The notes under the pieces: model-generated | Databases searched by the model: none | What the model was told of the DNA's origin: nothing | The model's input: only the letters and a program-made list of their open reading frames with translations | In this document: positions 1 to 64,000 of the stretch, in pieces | Layout of the letters: each line of letters begins with the position of its first letter | How positions within the stretch are numbered: position 1 is the stretch's first letter | Translations under genes and position numbers: made by a program | Assembly (NCBI RefSeq): GCF_003583365.1 | Contig: NZ_QXED01000002.1 | Coordinates: 62,001 to 126,000, forward strand | DNA: 64,000 nucleotides | Origin: Fibrisoma montanum | Lineage (GTDB): Bacteria > Bacteroidota > Bacteroidia > Cytophagales > Spirosomataceae | Direction of reading: 5' to 3'

Positions 1-1415
1 ACCATCCAGGCAATGAACCCCGGCTGAAACGCGTAGGTTAACGTAAATTTGGTCTGGAACGTACTATTGAATGTTCCGAGCAGCAGGCACGTGAGGGTGA
101 TTCCGGTAACGAAACCAATGAAACAGATGAAAGTTGATTCGCTCCAGATCTGGCCGAAAAGCTGATGTTTCTGCGCACCCAGCGATTTACGGACGCCAAC
201 TTCCTTGGCCCGCGTGAATGACCGGGCAATGCTCATGTTGATGAAGTTGATGCAGGCAATGGACAGGATGAAAACGCCGATTCCGATCAGTACGTAGATC
301 AGCGCAATGGGCGCTCCTTTGCCGTTCGATATGTCGCGGTCGAAGTGAACATCGGCCAGTTTCTGTAAGCGTATCGCAAACACATCGCTACGTTCATCGG
401 GCTTTGCGCCTTTTTTGCGGAGGTCTTGTATCGTGTTGGCAAAATACTTCTGCGCAAACGGTTTCAGCCGGGCTTCAAAAGCCGTTTGGTCAACATCCGG
501 CGCTACCCTGATGAACACCCGGTGCGAGTTGGCATACCAGTTATCCTTGTCCGTTTGGTAGTTCGGGGCTGTTTCGATCCGGACCAGCGCATCGTAGTGG
601 ACGGATGAGTTATCCGGTGAATCGGCAATGATGCCGGTGACGATGTATTGCTTTTTGTTGCCCTCACTGCCGATCAGCAGGTGCTTTCCGATCGGGTCCT
701 CGTTGCCAAATACGGCCTTCGCCATCGCTTCGCTGACGACAATGCTGCTCAGGTCACGCAGCGCCACATCTGAACTACCCTTGATGAGTGGGAACGAAAA
801 CAGCGTCAAAAAATCCGGATCAGTCTGGATAACCATCTTGTCGACATACTTACCCCGGTACTCGACCAGGCTCGTTCGTCCGGACATGATCCGGGCCGCA
901 GCCTCCACTTCCGGAAAGTCAGCTTTCAGGGCCGGCATCAGCGGTAAGGGCATGCCACCCGTTCGGCTGACGCGCTCTGGGTCATTGGCGAAAAGATAGG
1001 TCTGGAAAATCCGGTCGCCGTCTTTATGGAACGAGTCGAACGTAAACTGGCGGTACGCCGTGAGGAACAGAAACAGGCAGATGCAGAAAGCGACGGAGAG
1101 GCCAACTACGTTGACGGCCGTATAGCCTTTGCTACGCCAGAGGTTGCGCAGGGCGATTTTGATGTAGGAACGGATCATGTCAGGATGAAACAAAGAAGGT
1201 TGAGGATACGAATGAGGCTGTTGTCGTCGACGCACAAAGGGCGGCAGCACCGACAGCACGTTGAGCAGGTAGCGCAGCGTAGCCTGGGTTTTACCCGCCC
1301 GCTGGTGCCAGTAGGCGTAGAGTTCGTCGAGGTCGCCTTCGACTTCCTCCAGTGTGTTGGCCGGATGCAGCCAGGCCAGGAGACGCTGCGCCCAGCGGGG
1401 CGGGGTTGATTTCAT
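1..1415 (-). CDS. FtsX-family ABC transporter permease with cytosolic prefix segment (3' end cut by window edge)
   Basis: Reading leftward from an ATG at 1413-1415, an open frame runs to the window edge with no stop: 471 codons are visible and the C-terminus is missing. Residues 1-80 form a soluble prefix rich in Trp, Asp and Glu. A membrane helix follows, then a MacB-type periplasmic core, then a second set of helices that contains the FtsX-typical sequence AKEVGVRKSLGA. The family moves substrates across, or out of, the inner membrane with an ATPase partner; none is encoded here. It lies 74 bp downstream of a second permease that shares an almost identical prefix. Length and architecture match the roughly 800-880 residue permeases that sit beside padR genes in Cytophagales. 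The substrate is unknown. Confidence 0.85.
   Translation of the reverse strand, partial: MKSTPPRWAQRLLAWLHPANTLEEVEGDLDELYAYWHQRAGKTQATLRYLLNVLSVLPPFVRRRQQPHSYPQPSLFHPDMIRSYIKIALRNLWRSKGYTAVNVVGLSVAFCICLFLFLTAYRQFTFDSFHKDGDRIFQTYLFANDPERVSRTGGMPLPLMPALKADFPEVEAAARIMSGRTSLVEYRGKYVDKMVIQTDPDFLTLFSFPLIKGSSDVALRDLSSIVVSEAMAKAVFGNEDPIGKHLLIGSEGNKKQYIVTGIIADSPDNSSVHYDALVRIETAPNYQTDKDNWYANSHRVFIRVAPDVDQTAFEARLKPFAQKYFANTIQDLRKKGAKPDERSDVFAIRLQKLADVHFDRDISNGKGAPIALIYVLIGIGVFILSIACINFINMSIARSFTRAKEVGVRKSLGAQKHQLFGQIWSESTFICFIGFVTGITLTCLLLGTFNSTFQTKFTLTYAFQPGFIAWM
1180..1403. repeat. Direct repeat copy A: prefix-coding segment of FtsX permease 1
   Basis: This 224-bp segment aligns without gaps to 3876-4099. 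By eye about 23 positions differ, giving roughly 90% identity. It encodes the cytosolic prefix of the permease and stops before the first membrane helix. The remaining parts of the two permeases are much more divergent. Confidence 0.8.
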
Positions 1416-1489
1416 GGGATTAAGGGTTAAGGTGTGGGGTCGGGGCTTTGGGTTACAGTCACCCTACGCCCTGGACCCCCAGCCCCATA

Positions 1490-4150
1490 CTATTCGGCAC
1501 GTAACGACTTAACCGGGTTTGTCAGCGCAGCCTTTATGCTTTGAAAGCTGACCGTTAGCAACGCAATTCCTATGGCTAACAGACCCGCCAAGGCAAATAC
1601 CCACCACTCTATGTCAATCTTGTAGGCAAAGTCTTGGAGCCATTGATTCATGAGATACCAGGCAATGGGTGTGGCTAGGACAATAGCGATGATTACTAAC
1701 CGTAGGAAGTCTTTCGAGAGTAGTGAAACAATACTAGTAACCGATGCTCCTAAGACTTTGCGTACACCGATTTCTTTGGTCCTGCGTTCGGCAGAGAAGG
1801 TCGCTAAACCAAACAGCCCTAAGCAGGAAAGTAGAATGGTAATACTGGCGAAAACGTTGAATAGCTGTCCAGCTTTTTGTTCGGCCTGATAGAGCCTGTT
1901 AAAGCTCTCGTCTAGGAAGGTGTATTTAAAAGGCTTGCCAGGAAATTGTGTTTGCCAAATACGTTCTGCTTTGGCCAGAACTTTAGGAGTGGTTCCCGGA
2001 GCCGTTTTGGCGAAAATGTGTGATTGCCAACTAGGAGCGTAGAAAAGCACCATCGGTTCAATTTTCTGATGGAAGCTTTGGAAGTTAAAATCTTTGGTAA
2101 TACCAATGATGCGCCCGCGTCGGCTTTGAAACTCGAACCATTGCCCCACTACAGGCGCTTTGAGCCCCAGTGATTTCACCGCCGTTTCGTTTAAAATTAC
2201 GTTGGCTGTGTCGAGTTTCATATCACGGCTAAACCAGCGCCCCTGCGTTAGTTTCAGATTGAACACCGAACGTGTTTCTGGCTCGACGGAAAACTGAGAG
2301 ACTGTTGGCTTGAAATCGTCGCGTTTGCCCGCCCATTTCAAGCTACCACTGTGCATGCTCTTCATGTCAACAATGGGCTGATTGGCTGAGGTAACACCGG
2401 CCACTCCGCTCAGGTCTCGTAGTTGTTGCTTTATCAGACTACGAATGCTAACGGTGTTTCGACCGTCCTCAAAGGGTACCTGAAACATGAAGATGTGTTC
2501 GCGCTGATAGCCAGGGTCCTGCGTTTGGACATAGTGAAGCTGCCGAGAAATAATTAGTGTTGTAACGATGAGGGCAATAGAAATGGTGAACTGTACCACA
2601 ACCAATCCCTGGCGAAACCCGGTATTGCGAGAATTAAGGACGTTGCTACCCTTCAAGACCTTTACAGGTTCGAGCGAAGAAAGCAGTAGCGACGGATATA
2701 CGCCTGACAATAAAACCGTCAACCCAACGCTGCCTAGAAGGAATAACCAAAGCATGGTGTTGCCTAGGTCAAGCCTAAACTGGTTGTCGGTGAAATGATT
2801 AAATAGCCGTAAGCTTAAACCAATCAAGCCAAGAGCTAGGCCTAAGGCGAGTAAGGTTAGCAGCACCGATTCACTCAGAAACTGTGCAAACAAGCGTCCT
2901 CGGCCCGCGCCAATAATCTTCTTAACGCCTACCTCCTTTGCCCGCTGACTAGTCAATGCGGTAGCCAGGTTTACGTAGTTAATGCTAGCGATAATAAGAA
3001 TTAGCAAACCAACGAGGCCAAGTGTCATCACTGTTTTACGCTGACCTTTAGGCAATACATCATTTTGGAAGGATGTATTGAAGTGAATGTCTCTAAGCGG
3101 AATCAGGCTGGCTGTTATGCTTGAATCTAGCTTATGAACACGATAGAGTTGAGTCAATTGCTGGCTAATTTTCTCGGGCTTGGCACCAGCGTTGAGCTGC
3201 AGGAACAACTGGTAATTGAAATTGTTCCAATCTTGCTCATTTGCCCGGGCATTCGCATTTTGTAATGAGACGCCGATCGGCATTAGCACGTCATAGCGAA
3301 AACTGGAATTTGGGCGATTATCACGCACGACGGCTCGGACAACTAAATTCGTTGAATCCATTCTGACAATTTTACCAACGGCCGCTTCGGGATTACCAAA
3401 CCAGGTACGGGCTTTCGTTTCGGTGAGAACAACGCTGTTTGGATCGTCAAGCGCCTTTTCCTGATTACCTACTAAGAAATTATAGTCGAAGACTTTAAAC
3501 CAGGTAGAATCAATAAAGACAGCTTTATCTTCACTATACAGGTCGTTACCCACCTGAAAGTTTGGAGCTTGCCACGGCGTTTTGAAACGAGTGATGCGCT
3601 CAATGCCGGGCACTTCGCGCTGGGCTGTTTCTCCTAATTTCAGGGGAGAGTTTGACCAAACCCAGGGATCGCCTGAAATTTTTAGTGTGTTTGTTACTCG
3701 GTACGTTCGGTCGGCTGCCGGGTGATAGCTATCAAAGCTCAATTCATTTTGCACCCAGAGCAGAATGAGCGCCGAAGCCGCCAGACCTACTGCTAATCCA
3801 GTTAAGTTCAACGAGCTGTACAACTTGTTTCGCCATAAATTGCGCAGAGCGATTGTGAAGTAGTTGCGTAACATATCAGGATGAAACAAAGAAGGTTGAG
3901 GATATTGATTAATTTGTTGGCGTCGGCGCACGAAGGGCGGCAACACCGACAGTACGTTGAGCAGGTAGCGCAGCGTAGCATGTGGCTCACCCGCCCGCTG
4001 GTGCCAGTAGGCGTAGAGTTCGTCGAGGTCGCCTTCGACTTCCTCCAGTGTGTTGGACGGATGCAGCCACCGCAGCAGGCGCTGCGCCCAGCGGGGCGGA
4101 TGGTCCGGTCCGCCGGTGCGGTTGCGGGGAGGTTGGTTCACCGGCTTCAT
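1490..4150 (-). CDS. FtsX/MacB-like ABC transporter permease with prefix segment
   Basis: An 886-residue protein. The first 85 residues are a hydrophilic prefix (RWAQRLLRWLHPSNTLEEVE and onward). A membrane helix follows near residue 110 (NLTGLAVGLAASALILLWV), then a MacB-like periplasmic domain. A three-helix FtsX block begins near residue 370 with AKEVGVKKIIGAGRGRLFA. A second periplasmic domain and a second FtsX block (TKEIGVRKVLGA) complete the protein. This duplicated MacB-core/FtsX layout is that of macrolide- or lipoprotein-type permeases. The ATG overlaps the stop of the upstream padR gene by 4 bp (4147-4150), so translation is probably coupled and PadR probably controls it. The ATPase partner is absent and the substrate is unknown. 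Confidence 0.9.
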   Translation of the reverse strand: MKPVNQPPRNRTGGPDHPPRWAQRLLRWLHPSNTLEEVEGDLDELYAYWHQRAGEPHATLRYLLNVLSVLPPFVRRRQQINQYPQPSLFHPDMLRNYFTIALRNLWRNKLYSSLNLTGLAVGLAASALILLWVQNELSFDSYHPAADRTYRVTNTLKISGDPWVWSNSPLKLGETAQREVPGIERITRFKTPWQAPNFQVGNDLYSEDKAVFIDSTWFKVFDYNFLVGNQEKALDDPNSVVLTETKARTWFGNPEAAVGKIVRMDSTNLVVRAVVRDNRPNSSFRYDVLMPIGVSLQNANARANEQDWNNFNYQLFLQLNAGAKPEKISQQLTQLYRVHKLDSSITASLIPLRDIHFNTSFQNDVLPKGQRKTVMTLGLVGLLILIIASINYVNLATALTSQRAKEVGVKKIIGAGRGRLFAQFLSESVLLTLLALGLALGLIGLSLRLFNHFTDNQFRLDLGNTMLWLFLLGSVGLTVLLSGVYPSLLLSSLEPVKVLKGSNVLNSRNTGFRQGLVVVQFTISIALIVTTLIISRQLHYVQTQDPGYQREHIFMFQVPFEDGRNTVSIRSLIKQQLRDLSGVAGVTSANQPIVDMKSMHSGSLKWAGKRDDFKPTVSQFSVEPETRSVFNLKLTQGRWFSRDMKLDTANVILNETAVKSLGLKAPVVGQWFEFQSRRGRIIGITKDFNFQSFHQKIEPMVLFYAPSWQSHIFAKTAPGTTPKVLAKAERIWQTQFPGKPFKYTFLDESFNRLYQAEQKAGQLFNVFASITILLSCLGLFGLATFSAERRTKEIGVRKVLGASVTSIVSLLSKDFLRLVIIAIVLATPIAWYLMNQWLQDFAYKIDIEWWVFALAGLLAIGIALLTVSFQSIKAALTNPVKSLRAE
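3876..4099. repeat. Direct repeat copy B: prefix-coding segment of FtsX permease 2
   Basis: Second copy of the ungapped 224-bp repeat, offset 2,696 bp from copy A. The longest identical blocks encode the EEVEGDLDELYAYWHQRAG part of the prefix, pointing to strong constraint or gene conversion. Confidence 0.8.
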
Positions 4151-4485
4151 AGGCCACTTAGCTTCAATGATTGCGGTGGCATAAGCTGCCAGAGTTCGTT
4201 ACGTAGCTGCTGAATGTCCTGCAACGCGCGGCTGCCCAGGGCCGTCACTCGGAACAGGCGTTTGCGCCGACCACCTCGTTCGGCGGTGGCTCCACCCAGT
4301 TCCGATTTCACAAAGCCTTTTTCTTCCAGCCTGATGAGCGTATTGTGTACGGTGCCGAACGTAACGATCCGGCCCGTGTGCTGTTCGATTTCCTGCGACA
4401 CCGTTACGCCGTAAGCCTGCCCATCCAGGATGGCGACCATCAGCAGAACGATCTCTTCAAACTCGCCTAAATACGTGCGACGCAT
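4147..4485 (-). CDS. PadR-family transcriptional regulator
   Basis: A 112-residue winged-helix protein. The N-terminus (LGEFEEIVLLMVAIL) and the TFGTVHNTLIRLEEKGFVKS recognition-helix region are the PadR signature. A basic wing (GGRRKRLFRVTALG) and a short C-terminal dimerisation helix follow, as in small PadR proteins. It overlaps the downstream permease start by 4 bp. PadR proteins of this context usually repress their own operon, often in response to small molecules, so it most likely controls the two permease genes. Possible operator dyads lie at 4595-4631, about 110-145 bp upstream of the start codon. Confidence 0.9.
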   Translation of the reverse strand: MRRTYLGEFEEIVLLMVAILDGQAYGVTVSQEIEQHTGRIVTFGTVHNTLIRLEEKGFVKSELGGATAERGGRRKRLFRVTALGSRALQDIQQLRNELWQLMPPQSLKLSGL

Positions 4486-5007
4486 GAGCTGAACTATTAG
4501 TTTACATTTTATCGTACAAATCTGCGGCCAACCCAGCGAAAACGCCGAAAACAGCCTGAAATGGCAAATTCACCGTAGGTAAAGATCATTACAATGTCCA
4601 TTTACGGACAGAGCCTGTTCGCTTGTGGACAGCCCGGTAAGATAGTTGGGCGGTCTTTTGACAGCCTGTGGCGCATCAGATCGACGGAGTGAAGAGCAAC
4701 TCAGCCAGGGCTGCGATGCGGCCGTGGTGACTGGGCTGTTGGCCGTTGCCTCGAATTCTGGAACTATAGCAAGACTTGTATATTATTAGCTAATGCCTGA
4801 CTATCAGTAGTGCCAGCTTTTCTGAAAGTTAGTATATGGGTCTTTAATTTTAAGCGGCTTATCGTTATTCTAACCCCCAATTTATTAGTTGATTGATGTT
4901 GAATTAGTGGTCAGGCTATCCATTAGAAAAGGCTGCAGGGCCACCAACCACCTATTGGATCGATTAGTCATTGACTGAATGCGTTGTCCAAATTGCTACA
5001 TCGCTTT
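4486..5007. other. 522-bp intergenic region between padR and the receptor gene
   Basis: Divergent promoter region with no convincing coding sequence on either strand. It holds the tandem dyads at 4595-4631 and a fragment at 4685-4703 that resembles part of the inverted-repeat element at 15893-15973. The right half becomes A+T rich toward the receptor gene, as expected for promoter DNA. Confidence 0.6.
4595..4631. promoter_or_regulatory. Two tandem 16-bp dyads, candidate PadR operator
   Basis: TGTCCATTTACGGACA (4595-4610) has perfect 5-bp arms, and TGTTCGCTTGTGGACA (4616-4631) is a one-mismatch version. Their starts are 21 bp apart, two helical turns, so two dimers could bind the same DNA face. 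Known PadR operators are spaced TGT/ACA-type dyads, which fits loosely. The assignment is inference from position and symmetry. Confidence 0.4.
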
Positions 5008-7014
5008 ATGAAACAGGATGAACCGTTAGTTGCCAGGAACTCGTATGCCATAAACCATTACCCAACAAACAAATCACTACGTACTCGCTCAATTCAGTTG
5101 TCGCAACGGTTGCGTCGGCGCTGGTTAGTATTGCCTATTGCACTGGTAATACCCTTTGTTGGGGCTGCTCAGACCGAACCGCCGACGTCGCCCAGCCAGT
5201 TGAAAAAATTGAGTATCGAGCAACTGATGGACCTGGAGGTAACGCTCGTGTCGAGAACACCCCAAAAGCTGTCGGAGGTTGCTTCGGCCATTCAGGTCAT
5301 TACCGGGGCCGACATCCGGCGGTCGGGGGCAACCAATATCCCCGAAGCGTTACAACTCCTGCCGAATCTCCAGGTTGCGCAGTTGAACGCCAGTACGTGG
5401 ATCATCAGCGCCCGCGGCTTCAACACGATCTTTGCCAACAAGCTCCTCGTGATGATCAACGGCCGGACGGTTTACACGCCCTTCTTTGGCGGGGTGCTCT
5501 GGGAGTTGCAGAACCTGCTGCTGGAAGATGTAGAACGGATTGAGGTGGTGAGCGGACCAGGCGGTACGTTGTGGGGGGCTAACGCCGTCAACGGTGTCAT
5601 CAACATCATCACAAAAAGCTCGGCTGAGACCCAGGGCACCTACGTAGCGGCCACGGCGGGGACCTTCCTGAGAGATCGGGTGGCGTTGCGTTACGGTGGC
5701 CGGTTTACCGACAAGCTAACGTACCGGATCTATGGCCAGCACTTCAACCGAAACTCGACCATATTGCCGTCCGGCGAAAACAACCAGGACGCCTGGAATC
5801 TGACCCAGGGTGGTTTTCGGATGGATTGGGCAGCTTCGGATACCGACCAGTTTTCGCTGGAAGGTGAAGCCTACGGTGGTACCCGCAAAACGGCCGGCGG
5901 CAACTCGGGGCTTGACGGGCAACATCTGCTGGCTCGCTGGTCCCGCGCCATCTCCGACCGGTCGGGGCTGATGCTGCAACTATACTACGATCGCTATTAC
6001 CGGGACGACGTACCGTCAAACCTGTTTGATCAGCTTGAAACGTACGATGTTGACTTTCAGCACCACTTTCCCGTCCGAACGCGGCACAATGTTCTTTGGG
6101 GACTTGGCTACCGGCTGGCCCGCGATCTGACCGAATCCGGAAGTGCAGCGGCTATTCTGCCACCCCGGAAAAACCTCCCGCTGTACACCGGGTTCATCCA
6201 GGACGAAATTACGCTCAGCGACCGGCTCAAGCTGACGGTCGGGACCAAACTGCTGCACAACGTCTACTCCGGCTTTGAGGTCCAGCCAAGTGCCCGTATG
6301 GCCTGGTCCGTCAGACCCAACAACCTGCTGTGGGGGGCCATCTCCCGGGCCGTTCGGACCCCTAGCCGGCTCGACGTCGATTATTTTCTGCCCGCTACTC
6401 CGCTGCCGCCTACTCAGCCGAGCGTGGCCGGCGGGCCAAACTTCACGTCCGAAAAGGTTGTGGCCTATGAGCTGGGTTACCGATGGCAGCCTTCTACAAA
6501 CGTTAGTCTCTCACTCGCCAGCTTTTATAATGTCTACCGCGATGTGTACAGCGTAGAAGCCCTGCCCAATACGTTGACGTACCAGATTCAGAACGGGTCG
6601 GAGGGCGAGTCGTGGGGAGTTGAGGTATCGGGGCAGTACCAGATTGCACCAACGTGGCGGCTGCGGGGCGGCTACACGTATTTTGATAAAAACCTCCGCA
6701 GCAAACCCGGCCGAAATTTTAATCCTGATTACCTGGGAAACGACGTTAAAAATCGGGTATTGTTGCAGTCAATTCTCGATTTACCCGGTAATTTTCAGCT
6801 TGATCTGGCCGGGCGCTATCTCGATTATTTACCCAAAACCCTGGCTACGGCTCAGGTACCGGCCTACGTAACGTTCGATGTTCGGCTGGCCTGGCTTTAC
6901 AAATGGCTGGAGGTGTCGGTTATCGGGCAGAACCTGGGCCAGCGCCAGCATGTCGAGTTCCAGACCTTGGCTATACCCAGGAGTGTGTACGGAAAGGTGT
7001 CCATTCGCTTCTAA
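5008..7014 (+). CDS. TonB-dependent outer-membrane receptor of the YfiR-associated type
   Basis: A 668-residue outer-membrane receptor. I chose the ATG at 5008; an in-frame TTG at 4984 is the alternative. The export signal sits late (WLVLPIALVIPFVGAAQ near residues 40-56). The plug domain follows: KLSIEQLMDLEVTLVSRTPQ, then RGFN, VMINGRTVYTPFFGG, and IEVVSGPGGTLWGANAVNGV. A 22-strand barrel ends in an aromatic terminus (VYGKVSIRF). There is no carboxypeptidase-like N-terminal extension and no SusD neighbour, so it is not a SusC-type glycan importer. It is followed after 34 bp by yfiR-like and kinase genes, suggesting a sensing rather than purely transport role. The ligand is unknown. Confidence 0.9.
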   Translation: MKQDEPLVARNSYAINHYPTNKSLRTRSIQLSQRLRRRWLVLPIALVIPFVGAAQTEPPTSPSQLKKLSIEQLMDLEVTLVSRTPQKLSEVASAIQVITGADIRRSGATNIPEALQLLPNLQVAQLNASTWIISARGFNTIFANKLLVMINGRTVYTPFFGGVLWELQNLLLEDVERIEVVSGPGGTLWGANAVNGVINIITKSSAETQGTYVAATAGTFLRDRVALRYGGRFTDKLTYRIYGQHFNRNSTILPSGENNQDAWNLTQGGFRMDWAASDTDQFSLEGEAYGGTRKTAGGNSGLDGQHLLARWSRAISDRSGLMLQLYYDRYYRDDVPSNLFDQLETYDVDFQHHFPVRTRHNVLWGLGYRLARDLTESGSAAAILPPRKNLPLYTGFIQDEITLSDRLKLTVGTKLLHNVYSGFEVQPSARMAWSVRPNNLLWGAISRAVRTPSRLDVDYFLPATPLPPTQPSVAGGPNFTSEKVVAYELGYRWQPSTNVSLSLASFYNVYRDVYSVEALPNTLTYQIQNGSEGESWGVEVSGQYQIAPTWRLRGGYTYFDKNLRSKPGRNFNPDYLGNDVKNRVLLQSILDLPGNFQLDLAGRYLDYLPKTLATAQVPAYVTFDVRLAWLYKWLEVSVIGQNLGQRQHVEFQTLAIPRSVYGKVSIRF

Positions 7015-7048
7015 CCCACTTCATTCACCGGTAATCGGCCAGCGCACG

Positions 7049-7567
7049 ATGAGAGTACTGATAGCATGGTTATTGATTGGATCACTCGGCGGGGTGTCGG
7101 CGCAGCCGGCTCCTGAATGGAGTGTCAAAGCCGTGTTTATATACAATTTTACCCGCTTCGTCGAATGGCCGGAAATGGCGTTTGCGGGACCAGATTCTCC
7201 GTTTATCATCGGGATCGTTGGGGCTGACCCGTTTGGCCCAGTGCTGCCCGAAGCGGTTGCCGGTGAAAAAGTTGGTACGCATCCGATCCGGGTGCAGCGT
7301 TTCCAGCAAATAGCCGACGTAAAGGATTGTCATCTGTTATATATTAGTGCTAAAGAGCCCGAAAAAGCCCGGGAGATGCTGGCGGCCATACCCCGCCGGC
7401 CGATGCTTACGGTGGGCGAATCACCTACATTTGCCCGGCAGGGCGGTATGATTCGGTTCCTGACGATGAATAACAAAATCCGGCTTGAAGTCAACCCAAC
7501 CACCGTTCGGGCGGCTCAACTGGACATCAGCTCGAAGCTGTTGCAGGTAGCTCAAATTGTCGATTGA
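7049..7567 (+). CDS. YfiR-family periplasmic protein
   Basis: 172 residues with a cleavable signal peptide (MRVLIAWLLIGSLGGVSAQ). The mature part starts with the family hallmark WSVKAVFIYNFTRFVEWP and continues with IGIVGADPFGP, a DVKDCHLLYIS strand and a C-terminal MIRFLTMNNKIRLEVNP block. In Pseudomonas, YfiR is a periplasmic repressor of the membrane diguanylate cyclase YfiN. Only one cysteine remains in the mature sequence, so the disulfides known from Pseudomonas YfiR cannot form within a monomer. The upstream frame is open for another 57 codons inside the receptor gene, but the ATG at 7049 directly precedes the signal peptide. It ends 1 bp before the kinase start. Confidence 0.88.
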   Translation: MRVLIAWLLIGSLGGVSAQPAPEWSVKAVFIYNFTRFVEWPEMAFAGPDSPFIIGIVGADPFGPVLPEAVAGEKVGTHPIRVQRFQQIADVKDCHLLYISAKEPEKAREMLAAIPRRPMLTVGESPTFARQGGMIRFLTMNNKIRLEVNPTTVRAAQLDISSKLLQVAQIVD

Positions 7568-7568
7568 C

Positions 7569-9116
7569 ATGGAAACGAAAAGGCCGAAAGCAACTCCGAT
7601 TCAGCGTCAGCTCATGCGCGCCATGTTGCTGACCAGCGGGTTGGCATTACTGCTGACCTGCGCGGCTTTTTTCATCTACGAATACGTAACGTTCCGGCAG
7701 ACGCTGAAGAGCCAGCTTACGGCTTTGGGGGAGATTATTGCCGCCAACAGTACGGCAGCGCTGGCGTTTGACAGCGTTGAGGATGCGGAGGAAACCCTGC
7801 GGGCGTTGCAGGCGAACCGCCACATCGTAGCTGCCGGGCTGTATGATAAGCAAGGTCAGCTGTTTGCAACATTTCCGGCTGAAGTTCCTGAAAAACAGTT
7901 TCCGCCTTCACCACTGGCGCCGGGGTATCGATTTACAGGAGGCTACCTGGAAGGCTTTCAGCCGGTGGTACAAGGCTCGACCCGGCTGGGAAGCTTGTAC
8001 CTCAAATCCGATATGCAGGCTATGTACGAGCGCTTCAGGCGCTACGGCCTGATTGTGGCCATGGTGCTGGGGGTGTCGCTGGGGTTAACGTACCTGCTTT
8101 CACGTCGGTTGCAGGTGGCAATTTCCCGGCCTATTCTGAACCTGGCGCATGTGGCGACGCAGGTCTCGCGCGATCATAACTACACGGTGCGGGCCACCAA
8201 AAGCCAGGAAGACGAAGTAGGTCTGCTGACCGATGCCTTTAATCACATGCTCACGGAGATTGACCGGCAAAATACCGAAATCCTGGTCTGGAACCAGCAG
8301 CTCGAAGAGAAGATCAGGGAACGCACGCGGGAACTCGAACAGGCTAATGCTGAACTTACCGTGGTGAACGGCAAGCTGATAAAGTCGAACCGGGATCTGG
8401 AGCAGTTTGCCTATGTTGCTTCGCACGATCTGCAGGAACCCCTTCGCAAGATTCAGACCTTTGCGCAACTGGCCGAAACCAATTCCGGCGACCCTTCCCT
8501 GACCCGGCAATACCTCAGTAAAATCTACGCGTCGGCCGAACGGATGGGAGCACTCATCAAGTCGGTACTCCACTACAGCCGCTTGTCTAACGTATCTGAA
8601 CCGTTTGCTCAGGTGGATCTGAATCAGGTGATCGAGCACATTCAGGCCGACTTTGAACTGCTGATGCTGGAAAAGAAAGCGACGCTGATTACGGAGGGGC
8701 TGCCGGTTATTCAGGGAATTCCGTTGCAGATTAATCAGTTGTTTGCTAACCTGATTCACAACGCACTCAAGTTCTGCGACAAACCTCCGTGCATTATCAT
8801 CAGGGCTACCACCCGGGCGGGTAATCAGCTCAGTCTGCCCGAAGGATTACCGGCCAGCATGGATTACGTTGAGCTGATGGTCGCCGACAACGGCATCGGT
8901 TTCAATGCCGATTATTCCCGCAAAATATTTACCATCTTCCAGCGCCTGCATACGCAGAAAGAATACCCCGGAACGGGCATCGGCCTGGCTCTCTGCAAAA
9001 AAATTGTGGATAATCACTCCGGTACGATCACCGTCCAGAGCGAAGTGGGCAAGGGGACAACCTTCTTTGTGTATCTACCGGCCAGCCCGCAGCCGGTTGT
9101 TCATGTCCAGGTCTGA
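7569..9116 (+). CDS. Membrane sensor histidine kinase with CHASE8-like periplasmic domain and HAMP
   Basis: 515 residues. Helix 1 (MLLTSGLALLLTCAAFFIY) and helix 2 (YGLIVAMVLGVSLGLTYLLS) bracket a roughly 110-residue periplasmic domain. Its IIAANSTAALAFDSVEDAEE sequence is typical of CHASE8, the sensor of YfiN-type cyclases. HAMP, a coiled coil and HisKA (H286 in VASHDLQEPL) follow. The HATPase domain shows LIHNALKF, VADNGIGF and GTGIGLALCKKIV. No receiver domain is attached and no response regulator is adjacent, so the partner is elsewhere. The stop of the YfiR gene and this ATG are separated by one base. I infer that YfiR restrains this kinase as it restrains YfiN elsewhere. The ATG is preferred to an upstream TTG at 7557. 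Confidence 0.9.
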   Translation: METKRPKATPIQRQLMRAMLLTSGLALLLTCAAFFIYEYVTFRQTLKSQLTALGEIIAANSTAALAFDSVEDAEETLRALQANRHIVAAGLYDKQGQLFATFPAEVPEKQFPPSPLAPGYRFTGGYLEGFQPVVQGSTRLGSLYLKSDMQAMYERFRRYGLIVAMVLGVSLGLTYLLSRRLQVAISRPILNLAHVATQVSRDHNYTVRATKSQEDEVGLLTDAFNHMLTEIDRQNTEILVWNQQLEEKIRERTRELEQANAELTVVNGKLIKSNRDLEQFAYVASHDLQEPLRKIQTFAQLAETNSGDPSLTRQYLSKIYASAERMGALIKSVLHYSRLSNVSEPFAQVDLNQVIEHIQADFELLMLEKKATLITEGLPVIQGIPLQINQLFANLIHNALKFCDKPPCIIIRATTRAGNQLSLPEGLPASMDYVELMVADNGIGFNADYSRKIFTIFQRLHTQKEYPGTGIGLALCKKIVDNHSGTITVQSEVGKGTTFFVYLPASPQPVVHVQV

Positions 9117-9177
9117 CGACCTATACTCGAATACTAACAGGTTCAGGCTGATACATCGTCTTACCCGGCACCTTACG

Positions 9178-9228
9178 GGGGCTTGGCGTTGCCATGTCAA
9201 GATTTGTCCATCAGCAATGCCAAGCCCC
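9178..9228. terminator. Hairpin between convergent genes
   Basis: GGGGCTTGGC (9178-9187) pairs with GCCAAGCCCC (9219-9228), with an inner 4-bp extension. It lies between the converging kinase and trans-sulfuration genes. The T tract is weak on both strands. Confidence 0.5.
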
Positions 9229-9278
9229 TTCACGCGGTTAGGTTTTGGAGGTATACGTTCTTTAAGGAGAACGATAGG

Positions 9279-10403
9279 TCAGGCTGAGGTCAGCGCCCGC
9301 GCCAGATCCATGATCAGATCATCGGGGTGTTCAAGGCCAATCGAGAGTCGCAGCAGGTTGGCGGGCGTCGTAGTTGTAGGACCTTCAACGGACGCCCGGT
9401 GCTCAATCAGGCTTTCGACTCCCCCCAGGCTCGTGGCCCGCCGGAACAACCGCAGCCGGCTGAGCACCCGGAGGGCTTCCTCAGCCCCACCGGTTATGTG
9501 CACGGACAGCATCGCACCGGGGCCGTTCATCTGCTGTTTGATCAGCTGCCGATCCGGATGATTTGCTAGGCCGGGGTAATTAACCTGCTCTACCATCGGG
9601 TGGCCATCCAGAAACTCGGCTATGGCCTGGGCCGTAGCGGTCTGCGCCCGAACCCGTACCCCCAGGGTTTTAAGTCCCCGCATCACCAGCCAGCAATCGA
9701 ACGGCGACGGTACGGCTCCGGAAATGGACTGAAGCTGCCGGACCCGCTGCGTAAACGCATCGTTGCGCCGGAAGATCAGCGCCCCACCGATAACGTCGCT
9801 GTGGCCGCTCAGATACTTCGTAGTCGAATGCATCACGATGTCGCAGTTCAGGTCGAGGGGCCGTTGCAGAACGGGCGTGGCCCAGGTGTTGTCGCAGACA
9901 CAGAGCGCCCCGCCGTCGTGGGCAATCCGGGTAATAGTCAGCAGATCAACAATCGTGAGCGTTGGATTGGAGGGCGTTTCAACCCAGACGATGCGCGTGT
10001 TTTCGTGAATAGACGCCCGTACGGCCTCGATATCCCTCATGTCGACCCGGGTGTAGGTGAGGCCCCACGGATGAAACACCGTTTCCAGCAGGGACGTTGT
10101 GCCGTAGAAACCATCGTGAGCCAGCACGACGTGATCGCCGGGCCGCAGCGCCTGAAACAGGGTCATGGTGGCGGCCTGGCCCGAACTGAACGCTATGCCC
10201 GTCGTGCCCCCTTCCAGCGTTGCCAGCGATCGTTCGAGGGCTTCGCGCGTGGGGTTGTTCGGCCGGGCGTAGAGGTAATTGCCCGGTAGTTCATGAGCCT
10301 CATTCCGTTCAAACGTTGTGGAGAGGTGGATGGGAGGAACAACGGCCCCGGTGGCGGGGTCCTGCTGATGGGTGGCCTGAAGGGCAAGCGTATCAAAGTG
10401 CAT
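9279..10403 (-). CDS. Trans-sulfuration PLP enzyme (cystathionine gamma-synthase/lyase family)
   Basis: 374 residues of the Cys/Met metabolism fold-type I family. The start HFDTLALQATHQQDP, the YARPNNPTREALE block, FSSGQAATMTLFQAL and the Schiff-base lysine in MHSTTKYLSGHSDVIGG are all present. The enzyme acts in the cytosol on cysteine, homocysteine or methionine derivatives. Synthase, gamma-lyase or methionine gamma-lyase activity cannot be told apart by eye. It lies 46 bp after the MBL hydrolase gene on the same strand and may be the last gene of a set starting with the PLP decarboxylase. Length is normal for the family. Confidence 0.88.
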   Translation of the reverse strand: MHFDTLALQATHQQDPATGAVVPPIHLSTTFERNEAHELPGNYLYARPNNPTREALERSLATLEGGTTGIAFSSGQAATMTLFQALRPGDHVVLAHDGFYGTTSLLETVFHPWGLTYTRVDMRDIEAVRASIHENTRIVWVETPSNPTLTIVDLLTITRIAHDGGALCVCDNTWATPVLQRPLDLNCDIVMHSTTKYLSGHSDVIGGALIFRRNDAFTQRVRQLQSISGAVPSPFDCWLVMRGLKTLGVRVRAQTATAQAIAEFLDGHPMVEQVNYPGLANHPDRQLIKQQMNGPGAMLSVHITGGAEEALRVLSRLRLFRRATSLGGVESLIEHRASVEGPTTTTPANLLRLSIGLEHPDDLIMDLARALTSA

Positions 10404-10449
10404 ACGGGTTCGAGTGTTGAAGGATTATCTTGCTTGTCGGAATAGCCTA

Positions 10450-12015
10450 TCAACGATTGATCACGTATTGCAGTTCACCGGATGCGTCGGGTTCGAGTTT
10501 CCAGAGGACGTGGCCGCTGCCTTTTTTCTCTTTTTTCTGGGCTATTACTACCCGTATGCCGTCGGTTCGAACGCTGATGGTGCCATACACGGCTACGTTC
10601 CGTTCCAGCGTCTCGCGGATGGCCACGATGCGGGCCTGAAGGGCTTTTTTGCGAACAGGGTCGGTTGTCGAGTCCAGTTCGGCAAATAAAGCCCCGACCT
10701 CCCGCAGCAGTTCGTCCTTAATTACTTTTTTGTCTTCCGACGACCGGGCCAGCTCGGTGCTGAAAATAAGCGGCCGGCGGCCCCGGCTCGATTTACCGAT
10801 GGCTCCCAGCGTATCGGGGCGGGGGTGCGTATACGTTTCGTTATCGCCACTCGAAATCACGGTTGCCAGCGGGTGCAAAAACGCCATGAAATCGTCCAGA
10901 AAGCGGTCCGATCCGTGGTGGCACGATTTGGCCAGATCGCTCTGAAACACGGCCCGCCCCCGCTGGATCATCTCTGTCCGCTCGGCATCGGTCAGGTCCG
11001 ACAAAGGGTCTTTTCCGGTGTATTGAACCGTCAGATAGCGCTGGGCTTTATCGTTCAGGTCGCCCCCGAGCAGCATCGAAACGGTACCATAGCGCAACCG
11101 AATGACTACCGAGTGCCCGTTCTTGGTTTCGTCCCAGCCCGGATGCGTGCTGAAAGGCGTCGGCTCGTCCAGGTACGGCAAATATTTCTGGCCATCGGTC
11201 GCTTCGTCCTGCCGGGGTATCGGGGCCAGAACTTCCATGTGAATCGGCGATTGTTCGTCGTACCCGTCGATAACCGACCCTTTTTCCAGCATCCGGATGT
11301 CGGCCAGCCCCAGCGTAGCCGATTGATACGCGTCGTGAAGCAGATTAGGGTAAAGCTTATTGCCGCGGTTGGTGGCTACGTCGAGCAGTTGTTTGACCTT
11401 GTCGAACGTATCGCAGAGGTCGGTGATGTATTCTTCCGTTCCGACCGTACGTACCGGCCCGATCAGGTTAAAGCCCGTTCGCTCGACCAGCCCGTTGTGG
11501 TAAATATGCCGGATCGTGAAGCGCCCCGAATCAACGATCGGCCGGAAACCGCCGTAATGATCCAGGTCGGAGTGGGTCATAACCACGTAATCGAGCGGAA
11601 TCACGTAGTTGTTGTGCGAGAGGTTGAAGCGCCACTTCAGGAATCGGTACATGCTGTCGTCCCGGCCCGCGTCGATCAGAATGAACTTGTCGTCGGGAGT
11701 TACCAGAAAACAGCCGTCGCCCTGGCCGACATCGATAAAGTTGACCTCAAGCAGCCGTTCTGCCTGTAGCAGTTCGCTGGCCACCCAGCCTTCGGCGTTG
11801 CGGCATCGGACTTTGGTGTGGGTGGCTGACGTGGTGGTATCGATGATGTCGGCGTAATCGCCCCACAGCACACGTTTGATAATGTCCTGCGGTTTAACCA
11901 GTTCGTCGCTGAGGGGTTGTTTCAGCAATTTTGCGTCGGGATAGCCAATGAAAGCCATAGGATGGTCGGGAAGGTGAACAATAACGTATCGGTAAAAATA
12001 CGGTTTCGCGGCCAC
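10450..12015 (-). CDS. Metallo-beta-lactamase-fold hydrolase with N-terminal SH3-like segment (ComEC-like MBL)
   Basis: 521 residues from a GTG at 12015; an ATG at 11959 (MAFIGYP) is a shorter alternative. Residues 20-85 look like a bacterial SH3 domain ending in GWVASELLQ. The MBL domain starts with EVNFIDVGQGDGCFLVTP and carries the metal motif THSDLDHYGG. A later KSCHHGSDRF motif is typical of ComEC/Rec2-type MBL enzymes. A C-terminal extension of about 120 residues is predicted helical and basic. No membrane helices are present, so it is not a DNA-uptake channel. The gene starts 18 bp after the decarboxylase stop, so the two are probably co-transcribed. Substrate unknown. Confidence 0.8.
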   Translation of the reverse strand: MAAKPYFYRYVIVHLPDHPMAFIGYPDAKLLKQPLSDELVKPQDIIKRVLWGDYADIIDTTTSATHTKVRCRNAEGWVASELLQAERLLEVNFIDVGQGDGCFLVTPDDKFILIDAGRDDSMYRFLKWRFNLSHNNYVIPLDYVVMTHSDLDHYGGFRPIVDSGRFTIRHIYHNGLVERTGFNLIGPVRTVGTEEYITDLCDTFDKVKQLLDVATNRGNKLYPNLLHDAYQSATLGLADIRMLEKGSVIDGYDEQSPIHMEVLAPIPRQDEATDGQKYLPYLDEPTPFSTHPGWDETKNGHSVVIRLRYGTVSMLLGGDLNDKAQRYLTVQYTGKDPLSDLTDAERTEMIQRGRAVFQSDLAKSCHHGSDRFLDDFMAFLHPLATVISSGDNETYTHPRPDTLGAIGKSSRGRRPLIFSTELARSSEDKKVIKDELLREVGALFAELDSTTDPVRKKALQARIVAIRETLERNVAVYGTISVRTDGIRVVIAQKKEKKGSGHVLWKLEPDASGELQYVINR

Positions 12016-12033
12016 CCATAGTTTACCGATACG

Positions 12034-13443
12034 TTATGCTTCGCGCACCGCTTCCCAGGCGGTCTGCATACTGGCCATCGCCAGGTTCAGGTCGTCGGGG
12101 GTGGTGCGCCAGTTGACAAAGGCCGCCCGCAGGCAGCAGACACCGTTGTAGACGGTTGGTGTCATGAACACCTGCCCCAGCGCTTCGAGCTTTTTCTGGA
12201 ATTGAGTCAGTTTTTCTTTATCTGTTCGGTACGGTTTCAGCGAAAAACAAACCACATTCAGCCGTACCGGCGCTTCGAGTTGCAGAAAATCAGACTGGTC
12301 GATCAGGGTTCCAAACGCCCGGGCCTGCGCTACATTCTGTTCCACAAGCTGGCGGTACCCTTCCCGACCGTACGCCAGCAACGTAAGCCAGACCGGGAGC
12401 GCCCGGAGTCGCCGGCTGTTTTCGGGACCGTAGTTCAGGTAGCTGAAGTCGGCCAGCGGATCGCCCAGATACGGGGCACTGGCGTTCTGAAACGTCTGCA
12501 CCTGCAGAGCCGCGTGGTGGGTTTTGATGAGATACACGGCGCTGTCGTATGGTACGTTCAGCCATTTATGGTTGTCGATGGTAAGGCTATCCGCTTGGTC
12601 CCAGCCGGCCAGCCGGTCCTGAAAAGAGGGCGACAAAGCTGCAAGTCCCCCGAAGGCTGCGTCGACGTGCCACCAGAAGGCATACCGGCCCCGGAGTTCG
12701 GCAATGGCCTGCATGTCGTCGTAATCGACCGTATTGACCGTGCCTCCGCTCGAAATCAGGATGGTCGGTACGTTGGGCTCCTGAGCCAGTACGTCTTCCA
12801 GATGCGCTACGTCCATGGCTTCACGGCCGGTGAGCGTTCGGAGGTACGTGATGTGCCGGCTGCCGAGGCCCAGCATCGCCAGCGACTTAACGGCTGACGA
12901 GTGGGGCGTAGCTGCCAGAATCCGAATTCCGGACGTAACGCCGTCGCGGGCAATGTCGTGGCCCTGTTGCCGACCGGCCCACTGCCGCGCTACAGCCAGC
13001 GCGGTGAAGTTGGAGAGCGTTGCGCCCGTCACAAAACCACCCATAAAATTGTCGGGCAGGCTGAACAACTGCCGGTAGAGCTGCAAAGTATGCAGTTCGA
13101 TACTGGCCGATACGTCGCCCGGTCCGGTGATGCTCTGCGGATTCTGGTCGTAAACGGCCGTGAGCCAGTCCCCGGCGATGGCTGCGGGTGTAGTGCCGCC
13201 CGTCACGAATCCCCAGTAGCGCGGGCCGGATGAGGCCACAAGCGCCTGCGAAAAATGGGTCTGGAATTGCGACAAAGCCGCTGGCGTACCGATCCCGTGT
13301 TCGGGTAGCTCAACCGCGGGTTGAACGGGGGTAGGGCGGCTGATCGGCATGTCGGGTAAGCCTTGCAGATACGACAGAGCCTGCGATTGAGCCAGCGCCA
13401 GCAGTTCGTTAAGTTGCCGGCCTTCCTGCTGCATGAGGGTCAT
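12034..13443 (-). CDS. Group II pyridoxal-dependent decarboxylase
   Basis: 469 residues from the ATG at 13443; the open frame extends upstream to a TTG at 13530 inside the intergenic region. Family marks are GFVTGGTTPAAIAGDW, FVTGATLSNFTALAVAR, HVDAAFGGLAALSP and the PLP-lysine motif TIDNHKWLNVPYDS. It resembles aromatic-L-amino-acid, glutamate or diaminobutyrate decarboxylases, which release CO2 from an amino acid; the substrate is not determined. It is divergent from a MocR regulator and followed by an MBL hydrolase and a trans-sulfuration enzyme. That layout suggests a MocR-controlled amino-acid catabolic set. Confidence 0.88.
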   Translation of the reverse strand: MTLMQQEGRQLNELLALAQSQALSYLQGLPDMPISRPTPVQPAVELPEHGIGTPAALSQFQTHFSQALVASSGPRYWGFVTGGTTPAAIAGDWLTAVYDQNPQSITGPGDVSASIELHTLQLYRQLFSLPDNFMGGFVTGATLSNFTALAVARQWAGRQQGHDIARDGVTSGIRILAATPHSSAVKSLAMLGLGSRHITYLRTLTGREAMDVAHLEDVLAQEPNVPTILISSGGTVNTVDYDDMQAIAELRGRYAFWWHVDAAFGGLAALSPSFQDRLAGWDQADSLTIDNHKWLNVPYDSAVYLIKTHHAALQVQTFQNASAPYLGDPLADFSYLNYGPENSRRLRALPVWLTLLAYGREGYRQLVEQNVAQARAFGTLIDQSDFLQLEAPVRLNVVCFSLKPYRTDKEKLTQFQKKLEALGQVFMTPTVYNGVCCLRAAFVNWRTTPDDLNLAMASMQTAWEAVREA

Positions 13444-13451
13444 ACGGGTAG

Positions 13452-13534
13452 TGGTTTGTTCATTGGTTGTTTGTTGGGCAAAGTTCTGCGAGGTTTGCAA
13501 AACGAAACAGATGCACTTTTTACAAAACAAACCA
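13452..13534. promoter_or_regulatory. Divergent promoter region with a 9-bp inverted repeat, candidate MocR operator
   Basis: TGGTTTGTT at 13452-13460 is repeated perfectly inverted as AACAAACCA at 13526-13534. A degenerate direct copy (TGGTTGTTTG) starts at 13464. The element lies between the two divergent start codons (13443 and 13549). MocR proteins usually bind direct or inverted repeats between their own gene and the divergent target; binding here is inference. Confidence 0.4.
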
Positions 13535-13548
13535 TATCAGTTAACAGC

Positions 13549-14967
13549 ATGGCAGACGACTTTCGGTATCGCCAACTTGCCGACCAGCTTCGGCAACAGA
13601 TTGAGCAGGGTGTGCTGCGGGTAGGCGAGCGGCTGCCTTCGGTGCGGCAACTGAGTCGTGAGCGGGGCATTAGCGTTACAACCGCCTTCCGGGCCTACTA
13701 CGATCTGGAAGCCCGCGGATTGATCGTTGCCCGGCCACAGTCGGGCTACTACGTCCAGTCGGCAGGGAGTCGGCCCGGGCCAGTACCGCGTACCAGTCAG
13801 CCGCGGCCGATGGCAACGCCCATCACGATCAGCGAAGCCATGCGTAGCCTGGCCAGGGGATGGTCACAACCAGACCTGGTTGATCTGGCCGTGGCGGTGC
13901 CGAGCCTTGACTTGCTCCCGCAGGCAAAACTCAATAAATCGCTGCTAACGGCAGTACGTCAATTGCCGGACAGCGGTCTGGGCTACGAGGCTACGGCCGG
14001 GTCGCCCGAACTACGTCGGCAAATTGCCCGGCTGTCGTTCAACGGCGGAAGTCGCGTATCGGCCGACGAGGTGGTGGTCACGAACGGCTGTCTGGAAGCC
14101 ATCACGCTGGCATTGCGGGCAACCACCCGGCCCGGCGACGTAGTGGCGGTCGAATCACCAACGTACTACGGTATTCTCCAGGCCATGGAAGGCATGGGCG
14201 TTCGGGCGTATGAACTGCCGACCGACCCCCAAACGGGTCCTGAGCTGGCAGCGCTCGAACAGGCCATTCGTAAAGAGGCCATTCGCGCCGTGGTGCTGAC
14301 TCCTACGTTCAGCAACCCCAGCGGGTACTGTATGTCCGACGACCGGAAAGCCGCGCTGGTGAACTTACTCGCCCGCTACGATCTGCCCCTGATCGAAGAC
14401 GATATCTACGGCGAAACATATTTTGGCAGTGTCCGGCCGCGTACCTGCCACAGTTTCGATACGGCCGGGCGGGTGCTACTCTGTTCGTCGGTATCAAAAA
14501 CGCTGGCTCCCGGCTATCGGGTTGGGTGGGTGCTGGCGGGCCGCTACCAGGAAGCCGTAATCCGGGCGCAACTCATGCAGACCATCAGCCCGGCGACGAT
14601 TACGCAGGCCGCCATCGCCGATTTCCTACGCATTGGCCGGTTCGATCTGCACCTGCGCAAACTGCGGGCTGCGCTGCAAAAGCACATGCTGACGTACCTG
14701 GACGCGATCCTGACCAGCTTTCCTGACGGCACAACGGTCAGTCGGCCCAACGGTGGATTTGTGCTGTGGGTTGAACTCCCCGAGGGGTATTCAGCCGCGG
14801 CCATGCTGGCCCGGGCCGTCGACGCCGGGATTACATTTTACCCGGGGCACCTGTTCACGACGCAGCCGCAGTACGCAGCCTGTTTACGTATTGCGTATGG
14901 TCATCCGCCAACAGTTGCCTACCTGGATGGGTTAAAGCAGTTAGGCCGGTTGTGGCAGCAGACCTGA
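13549..14967 (+). CDS. MocR-type (GntR/aminotransferase fusion) transcriptional regulator
   Basis: 472 residues. An N-terminal GntR winged helix (YRQLADQLRQQIEQG, GERLPSVRQLSRERGISVTT, YDLEARGLIVARPQSGYYV) is joined to a fold-type I aminotransferase-like domain. The latter carries the PLP-lysine region CSSVSKTLAPGYRVGW and NPSGYCMSDDRK. MocR proteins sense PLP or an amino-acid adduct and activate a neighbouring gene, often PLP-dependent. Divergence from a PLP decarboxylase fits that pattern. The ATG at 13549 was chosen because it precedes the HTH directly; the frame is open 62 codons further upstream, but that stretch overlaps the divergent gene's promoter and start. Confidence 0.9.
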   Translation: MADDFRYRQLADQLRQQIEQGVLRVGERLPSVRQLSRERGISVTTAFRAYYDLEARGLIVARPQSGYYVQSAGSRPGPVPRTSQPRPMATPITISEAMRSLARGWSQPDLVDLAVAVPSLDLLPQAKLNKSLLTAVRQLPDSGLGYEATAGSPELRRQIARLSFNGGSRVSADEVVVTNGCLEAITLALRATTRPGDVVAVESPTYYGILQAMEGMGVRAYELPTDPQTGPELAALEQAIRKEAIRAVVLTPTFSNPSGYCMSDDRKAALVNLLARYDLPLIEDDIYGETYFGSVRPRTCHSFDTAGRVLLCSSVSKTLAPGYRVGWVLAGRYQEAVIRAQLMQTISPATITQAAIADFLRIGRFDLHLRKLRAALQKHMLTYLDAILTSFPDGTTVSRPNGGFVLWVELPEGYSAAAMLARAVDAGITFYPGHLFTTQPQYAACLRIAYGHPPTVAYLDGLKQLGRLWQQT

Positions 14968-15010
14968 TAAGTTAATAAAGCCTGCGGCCAACAGTATATC
15001 AGAATAATAC

Positions 15011-15018
15011 TACCTTTA
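15011..15018 (+). promoter_or_regulatory. Bacteroidota-type -7 box upstream of the ECH1-like gene
   Basis: TACCTTTA matches TAnnTTTG except the last base and lies 26 bp before the ATG at 15045. No clear -33 element was found. Confidence 0.35.
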
Positions 15019-15044
15019 CGCTAACCGTATGCAAGCATACTAGT

Positions 15045-15884
15045 ATGAACCAGACGTATCAATCACTCGCTTTCGACCAGGCAGATGGTGTTCTGACCGT
15101 TTCGCTGCTGGGGCCGGGCAAAGGCAATGCCATGGGGCCTGAATTTTGGGAGGAGCTTCCCCGCGCAATGGATGAAATCAACGGTATGCACGACGTACGG
15201 TGCGTCGTTTTCCGGGGCAGTGGCGATCATTTCAGCTATGGGCTGGATCTGCAACGGATGATGCCCCGGCTGGGCACGATGACGACCGGTACGATGGTGG
15301 CCGATCAGCGCATTGAACTCATGGCCGAGATTCGGTTTATGCAGTCGGGTTTTCAGAAGATGCATGAGTCGCCGAAACCCATCATTGCAGCCATCCACGG
15401 CTGGTGCATCGGTGGGGGCGTCAACATGATCTCGGCAGCCGATATCCGCCTGTGTTCTCAGGATGCCAAGTTCAGTCTGCGCGAGGCTAAGCTGGCCATT
15501 ACCCCCGACATTGGCGGTCTACAGTTTCTGCCGCATATTATCGGTCAGGGCTACACCCGCGAAATGGCCTTCACCGGCGATGACTACGATGCTGCCTTTG
15601 CCGAAAAGATTGGCCTGATCAATCACGTATACCCGACGCCCGACGAGCTGTTTGCCGAAGCCGAGACCCTCGCCCGGAAGATTGCCGACAATCCGGCCGG
15701 GGCGGTGCAGGGGGCCAAGCAGGTACTCAACTACAGCCTTGATAAATCCATTGAAGACGGCCTGCAGTATGTCGCCCTCTGGAATTCGTCGCAATTGCAA
15801 TCCGACGATTTCAGCGAAGCCATGCAGGCCACCCTGGACAAGCGAAAAGCCGAATTCAACAAAAAGATCGAGCGGGGGTATTGA
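15045..15884 (+). CDS. Crotonase-family enzyme resembling delta(3,5)-delta(2,4)-dienoyl-CoA isomerase (ECH1)
   Basis: 279 residues, normal for the family. Visible motifs are the oxyanion-hole segments FSYGLDLQ and IHGWCIGGGVNM, then ADIRLCSQDAKFSLREAKLA and TPDIGGLQFLPHIIG. The C-terminal WNSSQLQSDDFSEAMQA closely parallels mammalian ECH1. ECH1 shifts double bonds in dienoyl-CoA intermediates during beta-oxidation of odd-position unsaturated fatty acids. Two of the three acidic residues of rat ECH1 (E196, D204) are matched by REA and TPD, but the D176 position is Asn (GVNM). The next gene encodes a DECR1-like reductase, which supports the pathway assignment. Confidence 0.85.
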   Translation: MNQTYQSLAFDQADGVLTVSLLGPGKGNAMGPEFWEELPRAMDEINGMHDVRCVVFRGSGDHFSYGLDLQRMMPRLGTMTTGTMVADQRIELMAEIRFMQSGFQKMHESPKPIIAAIHGWCIGGGVNMISAADIRLCSQDAKFSLREAKLAITPDIGGLQFLPHIIGQGYTREMAFTGDDYDAAFAEKIGLINHVYPTPDELFAEAETLARKIADNPAGAVQGAKQVLNYSLDKSIEDGLQYVALWNSSQLQSDDFSEAMQATLDKRKAEFNKKIERGY

Positions 15885-15892
15885 TTTACAAA

Positions 15893-15973
15893 GAGCGAAT
15901 CGGCCCGCCGAAGCGGAGTGAATGAGCAACTCACTCTCACTCTTTCGCTCCGCTTCGGCGGGCCGATTCGCTC
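15893..15973. repeat. Perfect 26-bp inverted repeat with 29-bp loop between ECH1- and DECR-like genes
   Basis: The left arm is 15893-15918 and the right arm 15948-15973; all 26 positions pair. The arms are G+C rich at the core (CGGCCCGCCGAAGCGG). The loop and the 3' flank repeat short motifs such as ATTCACTC and CTTTCGCTC. A 20-bp piece across the inner left arm (15914-15933) recurs with one deletion at 4685-4703. It may be a dispersed repeat element or a mid-operon transcript structure. Confidence 0.85.
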
Positions 15974-16005
15974 ATTCACTCTTTCGCTCATTCACTCATT
16001 ATTAC

Positions 16006-16902
16006 ATGACGACAGGTATGCTGCGCGATGACGCGCTCAAGGGAAAAACCATCATCGTAACCGGCGGAGGAACCGGCCTGGGTAAATCCATGACCCGCTA
16101 TTTTCTGCAGTTGGGTGCCAACGTCACGATTTGTAGCCGCCGACAGACGGTGCTGGATCAGACGGCCGGGGAGTTGACGCAGGAGGTGAGCGAAACTGCC
16201 GGAGCGGGGCAGATTCTGGCCGTAGCCTGCGACGTGCGTAAACCCGAAGAAATAGAACATGTAATTGCTCAGACTATTGAGCGGTTTGGACGGATCGACG
16301 GCTTGCTGAACAACTCGGCTGGGAATTTCATCAGCCCAACCGAACGGCTGTCGTACAAAGCGTTCGATACCATTGTGGACATCGTTCTGCGTGGCACGTA
16401 CTACTTCACCCTGGCCGTGGGCAAATACTGGATCGAGAACCAGATTCGCGGTACGGTGCTCAATATCTCGACAACCTACGCTACTACGGGCTCGGGTTAC
16501 GTAGTACCCTCGGCGGTGGCCAAAGGGGGGGCATTGATCATGACTAAATCGCTGGCCGCTGAGTGGGGGAAATACGGCATCCGGCTCAACGCCATCGCGC
16601 CGGGGCCGTTTCCGACCAAGGGGGCCTGGGAGCGGTTGTTTCCGGAGCCACTGATCAAGATGATGGACCCGGTCAGCCGCATTCCGCTTAAGCGGGTAGG
16701 GGAGCATCAGGAACTGGCGAATCTGGCGGCCTTTCTGCTGTCCGACTTCTCGGGCTTTATCACCGGCGAGTGCATTACAATCGACGGGGGCGAGGTACTG
16801 ATGGCCGGGGAGTTCAATCACCTGGAACAGGTCTCCAATGAGCAGTGGGATACGATTGAGCAAGTGATCAAGCAAGCCAACCGCGCCAGTAAGAAAGAAT
16901 AA
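16006..16902 (+). CDS. SDR oxidoreductase resembling 2,4-dienoyl-CoA reductase (DECR1/FadH-type SDR)
   Basis: 298 residues. A Rossmann fold (VTGGGTGLGKSM), LLNNSAGNF, and the active-site region NISTTYATTGSGYVVPSAVAK closely resemble mammalian DECR1. In DECR1 the usual SDR Tyr-x3-Lys is likewise replaced by Ser-x3-Lys. LAAEWGKYGIRLNAIAPGP follows. The enzyme reduces 2,4-dienoyl-CoA with NADPH so unsaturated acyl chains can re-enter beta-oxidation. The ATG at 16006 is preferred; the frame is open upstream through the inverted repeat, but that stretch is repeat DNA. It probably shares a transcript with the ECH1-like gene. Confidence 0.88.
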   Translation: MTTGMLRDDALKGKTIIVTGGGTGLGKSMTRYFLQLGANVTICSRRQTVLDQTAGELTQEVSETAGAGQILAVACDVRKPEEIEHVIAQTIERFGRIDGLLNNSAGNFISPTERLSYKAFDTIVDIVLRGTYYFTLAVGKYWIENQIRGTVLNISTTYATTGSGYVVPSAVAKGGALIMTKSLAAEWGKYGIRLNAIAPGPFPTKGAWERLFPEPLIKMMDPVSRIPLKRVGEHQELANLAAFLLSDFSGFITGECITIDGGEVLMAGEFNHLEQVSNEQWDTIEQVIKQANRASKKE

Positions 16903-16994
16903 CTGGCTCCGGACAGGCGACAATCAACACAGGTGGGGGAACGCCAGGAGTCTGCTTCACCGGTTGTAAAAAGAAAGGAACGGTATACCGTCAG

Positions 16995-18341
16995 TCACCC
17001 GGCGGATGCGGGTGTGGCGACCAGCGGCAGTATCACCACGAACTCCCCGCTGCCATCATGTACCGTTGGCAGGCCCTGTCCCAGCATCCGGTATTGAGTC
17101 AGGATGTTGCTTAAGCCGATGCCATTGCTGAGAACACGCGAGGCTTTGCGCTGAAGATTATTTTGAACCACCAACTGCCCGTCCGGATTAGTCGCAATGG
17201 CAATTGTCAGGGGTTGATCAGGCAGCACGACGTTGTGCTTAACGGCATTTTCGACCAGCAACTGCAGGGTTAGCGGAGGTAACTGCGTGTCGAGGAACCG
17301 GTCGTCTACGGCGATGCGCAGGTCGATGCCCTTACCGTGGCGTGTCTGAAGCAGGTGGTAATACGAGCGGATAAAATCCAGTTCATCGCGCAGCGTAATC
17401 AGCGGGTTATCATTGGCCCGCAGCAGATAGCGGTATACACTGCTGAGTTCGTCTACAAATTCGCCCGCCTGCCGGGGACTGTCATCAATCAGGGAAGAGA
17501 GGGTGTTGAGCGAGTTGAACAGAAAATGCGGATTCACTTGCCCCTGCAGGGCCCGGAGCTGCACGGCCATTTTTTCCTGTTCCAGTCGCCGTACCGCCAG
17601 TTCTGCTTCGAGACTTTCCCGCTGGCGCTGCTCGCGTTCGCTCACCAGTTCCTGTTCGGTTATCGCCTGCTGACGGGCCTGCGCCACTTCCTGACTTCGC
17701 CGTAGGAAGGTCAGGCAGAGCGAAAAGCAAAGCAGCTCGGCCATCAGCATGCCCTGAATGACGAGATTCACGGATGCCACTACGGGCTGGGTAGCCCAAC
17801 CCCATGGTATGCCCGAAAACAGTGCCACCGACAACAACCCCCGAAGCGTCATGAAGGTGCTTCCGGCCAGAAAAAGCCGGCCTACGGAGTCCCGGCGACG
17901 GGCGGCCAGCCAAATAGCTCCGAGGTTGATCAGCACCGCCAGTATACGGAACATATGCGTCAGGACCTCATAAGCAACGTTGTTGGACGTACCGGCGGGT
18001 TGCCACACGATCCATCCCCCGAGTACATAGGCCACCACCAGTGCCTGCGCCACCCGAATCCACCGCCGGGCGGCACTGCCCCGCTGGGTGAACATCACAA
18101 GCACCAGTTCAAGAAAATTGAGCTTGAAAAAGCCCATGCTCAGATTCATCAGCAAGGTGCTCGTTGCTGCCGATAACGCTACGGTGTTGTCAAACAGGAA
18201 GAGGTTGGTCAGCCAACTGAAAGTGTGCAGGGTGAACAGGCCATAAATCCGCTGGCGATACAGCCCCCATTGCACCGCATTGAGCAGAAACAAGGCCCAA
18301 ACAGAACCCGTGAACAAAAGGCGTAGGTTTTCGTGTGTCAT
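16995..18341 (-). CDS. LytS/AlgZ-type sensor histidine kinase
   Basis: 448 residues. About seven hydrophobic helices occupy residues 10-225 (for example LFTGSVWALFLLNAVQWGLY). A coiled coil and a His_kinase domain follow, with the phospho-acceptor motif QVNPHFLFNSLNTLSSLI. An ATPase domain carries LQLLVENAVKHNVV and SNGIGLSNILTQY. This family normally phosphorylates LytTR-type response regulators, but none is adjacent. The LytTR gene near 60 kb is paired with another kinase. The start ATG at 18341 is clear. The signal sensed is unknown. Confidence 0.88.
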   Translation of the reverse strand: MTHENLRLLFTGSVWALFLLNAVQWGLYRQRIYGLFTLHTFSWLTNLFLFDNTVALSAATSTLLMNLSMGFFKLNFLELVLVMFTQRGSAARRWIRVAQALVVAYVLGGWIVWQPAGTSNNVAYEVLTHMFRILAVLINLGAIWLAARRRDSVGRLFLAGSTFMTLRGLLSVALFSGIPWGWATQPVVASVNLVIQGMLMAELLCFSLCLTFLRRSQEVAQARQQAITEQELVSEREQRQRESLEAELAVRRLEQEKMAVQLRALQGQVNPHFLFNSLNTLSSLIDDSPRQAGEFVDELSSVYRYLLRANDNPLITLRDELDFIRSYYHLLQTRHGKGIDLRIAVDDRFLDTQLPPLTLQLLVENAVKHNVVLPDQPLTIAIATNPDGQLVVQNNLQRKASRVLSNGIGLSNILTQYRMLGQGLPTVHDGSGEFVVILPLVATPASAG

Positions 18342-18544
18342 GCACAGGGTCAGGTCAAGGATTCGGGAAAGACGACAAACCGTCTTTTGTCGTTCACGGT
18401 GGGGTAGCCGGGTATCTGGTTTTACAATGGGGTAATGGTCAGGTAATCAAAAATAACGCTGTTTTTCAGGAACTGAAAATGACCTTGCTCCAAAAAACAG
18501 TCGGGCCCAGCAGTCACTTACCGTTGGAGTAGCGTAGCCAACCC

Positions 18545-19846
18545 TCAGCCGGCTGTTACCGACGTAGTAGCCGGCTCCAGTATCGATCGAATGGCCTGCG
18601 CTTTCAGCAGGCACTCGTCCCATTCCTGCGCTGGGTCGGCGTCGTAGGTGATGGCGCTGCCCACCGAAAAGGAAGCGTAGTGGCTGTCAGCTGTATATTG
18701 CAGGCTCCGGATCACGACGTTGAAGTCGAAATCGCCGTCGGGGGTAATAAAGCCGATGGCTCCCGAAAACAGTCCCCGGCGGCTGGCTTCCAGCTCGTCG
18801 ATCAGTTCCATAGCCCGAATTTTGGGCGCGCCGGTCATGCTGCCCATCGGAAAAGCGTATTTGATGGCATCTGACCATGCTACGCCCTCGCGCAACGTAG
18901 CCGACACCGTCGAAATCATCTGGTGTACCTGCCGGAACGTATAAATCCCGAACAGCTCCTCCACCCGAACGGAGCCGGTCTGCGCGGATCGAGCCAGGTC
19001 ATTACGTACCAAATCAACAATCATCAGGTTTTCGGCCCGTTCCTTTTCGCTGTTGAGCAGTTGGGTACGTAGCCGCTCATCCTCCTCCAGGGATTGCCCC
19101 CGCCGAATCGTTCCTTTGATGGGCTGCGAAACGAGACGGTTGCCCGATTTCTTCAGAAACCGCTCCGGCGAGGCACCCATCAGGTAGCGGTTGTCCAGCT
19201 TCAGGAACGTGGAAAACGGCATCGGCGACCGTCTGGTGAGGGCCTCGTACGTAGCGACCGGGTCGAGGATAACGTTTTCGGCAAAAAACTCGACGCAGTA
19301 ATTCAATTCATAGACTTCGCCCTCTTTAATATATTGTCGGATGCGCTCCACGTTGGCAAGGTAATTGGCCCGCGAAACCCGGCACTGCACCGCCGACAAC
19401 GTTTGCTGAAGGGGCTGGAACGAATGCTGGTCGATGGCCGTACGCAGTGACTGTACATCACCATCGCCCCAGACCGTTACGATCCCCGCCGGATCGACAT
19501 CAATCACCCACTCGGGTTCGGCAAAGTAAATCTCCGGAAACCCAAGCCGGTCCGGGTGGCGGCTGTGCAGCGCTTCAAGCTGATTCTTGAGGTCGTACCC
19601 AAAGTAACCGACCAGAAAAGCCGGATCTGCCCGATGAGCGCGAAACAGGGCTGAAAACGCGTCGCCGTCTGCAAATGAAACAACCCGTTTCGCGCCGATG
19701 CAGAGTCGGTCGGGAAACGGGTTGTTGGGGTATTCAATGCCGTTGCTGGCAAACCACATCACGAACGCGTGCTGTGTGGTAGCCCAGCGAAGGGCGTTCC
19801 AGCGCCACGATTCGGCATTGTCGACCGCAAAACGGACTGAATTCAT
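18545..19846 (-). CDS. pabB: Aminodeoxychorismate synthase component I (PabB)
   Basis: 433 residues of the chorismate-binding family. The PIKGTIRRG motif has the lysine that marks aminodeoxychorismate synthases, where anthranilate synthases have PIAGT. ENLMIVDLVRNDLARSA, GSMTGAPKIRAMELIDELE and GSAITYDADPAQEWDE are also present. PabB converts chorismate and ammonia to aminodeoxychorismate for 4-aminobenzoate and folate synthesis; glutaminase PabA and lyase PabC are not in this window. Its ATG immediately follows the stop of the NYN-domain gene (19847-19849), so the two genes are probably translationally coupled. Confidence 0.88.
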   Translation of the reverse strand: MNSVRFAVDNAESWRWNALRWATTQHAFVMWFASNGIEYPNNPFPDRLCIGAKRVVSFADGDAFSALFRAHRADPAFLVGYFGYDLKNQLEALHSRHPDRLGFPEIYFAEPEWVIDVDPAGIVTVWGDGDVQSLRTAIDQHSFQPLQQTLSAVQCRVSRANYLANVERIRQYIKEGEVYELNYCVEFFAENVILDPVATYEALTRRSPMPFSTFLKLDNRYLMGASPERFLKKSGNRLVSQPIKGTIRRGQSLEEDERLRTQLLNSEKERAENLMIVDLVRNDLARSAQTGSVRVEELFGIYTFRQVHQMISTVSATLREGVAWSDAIKYAFPMGSMTGAPKIRAMELIDELEASRRGLFSGAIGFITPDGDFDFNVVIRSLQYTADSHYASFSVGSAITYDADPAQEWDECLLKAQAIRSILEPATTSVTAG

Positions 19847-20851
19847 TTATTGCTGGAGCAACCTTACTTCAACGGCAATGTCTTTTCCTTCGGCGTTTTT
19901 GCCAAGGGTAAATTCCACCTCGTCGTCGATCTGCAGTTCGTTGAAGTCTACATCAAGCAGGCTCGTGTAGTGGAAAAACAGGTTATTCGGCGGGTAGTTA
20001 ATGAATCCATAACCGGTTTTGAGGCTGCGGATTGTGCTCACTTTCCGGCCTTCCGGGTCGGTGTCTATATCGGCTACGTTGTAGTTGGGCTCGTCGTCGA
20101 GCTGGTAATTTCCGAACGAAGTACCGCTACCGAAGCTGTTGCCGTTTGAATAGCTGCCGTTGCCGTTCACGGCCGTGAACGTTGGGCGGGGCTGTTGCTT
20201 AACGAACAGGTTCTGAATGACCGGGTCGTTTTTCCGCAGCCGGGTGTCGATCAGCTCATGCATCCCAACCGGATACGATACGTCTTCGAGCAAATCCTGC
20301 GAGGTGCGCGTTACCTGCTTTTCGCCTTCATCGTTCAGGAATTCAAAATCCCAGCTCAGAACCATCACGCGTGAACCCAGCGTGTTGAGCTTACGAATGA
20401 GTGGTACGTAGTCGCCGTCGGAGGTGATCAGCACCACTACGTCAAACTTTTTGTGCAGGGCCAGCTCAAACGCTTCGAGGGCGAGCCATACGTCAATGCC
20501 TTTTTCCTGGCGGTATCCCTGGTAGGTTTTTACGGGCAGGTAATGCGTCACGACGCCTTCGGACATCAGAATATCGTCGAACAGCCGGTCGTAGAACAAC
20601 TGATTACCGCGCTGATTGGCCTCGTGCGCGTTCAGACGGCCCCGAAAGTAGTGGGCATCGACAATCTGACACAGCCGAACGTCTACGTTTTCTTCTTCGG
20701 CTACCTGGCGACGAATAAATTCGTGCAGACCGGAAATGCTGATCCGGCTGCGACGCTCATGTGAATAATTGTAATAGTTACTTACGTGTAGGAAATAATT
20801 ACCATCATAGAAAACCCCAATACGGGTTAATCTGGAAGGAGTTCCGGGCAT
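19847..20851 (-). CDS. NYN-domain ribonuclease-like protein fused to a cold-shock domain
   Basis: 334 residues. Residues 10-190 form a NYN (PIN-like) domain: IGVFYDGNYF, KGIDVWLALEAFELA and ITSDGDYVPLIRKLNTLG supply the expected acidic metal-binding residues. A Gly/Asn/Ser-rich linker near residues 230-255 leads to a C-terminal cold-shock-like domain: KTGYGFINYPPNNLFFHYTS, then IDDEVEFTLGKN. The combination suggests an RNA-binding nuclease in the cytosol. Its stop abuts the pabB start. The nuclease activity and target RNA are not known. Confidence 0.85.
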   Translation of the reverse strand: MPGTPSRLTRIGVFYDGNYFLHVSNYYNYSHERRSRISISGLHEFIRRQVAEEENVDVRLCQIVDAHYFRGRLNAHEANQRGNQLFYDRLFDDILMSEGVVTHYLPVKTYQGYRQEKGIDVWLALEAFELALHKKFDVVVLITSDGDYVPLIRKLNTLGSRVMVLSWDFEFLNDEGEKQVTRTSQDLLEDVSYPVGMHELIDTRLRKNDPVIQNLFVKQQPRPTFTAVNGNGSYSNGNSFGSGTSFGNYQLDDEPNYNVADIDTDPEGRKVSTIRSLKTGYGFINYPPNNLFFHYTSLLDVDFNELQIDDEVEFTLGKNAEGKDIAVEVRLLQQ

Positions 20852-21107
20852 GTGTTACTATGGTTTATGTATGCTAATTTGTTTACTTGTACTCCAACGG
20901 AGGTGTTATTGATTGTCGGTTTCTCACTAGGTACGATGAATCTATCAGATTGCGTAAAATCAGGTTTATTTAACGAAGCTAATTACAAAGAGATATTAAA
21001 TAGGTATGGTATGGAGACTACGTAACTGACGATAGAACTAAGAAACTGGTATGATCAAATAACGCCGTAAAATTAATACAAATCTCTTACGTAACAGGGC
21101 CGTGTGG

Positions 21108-21115
21108 TATCTTTG
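21108..21115 (+). promoter_or_regulatory. Bacteroidota-type -7 box of hisB
   Basis: TATCTTTG matches TAnnTTTG exactly and is followed by C. It lies 22 bp before the ATG at 21138. No clear -33 TTTG was seen at the usual distance. Confidence 0.5.
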
Positions 21116-21137
21116 CCGGTTGAATAACAAGCCCGAC

Positions 21138-22286
21138 ATGCGAAAAGTTTTGTTTATTGACCGCGATGGAACCCTGATCGTGGAACCCCAGCCTGATCAG
21201 CAGGTCGATTCGCTGGCCAAACTCGAATTTATTCCCCGCGCCATTTCAGCTCTGCGAAAAATCGCGCAGGAAACTGAGTATGAACTGGTCATGGTGACAA
21301 ACCAGGACGGTCTCGGTACGGCCTCCTTTCCGGAAGATACCTTCTGGCCCGCTCACAACAAGATGATGACGACCTTCGCGGGCGAATCCATTCACTTCGC
21401 AGCCGTCCACATCGACCGGCATTTCCCGCGCGACAATGCCCCAACCCGCAAACCGGGTATCGGTATGCTGACCCGCTATTTTTCGGATGAATACGACCTG
21501 GCCAACAGCTACGTTATCGGCGACCGGATGACCGACGTGCAACTGGCCGTTAACCTGAGCGCTAAAGCGATTCTGTTCGTGCCGCCCAACGCCGTACCAG
21601 CCGTGCAGATTGCGGACATTGGCGGTCCGACCGACGTAATGCAGCAGACGATTGCGCTGACTACCGAGAACTGGGATCAGATTTATGAATTTCTGCGCCT
21701 GCCCGCCCGCACGGCTACGGTAGAGCGAAACACGAAGGAAACCCAGATCCACATCGAGCTGAATCTGGACGGTACCGGCCGGGCGGATATTCATACGGGC
21801 CTTGGTTTCTTCGACCACATGCTCGATCAGGTGGCCAAACATTCCGGCTCCGACCTGACCATCCGCGTCAACGGCGACCTGCACATCGACGAGCACCACA
21901 CCATCGAAGACACCGCCCTCGCGCTGGGCGAAGCGTATCGCCGGGCATTGGGCGATAAGCGCGGAATCAGCCGGTACGGGTTTCTGCTGCCCATGGATGA
22001 AGCCCTGGCGCAGGTAGCCATCGATTTTTCGGGGCGGCCGTGGCTGGTCTGGCAGGCCGAATTCCACCGGGAGAAAGTGGGCGATATGCCGACCGAAATG
22101 TTTTTTCATTTCTTTAAGTCCTTCTCCGATACGGCGCTCTGTAACCTGAATATCAAGGTAGAGGGCGACAATGAACACCACAAGATTGAGTCGATCTTCA
22201 AGGCGTTTGCCAAGTCGATCAAGATGGCTGTTCGGCGGGATATTAAGGAACTCGATAACCTGCCCAGCACAAAAGGGGTTCTATAA
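21138..22286 (+). CDS. hisB: Bifunctional histidinol-phosphatase / imidazoleglycerol-phosphate dehydratase (HisB)
   Basis: 382 residues. The N-terminal HAD phosphatase ([32 protein letters not shown]) removes phosphate from histidinol phosphate. The C-terminal dehydratase ([76 protein letters not shown]) makes imidazole-acetol phosphate. The metal-binding His-rich motifs are intact. Fusion of the two activities is known in Enterobacteria and Bacteroidota. No other his gene is in the window. The ATG at 21138 was chosen over a GTG at 21102, which precedes the predicted -7 box. Confidence 0.95.
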
Positions 22287-22360
22287 GACAAACCGTCGGC
22301 TGCTGTTGGTCGCAGACGTTTTACGTCGTACTTTTGCAGACGATTTAATTTACTACGATC

Positions 22361-22462
22361 ATGGATTTATCAACTCCTCTGACCCTATTGTTCTACGTTG
22401 TTCTGCTGGCGGCATCGTTTATGACCGGTCGCTGGCTGGAGCGCAAGGAGCGTAAGTATTAA
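22361..22462 (+). CDS. Predicted 33-residue single-span membrane peptide
   Basis: ATG at 22361 opens a 33-codon frame ending TAA at 22462. The peptide has a short polar start (MDLSTP), one hydrophobic helix (LTLLFYVVLLAASFMTG) and a strongly charged tail (RWLERKERKY). Positive charges after the helix predict a cytosolic C-terminus. It lies in the 258-bp gap between hisB and the acyltransferase and is followed directly by a hairpin, as for a real transcription unit. No function can be given. Confidence 0.5.
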   Translation: MDLSTPLTLLFYVVLLAASFMTGRWLERKERKY

Positions 22463-22468
22463 GAAGGC

Positions 22469-22514
22469 TGCCGTCCGACGTTCGCGCTGGTTTGTTCGTA
22501 AGCGTCGGACGGCA
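22469..22514 (+). terminator. Hairpin after the 33-residue peptide gene
   Basis: TGCCGTCCGACG (22469-22480) pairs perfectly with 22503-22514, with a 22-nt loop. No strong T run follows, so termination efficiency is uncertain. Confidence 0.45.
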
Positions 22515-22544
22515 ACTTCTACAACGTTTATTTGAGTTCAGCGT

Positions 22545-23141
22545 ATGTTGAGCCCCCTGGCCCGATGGCTGTTTTCAATCGCCGGCTGGCGACTGGCCGG
22601 TCCGGTGCCAACCGTGCCTAAAAGTATCTGGGTAGTAGCCCCCCACACAACCAACTGGGATTTCCTGGTCGGTGTGGGCGCCCGGGCCGCTACCCGGGTC
22701 TGGATTCAATACCTGGCCAAAAGTTCGCTCTTCACCTGGTATGCCGGCTGGCTTTTCCGGGCGCTGGGCGGAAAACCCGTTTACCGCGACAAATCGAATA
22801 ATCTGGTCGATGCCATCGTAAACGTACTTAACGAGAACGAACGGCTTCATGTCTGCATCGCGCCCGAAGGCACCCGCTCGGATGTCGGTAAGCTGAAAAC
22901 GGGATTTTATTACATCGCCCTCAAAGCCAGCGTACCGCTCGTGCTGACCGGCTTCGACTGGCCCCGCAAACTGGTGATTCTGAGTGAACCTATCTACATG
23001 ACCGGGAATTACGAGCAGGACATGCTGCCGGTTTACCAGTTTTTCTCGCAGGTTCATGGCAAGAAAAAACAGTGGCTGACGGATTGGGAAAAGACAGGGA
23101 TCATACCTATTCCAACCACCAGCCGCTCACAATCCGTCTGA
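22545..23141 (+). CDS. Lysophospholipid acyltransferase-family protein
   Basis: 198 residues of the PlsC-like family. The HX4D catalytic motif is APHTTNWDFLVG. The glycerophosphate-binding block is FRALGGKPVYRD, and IAPEGTRSD is the third conserved block. A hydrophobic N-terminus fits peripheral or inner-membrane attachment. Such small members acylate lysophospholipids or ornithine lipids; the acceptor is not clear here. The 3' end overlaps the converging lpxB gene by 15 bp. Confidence 0.85.
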   Translation: MLSPLARWLFSIAGWRLAGPVPTVPKSIWVVAPHTTNWDFLVGVGARAATRVWIQYLAKSSLFTWYAGWLFRALGGKPVYRDKSNNLVDAIVNVLNENERLHVCIAPEGTRSDVGKLKTGFYYIALKASVPLVLTGFDWPRKLVILSEPIYMTGNYEQDMLPVYQFFSQVHGKKKQWLTDWEKTGIIPIPTTSRSQSV

Positions 23142-24248
23142 CTGCGTTAAAGCCACCATCCGCTGACCAGCCCGCTCAGACGCGCCCGGTCCGCCCATTT
23201 TCTCCCTAATCTCCGCATAATCGGCCAGTACGTCCGCCCGTCGGGAACCGCCGGGCAGTATGGCCTGAAGTTCAGCGGCCGTACGGTCGGTGGTCAGGTC
23301 ATGCTGAATCAGTTCCGTCACTACGGTGCGGTCGGCAATAAGATTCACCAGCGAGATATACGGGACGGCAATCAGTCGCCGGGCAATTTCGTACGACACA
23401 AACCCGGTTTTATAGCAAACCACCTGGGGTATGTTCAGGAGGGCCGTTTCGAGTGTTGCCGTACCGGACGTTACCAGCGCGGCTGTTGACACATGAAGCA
23501 GATCATAAGCCGCATCCGCTACGCGCTTCACCGCTGGGTAGTTTGCCAGTAGCTGATCGTAAACCGCATTCGGAAGATTGCTGACCGTACCGACAACAAA
23601 CTGATAGGCCGGAAACCGCTCGACTACCGTCAGCATAACCGGCAGGATGGACGTAATTTCCTGCAACCGACTGCCAGGAAGCAGCGCGACGACCGGTTTA
23701 TCCGTCAGGCCGGCGCGGTCACGAAACGACGGATCGGGCTGAAAATCGGCCAGGGCATCGAGCAGGGGGTTGCCAACGTAATCGACGTCGTAGCCAAACT
23801 GGGCGAAAAAGGTGGTTTCGAAGGGCAGGATCGTGAACAGCCGGTCGACACTCGCTTTAATTTTGAGCGCCCGGCGCTGATTCCAGGCCCAGACCTTGGG
23901 CGAGATGTAGTAAAACACGCGGATGCCGTGCTGTTTGGCAAAGCGGGCCATCCGCAGGTTAAACCCGGCGTAGTCGATCAGGATGAGCGCGTCGGGGCGA
24001 TTAGCCAGCAGATCGGCCTGGCATTCGCGCAGGATACGCCGGATAGTCCCCAGGTTTTTAGCCACCTCCCAGAAGCCCATGAAAGCCATCTCGCGGTAAT
24101 GCCGGACGAGTGTAGCCCCGGCCGTCTGCATCTGTTCTCCGCCGTATGCCCGAAAGCTGGCTTGCGGATCGTGGTGCTGAATGGCCCGAATCAGGTTGGC
24201 ACCGTGCAGATCCCCCGAACGTTCGCCGGCAATCAGGTAGTAGGTCAT
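23127..24248 (-). CDS. lpxB: Lipid-A-disaccharide synthase
   Basis: 373 residues, normal length. Family motifs are AGERSGDLHGANLI, GGEQMQTAGATLV, ALILIDYAGFNLRMA, FYYISPKVWAWNQRRA, DYVGNPLLD, and LLPGSRLQEI. Also present is SGTATLETALLNIPQVVCYKT. The enzyme is a GT19 glycosyltransferase that joins UDP-diacylglucosamine and lipid X to form the lipid A disaccharide on the cytosolic face of the inner membrane. The convergent 15-bp overlap with the acyltransferase gene is notable. It sits upstream of no other lpx gene here. Confidence 0.95.
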   Translation of the reverse strand: MTYYLIAGERSGDLHGANLIRAIQHHDPQASFRAYGGEQMQTAGATLVRHYREMAFMGFWEVAKNLGTIRRILRECQADLLANRPDALILIDYAGFNLRMARFAKQHGIRVFYYISPKVWAWNQRRALKIKASVDRLFTILPFETTFFAQFGYDVDYVGNPLLDALADFQPDPSFRDRAGLTDKPVVALLPGSRLQEITSILPVMLTVVERFPAYQFVVGTVSNLPNAVYDQLLANYPAVKRVADAAYDLLHVSTAALVTSGTATLETALLNIPQVVCYKTGFVSYEIARRLIAVPYISLVNLIADRTVVTELIQHDLTTDRTAAELQAILPGGSRRADVLADYAEIREKMGGPGASERAGQRMVALTQSDGL

Positions 24249-24273
24249 AAGCAGAAGTAAGGGGTCAAACGAG

Positions 24274-24313
24274 TAGAGGGGATACGGGTTTTCATGCCTG
24301 CTTATCCCCTCTA
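24274..24313 (-). terminator. Hairpin downstream of the QueD/PTPS gene
   Basis: TAGAGGGGATA (24274-24284) pairs with TATCCCCTCTA (24303-24313) around an 18-nt loop. It lies just after the stop of the leftward gene at 24324 and before lpxB. Confidence 0.5.
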
Positions 24314-24323
24314 TGCGCTCAAT

Positions 24324-24740
24324 TTATTCCCCGAAGTAATCAACGAAGTTCTTGGGCGTTTCGTAAAGCCGGAGCTGATGAAGGTGAGCCTCTGTGACGG
24401 GAGCGAGGGCCCGTTCCAGAATCTTCCAGATTTCCATGATGAAAATCTCGCAGCTAGCCATCTTACCCTGCATAAAGTCGACGTCCAGGTTCAGGTTTTT
24501 ATGATCAACTTTCTCGATAACCTCGCGCCGGATGATGTCGCCCAGCAGTTTCAGATCGATCACGAATCCCGTATCGGGATCCGGCTCGCCCTTAACAGTA
24601 ACGATCAGTTCAAAGTTGTGGCCGTGCCAGTTGTGATTGGCGCAGGGGCCAAACACTTCCTTATTTTTTTCGTCAGACCACGCCGGATTGTAAAGCCGGT
24701 GGGCCGCGTTGAAATGTTCAATTCGATTGATATAGACCAT
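24324..24740 (-). CDS. 6-pyruvoyl-tetrahydropterin synthase / 6-carboxytetrahydropterin synthase (QueD family)
   Basis: 138 residues. Zinc ligands are visible in FNAAHRL and NWHGHNFEL. The catalytic Cys lies in GPCANHNWHGHN, with the same Cys-to-HGH spacing as mammalian PTPS. HKNLNLD and the substrate-binding Glu in LYETPKNFV complete the fold. The family converts dihydroneopterin triphosphate to carboxytetrahydropterin (queuosine route) or pyruvoyltetrahydropterin (biopterin route). The sequence is closer to the PTPS-like spacing, but the product is uncertain. Confidence 0.85.
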   Translation of the reverse strand: MVYINRIEHFNAAHRLYNPAWSDEKNKEVFGPCANHNWHGHNFELIVTVKGEPDPDTGFVIDLKLLGDIIRREVIEKVDHKNLNLDVDFMQGKMASCEIFIMEIWKILERALAPVTEAHLHQLRLYETPKNFVDYFGE

Positions 24741-24790
24741 AATCTGGTTTATTTAAGGCGGTTGCCAGAAACGCCGGTGAACAAAGACTG

Positions 24791-24798
24791 CAAAAATA
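24791..24798 (-). promoter_or_regulatory. -7 box of the QueD/PTPS gene
   Basis: On the minus strand TATTTTTG matches TAnnTTTG and is followed by C. It lies about 50 bp upstream of the start codon at 24740. Confidence 0.5.
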
Positions 24799-24928
24799 CG
24801 GACCTTTTTACTGGAACAGAAATGCCGGCCGGAAGTCTGGGGATTTAATCAGTTCAACTACTACGTAATGGCGAAAAAGTACAATTTATTCATTAAATAC
24901 GCTATTCATTTTCTTAGGTCAAAAGAAC

Positions 24929-24936
24929 TAACTTTA
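24929..24936 (+). promoter_or_regulatory. -7 box candidate of hldD
   Basis: TAACTTTA, one mismatch to TAnnTTTG, about 70 bp before the ATG at 25008. Confidence 0.3.
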
Positions 24937-25007
24937 CGCTCAATTTCACTTTCGAAACCGGAGCTAAACCTCTTTTTTATACTGAACACGTTTACGACTA
25001 CCAATTT

Positions 25008-25973
25008 ATGATTATCGTCACGGGAGCCGCTGGTTTTATAGGGAGCTGTTTGATAAGTAAGCTTAATCAGGAAAATTTCAATTTTATCATTGCTGTTGAT
25101 GATTTTACAACTCCCGAAAAAGAACCTAATCTCGTCGGTAAACGCATTCAGGAACGGGTTCATCGGGAGCAGTTCTTCCAGTGGCTCGATCAGAATTATC
25201 AGGAGGTTGAATTTATCTTTCACATTGGTGCCCGAACCGATACGACCGAGCAGGACTACACCATTTTCGATCATCTGAACGTCGAGTACTCCAAGCAGAT
25301 CTGGTACAAGTGCATCGATTATCAGATTCCGCTGGTCTATGCCTCATCCGCAGCTACGTATGGGCTCGGCGAACTTGGCTACGATGATAACGAATCCCAG
25401 ATTCCGCACCTGAAGCCGTTGAATCCCTATGGCGAGTCGAAAAACGAATTCGACATCTGGGCGCTGGAACAGGATCGGAAGCCGTTTTTCTGGGCCGGAC
25501 TTAAATTCTTCAATGTATACGGCCCGAACGAATACCATAAAGGCCGCATGGCATCCGTGGTTTTCCACGCCTACAACCAGATTTGTCAGTCGGGGGAGGT
25601 AAAACTGTTCCGGTCGCACAACCCGAACTTCAACGACGGCGAGCAGATGCGGGATTTTGTGTACGTCAAAGATGTGGTCGAAGTCTGCACGTTTCTGATG
25701 CATCACCGGCGCAATTCGGGCATCTATAACCTCGGCAGCGGCAAGGCCCGCACCTTCTTCGATCTGGCCAGCAGTACGTTCCGGGCGCTGGGTCAGGACC
25801 CCCGCATCACCTTTGTAGATACGCCGGCCGATATCCGCGATAAGTACCAGTACTTCACGCAGGCCAATATGGCCAAGCTTCGGTCCATCGGCTACGACCG
25901 GCCGTTCCAGTCGCTCGAAGAAGGCATTACCGATTACGTGCAGAATTACCTCGTTGGAAAGCGGTACTATTAG
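25008..25973 (+). CDS. hldD: ADP-L-glycero-D-manno-heptose 6-epimerase
   Basis: 321 residues, an extended SDR. NAD binding is by IIVTGAAGFIGS. FHIGARTDTTE is typical of the heptose epimerase, and the active site shows YASSAATYG and NPYGESKNEFD (Tyr-x3-Lys). KFFNVYGPNEYHKGRMASV and RDFVYVKDVVEVC follow, both standard for HldD/RfaD. It converts ADP-D,D-heptose to ADP-L,D-heptose for the lipopolysaccharide inner core. The stop lies 6 bp from the stop of a converging subtilase gene. Together with lpxB it confirms an LPS-bearing envelope. Confidence 0.93.
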   Translation: MIIVTGAAGFIGSCLISKLNQENFNFIIAVDDFTTPEKEPNLVGKRIQERVHREQFFQWLDQNYQEVEFIFHIGARTDTTEQDYTIFDHLNVEYSKQIWYKCIDYQIPLVYASSAATYGLGELGYDDNESQIPHLKPLNPYGESKNEFDIWALEQDRKPFFWAGLKFFNVYGPNEYHKGRMASVVFHAYNQICQSGEVKLFRSHNPNFNDGEQMRDFVYVKDVVEVCTFLMHHRRNSGIYNLGSGKARTFFDLASSTFRALGQDPRITFVDTPADIRDKYQYFTQANMAKLRSIGYDRPFQSLEEGITDYVQNYLVGKRYY

Positions 25974-25979
25974 GGCCGC

Positions 25980-27551
25980 TTATTCCCAGATCACTTCAAT
26001 CACTTCTTTCTTCAGGTCGACCGTCGTCTGCTTTTCGCCATTGGCCCGACGCAGCACCAGTTTGCCGTCTGTGACGTGCAGGGCGTCCTGACTTAATACG
26101 TGCATGGCGTTCTTTTTCCGGAACACCGACACGACGGACTCGGAAGCCGGAACGGGCAGCGTGATCGATTTGCCCGTGGCTTTTACTGATCGGGCCGTTT
26201 CGGGCAGCGGCTGGTTCTTGAGCAGGGCCAGCGCACGCGATGCCAGCGGGACGCCGTAGCCGACGTAGTTGTTGCCGTAGGGGTACAGGTGCGATGATTT
26301 TTCGATGATGTCCATTACCTGCTTATTGGTCAGTTTGGGGTTTGCCTGCATGATACAGGCGGCAAAACCCGTAATGACCGGGGCCGACAGCGACGTGCCG
26401 TACAGGGAGAAGCACGATACGTTCGGCTTCAGGTACGGCAACTCTTCGGGGCCAATGCTGCTGTAGCCGATCCGGTTCCACAGCTTGGCATTTGTTGCGC
26501 CGATGGCCAGTACGCCCTTTGCATCGGCCGGGGTGCTGATGATACGCCAGCTCCGGTCGTCGCCTTCGTTACCGGCCGATACGATGATCAGAATGCCTTT
26601 TTTGTCGGCGGCAATCTGCGCGGCCCGGCTGATGAGGCTGGTATGGCCGTCCATCTGCTTCGGCTCATAATTTTCTTTTGGATTGCTCATGCCTTTGGCG
26701 TAGCCGAGCGAGGTGTTGATGAGCCGCACCCCCAAACTGTCCATCCATTCCATGGCCGCCACCCAGTTGTCTTCTTCACCACGAAACTCGCGGTTTCCCT
26801 GATCCGTGCGGGCTAGGTAAAACGTAGCGTCGGTAGCCAGACCGTACTGAACGTTTTCGGCCGGATCGTTGCCGGCAATGGCGGCCAGTACCTCCGTGCC
26901 GTGGAAGTCGGACATGGTTTCGAGCGTCCGGAACAGGTTATTCTGCGTTTTTTTGGCGTTGACGTAATCCCGTACCTGTTTGACGCCCTCGCGCTTGAAG
27001 ATATGCCGGAGCGCGCCAACCGAATCGGCGCCGAAGAAGCCCGCGTCGATAACCCCGATGTTTACGAATCGGCCCGTCAGGCCGGCCTGCGCAAACTCCG
27101 GGGCCTGAATCTGAGTCATCACGGGCGCCATCTGCGGATTGATCTGATCCCCCGATTTCAGGGCCGATGCGGTGCTGGTAATGATAATGTTCGGGTCAAT
27201 GGGCTGGATGGTCCGCACAAACGGCAGGGCTGTTACCTGGGCGTACTGCTGGGATGTCAGGCGGGCCGAAACGCCGTTGAGCCAGCGGGAACGGCACTCG
27301 GGCCGGATGCCTGACCGTTGCAGTTGATTGATATATTGACCCGCGACCGGCTGATCGGTGTCATCGATGGGCAGGTTTTGAAGCCGCCGACGTTCGAGGG
27401 TTGCCGGCGAAAGGGCAGGAACTGAGGATTGATCCTTGTCGGTAAAAAGAATCCAGTATTTGGAAGAGCCGGCACCCGATGAGACCGAATTTACCTGCGC
27501 CTGCACAAACGTAGTGAACAGGCAACACGTGAGGATCAGAAAATTTTTCAT
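25980..27551 (-). CDS. Secreted S8 (subtilisin-like) serine peptidase
   Basis: 523 residues with a signal peptide (MKNFLILTCCLFTTFVQAQ). A pro-region of about 100 residues includes LSPATLERRRLQNLPID, common in Bacteroidota subtilases. The catalytic triad is D169 (IGVIDAGF), H217 (DFHGTEV) and S387 (GTSLSAP), with oxyanion N328 (SAGNEG). The last 70 residues form a small beta-rich tail that may be a sorting domain, but I cannot assign it to a type 9 secretion signal. The target protein is unknown. Confidence 0.9.
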   Translation of the reverse strand: MKNFLILTCCLFTTFVQAQVNSVSSGAGSSKYWILFTDKDQSSVPALSPATLERRRLQNLPIDDTDQPVAGQYINQLQRSGIRPECRSRWLNGVSARLTSQQYAQVTALPFVRTIQPIDPNIIITSTASALKSGDQINPQMAPVMTQIQAPEFAQAGLTGRFVNIGVIDAGFFGADSVGALRHIFKREGVKQVRDYVNAKKTQNNLFRTLETMSDFHGTEVLAAIAGNDPAENVQYGLATDATFYLARTDQGNREFRGEEDNWVAAMEWMDSLGVRLINTSLGYAKGMSNPKENYEPKQMDGHTSLISRAAQIAADKKGILIIVSAGNEGDDRSWRIISTPADAKGVLAIGATNAKLWNRIGYSSIGPEELPYLKPNVSCFSLYGTSLSAPVITGFAACIMQANPKLTNKQVMDIIEKSSHLYPYGNNYVGYGVPLASRALALLKNQPLPETARSVKATGKSITLPVPASESVVSVFRKKNAMHVLSQDALHVTDGKLVLRRANGEKQTTVDLKKEVIEVIWE

Positions 27552-27755
27552 TCTGGAATTTACGAAGAATCTATAATTGCCAAACTAAAAGTAAAGACAA
27601 TGTTTCAAAAATCACATTGTATGGTTATCGGAAAATGCTCCGCCCGGTACCGTGGCCTGCGTGCACCGTAGCCAAGAGAAATTGACCAAAACGTTGCGTA
27701 GGGCTAAGCTGATCCGCAAAAATGCCTTTCTTTGCGACTTTATCAACAATCCGGT

Positions 27756-29051
27756 ATGCGCTACGAATCCATAGATGCTCAGCTCTTCGTTCAGAACCGG
27801 CAACGGCTGAATGCGCTGCTGAAACCCAAATCGCTGGTGGTGTTGAACGCCAACGACATTATGCCTACCAATGCCGACGGCACCATGAGCTTTCGGCAGA
27901 ACAATGACCTGTTTTACCTGACGGGCGTTGATCAGGAAGAAACCCGCCTGGTGCTTTTTCCTGATCACCCGGACGAGAAATTCCGGGCAGCTTTGTTTCT
28001 GCGCGAGACCAGCGAACTGATCGAGATATGGGAAGGCCATAAGTTAACCAAGGAAGAAGCCAGTCAGGTGTCGGGCCTGCCTGAGAAGCAGATCTTCTGG
28101 ACCCACGAATTCGATTTTGTGTTTCAGCAGATGGTTTTTGAAGCCGAGCAGGTGTACCTGAACACAAACGAACACACCCGGGCCGAGGTGCAGGTGCAAA
28201 CCCGCGATGCCCGCTTTATCGAAGAATTCAAACAAAAATACCCCTTGCACCGGCTGGAGCGGCTCGCGCCCCTGATGCAGCACCTGCGGGCCACGAAACT
28301 GCCGCAGGAAATACAGTTGATCCAGACGGCCATCAATATCACCGAGCGGATGTTCCGGCGGTTGCTTACGTTCATCAAACCGGGCGTCTGGGAATACGAA
28401 ATTGAAGCTGAGGTATACCATGAGTTCCTGCGGAACCGGTCGCGGGGTCCGGCCTATTCGTCAATCATCGCGTCGGGGCCAAGTGCCTGCGTGCTGCACT
28501 ACGTTGACAACAACAAGCAGTGCAAAGACGGCGACGTAATCCTGCTCGATATTGGTGCGGAATACGCGAACTATAATGCCGATATGACCCGATCGGTGCC
28601 GGTCAGCGGTCGTTTTACGGAACGGCAGCGGGCCGTGTATGACGCCGTGCTGCGCGTAATGAACGAGGCTAAGCAAATGCTGCGGCCCGGTAATCTCTGG
28701 GACGAATACCACCGCGAAGTAGGTAAGGTGATGGAATCCGAGTTGATTGGGCTGGGGTTGCTGGACCGGGATGCCGTGCTGCAACAGAACCCGGATGCGC
28801 CCTTGTATAAGAAATACTTCATGCACGGTACGTCGCACTTTCTGGGACTCGACGTCCATGACGTTGGCAACAAGTACCGGCGGTTTGAACCGGGGATGGT
28901 GTTCACCGTTGAGCCGGGCATCTACATCCGAGAGGAGGGGCTGGGTATCCGGTTGGAAAACAACGTACTGATCACCGAAGATGGTAACCTGGATCTGATG
29001 GCCAGCATACCGCTCGATGCTGATGAGATCGAGGAGTTGATGAATCGGTAG
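27756..29051 (+). CDS. Xaa-Pro aminopeptidase (aminopeptidase P, M24B)
   Basis: 431 residues from the ATG at 27756; an in-frame TTG lies 24 bp upstream. The N-terminal domain contains FRQNNDLFYLTGVDQEETRL. The pita-bread metallopeptidase domain has metal ligands in LLDIGAEYANYNADMTRS (two Asp), HGTSHFLGLDVHD (His), TVEPGIYI (Glu) and GIRLENNVLI (Glu). It removes N-terminal residues that precede proline, in the cytosol. The length fits the family. A bidirectional hairpin separates it from the converging TetR gene. Confidence 0.92.
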   Translation: MRYESIDAQLFVQNRQRLNALLKPKSLVVLNANDIMPTNADGTMSFRQNNDLFYLTGVDQEETRLVLFPDHPDEKFRAALFLRETSELIEIWEGHKLTKEEASQVSGLPEKQIFWTHEFDFVFQQMVFEAEQVYLNTNEHTRAEVQVQTRDARFIEEFKQKYPLHRLERLAPLMQHLRATKLPQEIQLIQTAINITERMFRRLLTFIKPGVWEYEIEAEVYHEFLRNRSRGPAYSSIIASGPSACVLHYVDNNKQCKDGDVILLDIGAEYANYNADMTRSVPVSGRFTERQRAVYDAVLRVMNEAKQMLRPGNLWDEYHREVGKVMESELIGLGLLDRDAVLQQNPDAPLYKKYFMHGTSHFLGLDVHDVGNKYRRFEPGMVFTVEPGIYIREEGLGIRLENNVLITEDGNLDLMASIPLDADEIEELMNR

Positions 29052-29058
29052 GGCATGG

Positions 29059-29102
29059 TTTACTGTTTACGGCTTCCCGAGTGGAAAATCGTAAACAGTA
29101 AA
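29059..29102. terminator. Bidirectional terminator-like hairpin
   Basis: TTTACTGTTTACG (29059-29071) pairs perfectly with 29090-29102 around an 18-nt loop, between two converging genes. Confidence 0.55.
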
Positions 29103-29109
29103 TCATCAC

Positions 29110-29760
29110 TTATTTCACTTCTGCTTTCTTGGAGTCTTCTCGTTCGAGGGCAAGGTTAAGGCCGGCGTAGATTCGGCGAACGGCCTTTTCAATACGTTCC
29201 CAGCCTTCATCGGAGCGCAGGTCGATGCCTACGATCTGCTCCCGTTGGCTGCTCATAAGCACCATGTACGTAACGGCGGATACCATCAGGCTGGTGATGG
29301 CCAGCGGATCAAAATCGTGGTGAGGAGCGAGTTTCTCAACCAGTTTTTTGTACGAGTCGTCGCGGAAAGCGGCCAGCCGGCGGGCCAGTTCCGTTTCGCC
29401 ATGCGACATTTCCCAGCGTACCAGTTCCTGAGATGATTTGCGGGCCCGGAATTCGCGCATGAACTGGATCGTGTACTCCGACCAGACTTTACTCCGGTTC
29501 TCCGATGCGAGGTGCTCCGGAACGGCTTCCAGGAACTTCTCGTTGAACATCGATAGGAAAAAGCCGCGCTGAACATACGCTTCGAGCAATCCGTTCCAGC
29601 CGCCAAAATAGCGGTAGATAAGCACCTTGTTAACGCCGGCCCGTTCGGCCACGGCGTTGATGCCTGCTTTTTCGGTGCCGCGTTCAGCCATGACATCGCC
29701 CATTGCCCGCAGGATTCGCTCCATGGTCATTTGACGATTTCTACGCTTGATAACCTTCAT
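29110..29760 (-). CDS. TetR/AcrR-family transcriptional regulator
   Basis: 216 residues. The N-terminal HTH reads MERILRAMGDVMAERGTEKA then AVAERAGVNKVLIYRYFGG, the usual TetR recognition helix with YRYF. A helical ligand-binding domain and a charged tail follow. TetR proteins generally repress a neighbouring gene until a small ligand binds. No efflux gene is adjacent, and the upstream neighbours are immunity-like genes, so its target is unclear. Confidence 0.9.
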   Translation of the reverse strand: MKVIKRRNRQMTMERILRAMGDVMAERGTEKAGINAVAERAGVNKVLIYRYFGGWNGLLEAYVQRGFFLSMFNEKFLEAVPEHLASENRSKVWSEYTIQFMREFRARKSSQELVRWEMSHGETELARRLAAFRDDSYKKLVEKLAPHHDFDPLAITSLMVSAVTYMVLMSSQREQIVGIDLRSDEGWERIEKAVRRIYAGLNLALEREDSKKAEVK

Positions 29761-29897
29761 GATACTAACTTTTGTGTTTGAGAATTAGGCGTGCAGTGCA
29801 TTAACTAACAATACGTTAGCATTCCCACTAATTCAGTAGAGAATTATAAGGAATGCACAAATATGGTTACTTTTCAAATTGTTACCAAGTGGTAACG

Positions 29898-30341
29898 TCA
29901 GCTGCGAACTGGAAAACTTGAAAATTGCTGTTCGAGTTGATGAATCGCTTCCGACAGCTTGTGTTTGTTGATGACGACGGGAAGCCAGAAAGGGGTAAAC
30001 GGATCGTAGTGCCAGTCGGGGGCGACCTCGAAGGCTAATTTAATCTGCAGCAGAAACTCGTCAGTATCAGCCGATATACATTCAAAACTCAGACAGGGCT
30101 CCGCAAACAGCAAACGGGGTAAAGGTCTCCCGGTGGTGCAGAGGTGCCGAAGCCAGTTGATTAATCGTTCAATCTCGTAGGTATGCAGAATGGCGGCCGT
30201 TGCCGTCGACTGATGATGCTGCCAGCCGGTCCGAACAGCAACCCACAACAGATTCCGATCCGCCGACGAAGGAGCCGTGTGCGGGTGTTCATAATCAAGG
30301 AGGTTAAGCTCAAAATAGCTGCGCTGGCCGTTCAGTAGCAT
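29898..30341 (-). CDS. WapI-family immunity-like protein (paralogue 1)
   Basis: 147 residues, no signal peptide or membrane helix. It begins with YFELNLLDYEHP, then DRNLLWVAVRTGWQHH, a LHTYEIERLINWLRHL helix and a LLFAEPCLSFECIS strand. This layout is that of WapI-type immunity proteins, which bind contact-dependent toxins in the cytosol. It shares the same order of motifs with the next gene, 147 bp away, so the two are divergent paralogues. No toxin gene is nearby. The family call is by pattern only. Confidence 0.6.
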   Translation of the reverse strand: MLLNGQRSYFELNLLDYEHPHTAPSSADRNLLWVAVRTGWQHHQSTATAAILHTYEIERLINWLRHLCTTGRPLPRLLFAEPCLSFECISADTDEFLLQIKLAFEVAPDWHYDPFTPFWLPVVINKHKLSEAIHQLEQQFSSFPVRS

Positions 30342-30436
30342 CGGGTAGATCGATAACGGATTAAGTAGTCAGATAGGTGCTGACGATACGCTATCTATAT
30401 ACGTTGGTAAGATAGCGACAATATTACGAAATGCAA

Positions 30437-30469
30437 AACCCAGTATGGTAAGCTATACCATACCGGGTT
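30437..30469 (-). terminator. Hairpin downstream of WapI-like paralogue 2
   Basis: Arms 30437-30450 and 30456-30469 pair at 13 of 14 positions. On the minus strand the stem is followed by TTTTGCATTT. Confidence 0.55.
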
Positions 30470-30488
30470 ATAACGATACCCTGCCTGA

Positions 30489-30920
30489 TCAACGTTCGGG
30501 GTAGCTGGCCAACTCGCCGGACAGGTCGCTGATCGCTTCCTGTAACTGGCTGGGAGTAAGGAGTAAATCCATTTCAACCGGAAAATCCGGATAGGTATGC
30601 CACGATGGAGTCAGCGTATGATCCAGCTGAATCTGAAGCCGGTACAGATCGTTGGGTAAAGCGGTCGCTTCTACGCTCAGACCGGGTTCCGAGAACGTAA
30701 GGGCCAGATGGTTGACCACTTTATTGCGTAACGAACGCAGGCCATCCAGCAGCCGACCGATTTCCCAGGTCTGCAACGGCGTCGACTGCGTGTCTTTCTG
30801 GTGCCGCCAGATGGTCGAAATCCGGCAGCGCAGGTTGTTGCGGTCGCGCCAGTTAGCGCTGGTGTTGCCGTAGCCGAGAATGGACAGTTCGAATGAGCCC
30901 GTAGGAGATATAAACTTCAT
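30489..30920 (-). CDS. WapI-family immunity-like protein (paralogue 2)
   Basis: 143 residues, cytosolic. The order GSFELSILGYGN, DRNNLRCRISTIWRHQ, LQTWEIGRLLDGLRSL and LTFSEPGLSVEAT repeats that of the neighbour at 29898. It has its own terminator-like hairpin. Orphan immunity genes are often kept in arrays after loss of the toxin. A general role in protection against rival toxins is inference from family resemblance. Confidence 0.6.
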   Translation of the reverse strand: MKFISPTGSFELSILGYGNTSANWRDRNNLRCRISTIWRHQKDTQSTPLQTWEIGRLLDGLRSLRNKVVNHLALTFSEPGLSVEATALPNDLYRLQIQLDHTLTPSWHTYPDFPVEMDLLLTPSQLQEAISDLSGELASYPER

Positions 30921-31095
30921 AACGTAAGAGAGACGGATGCCTTTGGTCTATAAAACAAATATACTATTTGTTTGTTTATCACGACATTAAAGTTTTCGCC
31001 GGGTCGTTCGTACCGCCGGCAGACCGCTGCCTATGATATTACTGTGAAGTTGGTGTATATCCCGAACAGGCGGTTTCAGGCTGTCGGGGTTTCCG

Positions 31096-31103
31096 TATCT
31101 TTG
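31096..31103 (+). promoter_or_regulatory. -7 box of the carboxynorspermidine synthase gene
   Basis: TATCTTTG, an exact TAnnTTTG match followed by C, 34 bp before the ATG at 31138. Confidence 0.5.
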
Positions 31104-31137
31104 CGGCCAAATCATATCACGACAAATAAGCAAGTAA

Positions 31138-32352
31138 ATGGCAAAAGTGCTCATTATCGGAGCTGGGGGCGTCGGCAGCGTTGTGGCGCACAAATGCGCG
31201 CTGAACCGTGAGGTCTTTACGGAAATTATGCTGGCCAGCCGAACCAAATCGAAATGCGACCGGATTGCGGCCGAGGTTCAGGCGATGCACGGCGTAACGA
31301 TCCAGACCGCGCAGGTCGACGCCGACGTAGTTCCGGAACTCGTCGCGCTGATCCGGCAGTTCAACCCGGTGATGGTCATCAACGTGGCCCTGCCTTATCA
31401 GGACCTCCCCATCATGGATGCCTGCCTTGAAGCCGGCGTTCATTACCTCGATACGGCCAACTACGAACCCAAAGACGTAGCCAAGTTTGAATACAGCTGG
31501 CAATGGGCCTACAGGGAGCGTTTCGAGCAGGCCGGATTGATGGCTCTGCTGGGCTGTGGCTTTGATCCCGGCGCTACCCAGGTATTCACGGCCTATGCCG
31601 CTAAGCATCACTTCGACCGGATGGATTACCTAGATATCGTCGACTGCAACGCAGGTAACCACGGCAAGGCGTTCGCGACCAACTTCAACCCGGAGATCAA
31701 CATCCGCGAAATTACCCAGCCGGGCCGCTACTGGGAAAACGGCGAATGGATCGAGATTCCGGCCATGAGCATCCATAAGCCCATTGAATACCCAGAGATC
31801 GGGCCCCGTGAGTCGTATGTGCTGTACCACGAAGAACTCGAATCGCTGGTGAAAAACTTCCCAACCCTGAAGCGGGCGCGGTTCTGGATGACTTTCGGTC
31901 AGGCGTATCTAACGCACCTGGACGTATTACAGAACGTTGGGATGACACGTATTGATCCGGTTAAATTCCAGGGTATGGACATTATACCCCTGGAGTTCCT
32001 GAAGGCTGTATTACCCTCACCTGATACGCTGGGCGAAAACTATACAGGGCAGACGTCCATCGGCTGCCAGATCAAAGGCGTGAAAGACGGGGCCGAACGG
32101 ACGTACTTCATCTGGAATAACTGCGACCACGCCGAAACGTACAAGGAAGTGCGCGGGCAGGCCGTGAGCTACACCACGGGCGTACCGGCCATGATCGGCG
32201 CGATGCTGATGCTGACCGGCGTCTGGATGAAGCCCGGTGTCTGGAACTGCGAGGAACTCGATCCCGATCCGTTCATCGAGCAGATGAACAAACAGGGGCT
32301 GCCGGTGCAGGAGCGGGTGGATATTCCGCTGCCGCACGAGTACCCGGCGTAA
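31138..32352 (+). CDS. Carboxynorspermidine synthase (saccharopine dehydrogenase family)
   Basis: 404 residues. An N-terminal Rossmann fold (VLIIGAGGVGSVVAHKCA) is followed by INVALPYQDLPIMDACLEAG, HYLDTANYEP and LLGCGFDPGATQVF, which mark carboxynorspermidine dehydrogenases in the LYS9-like group. The enzyme condenses aspartate semialdehyde with putrescine or diaminopropane to a carboxy-polyamine using NADPH. The decarboxylase of the same pathway (nspC) lies 2.3 kb downstream, which makes the assignment firm. The usual adjacency of the two genes has been broken by TonB and immunity genes. Confidence 0.9.
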   Translation: MAKVLIIGAGGVGSVVAHKCALNREVFTEIMLASRTKSKCDRIAAEVQAMHGVTIQTAQVDADVVPELVALIRQFNPVMVINVALPYQDLPIMDACLEAGVHYLDTANYEPKDVAKFEYSWQWAYRERFEQAGLMALLGCGFDPGATQVFTAYAAKHHFDRMDYLDIVDCNAGNHGKAFATNFNPEINIREITQPGRYWENGEWIEIPAMSIHKPIEYPEIGPRESYVLYHEELESLVKNFPTLKRARFWMTFGQAYLTHLDVLQNVGMTRIDPVKFQGMDIIPLEFLKAVLPSPDTLGENYTGQTSIGCQIKGVKDGAERTYFIWNNCDHAETYKEVRGQAVSYTTGVPAMIGAMLMLTGVWMKPGVWNCEELDPDPFIEQMNKQGLPVQERVDIPLPHEYPA

Positions 32353-32411
32353 GTTTGTGGAAGTTAAGGCAATTGTGCATCCATTGGCTGTAACCAAACC
32401 AGCCCGATGTT

Positions 32412-33221
32412 ATGTCTACTGCTTCTACTCTCGACGAACTGGTATTTGAAAATCGCCTGAAAGCTTATGGCGCGTTTGATCTGCGCCGACAGTATCGACC
32501 GACGCTCGCCCGTGCACTGGGATTGGGCGTCGGTTTGTTTTTATTGGGACTGGGCCTGCCCACGGTGTATGGCTACCTGTGGCCCGACGGAATCATGAGC
32601 GATCAGCCCACAATGATTGAGGCCGAACTGACCAGACTGCCCGACGTACCGGCTGAGAAACCCATTTCATTACCGCCCGTCGAAGCACCCCCAACGGTCA
32701 ATACGGTCCGTGACTTACCCCCGGTGGTTATGCCCGATGCTGAGGTTTTGGAAGACGTATTGCCACCAACTACTGACGAGCTGGCCGACGCAACGCCCGG
32801 CGATCAGACGGCCGAAGGTACCGGCGATGTGGAGGTAATTCAGGCACCGGAAGGTAACGTACTAACCGTAGTAGAAAAGGCCGTTGAAGCGGAGGTGAAA
32901 TCCGAAGAACCGTTTATCTCCGTTGAGCAGCAACCGCAGTTTCCCGGCGGCCTGGAATCGCTCCGCAGTTTTCTGGAGAAGAATCTTCGGTACCCGGCCC
33001 CAGCCAGTCGGTCGGGGATATCTGGGCGGGTAGTTGTGAGTTTTGTGGTCAACACCGACGGCCGCCTGACGGATGTACAGGTACTGAAAGGCATTGGCTT
33101 CGGCTGCGACGAAGAAGCATTACGGGTGGTGAAGCAGATGCCGCCCTGGAAGCCGGGCAGGCAATCGGGCCGGATGGTTCCGGTTAAGTTCAATCTGCCG
33201 ATTGCCTTCGCGCTGGAATGA
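32412..33221 (+). CDS. Energy transducer TonB
   Basis: 269 residues. An N-terminal Bacteroidota-type anchor (KAYGAFDLRRQYRP, then ALGLGVGLFLLGLGLP) spans the inner membrane. A Pro/Glu/Asp-rich periplasmic linker covers residues 70-165 (LPPVEAPPTVNTVRDLPPVV and onward). The TonB C-terminal domain begins with PQFPGGLESLRSFLEKNLRY and ends with VPVKFNLPIAF. It passes proton-motive energy to outer-membrane receptors. No ExbB or ExbD gene is nearby. Part of the linker is duplicated 1,330 bp downstream. Confidence 0.92.
   Translation: MSTASTLDELVFENRLKAYGAFDLRRQYRPTLARALGLGVGLFLLGLGLPTVYGYLWPDGIMSDQPTMIEAELTRLPDVPAEKPISLPPVEAPPTVNTVRDLPPVVMPDAEVLEDVLPPTTDELADATPGDQTAEGTGDVEVIQAPEGNVLTVVEKAVEAEVKSEEPFISVEQQPQFPGGLESLRSFLEKNLRYPAPASRSGISGRVVVSFVVNTDGRLTDVQVLKGIGFGCDEEALRVVKQMPPWKPGRQSGRMVPVKFNLPIAFALE
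32638..32890. repeat. Direct repeat copy 1 within tonB (linker-coding)
   Basis: A 253-bp stretch matching 33968-34220 without gaps; I count about 17 differences over the first 243 bp, near 93% identity. It encodes the periplasmic linker only. Most differences are synonymous third-position changes. Confidence 0.9.
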
Positions 33222-33420
33222 AACAGATAAGCACGCGAAAGACTAACGGGTGGAACGGTACGCCGTCGCGGTCAGGACCCGCTCTGCTCCTTACTTGCCA
33301 AGGTTCGTATAGAAATGAGGGCATCAAGACCGCAGAGATTATTTGTAGCGCATCTAGTGAAGTACGACAAACATTGTCAATTAGTTAACCTTTTCAAATA
33401 GAGACACTACTAAGAAAATA

Positions 33421-33813
33421 CTACTTCGGATCAGCGAAGGGCTTGTAATCTTCAAATTCCCAACGAGCAATTCTGTTAATTTTTAGTGCTACCTCCTCCC
33501 AAGTTTGTCCTTCCACCGATAAAATATAATTGGTAATAGTAGAGAGTATGCGTTCAAAATTGTAATGATTCGCAAAAATCAAGTGCTTACCAAATATGAC
33601 ATCTGAAGGAGGATAAATTTTTTTCATTAACTCAGGCAAATAAGAGGGACTACAAATAAAAACGTTGAACATATCTTCACTATTCTGAAGGGGGCCTTCA
33701 TCAGGCGCTAAAATCAGCTCCAAGTTGAATCCAAAGTGAGTAGGATCGTCAGGTTGAAAACCAAAAAGATCATGAATATCTATGCTATAGTATTCTTTTA
33801 TTATTGCTTTCAT
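33421..33813 (-). CDS. Imm8-family immunity protein
   Basis: 130 residues from the ATG at 33813; the frame is open further upstream but that part is unlike the family. Family features are YYSIDIHDLFGFQPDDPTHF, GFNLELILAP, MFNVFICSPSYL, FGKHLIFANHYNFERI, and the hallmark C-terminus EVALKINRIARWEFEDYKPF. Imm8 proteins neutralise toxins delivered by contact-dependent systems. The DNA here is clearly more A+T rich than its neighbours, a sign of transfer. No toxin gene accompanies it. It lies between a TonB gene and a partly duplicated TonB-like gene. Confidence 0.8.
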   Translation of the reverse strand: MKAIIKEYYSIDIHDLFGFQPDDPTHFGFNLELILAPDEGPLQNSEDMFNVFICSPSYLPELMKKIYPPSDVIFGKHLIFANHYNFERILSTITNYILSVEGQTWEEVALKINRIARWEFEDYKPFADPK

Positions 33814-33888
33814 AAAGCACTTTTTGCAGAGAAGGTAAAGGTTCAAAATCTTTTTACTATCACCAAATAGTAACACTGATCTACCAAA

Positions 33889-34617
33889 ATGTACGCCAAT
33901 CCGGGTAAATACTTGCCTATTCTAGTTGTGAAACACCCTCTGTATTCATTCGGGCACAATACCATATTGCCCGACGTACCGGTTGAGAAACCCATTCCAT
34001 TACCGCCCGTCGAAGCACCCCCAACGGTCAATACGGTCCGTGACTTACCCCCGGTGGTTATGCCTGACGCTGAGGTTGTGGAGGACGTACTGCCACCAAC
34101 CACCGACGAGCTGGCCGACGCAACGCCTGGCGATCAGACGGCCGAAGGCACCGGCGACGTCGAAGTGATTCAGGCACCGGAAGGTAACGTACTAACCGTA
34201 GTAGAAAAGACCGCTAAAGCAGTAGGGGGCATTAGCCAAAAGCTTATGATCAGCATTCTGCTCTGGATTCTGACGCAACCCAGTCATGGCCAAACGTTTA
34301 TTAACACGGTAAAGGAACCTGCATTTCCGGGCGGACAAAAAGCATTGACCAATTATATGCGTCAACAGGTACGGTATCCAAAAGCTGCCGAACAAGCTGG
34401 CGTTAGGGGCCGAGTTTTTGCGTCATTTGTTATTGATACGCTCGGCTTTGTGGATATATCCACCATAAAAATTTTAAAAGGATTAGGGTATGGATGCGAT
34501 GAAGAGGCCGTTCGGGTAATTCGCCACATGCCGCGTTGGACACCAGGAACAAATTCTGGAAAAGTTTGGGCGGTACTTTATAATTTACCCATTTACTTTC
34601 CTGTCCGCCAGGAGTAA
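33889..34617 (+). CDS. Chimeric TonB-like protein lacking the N-terminal anchor
   Basis: 242 residues from the ATG at 33889. Residues 1-26 are unrelated to TonB anchors. Residues 27-111 repeat the linker of the upstream TonB almost exactly. Next comes a hydrophobic stretch (LMISILLWILTQPSHGQ) that looks like a signal peptide, then a TonB C-terminal domain (EPAFPGGQKALTNYMRQQVR, GCDEEAVRVIRHMP). I infer that a linker fragment was pasted in front of a small periplasmic TonB-C protein whose own start may be the ATG at 34246. Whether the long form is made is unknown. Confidence 0.6.
   Translation: MYANPGKYLPILVVKHPLYSFGHNTILPDVPVEKPIPLPPVEAPPTVNTVRDLPPVVMPDAEVVEDVLPPTTDELADATPGDQTAEGTGDVEVIQAPEGNVLTVVEKTAKAVGGISQKLMISILLWILTQPSHGQTFINTVKEPAFPGGQKALTNYMRQQVRYPKAAEQAGVRGRVFASFVIDTLGFVDISTIKILKGLGYGCDEEAVRVIRHMPRWTPGTNSGKVWAVLYNLPIYFPVRQE
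33968..34220. repeat. Direct repeat copy 2 (tonB linker duplicate)
   Basis: Second copy of the 253-bp tonB linker segment at a constant 1,330-bp offset. The two copies flank the A+T-rich Imm8 gene. Confidence 0.9.
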
Positions 34618-34670
34618 GTAGTTTGGCGATCTGCAAGGTCAATGCAGTTGGGGGAGGAAGCGAAAGGCCG

Positions 34671-34678
34671 TACCTTTG
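34671..34678 (+). promoter_or_regulatory. -7 box of nspC, very close to the start codon
   Basis: TACCTTTG fits TAnnTTTG exactly and ends only 4 bp before the ATG at 34683. Transcription would then begin at or next to the start codon, giving a leaderless or nearly leaderless mRNA. Confidence 0.45.
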
Positions 34679-34682
34679 CAGC

Positions 34683-35831
34683 ATGAATACGACCTTACGC
34701 GAAAACGTCCATACATTTCCATCCCCCTGTTTTGTTCTCGACGAAGCGAAACTGCGCCAGAATCTTGAATTAATAAACGGCGTGCAGCAGGCGGCCGGGG
34801 TGCAGATCATTCTGGCTCTCAAGGCTTTCTCCATGTTCAGCGCCTTTCCGATTGTGCACGAATACCTGAGCGGGGCAACGGCCAGTTCGCTGAATGAGAT
34901 CAAGCTCGTCAACGACTACATGGGTGTGAAAGCGCACACGTACATCCCGGCTTACCGCGACGATGAATTTGACGACGTACTGGAACGTAGCAGTCACCTT
35001 ACGTTCAACTCGTGGAGCCAGTGGGAGCGGTTTGGGGCGCGGGCCGTGGCAGCCGGGATTTCGTGCGGTATCCGCGTCAATCCGCAGTACTCGGAGGTGG
35101 CCACGGATATGTACAATCCCTGCGTGCCCGGTTCGCGGCTGGGCGTCACGCGCGACCACCTGCCCGATCAGTTGCCGGGAGGTCTCGAAGGAATTCACTT
35201 TCACACCCTCTGCGAAAACGATTCGTTCACCCTCGAACGTACGCTCGAAGCCCTCGAAAGTCGTTTCGGCGATCTGCTGCATCAGGCCAGCTGGGTAAAT
35301 CTGGGCGGTGGCCACCTGATGACCCGCGAAGGCTACGACATCAATCACCTGATTGGCTTACTGACGGCCTTTCGTGAAAAATACAACGTTCACGTCATTA
35401 TGGAACCCGGCTCGGCCATTGCCTGGCAAACGGGCGTACTGGTTTCGACGGTGCTGGACGTATTTAACAGCCAGGGGATCGACGTCGCGGTGCTTGATAC
35501 GTCGTTTGCGGCCCATATGCCCGATACGCTCGAAATGCCCTACAAACCCCGGATTGTTGGGGCCTACCACGAACCGGTTGCCGACAAACCGACATACCGG
35601 CTGGGGGGCATGACCTGTCTGGCTGGCGACTTCATGGGAGACTACTCGTTTGACGAACCGCTGGCCGTAGGCGACAGGCTGATTTTCGACGACATGATTC
35701 ACTATACGATGGTGAAAACCACTACGTTCAACGGGGTAGGGCTGCCGGCCATCGGCATCTGGAAACCGGAGAATTCATTTCAACTGATACGGTCGTACGG
35801 CTACGAAAGCTTTAAAGATCGGCTCAGCTGA
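34683..35831 (+). CDS. nspC: Carboxynorspermidine decarboxylase
   Basis: 382 residues of the alanine-racemase-fold, PLP-dependent family. The PLP lysine is in QIILALKAFSMF. GIHFHTLCENDSF, WVNLGGGHLMTREGYD, MEPGSAIAWQTG, and the active-site Cys region GGMTCLAGDFMGDYSFD are standard for NspC. It decarboxylates carboxynorspermidine or carboxyspermidine to the polyamine. The ATG at 34683 is the first that fits; a TTG at 34623 lies upstream of the -7 box. It completes the pathway begun by the synthase at 31138. Confidence 0.93.
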   Translation: MNTTLRENVHTFPSPCFVLDEAKLRQNLELINGVQQAAGVQIILALKAFSMFSAFPIVHEYLSGATASSLNEIKLVNDYMGVKAHTYIPAYRDDEFDDVLERSSHLTFNSWSQWERFGARAVAAGISCGIRVNPQYSEVATDMYNPCVPGSRLGVTRDHLPDQLPGGLEGIHFHTLCENDSFTLERTLEALESRFGDLLHQASWVNLGGGHLMTREGYDINHLIGLLTAFREKYNVHVIMEPGSAIAWQTGVLVSTVLDVFNSQGIDVAVLDTSFAAHMPDTLEMPYKPRIVGAYHEPVADKPTYRLGGMTCLAGDFMGDYSFDEPLAVGDRLIFDDMIHYTMVKTTTFNGVGLPAIGIWKPENSFQLIRSYGYESFKDRLS

Positions 35832-35924
35832 TAGTTGGTGGTTGCTAATATTCCGCTATCACCGGCAACATTTCACCTATACAGGAGCGTTTGAGAGTAA
35901 ATACCCAATCGTAAATTTTTATTT

Positions 35925-37337
35925 ATGCTGTCGACCGTATTGCTTGGCCTTGCCTTGGTGTTCGCTCGTGAACCACAGGCTGACCAGACTGCTCAACTCC
36001 AGAATCAGCTAAACAAAGGTGCGGGTAAAACCGTAACCTTCCCGGTCGGTACGTTCACAGTCCGGACGCTGAAAGTACCCAAGAATACCCGCCTGACCAT
36101 TGGCCCAAAAACTATAATCAAAGGCGCGCCTATGAGTACGCCGGTGCCGGTACTTGAATTACAATCGGGCGTTAAACTGGCCGGAGGGGGACTGATTCAC
36201 GGTAACCGCACGAAACGGACGCGGGGCACGGGAATTCTCGTTCACGCCTGCAATGGGGTAAGCATCAACGGCATACGCATTCAGGAAGTAGCCGAACAGG
36301 GCTTACAGGTATCGGGCTCTAAAAATATCACACTCACTAACGTGCAGGTCAATGGCTGCGGGCTGAAGGGGATTGATCAGTATCAGGGTATCAACATCGT
36401 GATTACCCAGAACGTGAAAATAACGGGCTGCCGGGTCGAAAATGCCCAGCACGGTATCCAGTGGTGGGGCGACGATACGAACGGCTGGTGCGAAAACATT
36501 CAGATCAGCGGTAACCGCGTCCGGCGCGTAGGCGGGGGAGGCATCTGGGGTAACCGGGGCCGAAACGTCACGGTCTCTACCAATACGGTTGAGATCTGCG
36601 GGGACGTAGGCGTTGATTTTGAACACAGTCAGAACTGCAAAGCAATCAATAATACCGTTCGGGACGTGAAAAACTACGGGTTGGCCGTCTTCTTCGCCAG
36701 TGAGGGCATTACGTTCACGAATAACCGGGTGACACAGGGATTGACTTCCGGCCACGGCATTGGGTTGCTGGGCGATGGGCTCAGTAAGAAAATTTCGTTC
36801 ATCGGCGGCAGCATCAACACGAAAGGTGCCGCTGCATGTGGCCTGACGACGATCGGTACGAACGTAGCGCAGGACGTACTGGTTCAGGGTGTCCGGATCG
36901 TTACAGAGGGTTCGGGCGGCATACCCATCCGAATAATCGACAACAACGAGTTCCGCATTATTAACAACCCGTTGATTTCCGGGGCAAATCCGGCCGGCGT
37001 CAGCCTCGAAGGCTCAAGCCGCAGCGTGGTCGAAGGCAACGTTATTGTTCATCGGGGCGTTGACAAATCACAGCTGGGCGAACGGGGTGGCATCTTCGTA
37101 TTCTGGCGCTCGCCTGAATTTCCGTCGCAGAACAACCGCATTGCCGACAACACCATCCGTGGGTACCGGACAGGCATCAACGACGAATGCTGGGGGAACA
37201 ACAACTCGAACAACGTATTTGAAAATAATACGACCCCAAATCTGGTACACCGGGGGGCCGGAGGAGCCTGGGGTGGGAAGGCCGTTCAGAATCGTACGGC
37301 TGCCCGGGTAGCCGCGCCGGTTGAAATCAAGCAATAA
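35925..37337 (+). CDS. Secreted right-handed beta-helix protein
   Basis: 470 residues with a short signal peptide (MLSTVLLGLALVFA). The rest is a series of about 22-residue Asn/Gly/Val-rich coils, for example VSGSKNITLTNVQVNGCG and ISGNRVRRVGGGGIWG, typical of the parallel beta-helix fold. Such proteins are often polysaccharide lyases or epimerases, but I could not identify catalytic residues. The C-terminal 20 residues lose the repeat pattern. The neighbouring UDP-sugar genes would fit a polysaccharide role, which is inference. Confidence 0.8.
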   Translation: MLSTVLLGLALVFAREPQADQTAQLQNQLNKGAGKTVTFPVGTFTVRTLKVPKNTRLTIGPKTIIKGAPMSTPVPVLELQSGVKLAGGGLIHGNRTKRTRGTGILVHACNGVSINGIRIQEVAEQGLQVSGSKNITLTNVQVNGCGLKGIDQYQGINIVITQNVKITGCRVENAQHGIQWWGDDTNGWCENIQISGNRVRRVGGGGIWGNRGRNVTVSTNTVEICGDVGVDFEHSQNCKAINNTVRDVKNYGLAVFFASEGITFTNNRVTQGLTSGHGIGLLGDGLSKKISFIGGSINTKGAAACGLTTIGTNVAQDVLVQGVRIVTEGSGGIPIRIIDNNEFRIINNPLISGANPAGVSLEGSSRSVVEGNVIVHRGVDKSQLGERGGIFVFWRSPEFPSQNNRIADNTIRGYRTGINDECWGNNNSNNVFENNTTPNLVHRGAGGAWGGKAVQNRTAARVAAPVEIKQ

Positions 37338-37340
37338 AAA

Positions 37341-37371
37341 AAACCTGCGCACAACATGGCCCGCAGGTTTT
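37341..37371. terminator. Bidirectional intrinsic terminator
   Basis: AAACCTGCG (37341-37349) pairs with CGCAGGTTT (37362-37370). An A run precedes and T residues follow, between the converging beta-helix and UXS genes. Confidence 0.75.
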
Positions 37372-37455
37372 CATCAGACAGCTAAAGGTGTACTGCACAA
37401 GGCAGTTACTGCCGTAAAAGTACAAATTTTTTTTACAAGAACGTCACGTATTGGG

Positions 37456-38436
37456 TTATTTCTTCACAAACTCGCGGTGATACGCAGCGCGGTATAACTC
37501 CTCTTCCGGCAGGCTTTTGAAGTAGTCGTATGTGATACGTAATCCTTCCGCCCGTGCCACCTGCGGCTCCCAGCCAAGAATAGCTTTAGCCTTGGTAATG
37601 TCCGGCTGTCGCTGTTTGGGATCGTCCTGCGGCAGTGGTTTAAACACCAGCTTCTGCGACGTACCGGTCAGTTTGATAATTTCTTCGCCAAACTCTTTGA
37701 TCGTGATCTCCGACGGGTTGCCGATGTTGACCGGGTAGGGGTGGTCGCTCAGCAGCAGCCGGTAAATGCCTTCAACCAGGTCGTCGACGTAGCAGAATGA
37801 ACGCGTCTGGCTGCCATCGCCGAATACGGTCAGGTCTTCGCCCCGCAACGCCTGACCAATGAAAGCCGGCAGCACACGGCCGTCGTTCAGCCGCATCCGC
37901 GGGCCATAGGTATTGAAGATCCGGACAATCCGGGTTTCCAGTCCGTGGTACGTATGGTAGGCCATAGTCATGGCTTCCTGGAACCGCTTGGCTTCGTCGT
38001 ATACCCCACGCGGACCAACCGGGTTTACATTGCCCCAATAATCTTCATTCTGGGGGTGAACGGTCGGATCGCCGTACACTTCGGAGGTGGATGCAATCAG
38101 CACGCGGGCGCCTTTTACCCGCGCCAGACCAAGGCAGTTGTGAATACCCAGCGAACCGACTTTGAGGGTCTGAATCGGAATTTTCAGGTAGTCGATCGGG
38201 CTGGCCGGGGAAGCAAAGTGCAGGATATAATCCAGTTCGCCCGGTACGTGAATGAACTTGGAAACGTCGTGGTGGTAGAATTCGAAGTTCGGCAGGTGAA
38301 ACAGGTGCTCGATGTTGCGGATGTCGCCCGTAATGAGGTTGTCCATCGCAATGACGTGGTATCCTTCCCTGATAAATCGGTCGCACAGGTGCGAGCCCAG
38401 AAAACCGGCCCCGCCGGTAATTAAAACGCGCTTCAT
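37456..38436 (-). CDS. UDP-glucuronate decarboxylase (UDP-xylose synthase)
   Basis: 326 residues, extended SDR. NAD motif [16 protein letters not shown], then [20 protein letters not shown] and [20 protein letters not shown], both specific for UXS. The active site is STSEVYGDP and [10 protein letters not shown] (Tyr-x3-Lys), and [17 protein letters not shown] follows. It converts UDP-glucuronate to UDP-xylose for surface polysaccharide. It lies 99 bp downstream of ugd, which makes its substrate, and both are on the same strand. Confidence 0.93.
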
Positions 38437-38535
38437 TGATAAGGTTTATGGTTCATACATACAGTTTACGGCACACAGCGTACGAACAGCGCTGGAGGCT
38501 GCCAACCGTACACTATGTACCGTATCCGTAATAGC

Positions 38536-39867
38536 TTATACTTTCTGTTCGACCGATACGTTGACGGCTTCGCGACCGATGCTGTAATACGTATAGCCCA
38601 GTTCGCGCATCTGGTCAACTTCATACACGTTCCGGCCGTCGAAAATCACTTTATTCTTCAGCAGCAGGTTCATCTTGTCGAAGTCCGGCGTACGGAACAG
38701 CGGCCACTCAGTCATGATCACCAGCGCGTCGGCATCGTCGAGGGCTGCGTAAGACGTGTGGGCGTAGGTAATCTGGTTGCCCAGGATATTCCGTACGTTT
38801 TCCATCGCTTCGGGGTCGTAGGCAGTCACCTTCGCCCCCGCTTCGAGCAGGGCCTTGATGTTGTCCAGGGCCGGAGCTTCGCGGATGTCGTCGGTGTATG
38901 GCTTGAACGCCAGGCCCCATACGGCGATGGTCTTGCCGCGCAGGTTGCCGTCGAAATGCTCAACGATCTGCGGAATCAGTTTCGTTTTCTGTGAATAGTT
39001 AACCTGCATCACCGACTTCAGCACTTTGAAATCGTACTGGTAGTCCTGGGCCGTTTTGGCCAGCGCCTGAACGTCTTTCGGGAAGCAGCTACCGCCGTAG
39101 CCAATGCCCGCAAACAGGAACCGCTTGCCGATCCGGCTGTCGGTACCGATACCCCGACGGATGTCGTCGACGTTGGCACCTACCCGCTCGCACAGGTTGG
39201 CGATTTCGTTCATGAACGTAATTTTGGTGGCCAGGAACGCATTGGCAGCATACTTGGTCATTTCGGCCGAACGCTCGTCCATAAAAATGACCGGGTTGCC
39301 TTGCCGAACCAGCGGAGCGTAAAGGCGGTTCATTACCCCTTTGGCGCGTTCGGAGCGAGTACCGATCACAACGCGGTCGGGTTTCATGAAGTCTTCAACC
39401 GCTACGCCTTCGCGCAGGAATTCCGGGTTCGATACGACATCAAACTCAACCTTGGCGTTGTCGGCAATGTGAGCGTGTACTTTTTCGGCCGTTCCGACGG
39501 GTACGGTACTTTTGTCTACTACCACCACGTACTGGTTGAGGATCGGGCCGAGGTCGCTGGCCACTTTCAGGATGTACTTCAGATCGGCTGAGCCGTCTTC
39601 GCCTGGAGGGGTGGGCAGCGCCAGAAAGATCACTTCGGCCCCTTTGATTCCCTCGACCAGATCGGTCGTAAATTTCAGGCGGCCTTCTTCCACGTTACGA
39701 TGGAACAGCACGTCCAGACCCGGTTCGTAAATGGGGATGATCCCGTTGTTAAGTTTTTCGACTTTACGCTCGTCAATGTCAACACACGTAACCTGGTTGC
39801 CAGTCTCCGCGAAACAAGTCCCAGTGACAAGCCCCACGTATCCGGTTCCTACGACTGCTAATTTCAT
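38536..39867 (-). CDS. ugd: UDP-glucose 6-dehydrogenase
   Basis: 443 residues. An N-terminal NAD domain (MKLAVVGTGYVGLVTGTCFA), DKSTVPVGTAEKV, NPEFLREGVAVEDF, the nucleophile Cys in FAGIGYGGSCFPKDVQAL, and a C-terminal domain with WGLAFKPYTDDIREAPA. It oxidises UDP-glucose twice to UDP-glucuronate. With the next gene it forms a two-step route to UDP-xylose. No glycosyltransferases are adjacent. Confidence 0.95.
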   Translation of the reverse strand: MKLAVVGTGYVGLVTGTCFAETGNQVTCVDIDERKVEKLNNGIIPIYEPGLDVLFHRNVEEGRLKFTTDLVEGIKGAEVIFLALPTPPGEDGSADLKYILKVASDLGPILNQYVVVVDKSTVPVGTAEKVHAHIADNAKVEFDVVSNPEFLREGVAVEDFMKPDRVVIGTRSERAKGVMNRLYAPLVRQGNPVIFMDERSAEMTKYAANAFLATKITFMNEIANLCERVGANVDDIRRGIGTDSRIGKRFLFAGIGYGGSCFPKDVQALAKTAQDYQYDFKVLKSVMQVNYSQKTKLIPQIVEHFDGNLRGKTIAVWGLAFKPYTDDIREAPALDNIKALLEAGAKVTAYDPEAMENVRNILGNQITYAHTSYAALDDADALVIMTEWPLFRTPDFDKMNLLLKNKVIFDGRNVYEVDQMRELGYTYYSIGREAVNVSVEQKV

Positions 39868-40244
39868 ATAGAGTTATTTGATAAAGCTTTCTATCGTTGG
39901 TAAAAGCGCTCAGGTTTCTTGAGCAGATGCTACAAAAATAGGAGTTTTTTAATAATCGCCTACGGATAGAGCTGAATAGTGACTCACCGGTAGCTTGTTC
40001 AGCACTATCTAAACCAGTACGATGTATAGTGTCTTTCAGGACAACTGATACGGTTTGTCAAAGTTACCGTTTTTTTAGAAATGTTAATAGATGATCAAGT
40101 GAAAAATTTTCTGGACGGTTAGCACCTGAATTTTAAAACTTTGCCATCCGTTTTGTCGTATTAGAAGTTAGGTAAGAAGCGGTTGGATTTTACCGACAAA
40201 AAGACGAACTTACAGATAATTCACTTCATCAGATTTTCAGATTT
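39868..40244. other. 377-bp divergent promoter region
   Basis: A+T-rich DNA between ugd and the acyl-CoA dehydrogenase. It has a minus-strand -7 box for ugd and an ACTTTGCC stretch near 40140 that could belong to a weaker promoter of the rightward gene. No open frame or structured RNA was recognised. Confidence 0.6.
39933..39940 (-). promoter_or_regulatory. -7 box of ugd
   Basis: TATTTTTG on the minus strand matches TAnnTTTG, about 65 bp upstream of the start at 39867. Confidence 0.45.
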
Positions 40245-41396
40245 ATGGTTAGCGAAATTGTAGAAAACCAAGTAGACACTACACAATTAATTGCTCAGTC
40301 GGTACGGGAGTTGAGTGAACGGTTAATTCGTCCGAATGTACGGCAGTGGGACGAAGAGCAGCATTTCCCGGCCGATCTGTTCCGGCACCTGGGCGAACAG
40401 GGTCTCCTGGGGATGCTGGTACCGACCGAATATGGGGGTACCGGCCTGGGCTACCGCGAATACGTTACGGCCATTGCCGAACTGGCCCGGGTCGATGGGT
40501 CGGTGGGGCTGTCGATGGCGGCTCATAATTCACTTTGCACCAACCATATTTTATTATTCGGTAACGAAACCCAGAAGCAAACGTACCTGCCCCGCCTGGC
40601 TACGGGCGAATGGATTGGGGCCTGGGGCCTGACCGAACCCAATACCGGCTCCGACGCGGGCAATATGCGGACTACGGCCGTGCGGGTGGGAGATGAATGG
40701 GTGCTGAATGGGGCAAAAAACTTCATTACCCACGGCAAAACCGGCCATGTAGCGGTGGTAATCGCCCGGACGGGTGAACCCAATACGTCGCGCAACGCCA
40801 CTGCCTTCATCGTCGAGCGGGGAACGCCCGGCTTTCAGGGGGGGCGTAAGGAAGACAAGCTTGGGATGCGGGCATCCGAAACGGCCGAAATGCTGTTTGA
40901 GGATTGCCGGATTCCGGATAGTCAGCGCCTGGGCGAGGTTGGGGATGGCTTTGTGCAGTCGCTGAAAGTACTGGACGGGGGGCGGATTTCTATTGCAGCC
41001 CTGAGTCTGGGTATTGCCCAGGGGGCCTACGAGGCTGCGCTTCAGTATGCGCAGGAGCGCCGGCAGTTTGGCCAGCCGATTGCCAGCTTTCAGGCGATCG
41101 CGTTTAAGCTGGCCGATCTGGCAACGGACATTGAAGCCTCCCGGCTGCTGACGTTCCAGGCCGCCGATCTGAAAGACCAGGGAAAAACCACTACGAAAGA
41201 ATCGGCTATGGCCAAGCTGTTTGCGTCTGAAACAGCCGTAAAGGTAGCCAACGAAGCTGTTCAGATTTTCGGTGGCTACGGCTACGTAAAAGACTTCCCG
41301 GTGGAAAAGTTTTACCGGGATGCGAAGCTCTGCACGATTGGTGAAGGAACCAGTGAAATCCAGAAACTGGTGATCTCGCGGCAGATTTTGAAATAG
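40245..41396 (+). CDS. Acyl-CoA dehydrogenase
   Basis: 383 residues, normal length. [15 protein letters not shown] binds FAD and substrate. The middle domain has [15 protein letters not shown], and the C-terminal helical domain carries [20 protein letters not shown]. The catalytic base is the Glu of [15 protein letters not shown], in the short-chain/branched-chain position. It oxidises acyl-CoA to enoyl-CoA and passes electrons to ETF. Chain-length preference cannot be read by eye. It is not in an operon with other beta-oxidation genes. Confidence 0.93.
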
Positions 41397-41411
41397 AAAC
41401 GTAACAAAAGA

Positions 41412-41463
41412 AGGAGGGAGTAAAGGAGAACGGACAACATCCATTCTTCCCTTACTCCCTCCT
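41412..41463. terminator. Bidirectional hairpin
   Basis: The 12-bp arm 41412-41423 (AGGAGGGAGTAA) pairs with 41452-41463. T residues follow on the plus strand. Convergent genes flank it. Confidence 0.65.
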
Positions 41464-41481
41464 CCTTTTATGCGTCTTTAT

Positions 41482-41724
41482 CTACACCGTCCGGCGAGAG
41501 CCTTTTATCAGCGCGGCAATACCGAGAATAATAACAGCACCAACGAACGACGTCAGAATATTGTCCAGAAGACCAGATGAGCGGCCGAAGATCCAGCCAC
41601 CTACAAAACCACCGGCGATACCAAGCAGGATTTCAACCAGCAGTGAGAACGAAAAGCGTTTGAAGACGAGGTCAGCCAGCCAGCCGGCAATGGCACCTAC
41701 CAGGATTGAAACTAAGATACCCAT
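41482..41724 (-). CDS. GlsB/YeaQ/YmgE-type small membrane protein
   Basis: 80 residues from the ATG at 41724; a longer frame to 41769 exists but the family starts at MGILVSILVGAIAGWLADLV. Three hydrophobic helices and Gly-rich motifs (GIAGGFVGGWIFG) match the transglycosylase-associated family. Members are induced by stress and lie in the inner membrane; their exact function is not settled. Convergent with the acyl-CoA dehydrogenase. Confidence 0.88.
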   Translation of the reverse strand: MGILVSILVGAIAGWLADLVFKRFSFSLLVEILLGIAGGFVGGWIFGRSSGLLDNILTSFVGAVIILGIAALIKGSRRTV

Positions 41725-41790
41725 GATTGTATAACGTTGAGTGAAACATGTTTGAAAACACCTATACAACCAGCGTATTTTAAATTTGTT

Positions 41791-42561
41791 TTAGCTCCGC
41801 AGACCAATTACTGCGAGCATTCGGCCAGTCTGTCCTTTTTCAGCGCGGAATGAGTAATAATCGTCATTGTTCAGCACCGTCGAGAACGTAGAAATACTGA
41901 TCTGCGCCGTAGGTATTCCGAAGTCGACGAGCGGCTTGGTATTGGCCGATTTCAGGTTAATGTAGATCTTCTCCGTATAAGGATCAATCCGCTTGAACTC
42001 GGCGGCAAACTGCTCGGCCACCTCGGGGCCAACTTCAAAAGCTGTTTCGTCGATGCAGGTGCCCACGTACGCGTAGCAGGTACTGCCTTTTGTACCGAAT
42101 GCGGTTTGCATGGCTTCCAGGGTTTTAACAACGATGCCCCCTACGGTCCCCCGCCAGCCGGCGTGAATGGCAGCAACGGCCTGGTTTTCCTGATCATATA
42201 CCAGAATAGGAACGCAGTCGGCAACGGTTACGCCCAGAAACGTATTCGGCTCATTGGTAATCAAAGCATCGTAGCCTTCATAGCGGCCCGGCCCGGTAAC
42301 GGTCAGGACCTCTGTGCCGTGGACCTGGTGTGACGAAGCGAACCGGTCCGGGTCGACACCCAGCGCGTCGAAAAAGCGTCGGCGATTTTCGTCGACATGG
42401 GCCGGATCGTCGGCCGTGTTGATGCCGAGGTTGAGGGAAGCAAACGGCCACTGGCTAACCCCCCCGTGTCGGGTGCTCTCTGCCGCCACAACCGTATGGA
42501 TTGAGGCAAAGATGGCAGGAACGCGGAAAAAAGGGCCATTGATGGCGGTTGATGGCAGCAT
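41791..42561 (-). CDS. pgeF: Peptidoglycan editing factor PgeF (multicopper-oxidase-like, DUF152)
   Basis: 256 residues. Conserved blocks are STRHGGVSQWPFASLNLG, SHQVHGTEV, VTVADCVPILVYD and IHAGWRGTVGGIV, whose His/Cys residues bind zinc in the family. EKGQTGRMLAVIGL is the C-terminus. PgeF hydrolyses mis-incorporated residues in muropeptide precursors, and relatives also have purine nucleoside phosphorylase activity. The ATG at 42561 is clear. Confidence 0.9.
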   Translation of the reverse strand: MLPSTAINGPFFRVPAIFASIHTVVAAESTRHGGVSQWPFASLNLGINTADDPAHVDENRRRFFDALGVDPDRFASSHQVHGTEVLTVTGPGRYEGYDALITNEPNTFLGVTVADCVPILVYDQENQAVAAIHAGWRGTVGGIVVKTLEAMQTAFGTKGSTCYAYVGTCIDETAFEVGPEVAEQFAAEFKRIDPYTEKIYINLKSANTKPLVDFGIPTAQISISTFSTVLNNDDYYSFRAEKGQTGRMLAVIGLRS

Positions 42562-42786
42562 GTATATCTGAGTTTGAGTGCGTCAATGGCCATACAACGC
42601 AAGATGACCCGTAGACCGTTCGCTCATGCATACAGACTTTCGTCCGTTTATCAAGTCTGGTAACCGTCCCGGTAGTTTGTAATGCAAGGTACCCGGTTTT
42701 GCTTCTACCTTTGATTCATCAATCAGGCAGAAAAAGATTGATCCATTTCAACAACTGATGTTCAACCTTCTTACACAACAAATACG

Positions 42787-43185
42787 ATGAAAACGCTCAT
42801 TAACACCTTCGCTCTTGCTCTTGCTTTAAGCACAGCCACCTTCGCCAATCCCGTTGAGATCAAAGCGCCGACCCGCCCGACGGCTCCCGCAACCTACCAG
42901 GTAGGTATGTTTTCGTCCGTTGACGGCACTCGCTTGAACGTCATCGTCGATAAAGCGTCCGGCGGACACGTCGACATCCGGCTGAAAGAAGCCGACGGTA
43001 CGGTGCTGTACAGCCAGCACGTCGGCAAAAAAGAAGCAACGCTCCGCGTAAAACTGAATGTGAGCGAACTGCCCGATGGCGACTACCTCGTTGAAGTGAC
43101 CAACGGCGTTGAAACCATTACGAAGAACATTACCCTGTCCACCAAAACGCCGGTTGAACCCGTGCGTACCGTTTCGATGAATTAA
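42787..43185 (+). CDS. Small secreted beta-rich protein of unknown function
   Basis: 132 residues. Signal peptide MKTLINTFALALALSTATFA, then a single predicted beta-sandwich domain (YQVGMFSSVDGTRLNVIVDK, GHVDIRLKEADGTVLYSQHV, LPDGDYLVEVTNGVETITKN). The pattern resembles small secreted proteins with a Por-secretion-like fold, but there is no catalytic motif or recognisable sorting tail. A strong terminator follows. It was probably made as a single-gene unit. Confidence 0.8.
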   Translation: MKTLINTFALALALSTATFANPVEIKAPTRPTAPATYQVGMFSSVDGTRLNVIVDKASGGHVDIRLKEADGTVLYSQHVGKKEATLRVKLNVSELPDGDYLVEVTNGVETITKNITLSTKTPVEPVRTVSMN

Positions 43186-43208
43186 TTGAAAGTTGGTCCT
43201 AAATCCTT

Positions 43209-43238
43209 ACCCCGTTCGTAGCCGGACGGGGTTTTTTG
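43209..43238 (+). terminator. Intrinsic terminator of the small secreted protein gene
   Basis: ACCCCGT (43209-43215) pairs with ACGGGGT (43226-43232) and is followed by T residues to 43237. Confidence 0.85.
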
Positions 43239-43400
43239 TTGTTTACATAAAAGCAAAGGCCTGTCCAGATGAGTTGAGGTATGTATACACTCCGATCATG
43301 GTTTCGTTCTGAATACGACTGAGTGTTTACTTAGCCCAGTACTAATTGATCCGGAACGAAGAAAAGGCAACATTACCTGTAATCTATCAGACGTTTTGAC

Positions 43401-44888
43401 ATGGCTAAACGCACGTATCAGAATTACATTCTATTGCCCAGAACGGGCGTACGCTTTCCGGCTGGGGAACCAACATCGACCACCCTCTCTACGCTGGCCA
43501 AACTGACTGTGAATACGCAACTGGACGACGTACTGGACGGCGATCTGACCAACCAGGCCGTGGTTCTGGATACGACCGGCACCACAGGAGCCAAACTGAT
43601 CCGGCTGGCTGAAAGCGAACTGCCCGAGCTCCGGGCGCAGCTGCCAGGGCTGCGGATTGTGCCGGAGGTGTTTTACTTTCCGCAGCGGTGGCGGTACGAA
43701 GTTCGCCGGAAACCTACCCCGCTGGCGAACCAGCCCCAGGTAACCATACGTATCCGGCTGACGGAAGCCAGAACGAACCGGCCGGTAGCGGGCGCTATCG
43801 TGGTGGCGTTTACGGATTTTGAGCAGCGCGAAGGCGAGCAGGCTACGTCGGATGCGCAGGGGGTGGTGCGGTTCAGGAGTGTGGGTAATCGGAAACTTGA
43901 GCAGTTTTTTGTGTATCCAAAAGCCGGCTTGTGGAGTCTCTGGCGGAAGAACATCACTCTGAAAAACAACGACGTGCTGCAACTCCAGCCGGTTAAGCTC
44001 GACGTACCGGATGCCAAAGGCTTTTTTTACCCAATGGTGCCGGAAGGCGAACCCGCCGGACGAGGGGTGAAAGTTGGCGTGATTGATACCGGAACGGGGC
44101 CACACCCGGATCTGGTGATTGCCGGGGGCGCCAGCACCGTAACGGGCGATGAACCAACCGATTTTGCCGACGTTGACGAACACGGTACCCACGTAGCGGG
44201 CATCATTGCCGCCCGCGGAACACCCCCAACGGGTGTGCGGGGCGTAGCACCGGAGGTTGATCTGTACGTCTACCGGGTCTTCGGACGGGGCAGCGAGGGT
44301 GCATCGAACTTTGCGATCATCAAAGCCATTGAGCAGGCCGTAGCGGATGGCTGCGACATCATTAACATGAGTCTCGGCGGTGGTTCGCCCGACGACGCCA
44401 CCGAAGATGCCATCACGTTTGCGCACGAGAACGGAACCGTTTGTTTTGTGGCTACCGGCAACGATGGCCGCGAGCCGGTGAGTTTTCCGGCTTCGTTTTC
44501 CCTGTCGCTGGCCGTGGGCGCAATGGGACGGAAAGGTACGTTTCCGGCCAACACGACGGACGCGCCGAACGTAGCGGCTCCGTACGGTACCGATAAAAAG
44601 AATTTCGTAGCAGCATTTTCCAACGTTGGTCCCGAAGTTGACTTTATTGCGCCGGGCGTCGGCATCGTATCGTCGGTGCCGGGCGGGTACGCTCCCTTCA
44701 GCGGTACGTCTATGGCCTGCCCCATGGCTGCGGGCATAGCAGCCCGGTTGCTCTCGGCTGAGCCGGCTATTCTGAGCCTGCCCCGGAACGCGGCCCGCGC
44801 CGAGGCTATGATCCGGCTGCTGGCCGCGAATGTGCAGTCGCTTGGCTTCGGGCCAACTTTTGAGGGGACCGGGATGTTGTTTGTCTAA
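43401..44888 (+). CDS. S8 serine peptidase without a signal peptide
   Basis: 495 residues. No export signal is visible (MAKRTYQNYILLPRTGVRFP). The first 100 residues look like an inhibitory pro-domain. Residues 115-205 form a beta-rich insert like a carboxypeptidase-regulatory domain (VTIRIRLTEARTNRPVAGAI). The triad is D229 (VGVIDTGTGPHPDL), H261 (DEHGTHVAGI) and S437 (SGTSMACPMAAGIA), with oxyanion Asn in ATGNDGRE. The enzyme may act in the cytosol or be exported by a non-Sec route. A small gene follows after 16 bp and may encode its partner. Confidence 0.88.
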   Translation: MAKRTYQNYILLPRTGVRFPAGEPTSTTLSTLAKLTVNTQLDDVLDGDLTNQAVVLDTTGTTGAKLIRLAESELPELRAQLPGLRIVPEVFYFPQRWRYEVRRKPTPLANQPQVTIRIRLTEARTNRPVAGAIVVAFTDFEQREGEQATSDAQGVVRFRSVGNRKLEQFFVYPKAGLWSLWRKNITLKNNDVLQLQPVKLDVPDAKGFFYPMVPEGEPAGRGVKVGVIDTGTGPHPDLVIAGGASTVTGDEPTDFADVDEHGTHVAGIIAARGTPPTGVRGVAPEVDLYVYRVFGRGSEGASNFAIIKAIEQAVADGCDIINMSLGGGSPDDATEDAITFAHENGTVCFVATGNDGREPVSFPASFSLSLAVGAMGRKGTFPANTTDAPNVAAPYGTDKKNFVAAFSNVGPEVDFIAPGVGIVSSVPGGYAPFSGTSMACPMAAGIAARLLSAEPAILSLPRNAARAEAMIRLLAANVQSLGFGPTFEGTGMLFV

Positions 44889-44904
44889 AGTTTGTTTGCT
44901 ACCT

Positions 44905-45180
44905 ATGCAGACGATTCGTAACCAGATAGATATCAGGGATATGGCTCAGGCTCGATACATATTGAACTTCAAGGGAACGCCACCCTTTCCGTTAGACGAT
45001 CTTCGACTTATTCGGGATGCGTCGCAGGTGCTGGATTCGGGCCGGAAAACGCTGCTGATTGAGGTGGAAGAGGACACGGCGTACGAACTGGCCCGCAAAC
45101 TACCGGACTGGACGGTCAAAAAGGAAACGCGCTACGCCATTCCATCGACCCGGCCGCAGGTGAAACGACCGCCCCGGTGA
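44905..45180 (+). CDS. Small protein after the subtilase, possibly I9-like inhibitor or chaperone
   Basis: 91 residues from the ATG at 44905; an in-frame ATG at 44941 would give 79. The order is strand (ARYILNFKG), helix (LDDLRLIRDAS), strand (RKTLLIEVEED), helix (TAYELARKLPDW), strand (TVKKETRYAIP). This is the layout of subtilisin propeptides and I9 inhibitors, which also end in a substrate-like strand. I could not confirm relationship by sequence. It shares a strong terminator with the peptidase gene and is likely co-transcribed with it. Confidence 0.7.
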   Translation: MQTIRNQIDIRDMAQARYILNFKGTPPFPLDDLRLIRDASQVLDSGRKTLLIEVEEDTAYELARKLPDWTVKKETRYAIPSTRPQVKRPPR

Positions 45181-45206
45181 TTGGCTTATACCGGTTTGTT
45201 AAACGC

Positions 45207-45242
45207 AAAAAACCAGCCTGTTGTCCAACAGGCTGGTTTTTT
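45207..45242. terminator. Strong intrinsic terminator
   Basis: The 17-bp arms 45207-45223 and 45226-45242 pair perfectly, with A residues before and T residues after the AACCAGCCTGTTG core. The strict loop is only 2 nt, so the real loop is probably opened by a few bases. Confidence 0.9.
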
Positions 45243-45463
45243 GTTGGGTAGTGGTCGACATCAACTTTCCTTTGGTCGCCGGATTCCTTAGTATTACGAC
45301 GCGCTTTTACAATGCCATGGACACTCAGCAGGAGTCTACACAAGGCCTTCAAACCCTGTTGAAAAAAATCTGAAATAGCCGAGGTCGTTTATGCCCCCAT
45401 TTTTGCAACAAAAGAAGGGCGTTACAGCTTTTACTCTGAACAACTGGTTAGTTAAACAGCAAC

Positions 45464-46456
45464 ATGGAATACAGAAATTTGGGAGAGTCTGATCTGCGCG
45501 TATCGGCCATTACGTTTGGGGCCTGGGCCGCCGGGGGCTGGATGTGGGGCGGTACCGAGCGCAGCGATGCCGTCAACGCCATCCGGGCCAGCTATGACCT
45601 GGGCGTAACCTCCATCGATACGGCCCCTGTTTATGGCCAGGGTGCCAGCGAGGAAATTGTGGGGGAAGCCATCAAAGACATTCCCCGCGACAAGGTACAG
45701 ATCCTGACCAAGTACGGGATGCGCTGGGATCTGACGCAGGGCGATTTTGCCTTCAAAAGCAAAGACAACGCCGGCAACGATATCGACATTTACCGGTACG
45801 CGGGTAAAGAAAGCATTATCAAAGAATGCGAAGACAGTCTGAAGCGGCTGGGAACGGATTACATCGATCTGTACCAGATGCACTGGCCTAATAAAACCAC
45901 GCCCATTGAAGAAAGTATGGAGGCCGTGCTACGGCTGATCGAGCAGGGCAAAATCCGGCAGGCGGGCGTCAGCAATTATAACGTCGCTCAGATGCAGCAG
46001 GCCGAAACCGTGCTGAAACTGGTAGCCAATCAGGTGCCGTTCAGCATGATTAACCGGGGTATCGAAGACGAACTCGTGCCGTATTGTATTGAGCACAAAA
46101 AATCAATTCTGGCTTACAGCCCCATGGAACGCGGCTTACTGACGGGAAAGATTAAGCCGGGCCACCAGTTTTCGGAGGGCGATCACCGGGCTAATTACCG
46201 ATTCTTTAAAGAAGCGAACATTGCGGAAACCAACGACTTCCTGCAACGGATCAAGCCCCTGGCCGACGAAAAAAACGTGTCGCTGAGCCAGCTCGTTATT
46301 CGCTGGACCATCGACCGGCCGGGCATCACCGTGGCGTTGGTTGGGGCACGTAATGCGGAGCAGGCCACGCAGAACGCCAAAGCCATCGATCTGAAGCTGT
46401 CGGCCGATGAGCTTTCGTTTATCAACCAGCAGCTTGAAGAGCTGGAATTAGTGTAA
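45464..46456 (+). CDS. Aldo/keto reductase
   Basis: 330 residues, a TIM barrel. Catalytic tetrad D52 and Y57 (SIDTAPVYG), K83 (ILTKYG), H140 (LYQMHW) is complete. GVSNYNVAQMQ and the C-terminal NADPH-binding LVGARNAEQATQNA are typical of the AKR11-12-like group. It reduces aldehydes or ketones with NADPH, physiological substrate unknown. It is preceded by an A+T-rich region with a CATTTTTGC element near 45398 that could be the promoter. Confidence 0.92.
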   Translation: MEYRNLGESDLRVSAITFGAWAAGGWMWGGTERSDAVNAIRASYDLGVTSIDTAPVYGQGASEEIVGEAIKDIPRDKVQILTKYGMRWDLTQGDFAFKSKDNAGNDIDIYRYAGKESIIKECEDSLKRLGTDYIDLYQMHWPNKTTPIEESMEAVLRLIEQGKIRQAGVSNYNVAQMQQAETVLKLVANQVPFSMINRGIEDELVPYCIEHKKSILAYSPMERGLLTGKIKPGHQFSEGDHRANYRFFKEANIAETNDFLQRIKPLADEKNVSLSQLVIRWTIDRPGITVALVGARNAEQATQNAKAIDLKLSADELSFINQQLEELELV

Positions 46457-46466
46457 CCGGTGAATT

Positions 46467-46500
46467 ATTCCCCAATCGTCGAACCCGGGGATTGGGGAAT
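46467..46500 (+). terminator. Hairpin after the aldo/keto reductase gene
   Basis: ATTCCCCAATC (46467-46477) pairs with 46490-46500 around a 12-nt loop. A weak T-containing stretch follows. Confidence 0.55.
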
Positions 46501-46540
46501 GTATTTACTCCAGTGTTTTATCGACTTTTAGTACCGCCGT

Positions 46541-46834
46541 ATGCTCATCCGCCTTGTTCGCATGACCTTTCAGGACGACAAGCTGCCTGACTTTCACCAG
46601 ATTTTTGATAATTCGAAGGCGCAAATCCGGGCTTTTCCGGGCTGCGAACATCTTGAACTCCTCCGCGACTGGGATCATCCGAACGTACGCATCACCTATA
46701 GCCTGTGGGAATCGCCGGATGCGCTGGAAAATTACCGCCAGAGCGAGCTGTTCCGCACCACCTGGGCCGCTACCAAAGCGCTGTTCGCCGAACGCGCCGT
46801 TGCCTTTTCCATGGAGCAGCTGGAGGAGGTGTAA
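46541..46834 (+). CDS. Antibiotic-biosynthesis-monooxygenase (ABM) family protein
   Basis: 97 residues with the dimeric alpha/beta-barrel pattern: MLIRLVRMTFQDD, HQIFDNSKAQIRAFPGCEHL, RITYSLWESPDALENYRQS, FRTTWAATKALFAERAVAFS. The family includes monooxygenases and heme-degrading proteins, as well as members without known activity. No catalytic residue is obvious. A large surface-protein gene begins 62 bp downstream on the same strand; a functional link is not evident. Confidence 0.8.
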   Translation: MLIRLVRMTFQDDKLPDFHQIFDNSKAQIRAFPGCEHLELLRDWDHPNVRITYSLWESPDALENYRQSELFRTTWAATKALFAERAVAFSMEQLEEV

Positions 46835-46896
46835 GAGCGTTTAAACAGTAAAATGGGGAGCCCGAAGCCTTTGTAAATCAAAGGAATTCTGTGGGT

Positions 46897-49800
46897 ATGC
46901 GAGGCTTCGGATTCGTGATAACATTGGTAGTCTGGCTCCTGAGTGGGCTTTACCAGCGCACGTATGCCCAGACTCCTACCGGCACCGCGTCGGGCCGCGT
47001 TACCGATGCCGCTACGGGTAAACCTCTGCCATTCGCCAACGTATACCTGAACGCCAGTACACGCGGCACAACAACCGACGAGCAGGGGAGGTACCAACTG
47101 TCAAACCTGCCGCTGGGCACCGTCGAACTGGTAGCCTCCTACGTGGGCTACGAAACCATACGACGTACCATCCGGCTCACGAACAATCAGCCCCTGATGG
47201 TCGCGTTCGACCTGAAAAGCACCGGTCAGGTGCTGTCGGACGTAACGGTTAAAGCCCGTCGGACCGACAAGGAATGGCAGCGCCAGTTCCGGCGATTTCG
47301 GCAGGAACTGCTGGGGCAGCCGTTTGCCAGCCAATGCGTCATCACCAACGAATACGCCGTTCGTTTCACCGAAGAAAATGGCCATCTGAAAGCTACTGCC
47401 ACTGAGCCGCTGGTTATTGAAAACCAGGCGCTTGGCTACCGACTGCAGTACGATCTTATTCATTTTGATACGCGGCAGCGCCACGTGTACTACGGGGGCT
47501 CATCCCGTTTTGAGGAACTGCCCGCCACCGACGAACGACAGGCTACCCGGTACCGGCGTAACCGGATGCGGGCTTACGAAGGATCGCTGCGGCATCTGAT
47601 GGCCAGTCTGGTGGCCGGAACGTACGAGCAGGAAGGCTTTCTGGTCTACCAGGAGAATCCAAACCTGCCCCTTCTGACAATCAACGGCCCTGCGTCGCTG
47701 TATCGGGAAGTTAATCGGCACCTGTTACCGCTTAAACTGAACGAGCTTATCCAACCCGGGCAGCTGCCGTTCGAGCGTCGGCTGGTATCGTCGATGCCGC
47801 TGGCTATTTTTTATACCAAAGATACGTCGCCGTACTCGCCTTACCGGGATGCCCGTTACGCCTATTCGCAACTCTGGCTGCCCAACCGGCAGATGGACAT
47901 TACCGTTGATGGGTGGGTGACGTCGCCACAGGGGATGGAAATTCAGGGTTCGCTGGCCGACGACCGGCTGTCGACGCTGCTGCCCGCCGACTGGCAACCG
48001 GAGAAACCGGAGTCGGCAGGAACTGCCCAGCCCACGGAGCTTGCTCAGGGACAACTGCTTCCGCCCGATGCCCGGCTGGGTCGGTTGACCGAGCGGTTTA
48101 ACGAGCAGTTTCGGACGCTGGCACCGGGCGCATTCCTGCACATCGATAAGCCGTTCTACGCGACCGGCGACCGGATCTGGTTCAGTGCTTATCTGCTCGA
48201 TGCTGCAACGCAACGCCTGCCCGTCGGCGAAGTGGCTCTCCAGGTCGATCTGCTCATGCCAAACGGTAAAGTCGTTCAGCACCAATGGCTACGTATTGTC
48301 GATGGCCGGGCAGTCGGTACGGTTCGCCTGTCGGATTCGCTCGCGACCGGTACGTATCGATTACGGGCGTATACCGACGAAGACGATGTACAGCATCGCC
48401 CTGCCTTTGAGCGGTCGGTGGCGGTTTATAACCTGATGATGAACCCGAACGTATCAGGTATCCCTACAAGCCTGGCTACACCACCGGATGTTCAGTTTTT
48501 GCCCGAAGGTGGGCGCTGGGCGGCTGGGCTACTAACCCGCGTGGGCATCAAAGTAGTTGGTGCCGATGGGCACGGGCAAGCCGTTACGGGCCGAATTCTG
48601 GACACAACCGGGCGTGAAGTGGTCCGGTTTACGACCAACCGGTTAGGCATGGGCAGCGTAGCCATCACGCCCGCACTGGGGCAGACGTACCGGGCGGAGA
48701 TTCTGTCGGCAACGTCAACCCGACACGTACCCTTGCCGCCGGTTGAGCCGGATGGGTTAGTACTGACGGCTTTTATGGCCAATGACAGTAGTCGGCTCAC
48801 GGTGCAGATTGCCGGAACCAGCAGCCACGCGGCCGAGCCAGTGTACATCCTGATGCAGAACCGGGGGCAACTGGTGTACAGCCAGAAAGTACAGTTGCAG
48901 CAGGGACAGGCCCGACTGGTGGTGCCCGCAGCGACGCTCCCGCCCGGCCTTACCCAGATTACGCTAATCAACGAGCAGGCCAAAGCGCAGGCTGAGCGGC
49001 TGGTGTTCGTACCCGAGCGGCTGCCGCCCATTCAGGTGCAGCTAACGACGGACAAAAGTCGCTATCAGCCAAGAGAACGGCTGGTACTCAATCTGAAACT
49101 AACCGACGATGCCGATTTGCCGGCCGTTGCGGCTTTGTCAGCCTCCATTACGGACGCTGCCCAGATTCCCGACGACACGGCCGCGGCCGACATCCGGGCG
49201 CATCTGTTGCTGACGGGCGATCTGCGCGGCCGGGTGGAACAGCCTGGATTTTATTTTCGGGATTCATCGGCCGATACGCGCCGGGCACTGGATGACCTGT
49301 TGCTGACCCAGGGCTGGCGACGGGTCAGTAGCCCTCCGCCGATCGGGCAGGAACCCGGAGGAATTTCGGTCGTAGGTCGGGTTGTTTCGGCCAAAGGGCA
49401 GCCGCTGCCGGGTACGCAGGTCGTTATTGCCTCCACCAGGCCGGGGCAGGCCTTTGTGCGCTCGGCCGGAGCCGATGAGCAGGGCCGTTTTCGGGTGGGT
49501 GGTCTGGTTTTTTCGGACACGATGAGCGTCGTGGCTCAACTTACCGACCGTCAATTAAAGACATTGCCCGCCAAGGACGCGAGGCTCATTCTGGAGCGGG
49601 TTGGTAAGGATTGGCCTGTAGCCGGGGGCGATACTGTAGCCGACTGGTCAACCCTTCGGTCGCAGCTCGAAGCGGCCCGGCTGCGCCAGGGGGCGGACCC
49701 CGGTACGTATCGCGACAAAACTGCCAGGCAGTTGAAAGAGGTAGTGGTCCGGGCCCGGAAAATTGAAGACCGTCCCGATGATATTAAACAACGGAGCCTG

Positions 49801-50466
49801 CACGGGTCCGCCGACGCGACCATTCTGTTCGACGACAATTCGCCACGCTATCCCAACCTGTACGAAATGCTCCGGGGGCAGGTGCCCGGCGTAACGGTTT
49901 CGCAAACCCAGTCACTATCGGCGGGAGCCGGCTATTCGGTCATCATTCGGGGCATTGGCAGCTTTACGTTGAGTAATCAGCCGTTGTTCCTGATCGATGG
50001 GACGCCGGTTACGGGCGACGGTGGGACCGAATTGCTCAGCTTCAACCCGGGCGATATCGAACGGATCGAAGTTCTGAAAAATGGCGGCTCAACCGCTATT
50101 TATGGCGTTCGGGGCGGCAATGGGGTCATTGCGTTCTATACCAAACGTTCGCGGCCGGGGCAAGCCAGCGCGTCGACATTGGCCTCGGCTCAGCCGCTGA
50201 GGTTGTTCGGATTTCCCTCCGTACAACGTGAATTCTACGTACCGCGCTACGACCTGCCTGCCGATCCACCTATGGCTACGGATCTGTCGCCCATCGACCG
50301 GCGGGATGTCCTTTACTGGAAGCCCATTGTGCAGACGGATCGGCAGGGGCGGGCTATGCTGGCGTTTCCCACATCCGACATCGTACGTACCCTGCGGGTG
50401 GTCATCCAGGGCGTAACTACCGATGGCCAGCCGGTGGTCAGCGTTCAACAGATCCGGGTGCAGTAA
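46897..50466 (+). CDS. Large surface protein with carboxypeptidase-like, MG2-like and TonB plug domains but no barrel
   Basis: 1,189 residues with a signal peptide (LVVWLLSGLYQRTYAQ). A CnaB/CarboxypepD_reg domain comes first (GTASGRVTDAATGKPLPFAN, LPLGTVELVASYVGYETI). Middle repeats resemble macroglobulin MG2 domains (PGAFLHIDKPFYATGDRIWF, VQLTTDKSRYQPRERLVLNL). A second CarboxypepD-like domain (VVGRVVSAKGQPLPGTQVVI) and a TonB plug (VIIRGIGSFT, PLFLIDGTPV, IERIEVLKNGGSTAIYGVRG) follow. Only about 110 residues come after the plug, so there is no beta-barrel. It is presumably periplasmic or outer-membrane associated. Function unknown. Confidence 0.85.
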   Translation: MRGFGFVITLVVWLLSGLYQRTYAQTPTGTASGRVTDAATGKPLPFANVYLNASTRGTTTDEQGRYQLSNLPLGTVELVASYVGYETIRRTIRLTNNQPLMVAFDLKSTGQVLSDVTVKARRTDKEWQRQFRRFRQELLGQPFASQCVITNEYAVRFTEENGHLKATATEPLVIENQALGYRLQYDLIHFDTRQRHVYYGGSSRFEELPATDERQATRYRRNRMRAYEGSLRHLMASLVAGTYEQEGFLVYQENPNLPLLTINGPASLYREVNRHLLPLKLNELIQPGQLPFERRLVSSMPLAIFYTKDTSPYSPYRDARYAYSQLWLPNRQMDITVDGWVTSPQGMEIQGSLADDRLSTLLPADWQPEKPESAGTAQPTELAQGQLLPPDARLGRLTERFNEQFRTLAPGAFLHIDKPFYATGDRIWFSAYLLDAATQRLPVGEVALQVDLLMPNGKVVQHQWLRIVDGRAVGTVRLSDSLATGTYRLRAYTDEDDVQHRPAFERSVAVYNLMMNPNVSGIPTSLATPPDVQFLPEGGRWAAGLLTRVGIKVVGADGHGQAVTGRILDTTGREVVRFTTNRLGMGSVAITPALGQTYRAEILSATSTRHVPLPPVEPDGLVLTAFMANDSSRLTVQIAGTSSHAAEPVYILMQNRGQLVYSQKVQLQQGQARLVVPAATLPPGLTQITLINEQAKAQAERLVFVPERLPPIQVQLTTDKSRYQPRERLVLNLKLTDDADLPAVAALSASITDAAQIPDDTAAADIRAHLLLTGDLRGRVEQPGFYFRDSSADTRRALDDLLLTQGWRRVSSPPPIGQEPGGISVVGRVVSAKGQPLPGTQVVIASTRPGQAFVRSAGADEQGRFRVGGLVFSDTMSVVAQLTDRQLKTLPAKDARLILERVGKDWPVAGGDTVADWSTLRSQLEAARLRQGADPGTYRDKTARQLKEVVVRARKIEDRPDDIKQRSLHGSADATILFDDNSPRYPNLYEMLRGQVPGVTVSQTQSLSAGAGYSVIIRGIGSFTLSNQPLFLIDGTPVTGDGGTELLSFNPGDIERIEVLKNGGSTAIYGVRGGNGVIAFYTKRSRPGQASASTLASAQPLRLFGFPSVQREFYVPRYDLPADPPMATDLSPIDRRDVLYWKPIVQTDRQGRAMLAFPTSDIVRTLRVVIQGVTTDGQPVVSVQQIRVQ

Positions 50467-50475
50467 GGCAACAAC

Positions 50476-51009
50476 TCACTTTGCCCAGGGCGGTGCCGGT
50501 GTGCTGGGATCGAACAGTTCATCGATGTAGTACGACCGGCGCGGTCGTTTGTCGCAGTCGTCGTTGCCGATGGCGTATCGGCAGGTTGCATACACGCTGA
50601 CATCGTTGAGATTCATAAGACTCACGAAGGCACCGTTCGGGAAGCGGTCCGTCTTATGCAGCCGCTTCAACACGCAGTGCCCCAGTTCGTGAAACACCAG
50701 GCATTCGCGTTCCTGCGCATTCATCTGCTGCCAGCAGAGCGGGTCGTTGCTGAACGTAATAACAGGCGTTTTACCGGCCTGAAGCCGACATTCTCCGCAC
50801 ACATCCTGCTCTGAAACAGCCCCGAACCGGATGATCAAGTTGTCGATCGCAACGGATTGGCCGCGTTGCCGGGCCTCGTTCCGAAACGCCTGAACAAACG
50901 GTTCAAGGTCCGTTGGGACGTTGTACTGCGGTGGCTCGGCCGGTGGCTGATCGGGCTGGCAACTCAACGCAAGCAAAACCAGTATAGTAACGAAACGTGA
51001 GGGGCGCAT
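50476..51009 (-). CDS. Predicted lipoprotein with HELGH metalloprotease motif
   Basis: 177 residues. A lipobox-like signal (VLLALSC) predicts a lipoprotein anchored at Cys17. The mature part has a zinc-peptidase motif (CLVFHELGHCVLKR). Several other Cys residues (DVCGEC, LCWQQ, ATCRYA, DDCDK) could form disulfides or bind metal. A third zinc ligand cannot be placed. It converges with the preceding surface-protein gene, ending 9 bp from its stop. The substrate is unknown and activity is not certain. Confidence 0.72.
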   Translation of the reverse strand: MRPSRFVTILVLLALSCQPDQPPAEPPQYNVPTDLEPFVQAFRNEARQRGQSVAIDNLIIRFGAVSEQDVCGECRLQAGKTPVITFSNDPLCWQQMNAQERECLVFHELGHCVLKRLHKTDRFPNGAFVSLMNLNDVSVYATCRYAIGNDDCDKRPRRSYYIDELFDPSTPAPPWAK

Positions 51010-51390
51010 ACCGGTCAGGGTTGTTAGGCAGGTTTGTGGTCAGATAGTTTGCAGGTCAATTAGTGTTGATGGGCGTATATACTCGTTCGCTCATCCTGGT
51101 ATATTTTCTGATACGCGCCAATGCGCTGGGGAGCGTCAGGCGGAATGTAATAGCTATCATTCAAAGGACTATCGCTCACAATATACTCAACTGCGTTTTG
51201 CTCCGCATCGGAGAAGAACGTAGACAACGGTATCGCTTGCCGCTTGTTCATGTGATCTACCAGCAGCAGGGAATACAAAACGAGCGGCTGCATGATCTGG
51301 AGTTGAAAAAGCGCAACAGGCATTACGGTCTTATAAAGCGTTACAAGACTGGTTAGGCAAGCCTCCGGAGGAACGTAAAAAGGAGTGCTA
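51010..51390. other. 381-bp region with a weak open frame
   Basis: Between the HELGH lipoprotein and the MFS gene. The only candidate gene is the short minus-strand frame at 51060-51323. A plus-strand frame overlaps it and looks like a shadow. No repeat or RNA was recognised. Confidence 0.4.
51060..51323 (-). CDS. Uncertain 87-residue protein
   Basis: From the ATG at 51323. It has a hydrophobic N-terminal half (VALFQLQIMQPLVLYSLLLV) followed by an acidic, Tyr- and Pro-rich half (NAVEYIVSDSPLNDSYYIPP). The composition is more protein-like than the overlapping plus-strand frame (51063-51356). I do not recognise it; it may be a remnant or a small membrane protein. Confidence 0.3.
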   Translation of the reverse strand: MPVALFQLQIMQPLVLYSLLLVDHMNKRQAIPLSTFFSDAEQNAVEYIVSDSPLNDSYYIPPDAPQRIGAYQKIYQDERTSIYAHQH

Positions 51391-52620
51391 TCAGGTAATT
51401 TGTTTAACGAACGTCTTCTGCATCTGCCGGGCGGCCAGCCAGGTCAGCAGCATCAGGCAACCGGTAAACCACGCGAACGGTAACCGCAGGTCGATCAGCG
51501 AAATGGCGCCAAAAACAAGCGTCGTAGCGAAACTGCCTAATCCCTGCATCGCCTGATTGATGCCGAAAATTTCGCCCCGGTCTTCGTCGGTGGTGAGTTG
51601 CGCCATCAATCCCTCAATCAGGCCCTGAATCAGCGATAGGGTCAGACAGTCAATCGTGAGCACGACGTAGAACATCACCTCCGACGTACCGACCAGTCCG
51701 TAAGCCGCCAGGGTTGGTGTACCCAGCAGGGCAAACCAGAAGATAGCCCGGCGCTGGTTGATGCGGTCGGCGATGTAGGTGTAAAAAATGTAGTTGATTA
51801 CAATGCTCAGCAGGCCAAAATAGATGAAGGTGTAGGAGATGTCCTTAGCGTCCATACGCAACTGACCAACGCTCAGATACGCCACGAAATAGTTGTAATA
51901 GCCGGTGCTGAAAGTCAAGGCCAGCTGCATCAGCACCAGTTGTTTGAGCCCGTGGTAGCGTCGGCTTTTTTCGACAAGGCGAGCCCACAGCCGCTGCACA
52001 TTCAGGGCGTTGATCAACTCCCCTTTAAGCACCTGGCGACTTATCCCGGGCGGATTGGCATGGGTTTCGCGGAAGCCCCAACTCAGCAGCATGTTGATGG
52101 CCGACAGCGAAACGGCCATGATCGTTACGTAAGCTGCCTGGTCTTTAGGCACTACGTCGAAGGTGGTCAGCAGCAGCCCCGACGCCATGGGCCCCACCAC
52201 AAACCCGAGCGATATGATCGCCCCTTCGATACCAAGATTTTTGAACAATTGATCTTTGGGCGAAATGTCGGTGATGGCCGAGCGGACAGCCGCGTACATG
52301 CCGTTGGTGGTGCCGTCGCTCAGCCGATTGGCAAAGTAGAAACCAACCCGGACGGGCAGCAGCAGACAATCGGCCACAAACGTACCGATGGCCGAGATGA
52401 TGACAATGGGCCGTCGACCGTAGCCATCGGCGAGTTTGCCCAGCAGCGGAGCCGAGAACAACTGCATCCCCAGAAACAGGGCGGTACCGGCCGAGAGCCA
52501 CAACTGCGGGTTGGGCAGGCCCTTGACAAACTCCGGCATGATCGGTCCAATGGCCGAGCCGACAATGACATCAATAAGAACGATGGTGTAAATCAGCAGT
52601 AACCGGCGGTCATTGAACAT
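51391..52620 (-). CDS. Major facilitator superfamily transporter (TCR/Tet-like)
   Basis: 409 residues with about twelve hydrophobic helices. Motif A, GKLADGYGRRPIVI, lies between helices 2 and 3, and AIGPIMPEFVKGL is in helix 1 region. The overall layout is that of multidrug/tetracycline-type exporters. It works by proton exchange in the inner membrane; substrate unknown. It is 54 bp downstream of a GNAT gene on the same strand, an arrangement common in small resistance cassettes, though no link is proven. Confidence 0.88.
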   Translation of the reverse strand: MFNDRRLLLIYTIVLIDVIVGSAIGPIMPEFVKGLPNPQLWLSAGTALFLGMQLFSAPLLGKLADGYGRRPIVIISAIGTFVADCLLLPVRVGFYFANRLSDGTTNGMYAAVRSAITDISPKDQLFKNLGIEGAIISLGFVVGPMASGLLLTTFDVVPKDQAAYVTIMAVSLSAINMLLSWGFRETHANPPGISRQVLKGELINALNVQRLWARLVEKSRRYHGLKQLVLMQLALTFSTGYYNYFVAYLSVGQLRMDAKDISYTFIYFGLLSIVINYIFYTYIADRINQRRAIFWFALLGTPTLAAYGLVGTSEVMFYVVLTIDCLTLSLIQGLIEGLMAQLTTDEDRGEIFGINQAMQGLGSFATTLVFGAISLIDLRLPFAWFTGCLMLLTWLAARQMQKTFVKQIT

Positions 52621-52674
52621 GTTGATGATTGTAAAAAGGCGGTGGTCAGTCCACCAGCCGGTCCGGTCGACGAC

Positions 52675-53166
52675 CTAAAACCGGAGTACGTAATACTGGC
52701 ACAGAAACGTCTGGCCAAACTCCTGGACCGGTCGCTGGTACGTCGGCTGAAACTCGTTCCGTTCATAGAACTGCATCAGGGCGGGTCGGGTTGCGTCGGT
52801 TTCCAGCTGAATCTCCCGAATGCCCCGGTCCCGGCAGAGCCGTTTGCAGAACTCGATGATGGGTGCGAACAGGCCCTGTCCGGCAAACGGCCGCCGAATC
52901 GCCAGTTTATGAATGAACCCGGCTGTACCTGCCGGCACGTCGCCGTAGTACAGTGGATCTTCCCACTGAAGAATGAACACCGCAGCCGGCTCGTCGTCTT
53001 TGTACATGACGTAAAGATTACCCTCGGTGTAGGTATCGATCAGGTTGTCGGCGGTAAGCGTGTCGATTTCCCACAGGGTTTGCTGACTGTCGATGAGCCA
53101 TTGTCCAACCTCGCGCAACACGGCAATGGCTACGTCGGGCTGGTCGTTGCGGAACGTGAACGGCAT
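52675..53166 (-). CDS. GNAT-family N-acetyltransferase
   Basis: 163 residues. The central strand FILQWED and the acetyl-CoA-binding motif LAIRRPFAGQGLFAPIIEF, followed by GIREIQLETDATRPALMQFY, define the GNAT fold. The acceptor is unknown. It precedes the MFS gene on the same strand by 54 bp, so the two may share a transcript. Confidence 0.85.
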   Translation of the reverse strand: MPFTFRNDQPDVAIAVLREVGQWLIDSQQTLWEIDTLTADNLIDTYTEGNLYVMYKDDEPAAVFILQWEDPLYYGDVPAGTAGFIHKLAIRRPFAGQGLFAPIIEFCKRLCRDRGIREIQLETDATRPALMQFYERNEFQPTYQRPVQEFGQTFLCQYYVLRF

Positions 53167-53244
53167 AAGGTGATTGGATTCCGAACAAAATACGTAGTGA
53201 GAAACGCGAACGGACCGGTGTTTTGATCCGTTCGCGTGCCAAAC

Positions 53245-55110
53245 TTACTTTTTGGCCAGTCCCGACTGATCGTCCACCACGGTACTGAGGATCGATACGC
53301 CGTTTTCGTTGAAGGCTTCGATGGCGAAATAGTACGGCACCCCGACGTTGAGCGCCCGCAGCTCGAATGTGTTAGGCTGGTCGTTCCAGAACTGATACGT
53401 CTGATACAGCTTGTCAGGTGCAATGCCCCAGCGGATGTTATAGCCCACGGCTCCGGGTACCTTTTCCCACGCGAGATCGGCGTTACGCTGGTCTTTCTGG
53501 CGTTTAACGGTCAGTTTGCCGGGTGTTGCGGGAGCTTTCCCGCTGCCGTTCCCAAAGATACGGAGCCCATTGATGGCTACCGTTGGTCCGGCAACGTACA
53601 CGTGCTCATAGCGAACGTAGCGGGCGCGGATAGGCTTACCGTCGGCCCGCAGCGGTAGCTCGACGTAAGCACAGGCATGGTCGCGCTTGGGCTCCTTGGT
53701 CAGGTCGGCGGCTACGTCCCACTTCTTGCCGTCGCGGGAGGTCAGGATTTTGAACTGGGTATACACCGACGAATCGGAGTCGAAAATGGTTTGCTTGTAG
53801 TCGAAGTAATTCACCTGTACCGCCCGGATGTCGCACTCCTGCTGCAAATCAACAGTCAGAGTTTCGCCGGGTTTGTTCTTGGTTGAGGCCCAGAACGTGC
53901 GTGGATTTTCGTCGTTCACCAGTTCGGCCCGCATCGTGTCCGTCATCGACGACGCCGTCACGGGTTTTTTGTAGTTCAGCAGCATCCAGCCCGTAAACAG
54001 CTCGTCACCTGACTGGCCCGATCCAGGGCGGCCCAATCCAGGGCGGCCCAGTCCAGGGCGGGTATCCACTTTTTTGGTGGGAAGGAAATGCGGAAAGTCG
54101 CCGAAACGGGTATTGACATACATCTGGTCATCTTCGTCGAAACCTGCCGGGTTCATCACAATCCGCCGTTCCATGCCCCAGTTGACGCCGATCCAGGTTG
54201 TGCCGGTGTTCCAGTAATTACCGAAGTTATCCTGAAACGTATTGCCGTGACCGCAGCCCGTTGCGTAGCCGCCGGGTTTGTACGCCACCGGATTGTAGGG
54301 CGCGTACTCGAACGGGCCAAGGGGGTCTTTGCCGACGTAGGTTCCGTTGCCGTAAACGTTGTACTCCGTGCCGGGTGCACCGTACTGCAGGTAATATTTA
54401 CCGTTGTGCTTGGTCATCCAGGCGCCCTCCGTGAAGGGCTTGATCGGGTCGGAATGGTTCGGACCGAACCGTTCCCAGCCGTGCTGATACGGATCAAGCC
54501 AGAACATAGCTTTGTAGGCCTGGGCCGGATTATTGCCGGCGTAGGTCAGGTTCCGGCTTTTGTCGAGTTCAGCGCCAAAGATGGGGTACACATTCGACGA
54601 CCCCCAGTACATGTACCACTTATCCGTGTCAGGATCGTGGAAGAGCGCCGGGTCCCAGGGACCGATGTCTTTCGGCAGCCGGGGCATCCAGCGGTTATAA
54701 AAGATCAGCTTCCCTTTTTCGGGCTCGGTAGAAATGAATATAGGCCGCTGTTCAAACGTCGACTGAAACAGATACAGCGTATCGCGAACCGACAGAGCCG
54801 CCGGGGCGCACATGTCTTCCATCGGCCACTTGTTGGGGACAATGTACTCCCAGTCGACCAGATTTTTGGAGTGCCACCAGCCACCCTGAATCGTTACGAA
54901 GAGGTAATACTCGCCGGGGCGGCCTCCCGATTTGTGGTTGATGATGACCGGATCGGCACCAGAACGGTACGAAATTCTCTCGTTCAACTGCTCGAAATTA
55001 TACCGGTAGCTGATGTCCATCGGGTTGCAATACGTCTGCTGCGTTGCCTGCCGCTGAGCCATAGCCGCTGAACCGACAACGAGCAAAAAGAGAAAAGCCA
55101 GATTTTTCAT
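53245..55110 (-). CDS. Secreted GH43-like glycoside hydrolase with C-terminal discoidin-like and Fn3-like domains
   Basis: 621 residues from the ATG at 55110, chosen because it precedes the signal peptide MKNLAFLFLLVVGSAAMAQ. A five-bladed propeller of the GH43 type covers residues 30-380: YRSGADPVIINH, DMCAPAALS, WDPALFHDPDTDKWYMYWGS, and EGAWMTKHNGKYYLQYGAPG. After a Gly/Pro/Arg linker made of three 5-residue repeats come a discoidin/F5-8-type domain (ASSMTDTMRAELVNDENPRT) and an Fn3-like tail (LAWEKVPGAVGYNIRW). It probably cleaves a plant or algal polysaccharide. The substrate is not known. Confidence 0.85.
   Translation of the reverse strand: MKNLAFLFLLVVGSAAMAQRQATQQTYCNPMDISYRYNFEQLNERISYRSGADPVIINHKSGGRPGEYYLFVTIQGGWWHSKNLVDWEYIVPNKWPMEDMCAPAALSVRDTLYLFQSTFEQRPIFISTEPEKGKLIFYNRWMPRLPKDIGPWDPALFHDPDTDKWYMYWGSSNVYPIFGAELDKSRNLTYAGNNPAQAYKAMFWLDPYQHGWERFGPNHSDPIKPFTEGAWMTKHNGKYYLQYGAPGTEYNVYGNGTYVGKDPLGPFEYAPYNPVAYKPGGYATGCGHGNTFQDNFGNYWNTGTTWIGVNWGMERRIVMNPAGFDEDDQMYVNTRFGDFPHFLPTKKVDTRPGLGRPGLGRPGSGQSGDELFTGWMLLNYKKPVTASSMTDTMRAELVNDENPRTFWASTKNKPGETLTVDLQQECDIRAVQVNYFDYKQTIFDSDSSVYTQFKILTSRDGKKWDVAADLTKEPKRDHACAYVELPLRADGKPIRARYVRYEHVYVAGPTVAINGLRIFGNGSGKAPATPGKLTVKRQKDQRNADLAWEKVPGAVGYNIRWGIAPDKLYQTYQFWNDQPNTFELRALNVGVPYYFAIEAFNENGVSILSTVVDDQSGLAKK
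54016..54060. repeat. Three 15-bp tandem repeats in the GH43 linker
   Basis: Units 54016-54030, 54031-54045 and 54046-54060 each read GCCC-N-N-TCCAGGGCG. In the leftward frame they encode the linker GRPGLGRPGLGRPGSG. Length polymorphism between strains is expected for such arrays. Confidence 0.9.
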
Positions 55111-55326
55111 ACAATACATGAATAGCAATTGGGCTCGCCTGTAACGAAGGCCGTATTGTAAAATTAAGGGATGCGAACCGCATTGAAGTCTATTGCATCT
55201 GAGAATTATCAAATTTCCAGCCAGCGTTTCGCCACGCCGGTTACCGCTCAACGGCGTTGACTTCACAAAAACTTCACGTACCAAATCCCGGCGACTACTT
55301 ATCTTCATGCGGTGAATTAATGTACA

Positions 55327-57009
55327 ATGCGACCCTTTTGCCTATATTTTTCGGCAGATCATCTGGTAATCAGGGTGCCTGTCGCCTGCTGGTTTATCCT
55401 GGCGATGTGGCTTACCGAAGCCAGGCCGGGTAATGCGCAGGCGACCACAGCCGGGCCGGTTGTATCGGGTATTGACCAGCTGGCGCGTCAACGTCCGGAT
55501 TCAGCGTACCTGGTGATCAAACAGGCGCTGGCAAAGGCTACGGCCGAGAACGACCGGATTGCCGAGGGAGACAACCTGCAGCAGCTGGGACTGCTTTTTT
55601 ACCACCAGGGCAACTATTCGCAGGCGATCAACTACCTGTTGCAGGCCCAGAAACTATTCCGGACGGCCAACGTACCCGACCGGCTGGCCCGCAATCTGAA
55701 CGAACTGGGTACAGTGTATTATTACAATCGGCAGAGCAGCCTGGCCCGTAAACAGTTTGACGAAGCACTGACCCTCTACCAGCAAATTCGCAGCCGGCAG
55801 GGCATGGCCCGGACGTACGGCAACATCGGGCACCTCTACGAAAAAGGAGGGGATCTTAACCAGGCGTTCCGCTACCAGCGACTGGCCCTGGCCAACTACC
55901 AGGCCGTAAAAGACCCGTCGGGACTGTCGAAGATTTACGAGAACCTGGGGAGTATCTACGAGGATCGGGCGCAGTATGATTCGGCCCGGTACTACTACCA
56001 GAAAGCCCTGAGCATGAGCGATCAGAGCCGCGACGAGATCGGGCGGCTGGAAATCGTCAATAACCTCGGGGATCTGTACCGGAAAACCGGCCGCTACCCG
56101 CAGGCGCTGAACATATATTATCAGGTGAAAAACCTGGCGGGGCAGAAAGGCGAGCGGTACCAGCTGAATGGTGCCTACCGTGATCTGGGCAAAACCTACC
56201 AGTTGATGAACCGGCATGATAGCGCCTATCATTACTTCGAACTAAGCCACGACCTGACCGACCAGATTTATGCGACGGATAATAACCGGCAGATTGCCCT
56301 GCTGCAAACGCTGTATGAAGTGGAGCAGAAAGACAGCGAAATTGCTCAACTGAGCGCCGAAAAGCGAATCAACGTCATCCTGACCGTAACGGCGGTGCTG
56401 GTGCTGGTGTTGATCGGTGTGCTGGGGGCGGTGGTCATCAGCCGGCAGCGGCTCAAGATCCAAAACGAACAGGCGCTGAACCAGCAGAACCAGGAGATCT
56501 TCCGCACCCAGAACGAATTGATGCAGGCCGAGCTGACCAACAAACAACTGGCCGAAGAAAACCTGCGGTACCAGCTGGAACTGAAAGGGAAAGAACTAAC
56601 CTCGCACACCCTGCACCTGATCCAGAAAAATCAGGTACTGGAGGACCTGAAGAGCGACCTCAATACGATTCTGAAAGACGACAAGCGGGACCAGCGCAAG
56701 CAACTCAAACAACTGGTTCAGAAGATTGGACAAAGCTTCAGCCAGGATAAAAACTGGAACGACTTCCGTACTACGTTCGATCAGGTCCATCCCAACTTCT
56801 TCAGTAACCTGACGCGCCACTTCCCCGATCTGACCGCTACCGACCTGCGGCTGATCGCCCTGCTAAAGATGAATATGAACTCGGCCGACGTGGCCACGAT
56901 GCTGGCCATTTCGCCCGATAGCCTGCGGGTGTCGCGCTACCGGCTTCGTAAAAAACTGGGTCTGGCCGAGGGTGAGTCGCTGTCGGGGTACATTCAGCGG
57001 TTTGTGTAG
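55327..57009 (+). CDS. TPR-repeat membrane regulator with C-terminal LuxR-like HTH
   Basis: 560 residues. N-terminal signal or anchor (VACWFILAMWLTEARPG), then about six TPR units (for example LGLLFYHQGNYSQAINYLLQ). A transmembrane helix near residue 350 (VILTVTAVLVLVLIGVLGAV) and a coiled coil follow. The C-terminus (FPDLTATDLRLIALLKMNMN, then SPDSLRVSRYRLRKKLGL) is LuxR-like. Such Bacteroidota proteins sense in the periplasm and bind DNA in the cytosol. It is divergent from the GH43 gene and may control it; this is inference. Confidence 0.88.
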   Translation: MRPFCLYFSADHLVIRVPVACWFILAMWLTEARPGNAQATTAGPVVSGIDQLARQRPDSAYLVIKQALAKATAENDRIAEGDNLQQLGLLFYHQGNYSQAINYLLQAQKLFRTANVPDRLARNLNELGTVYYYNRQSSLARKQFDEALTLYQQIRSRQGMARTYGNIGHLYEKGGDLNQAFRYQRLALANYQAVKDPSGLSKIYENLGSIYEDRAQYDSARYYYQKALSMSDQSRDEIGRLEIVNNLGDLYRKTGRYPQALNIYYQVKNLAGQKGERYQLNGAYRDLGKTYQLMNRHDSAYHYFELSHDLTDQIYATDNNRQIALLQTLYEVEQKDSEIAQLSAEKRINVILTVTAVLVLVLIGVLGAVVISRQRLKIQNEQALNQQNQEIFRTQNELMQAELTNKQLAEENLRYQLELKGKELTSHTLHLIQKNQVLEDLKSDLNTILKDDKRDQRKQLKQLVQKIGQSFSQDKNWNDFRTTFDQVHPNFFSNLTRHFPDLTATDLRLIALLKMNMNSADVATMLAISPDSLRVSRYRLRKKLGLAEGESLSGYIQRFV

Positions 57010-57065
57010 CGACCGATAAAGGGAAGCTTTTATCTTAGCCGGTCAGAACCGATTTAGTTGTCAGC

Positions 57066-57419
57066 ATGAATACACTTCGCCTTAACGGCCGCATCTGGCT
57101 TGAAACCATGTCGGACGATGCGACCGAGCGGTTTTTTGGCATTGGCCGAATGGAACTGCTGGGCCATATCCAGCAGACGGGCTCGATCAACCGGGCTGCC
57201 AAAGCCATGCGGATGTCGTACAAACGGGCCTGGGACTTAGTCCAATCCATGAATAAGCAGGCCGATGCGCCTTTGGTAGTCACACAAACGGGGGGCGATA
57301 AAGGCGGGGGGGCCGTGCTGACGGCCGAAGGAGAAAAATTCCTTGCCTACTATCGCGGCCTACAGGAGCGGTTCCAGCAGTTTCTGGCCGACGAAGTAGC
57401 CAACCTGCCGCCTGGCTGA
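57066..57419 (+). CDS. ModE-like winged-helix regulator lacking molybdate-binding domains
   Basis: 117 residues. The HTH reads GRMELLGHIQQTGSINRAAK then AMRMSYKRAWDLVQSMN, the standard ModE N-terminal domain. A wing (VVTQTGGDKGGGAVLTAEGE) and a C-terminal helix follow. The Mop domains that bind molybdate in full-length ModE are absent. No molybdenum transport or cofactor gene is nearby, so the ligand and target are unknown. Confidence 0.85.
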   Translation: MNTLRLNGRIWLETMSDDATERFFGIGRMELLGHIQQTGSINRAAKAMRMSYKRAWDLVQSMNKQADAPLVVTQTGGDKGGGAVLTAEGEKFLAYYRGLQERFQQFLADEVANLPPG

Positions 57420-57980
57420 TAGCCGCCGGGTTTGTGTAGCGGTCCGTACAGGTGCTGTGCACGGGCTGCACGTACTGGATGGCCAGGCTAGACCTGCCCG
57501 CATACACAAAGGGCCACTGCAATCGTAACGATCACAGCAGCCCCGATTCAAGTGAACGGTGGGTAACACTTTGTTTAACAAGCACTCATCTGGCTGTCAG
57601 ACCGGCCTTCGGTATACGAATTGCCCGCAGCGACTGATGTAGTGATGTTGCTTTTGAGGCCATACGCCCGAACCTCGGTCGGTAGCCTCGTTTTCTCATG
57701 GTGATCGCCCCGAAAGGATGACCTAAAGGTACGTTGACTGATCACCCCCGGTCGGGCGTTTTCGATGAAATGCAGGTTTCAGCCGTTTTTTGGTAGGATT
57801 TCCGCCGAAAGGAGATTGTTACTAAACTGAATTTAGTATTAAATAAAAATCTGAACTAATAACGTAGTAGTCGTTTATAGTGTGGTGTTTTGCCACTATT
57901 TTTATGCAGTTATGGGATAGTGGTTAAACTTTAGTAAACCGGATCATACACCTCATCACTACTTCACTCGTCCATCAATC
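57420..57980. other. 561-bp intergenic region upstream of the hybrid kinase
   Basis: No convincing gene. The right part (57830-57980) is A+T rich and includes a small inverted repeat ATAGTG (57877-57882) and CACTAT (57894-57899) with another ATAGTGG at 57917. The left part is G+C rich and without recognised structure. A short plus-strand frame at 57452-57637 has low coding appearance. Confidence 0.55.
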
Positions 57981-60032
57981 ATGAATCGTAAGAAGCTTGA
58001 TACGGTAGCCGTCTTGGCCGCGCAGGAGCGGGCTGCTCGTATGCAGGCTGAGACCATGCTGGAGCAACGCACGAAAGAGCTTACCCTGCTCAACGAACAG
58101 TTGATTCAGGTAACAGCCAGCCTTGATCAGCTGCGAAAAAGCGAGGAAAAATACCGCGGCATCATGAATAACATGGATCTGGGCCTACTGGAAGTAGACA
58201 ACGACCAGATCATTGTTCGGGCCTATGACCGGTTCTGTCAGATGATTGGCTACCGCGAGGATGAGCTGCTCGGGAAAAATGCGGGTGAACTGTTCTTGAA
58301 GCCAGGAGACGCTGATGTGCTTGAGAAAGAGCAGGAAAAGCGGAAACATGGTCTGTCGAGTTCCTACGAGTTACCGCTGCTGCATAAAGACGGGCATACC
58401 ATCTGGGCGCTCGTCAGTGGTGTGCCGATCCTGAACGAAAAAGGGCAGGTTGTCGGCTCCATCGGCATTCACTACAACCTTTCTGAACGTAAACAACTGG
58501 AACAGGAGCTGGAGAAAGCCCGGCGTCTGGCGGAAGAGGCCCGAATCGCTGAAAATCAGTTTCTGGCGAACATGAGCCATGAAATTCGGACGCCCCTCAA
58601 CGCCATCATCGGCATGACCAACCTGCTGTATGATACGTCGCCGTCTGCCCAGCAACAGGAATACCTCGACATGGTGAGGTCGTCGGCCGACTTGCTGTAT
58701 GAACTGGTTTCCGATTTGCTGACCATGGCCAGGATTGATGCCGGGCGGATTGACATTCGCCCCGAGCCGTTCAGCCTGATCGATTTGCTCAAAACCCTGG
58801 GGCATGAATTCAGGGAAAAGCTGACGAATTCGTCGGTTCGCTTTGAGCTGGCCATCGAGCCTGGTCTGTCAGAAAGCTTCATCGGCGACGGGGCAATCTT
58901 ACGCCAGATTCTGAATACCCTGCTGAGCAACGCCGAAAAATTTACCGAAGAGGGAATGATCCGGCTTTCGGTCCGGCTACAGAAGCTGGAAGGTAATAAA
59001 GCCTGGATTGAGTTTGCCGTAGCCGATACCGGCATGGGCATTCCGGACGATAAACGCGGGCAGATTTTTGAGAAATTTCAGCAGGTGAGTCACCTGGAGC
59101 TCAGGCACAAAGGCGTGGGTATCGGCCTGACCATCGCCAAACGACTGGTTGATATGCAGGGCGGTCAGATTGGTGTGCAGAGTACGATAGGGCAGGGCAC
59201 TGTGTTTACCGTTTCACTGCCCTACGTAATGAATAGTGTAAATAGCCAGTCGGGAACGGCAGACTCAGCCGCCCTCGTCGGCCAAATGAGCGTGCTGGTG
59301 GTAGAAGACAATCTGATGAACCAGCGGTACATCAGTGCCCTGCTCACCAAATGGGGGGTAACGTATCAGGTAGCTAAAAATGGCCAGGAAGCGGTAGACG
59401 TTGCCCGGCACACCCGGTTTGATCTTATTCTGATGGATATCCAGATGCCCGTTCTGGACGGCTACGAAGCAACCAGGGCGATTCGGGCCTCGCCCAATCC
59501 AAACCAGCAGGTTCCTATCGTTGCGTTGTCGGCTTCGGCCATGCTGGACCATCGCGAGAGCCTGCATGCAACCGGTATGAACGACTTTCTGGGTAAGCCA
59601 TTCTACCCCGCAACGCTCCTGGAACTGCTTCAGAAATACGCACTGGAAAAAGCCAGCGCGACCCCGGAGACCATAGACCTGACCGCGCTGGACCAGCAGC
59701 AGCTCATCGACCTCTACGGCGACGATGCGGAGTACGCGGCCGATATGTTTCAGACATTTCTGGAACAGATTCTGCCGGAGTTCGACGCCTTTGAACCGCT
59801 GATCCGTGAGCAGCAATGGACAGCCGTTCGCCAACTGGCGCACAAGCTGAAACCTACGCTGCGAATGGTAGGCCTCCCAACGCTCGAAAAAATGATGGCA
59901 CGGTTAGAAGAAATGGCATCAGAACATCCGGATGGCGTTGAGGTTCAGACGCTCTGGCGTAGCTTCTACTCCGAGTTGACAAGTAAAAAATCTTTGATTG
60001 AGGCCCAGTGGCAACGCTACCTAACCAGTTGA
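57981..60032 (+). CDS. Soluble hybrid histidine kinase: PAS, HisKA, HATPase, receiver, Hpt
   Basis: 683 residues, no membrane helix. After an N-terminal coiled coil comes a PAS domain (YRGIMNNMDLGLLEVDND, residues 57-170). HisKA carries H199 in ANMSHEIRTPLNAIIG. The HATPase domain shows LLSNAEKF, VADTGMGIPDD and GVGIGLTIAKRLVD. The receiver has VLVVEDN and phospho-Asp D486 in ILMDIQMPVLDG. Hpt carries H621 in QLAHKLKPTLR. All phosphorelay residues are present. The LytTR regulator starts 1 bp after its stop, so the Hpt probably passes phosphate to that regulator. Confidence 0.92.
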   Translation: MNRKKLDTVAVLAAQERAARMQAETMLEQRTKELTLLNEQLIQVTASLDQLRKSEEKYRGIMNNMDLGLLEVDNDQIIVRAYDRFCQMIGYREDELLGKNAGELFLKPGDADVLEKEQEKRKHGLSSSYELPLLHKDGHTIWALVSGVPILNEKGQVVGSIGIHYNLSERKQLEQELEKARRLAEEARIAENQFLANMSHEIRTPLNAIIGMTNLLYDTSPSAQQQEYLDMVRSSADLLYELVSDLLTMARIDAGRIDIRPEPFSLIDLLKTLGHEFREKLTNSSVRFELAIEPGLSESFIGDGAILRQILNTLLSNAEKFTEEGMIRLSVRLQKLEGNKAWIEFAVADTGMGIPDDKRGQIFEKFQQVSHLELRHKGVGIGLTIAKRLVDMQGGQIGVQSTIGQGTVFTVSLPYVMNSVNSQSGTADSAALVGQMSVLVVEDNLMNQRYISALLTKWGVTYQVAKNGQEAVDVARHTRFDLILMDIQMPVLDGYEATRAIRASPNPNQQVPIVALSASAMLDHRESLHATGMNDFLGKPFYPATLLELLQKYALEKASATPETIDLTALDQQQLIDLYGDDAEYAADMFQTFLEQILPEFDAFEPLIREQQWTAVRQLAHKLKPTLRMVGLPTLEKMMARLEEMASEHPDGVEVQTLWRSFYSELTSKKSLIEAQWQRYLTS

Positions 60033-60033
60033 T

Positions 60034-60732
60034 ATGATCCTCAAATGCATCATCGTTGACGACGAGCTAATGGCCCGAAAGTCGCTGCAGCGGCTTTGTG
60101 AGCAACACGAATCGCTGGCACTGGTAGCGGTCTGTGAACAGGCCGATGAAGCACTCAGGGTACTGACGGAGCAGGAGATAGACCTGATCTGGCTGGATGT
60201 CGAAATGCCGGGGTTATCCGGTTTCGACCTGCTGGAACGGCTCCCGACAACTCCGCTGGTTGTCTTAACCACAACAAAGACCGAATACGCCTTTGATGCG
60301 TTTCAGTACCAGGTTGCGGATTATCTGAAAAAGCCTATCGCCCTCCCCCGGTTTAACCTCGCCGTCGAAAAAGTACTGGACTTGAGCGACCACAGGAAAC
60401 CCGTTCAGCCGCCGATCAACCCCCGCAGGGAAATTTACGTCAAGACCGACGGTCGCTACATCCGCATTCCCTACGAGACGATTTCATACATCGAGAACAT
60501 GGGAGATTACGTCAAAATCATCACGAACACCCAGGCCGTTGTGGTGTATACTACCATGAAATCGCTGGAAGAAAAGCTGGGCCGGGAGTTTCTCCGGGTA
60601 CACCGCTCGTATATCGTACACCTGGATAAGATCGTCGATATTGAAGAGAACAACCTGCTGATTGCCAATAAAGTAATCCCAATCAGCCGCGCAAACAAAG
60701 CCGAATTGATGAACCGCTTAAACGTACTTTAA
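60034..60732 (+). CDS. LytTR-family response regulator
   Basis: 232 residues. Receiver with DD (IIVDDE), D55 (IWLDVEMPGLSG), Thr/Ser and Lys (LKKP). The LytTR DNA-binding domain follows: REIYVKTDGRYIRIPYETIS, IENMGDYVKII, and FLRVHRSYIVHLDKI. It binds direct repeats upstream of its targets. The 1-bp spacing to the hybrid kinase gene implies coupled synthesis and a cognate pair. Targets are unknown. Confidence 0.93.
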   Translation: MILKCIIVDDELMARKSLQRLCEQHESLALVAVCEQADEALRVLTEQEIDLIWLDVEMPGLSGFDLLERLPTTPLVVLTTTKTEYAFDAFQYQVADYLKKPIALPRFNLAVEKVLDLSDHRKPVQPPINPRREIYVKTDGRYIRIPYETISYIENMGDYVKIITNTQAVVVYTTMKSLEEKLGREFLRVHRSYIVHLDKIVDIEENNLLIANKVIPISRANKAELMNRLNVL

Positions 60733-60750
60733 ACCGGATAGGCCGGCCGT

Positions 60751-61395
60751 TTAGAGCCCCTGTTCATTGGCAAACCGGATCAGTTCAGCCAGGCTGTTGA
60801 TGTCTAGTTTATAATAAATGTTCTTTCGGTGCGTCTTCACGGTTTCTTCGGACAGAAACAGGCGCTGGGCAATTTCGCTCGTTGTCAAACCATGTTTCAT
60901 CAGGACGATGATCTCCAGTTCGCGGGGCGATAGCTTGAAGCGTTTGACAAAGTCATCCTCCAGGTGCAGATCGCCGGCTTTGCCGCCCAACCGTATGTCG
61001 AAGTAAGTGCCACCCTGCCCAACACGGTCCAGGCAGGTGATTAACTCCTGCTGAGAGGCACTTTTCAGGAGGTAGCCCGCTACACCAATAACTTTCAGTT
61101 CTTCCACAAACTTCTGGTAGCTATACATTGACACGATAATCACCCGAACGTCCGGAAATTCCCGCACAATCTGCCGCGCAATGTCGAGGCCGGTACGCTG
61201 CGGGAGATTGATATCCAGCAGCACCACATCCGGTCGCCAGGTATGAATGGCCGGTACGACATCGGCCCCGGTGTACACCTGCTCGACAACCCGGAAGGGC
61301 GTACCGTCAAAGGTGAGCAGGTTGCGCAGCCCATCGTTGAACAACTGATGATCGTCGGCAATAAGAACGGTAGTGGGCTTGATCCCGGAAACCAT
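60751..61395 (-). CDS. NarL/FixJ-family response regulator
   Basis: 214 residues. Receiver with DD (IADDH), phospho-Asp D61 (VVLLDINLPQRTG) and Lys in YLLKSAS. The LuxR-type HTH is FKLSPRELEIIVLMKHG then LTTSEIAQRLFLSEETVKTH. It lies 10 bp downstream of a propeller sensor kinase of the HisKA_3 type on the same strand, the normal partner, so they form a two-component pair. Convergent with the LytTR gene, 18 bp apart. Confidence 0.93.
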   Translation of the reverse strand: MVSGIKPTTVLIADDHQLFNDGLRNLLTFDGTPFRVVEQVYTGADVVPAIHTWRPDVVLLDINLPQRTGLDIARQIVREFPDVRVIIVSMYSYQKFVEELKVIGVAGYLLKSASQQELITCLDRVGQGGTYFDIRLGGKAGDLHLEDDFVKRFKLSPRELEIIVLMKHGLTTSEIAQRLFLSEETVKTHRKNIYYKLDINSLAELIRFANEQGL

Positions 61396-61405
61396 AATCT
61401 GGGTA

Positions 61406-64000
61406 TTAATACGGCACGTCGAGGGTGATGGTCGTGCCGGCTTCTCCAGAGTCGACTACCAGTTTCGACTGCAGGTAAGCCGCCCGGGAGTGAATGTTAC
61501 GCAGGCCAATTCCGGCTTGTCCGTTCCTGGCTGCCACAGCGTATCCCTGGCCATCATCCTCGACCAATAAAGATACGTGTTGCGGATAAAAAATCAATTG
61601 TACCGTAATAGTACGGGCCTGGGCGTGTTTAATGGCATTGCTGATGAGTTCGACGGCAATGCGGTAGATGGTCAGTTCGGTTTCGTGATCCAGGCGCCGT
61701 TCGTCGCCGAACGTAATAAACAGAAATTGAATCTTGGAACCTGCTTCGACCCGCCTGACAATTTCACGGATGGCTTCGGTCAGCCCAAGCTTGACAAACT
61801 CGGGTGGCATGAGATGATGAGCGATATGGCGCAGGTCAGCGATGGCTTTCTTCATGAGTTGGATGGGGCCTTCCAGCTCGTCGTGCGGTCGATGAAGGGT
61901 TTGCAACTGCCCTTTGATGACCGATAGCGTTGCGCCTAAATCATCGTGGAGATCGGCCGCCAGCCGTTGGCGTTCTTCTTCCTGGGCCTGCAACACCCGT
62001 TTCAAATTCGTCCGTTGCCGACGGAGCCGGGCGCGGGTATAAAGTCGGATGGATACGACCGCCAGTAATACCAACAGCAGGCCGGCCAGGAGCCTGAACC
62101 AGGTGGTTTGCCACCAGGGCGGGTGGATGATAACCCGCAAAGCCACGCCTTTATCGTTCCAAACGCCATCGTTGTTTGACCCTTTGACCCGAAATACGTA
62201 CGTACCAGGGGCCAGGTTGGTGTAGCTGACGTACCGGCGCGAACCGCTGTGTACCCAGTCTGGCTCAAGCCCGTCCAGTTTGTAAGCGTACTGATTTTTA
62301 GCCGGGTTTGTATAATCCATCGCAGCAAACTCAAAGGAAAGAAAATTCTGGTCGTAGGTCAGCTCAACGGGATCGGTGCCTGTTTTGCCGGGTAGCGGAG
62401 TGTCGAATAACTTAATCTGAGTTATAGCCAGTGGAGGAACGTGCCGGTTGATGGTCAGCTGGCGAGGATTAAACGTAGTAAAGCCGTTATTGCCTCCAAA
62501 GTATAATGTACCGTCTTTTGTTTTGCAATGAGCCTGTCGAAAGCCATTGCTTTGTAGTCCGTCGTTGACATCGTAATTGGAAAAGGTCGTGCGATTAGCC
62601 GAAAACCGGGAAAGCCCTTTTGTGGTGGCCAGCCAGAGATACCCCTGGCTGTCTTCAGTGATAGAAAAGATGGTGTTGTCGCCCAGCCCGTTAGCTTGTG
62701 TAAACGCCTGAAATGTTTCTGTCTGGTAGTCGAACCGGCAGAGGCCGCCACCCAGAGTGCCAAACCATAGGTTTCCTTTTGAATCCTGAGTGATGCAGGG
62801 AACGCCATCCGACGTGATGCTGCCGGGCTTGTGCCGATCGGGTCGGTAGTAGGTGAAACGACCCGTTTTTCGGTCTAACCGATTCAACGCAACGCTCACG
62901 GTACCAATCCACAAGTTACCCCGGTCGTCTTCCAGTATAGACGTAATGTGAGTGTCGCTGATCCCGTTTTTTTGCCGAGGGGCGTAATAAACGACCTGAC
63001 CTGTTTTAGGGTTGAAGCTCTTAAGGCCGTAGGTCGTACCCAGCCAGAGCAGTCCCTGTCGATCTTCATACAGCGCTAGAATCGCTGCCTGGCCACTCAG
63101 CCCTGGATACCGCTTGGTTTGTCGTGTTAAACAGCTAAACGTTCCTGTTTTTGGGTTGAACAGGGCCAGTTCGCCCCCGCTGGCCACCCATAGATTTCCT
63201 TCCCGATCTTCAAGCATGGCCTCAGCGTTCCAGTTAGGCAGACTCGTTGGATCAGTGAGGCTGTGCCGATACTGTGTAAATTGACCAGTTCGCTGATCCA
63301 GCCGGTTCAACGCATTGCTGGTGCCAATCCAGACGGTGCCCGATCGGTCCTCCAGGATGGACTGAACAATCTCATTATTCAGCGAACGGGGATCGTACGG
63401 AAGTGGCCCGTAATGGCGAAAAGGGTGGCTAAGATTGACTTTGTCAATGCCTTTGCCGTACGTGCCAACCCATAGTAAACCGGACCGGTCGACCAGCAAA
63501 GACAGCGCACAGTCGCTACTTAGGCCGGATCGATCAACCGGGTTGTGGCGGATGTGGTCGAATTGCCTGCGTTTTGTGTCGAACCGAAACAGACCCTCGC
63601 TGGCGCAGCCTAACCAGAGATTCCCCTGCTGATCCTCCGCAAAGTGGCGGAAGTGCTTGTTAGTGAACGTATTGATGGTTTGAGAAGGGCTCAGTCCATA
63701 CGGGTAATGAATAAAGGTCTCCGTTTTTCGATCAAACTGGTTGATCCCATTGTCAGTGCTTACCCAAAGCCTGCCGGCCCGGTCCTCGTAGGCTTCCCAC
63801 ACTTTATCGTGGCTTAAGCTACGCGGATTAGTGGGGTCGTGACGGTACGTAGTCAAACTGACCTGCGGAGGTTTACCCGGACCGGTCAACCTCACCCGCA
63901 TGCCATGCAGCCCACTGTCCGTGCAAAGCCAGATAGTACCTGTTTTGTCGCCGTAGATGGTATTGATAACCGGAATGACGGATTTCCCCTCAGCCGACTG
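61406..64000 (-). CDS. Two-component sensor with periplasmic beta-propellers and HisKA_3 kinase (5' end cut by window edge)
   Basis: The frame runs from the stop at 61406 to the window edge without interruption, 33 codons beyond the internal ATG at 63901, so the true start lies outside. The visible part has at least ten two-component-propeller repeats (for example ILEDRSGTVWIGTSNALNRL), a Y_Y_Y domain (LAPGTYVFRVKGSNNDGVW), and one membrane helix (WFRLLAGLLLVLLAVVSI). The kinase has the phospho-acceptor in RLAADLHDDLGATLS and an ATPase domain with ELISNAIKHAQ and GIGLRNIHSRA. It is a one-membrane-span cousin of hybrid two-component systems that sense glycans. Partner is the NarL gene. Confidence 0.9.
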   Translation of the reverse strand, partial: QSAEGKSVIPVINTIYGDKTGTIWLCTDSGLHGMRVRLTGPGKPPQVSLTTYRHDPTNPRSLSHDKVWEAYEDRAGRLWVSTDNGINQFDRKTETFIHYPYGLSPSQTINTFTNKHFRHFAEDQQGNLWLGCASEGLFRFDTKRRQFDHIRHNPVDRSGLSSDCALSLLVDRSGLLWVGTYGKGIDKVNLSHPFRHYGPLPYDPRSLNNEIVQSILEDRSGTVWIGTSNALNRLDQRTGQFTQYRHSLTDPTSLPNWNAEAMLEDREGNLWVASGGELALFNPKTGTFSCLTRQTKRYPGLSGQAAILALYEDRQGLLWLGTTYGLKSFNPKTGQVVYYAPRQKNGISDTHITSILEDDRGNLWIGTVSVALNRLDRKTGRFTYYRPDRHKPGSITSDGVPCITQDSKGNLWFGTLGGGLCRFDYQTETFQAFTQANGLGDNTIFSITEDSQGYLWLATTKGLSRFSANRTTFSNYDVNDGLQSNGFRQAHCKTKDGTLYFGGNNGFTTFNPRQLTINRHVPPLAITQIKLFDTPLPGKTGTDPVELTYDQNFLSFEFAAMDYTNPAKNQYAYKLDGLEPDWVHSGSRRYVSYTNLAPGTYVFRVKGSNNDGVWNDKGVALRVIIHPPWWQTTWFRLLAGLLLVLLAVVSIRLYTRARLRRQRTNLKRVLQAQEEERQRLAADLHDDLGATLSVIKGQLQTLHRPHDELEGPIQLMKKAIADLRHIAHHLMPPEFVKLGLTEAIREIVRRVEAGSKIQFLFITFGDERRLDHETELTIYRIAVELISNAIKHAQARTITVQLIFYPQHVSLLVEDDGQGYAVAARNGQAGIGLRNIHSRAAYLQSKLVVDSGEAGTTITLDVPY

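What the first reader, a model, noticed from the sequence alone, without database searches (positions are those of the whole stretch)
32412..34617. TonB linker duplication flanking an A+T-rich Imm8 immunity gene inside the carboxynorspermidine locus
The sequence shows a 253-bp direct repeat (32638-32890 and 33968-34220, about 93% by my count, no gaps) bracketing a low-G+C Imm8 gene on the opposite strand. The two polyamine genes that belong together lie on either side. This looks like acquisition or rearrangement that used the tonB linker as its homology. The mechanism is inference.
Basis: partly seen in the sequence, partly recalled or inferred. Interest (0 to 1): 0.65.

Follow-up and report, generated by a model that had tools for sequence, protein, structure and literature searches.

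The report
Recent immunity-gene insertion beside tonB
In one bacterial lineage a small piece of foreign DNA, carrying a gene that probably protects against a rival's toxin, a scrap of a mobile element and a displaced fragment of the neighbouring tonB gene, has been inserted next to tonB; this is a well-documented but ordinary gene-acquisition scar.

Summary
A 260-bp, 92% identical, gap-free direct repeat (32631-32890, 33961-34220) brackets an A+T-rich, opposite-strand Imm8 gene (PF15586, 6e-26). The only congeneric genome held has synthase-tonB-short tonB_C-nspC with no Imm8 and no repeat, and none of the other 40 family loci mapped has Imm8 there. A ~0.98-kb insertion (about 33243-34220) in the window's lineage is well supported. 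The insertion point is the spacer ~21 bp after the tonB stop, not the linker. The insert is a three-part mosaic: ~90 bp of the 5' leader of an IS110-family element, ~625 bp of foreign DNA with imm8, and the linker copy, joined in frame at a microhomology to a pre-existing short TonB_C gene. The second 'TonB' is not a tonB duplicate; only its linker is. The linker copy's own changes are 10 silent to 2 replacing (P about 1e-4 under neutrality), so it diverged inside a working gene: imported from a sister lineage, or left from a chimeric second TonB later beheaded by the Imm8/IS110 piece. Imm8 here is an orphan immunity gene with no toxin beside it. Interest is low to moderate.

The parts
31138..32352 (+). 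carboxynorspermidine synthase-like gene (saccharopine dehydrogenase fold)
   Evidence: PF03435/PF16653; NF043000 E=1e-121, below its cut-off
32412..33221 (+). tonB1, complete: N-terminal anchor, proline-rich linker, TonB_C; undisturbed
   Evidence: PF03544 3e-20; colinear with sister genome at a uniform dS of about 0.34
32631..32890 (+). linker, copy 1 of the direct repeat (native)
33222..33242 (.). ancestral tonB1-tonB2C spacer up to the left joint (...CACGCGAAAGA)
   Evidence: colinear with sister genome up to 33242, junctions
33243..34220 (.). lineage-specific insert, about 0.97-0.98 kb, absent from sister genome
33243..33332 (+). remnant of the 5' non-coding leader (bridge-RNA region) of an IS110-family element, truncated at both ends, no transposase
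   Evidence: E to 1.5e-13 in family genomes; mostly 60-90 nt upstream of IS110 transposases
33333..33957 (.). A+T-rich foreign segment holding imm8 (G+C 32-39%)
33421..33813 (-). imm8: intact Imm8-family immunity protein, 130 aa, with C-terminal WEF motif
   Evidence: PF15586 6e-26; relatives at 33-43% identity
33961..34220 (+). linker, copy 2 of the direct repeat; the last ~10 nt grade into ancestral spacer at the microhomology joint
33889..34617 (+). chimeric ORF of 242 aa: 26 foreign codons + linker copy 2 + tonB2C; lacks the N-terminal membrane anchor of TonB
34246..34617 (+). tonB2C: pre-existing short TonB_C gene with its own ATG and signal-peptide-like start
   Evidence: same ORF without linker in sister genome; similar short TonB_C ORFs in other genomes of the family
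34686..35831 (+). nspC, carboxynorspermidine decarboxylase
   Evidence: TIGR01047 E=3e-152, above cut-off

Best explanation
After the window's lineage split from its sister species, a ~0.98-kb mosaic was inserted into the short spacer between tonB and a pre-existing short TonB_C gene. The mosaic is a scrap of an IS110 leader, an A+T-rich orphan immunity gene (Imm8) of foreign origin, and a tonB linker fragment. The joints look like microhomology-based (illegitimate) joining. The linker was cargo or a product of the event, not the site of crossover. The linker copy diverged while still part of a working tonB gene, so it was most likely brought in from a sister lineage or comes from an earlier in-frame tonB copy at this spot. 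The Imm8 protein probably acts as a stand-alone cytoplasmic immunity protein that binds and neutralises a toxin domain (Ntox7 type in the literature) delivered by competitors. The two polyamine genes and tonB1 are left intact. Shown: insertion, its limits, its parts, the orphan state within the locus, selection on the linker copy. Inferred: joining mechanism, source of the linker, function of Imm8.
For: The sister genome has the empty site: alignment runs unbroken 27667-33242 and resumes at 34206, with spacer GAAACGGATAAGCACACGAAAGAGGGCCAAAGCAGTAGG intact. No Imm8 at this locus in 41 mapped loci, 25 of them with TonB_C just upstream of nspC; Imm8 relatives in only 4 other genomes of 222, at other sites. 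G+C and codon use of imm8 are foreign. IS110 leader match in about a dozen other family genomes, best E 1.5e-13, mostly 60-90 nt before transposases with PF01548 and PF02371. Linker copy 2: 10 silent to 2 replacing private changes, P=0.00005-0.00025 under neutral simulation; copies 1 and 2 share 19 states against the sister, only 3 the other way. Imm8 mainly accompanies Ntox7 toxins and has a C-terminal WE-aromatic motif (PMC3482391), present here as WEF. Relatives lie next to CdiA/FHA-type genes in Proteobacteria but are solitary in Spirosomaceae genomes.
Against: Only one congeneric genome is held, so the time of insertion and the source of the linker cannot be pinned down. One homologous-recombination step followed by deletions could in principle end in the same structure. 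No transposase or recombinase is present to explain entry. The IS110 remnant and Imm8 need not have come in one event. The cognate toxin was not identified (the one family search made used the wrong accession).
Confidence: 0.78

Rival explanations
1. Beheaded chimeric TonB: the N-terminal half of tonB1 (anchor + linker) was first duplicated and fused in frame to the short TonB_C gene, giving a second complete TonB with a different C-terminal domain; it worked for a while, then the IS110/Imm8 piece removed its anchor.
For: The joint between linker copy 2 and tonB2C is in frame. Linker copy 2 evolved under protein-level selection. The missing part is exactly the N-terminal side, where the foreign segment now sits.
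Against: In-frame joining is a 1-in-3 chance event. No trace of the tonB N-terminus is left in 33333-33960. A signal-peptide-like segment would lie in the middle of the chimera. No relative with the intact chimera was found.
Confidence: 0.25
2. Recombination through the tonB linker: a donor molecule carrying Imm8 and a tonB linker crossed over in the native linker, leaving a repeat on each side.
For: A long direct repeat brackets the foreign gene.
Against: Copy 1 is followed by the native TonB_C and spacer, with no break in divergence from the sister; copy 2 is not followed by TonB_C of tonB1. Both joints are in the spacer. Further deletions must be assumed.
Confidence: 0.08
3. Local copying error: repair of a break in the spacer copied the cell's own linker by template switching and captured foreign DNA; copy 2 is a non-functional duplicate.
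For: Microhomology GGCC...AAGC at the right joint; copies 1 and 2 are sisters.
Against: Copy 2 has 12 private changes against 3 in copy 1 before the joint, and 10 of 12 are silent, unlike a dead duplicate.
Confidence: 0.12
4. Ancestral arrangement lost in relatives.
For: None found.
Against: Sister and outgroups lack it; the sister spacer is clean.
Confidence: 0.03
5. Assembly chimera.
For: Draft genome in 39 contigs, single observation.
Against: The locus lies well inside a 1.0-Mb contig; the repeats differ at 8% of sites, so a repeat-collapse join is unlikely.
Confidence: 0.03

Closest known systems
Orphan immunity genes, including acquired interbacterial defence (AID) islands of Bacteroidales
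   Same: A stand-alone immunity gene of foreign base composition, without its toxin, gained by one lineage; a reported class (PMC12247911 and PMC10470768, titles and abstracts only).
   Different: A single gene in a scar, no recombinase and no array of immunity genes in the insert; different order of Bacteroidota; protective function untested.
Imm8 immunity proteins of polymorphic toxin systems (Zhang et al. 2012, PMC3482391)
   Same: Full-length PF15586 match with the C-terminal WE-aromatic motif.
   Different: No toxin gene next to it.
IS110-family insertion sequences with bridge RNA (PMC11208158)
   Same: About 90 bp of the leader preceding the transposase.
   Different: Only a fragment: no transposase, half of each predicted hairpin missing; not mobile.
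Homology-facilitated illegitimate recombination (literature noted; details from general knowledge)
   Same: Foreign DNA with a segment homologous to the recipient, joined elsewhere through microhomology.
   Different: The homologous segment here is not continuous with recipient sequence on its expected side.

Membership tests
Imm8 (PF15586) | Match to the profile over its length, above the curated cut-off | tested here: met
   91.2 bits against a cut-off of 27, profile 3-114/114
Imm8 (PF15586) | C-terminal WE-aromatic motif | tested here: met
   RWEFEDYKPF in the translation; motif from PMC3482391
Imm8 (PF15586) | Adjacent toxin gene (mostly Ntox7) | tested here: not met
   Neighbours are tonB1 and tonB2C; hence called orphan. 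This is typical context, not a condition of family membership.
Imm8 (PF15586) | Neutralises a toxin by binding | not testable with these tools
   needs experiment
TonB (for ORF 33889-34617) | TonB_C domain | tested here: met
   PF03544 46.4 bits, cut-off 24.6; TIGR01352 below its cut-off
TonB (for ORF 33889-34617) | N-terminal membrane anchor as in tonB1 | tested here: not met
   26 unrelated codons precede the linker; no similarity to the tonB1 N-terminus
IS110 element (for 33243-33332) | Leader homologous to that of IS110 elements | tested here: met
IS110 element (for 33243-33332) | DEDD transposase | tested here: not met
   none in the insert; the only one in the genome is an apparently frameshifted copy on another contig
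AID island | Recombinase next to an array of immunity genes | tested here: not met
   single immunity gene in the insert, no recombinase

The most novel reading that the evidence does not exclude
The locus records the birth and loss of a second TonB: the anchor-linker half of tonB was fused in frame to a stand-alone TonB_C gene, served as a new TonB with a different receptor-binding end under selection, and was then beheaded by an immunity-gene insertion. It would suggest that the short TonB_C genes arrayed beside tonB in this family act as a reservoir of alternative C-terminal ends.
Probability: 0.2. Interest if true: 0.45.

Novelty: new member of a known kind. Interest (0 to 1): 0.27.

Why it matters
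It is a clean example of how a single orphan immunity gene enters a conserved housekeeping neighbourhood, with both joints readable against an empty site in the sister species. It also corrects the idea that the repeat was the crossover site. If the chimeric-TonB reading held, it would point to TonB C-terminal exchange from neighbouring short genes.

Tried and rejected
Chance repeat: rejected. Duplicate of the whole tonB: rejected, only the linker is shared and tonB2C is older. Known RNA family in the insert: nothing near a gathering score. A source for 33868-33966: only chance-level matches. Intact IS110 copy in the same genome: none, only an apparently frameshifted copy; the short own-genome matches to the leader (16-29 nt) look like chance hits, mostly inside coding sequence. 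Imm8 on plasmids: only distant relatives, up to 36% identity. Two queries (tonB1L, tonB2C) were translated out of frame by my slip, so their hits are not used; the linker and tonB2C statements rest. One search used PF15540, which is Ntox47 and not Ntox7, so it says nothing about the cognate toxin. Searches failed on frame.

Full report
Observation. Between the copies, on the minus strand, lies an Imm8 gene (33421-33813 with the most likely ATG start; PF15586 6e-26 over the full profile). It has 35.9% G+C and 33% GC3 against 56.4% and 67.9% for 33 long ORFs of the window, and poor codon adaptation. The flanking polyamine genes are as stated.

The empty site. The family search for nspC covered 222 genomes: the window's own, one other of the same genus and 220 of the same family. 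The sister genome carries, in the same order as the window, pepP, tetR, two WapI-like genes, synthase, tonB, a short TonB_C gene and nspC. DNA alignment with it is unbroken over 27667-33242, then resumes at 34206. Sister spacer: GAAACGGATAAGCACACGAAAGA GGGCCAAAGCAGTAGGGGG; window left joint GAAACAGATAAGCACGCGAAAGA|CTAACGG; window right joint GTAGTAGAAAAGACCGC|TAAAGCAGTAGGGGG. No Imm8 match occurs in any of the 41 mapped nspC loci, in 25 of which (sister included) a TonB_C domain lies just upstream of nspC. Imm8 relatives occur in only four other family genomes, at 33-43% identity and elsewhere in the genome. The insert is therefore derived in the window's lineage.

What the insert is made of. 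(a) About 33243-33332 matches about a dozen other family genomes, several of them more than once (best E 1.5e-13; two of the listed genomes match other parts of the query, weakly). In nearly all cases examined the matching stretch lies upstream of an IS110-type transposase or its remains, usually 60-90 nt before its start, and the intact ones match PF01548 and PF02371. That is the leader where the bridge RNA of IS110 elements is encoded (PMC11208158; general knowledge). The window keeps only the 3' arm of the first predicted hairpin and the 5' arm of the second (read by eye from the folds), so it is a scar. (b) 33333-33957 is A+T-rich foreign DNA with imm8. (c) 33958-34220 is the linker copy. 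It runs in frame through a short microhomology (GGCC...AAGC) into the leader of the pre-existing short TonB_C gene, so that a 242-aa ORF appears. The 26 codons before the linker have no recognisable relative, and no remnant of the tonB anchor is found.

History of the linker copy. Copies 1 and 2 are sisters relative to the sister genome's linker (19 sites against 3). Divergence dS is 0.23 between the copies and 0.34 between species. On the branch to copy 2, before the joint, there are 10 silent and 2 replacing changes; 20,000 neutral simulations at each of four transition biases reach 10 silent with P of 0.00005-0.00025. So copy 2 was under protein-level selection for much of its separate history. 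A dead local duplicate does not fit. Two readings remain: import from a sister lineage's tonB, or a former chimeric second TonB at this place. The ancestral polarisation rests on a single outgroup sequence and small counts.

Crossover between linkers would leave the native TonB_C behind copy 2. Instead, copy 1 is still joined to the native TonB_C, whose divergence from the sister (dS 0.35) equals that of the rest of tonB1 (0.33-0.34). The insertion site is the spacer. The linker was not demonstrably the homology used.

Function. Imm8 is a family of predicted immunity proteins, mostly next to Ntox7 toxins (PMC3482391). In Pseudomonas, Paraburkholderia and Pantoea the relatives follow large haemagglutinin/VENN-type genes (neighbours read by eye). 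In the Spirosomaceae relatives whose neighbourhoods were read they stand without an evident toxin, for example next to a sigma factor or a methionine aminopeptidase-like gene (neighbour names by eye). The window gene is intact with its WEF motif, so an orphan immunity role is the most likely one; it is inferred, not shown. tonB1, synthase and nspC are intact, and relatives already hold other ORFs between the polyamine genes, so no effect on polyamine synthesis is implied.

Verdict. Real, lineage-specific and well delimited, but of a known kind: acquisition of an orphan immunity gene with a mobile-element scrap. The open point worth a second look is the selected, in-frame linker copy.

Noticed in passing
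29898-30341 and 30489-30920 (-): Two WapI-like immunity genes (PF24716) sit next to the synthase; the second is conserved at this place in most relatives that keep the synthase here, the first only in a few (L007, L050, L073).
   Followed up: partly
L037, L038, L051 (also L043, L049, L050, L069-L071, L074): Between tonB and nspC, many genomes of the related genus g33 carry one or two extra short TonB_C genes (one read in detail, L043:8541-8963, has a signal-peptide-like start); a tandem family of stand-alone TonB_C proteins of unknown role.
   Followed up: partly
L043:6850-7632: A 260-aa secreted-looking ORF lies between synthase and tonB in this g33 genome (similar spacing in others) and is missing in the window and its sister.
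   Followed up: no
L077, L078, L079, L083, L086, L091: Sequence upstream of these IS110 leaders is also conserved and, in L083, reads on the opposite strand into what looks like the end of another transposase, as if the IS110 elements insert at a fixed site at the end of another IS (by eye).
   Followed up: no
L101: An Imm8 relative in G185 lies beside an IS3-type transposase and a SUKH-like immunity gene, looking like a small immunity cluster (by eye).
   Followed up: no
L046 and L052: About 6 kb of extra DNA between synthase and tonB (L046), or between tonB and nspC (L052): the neighbourhood tolerates insertions.
   Followed up: no
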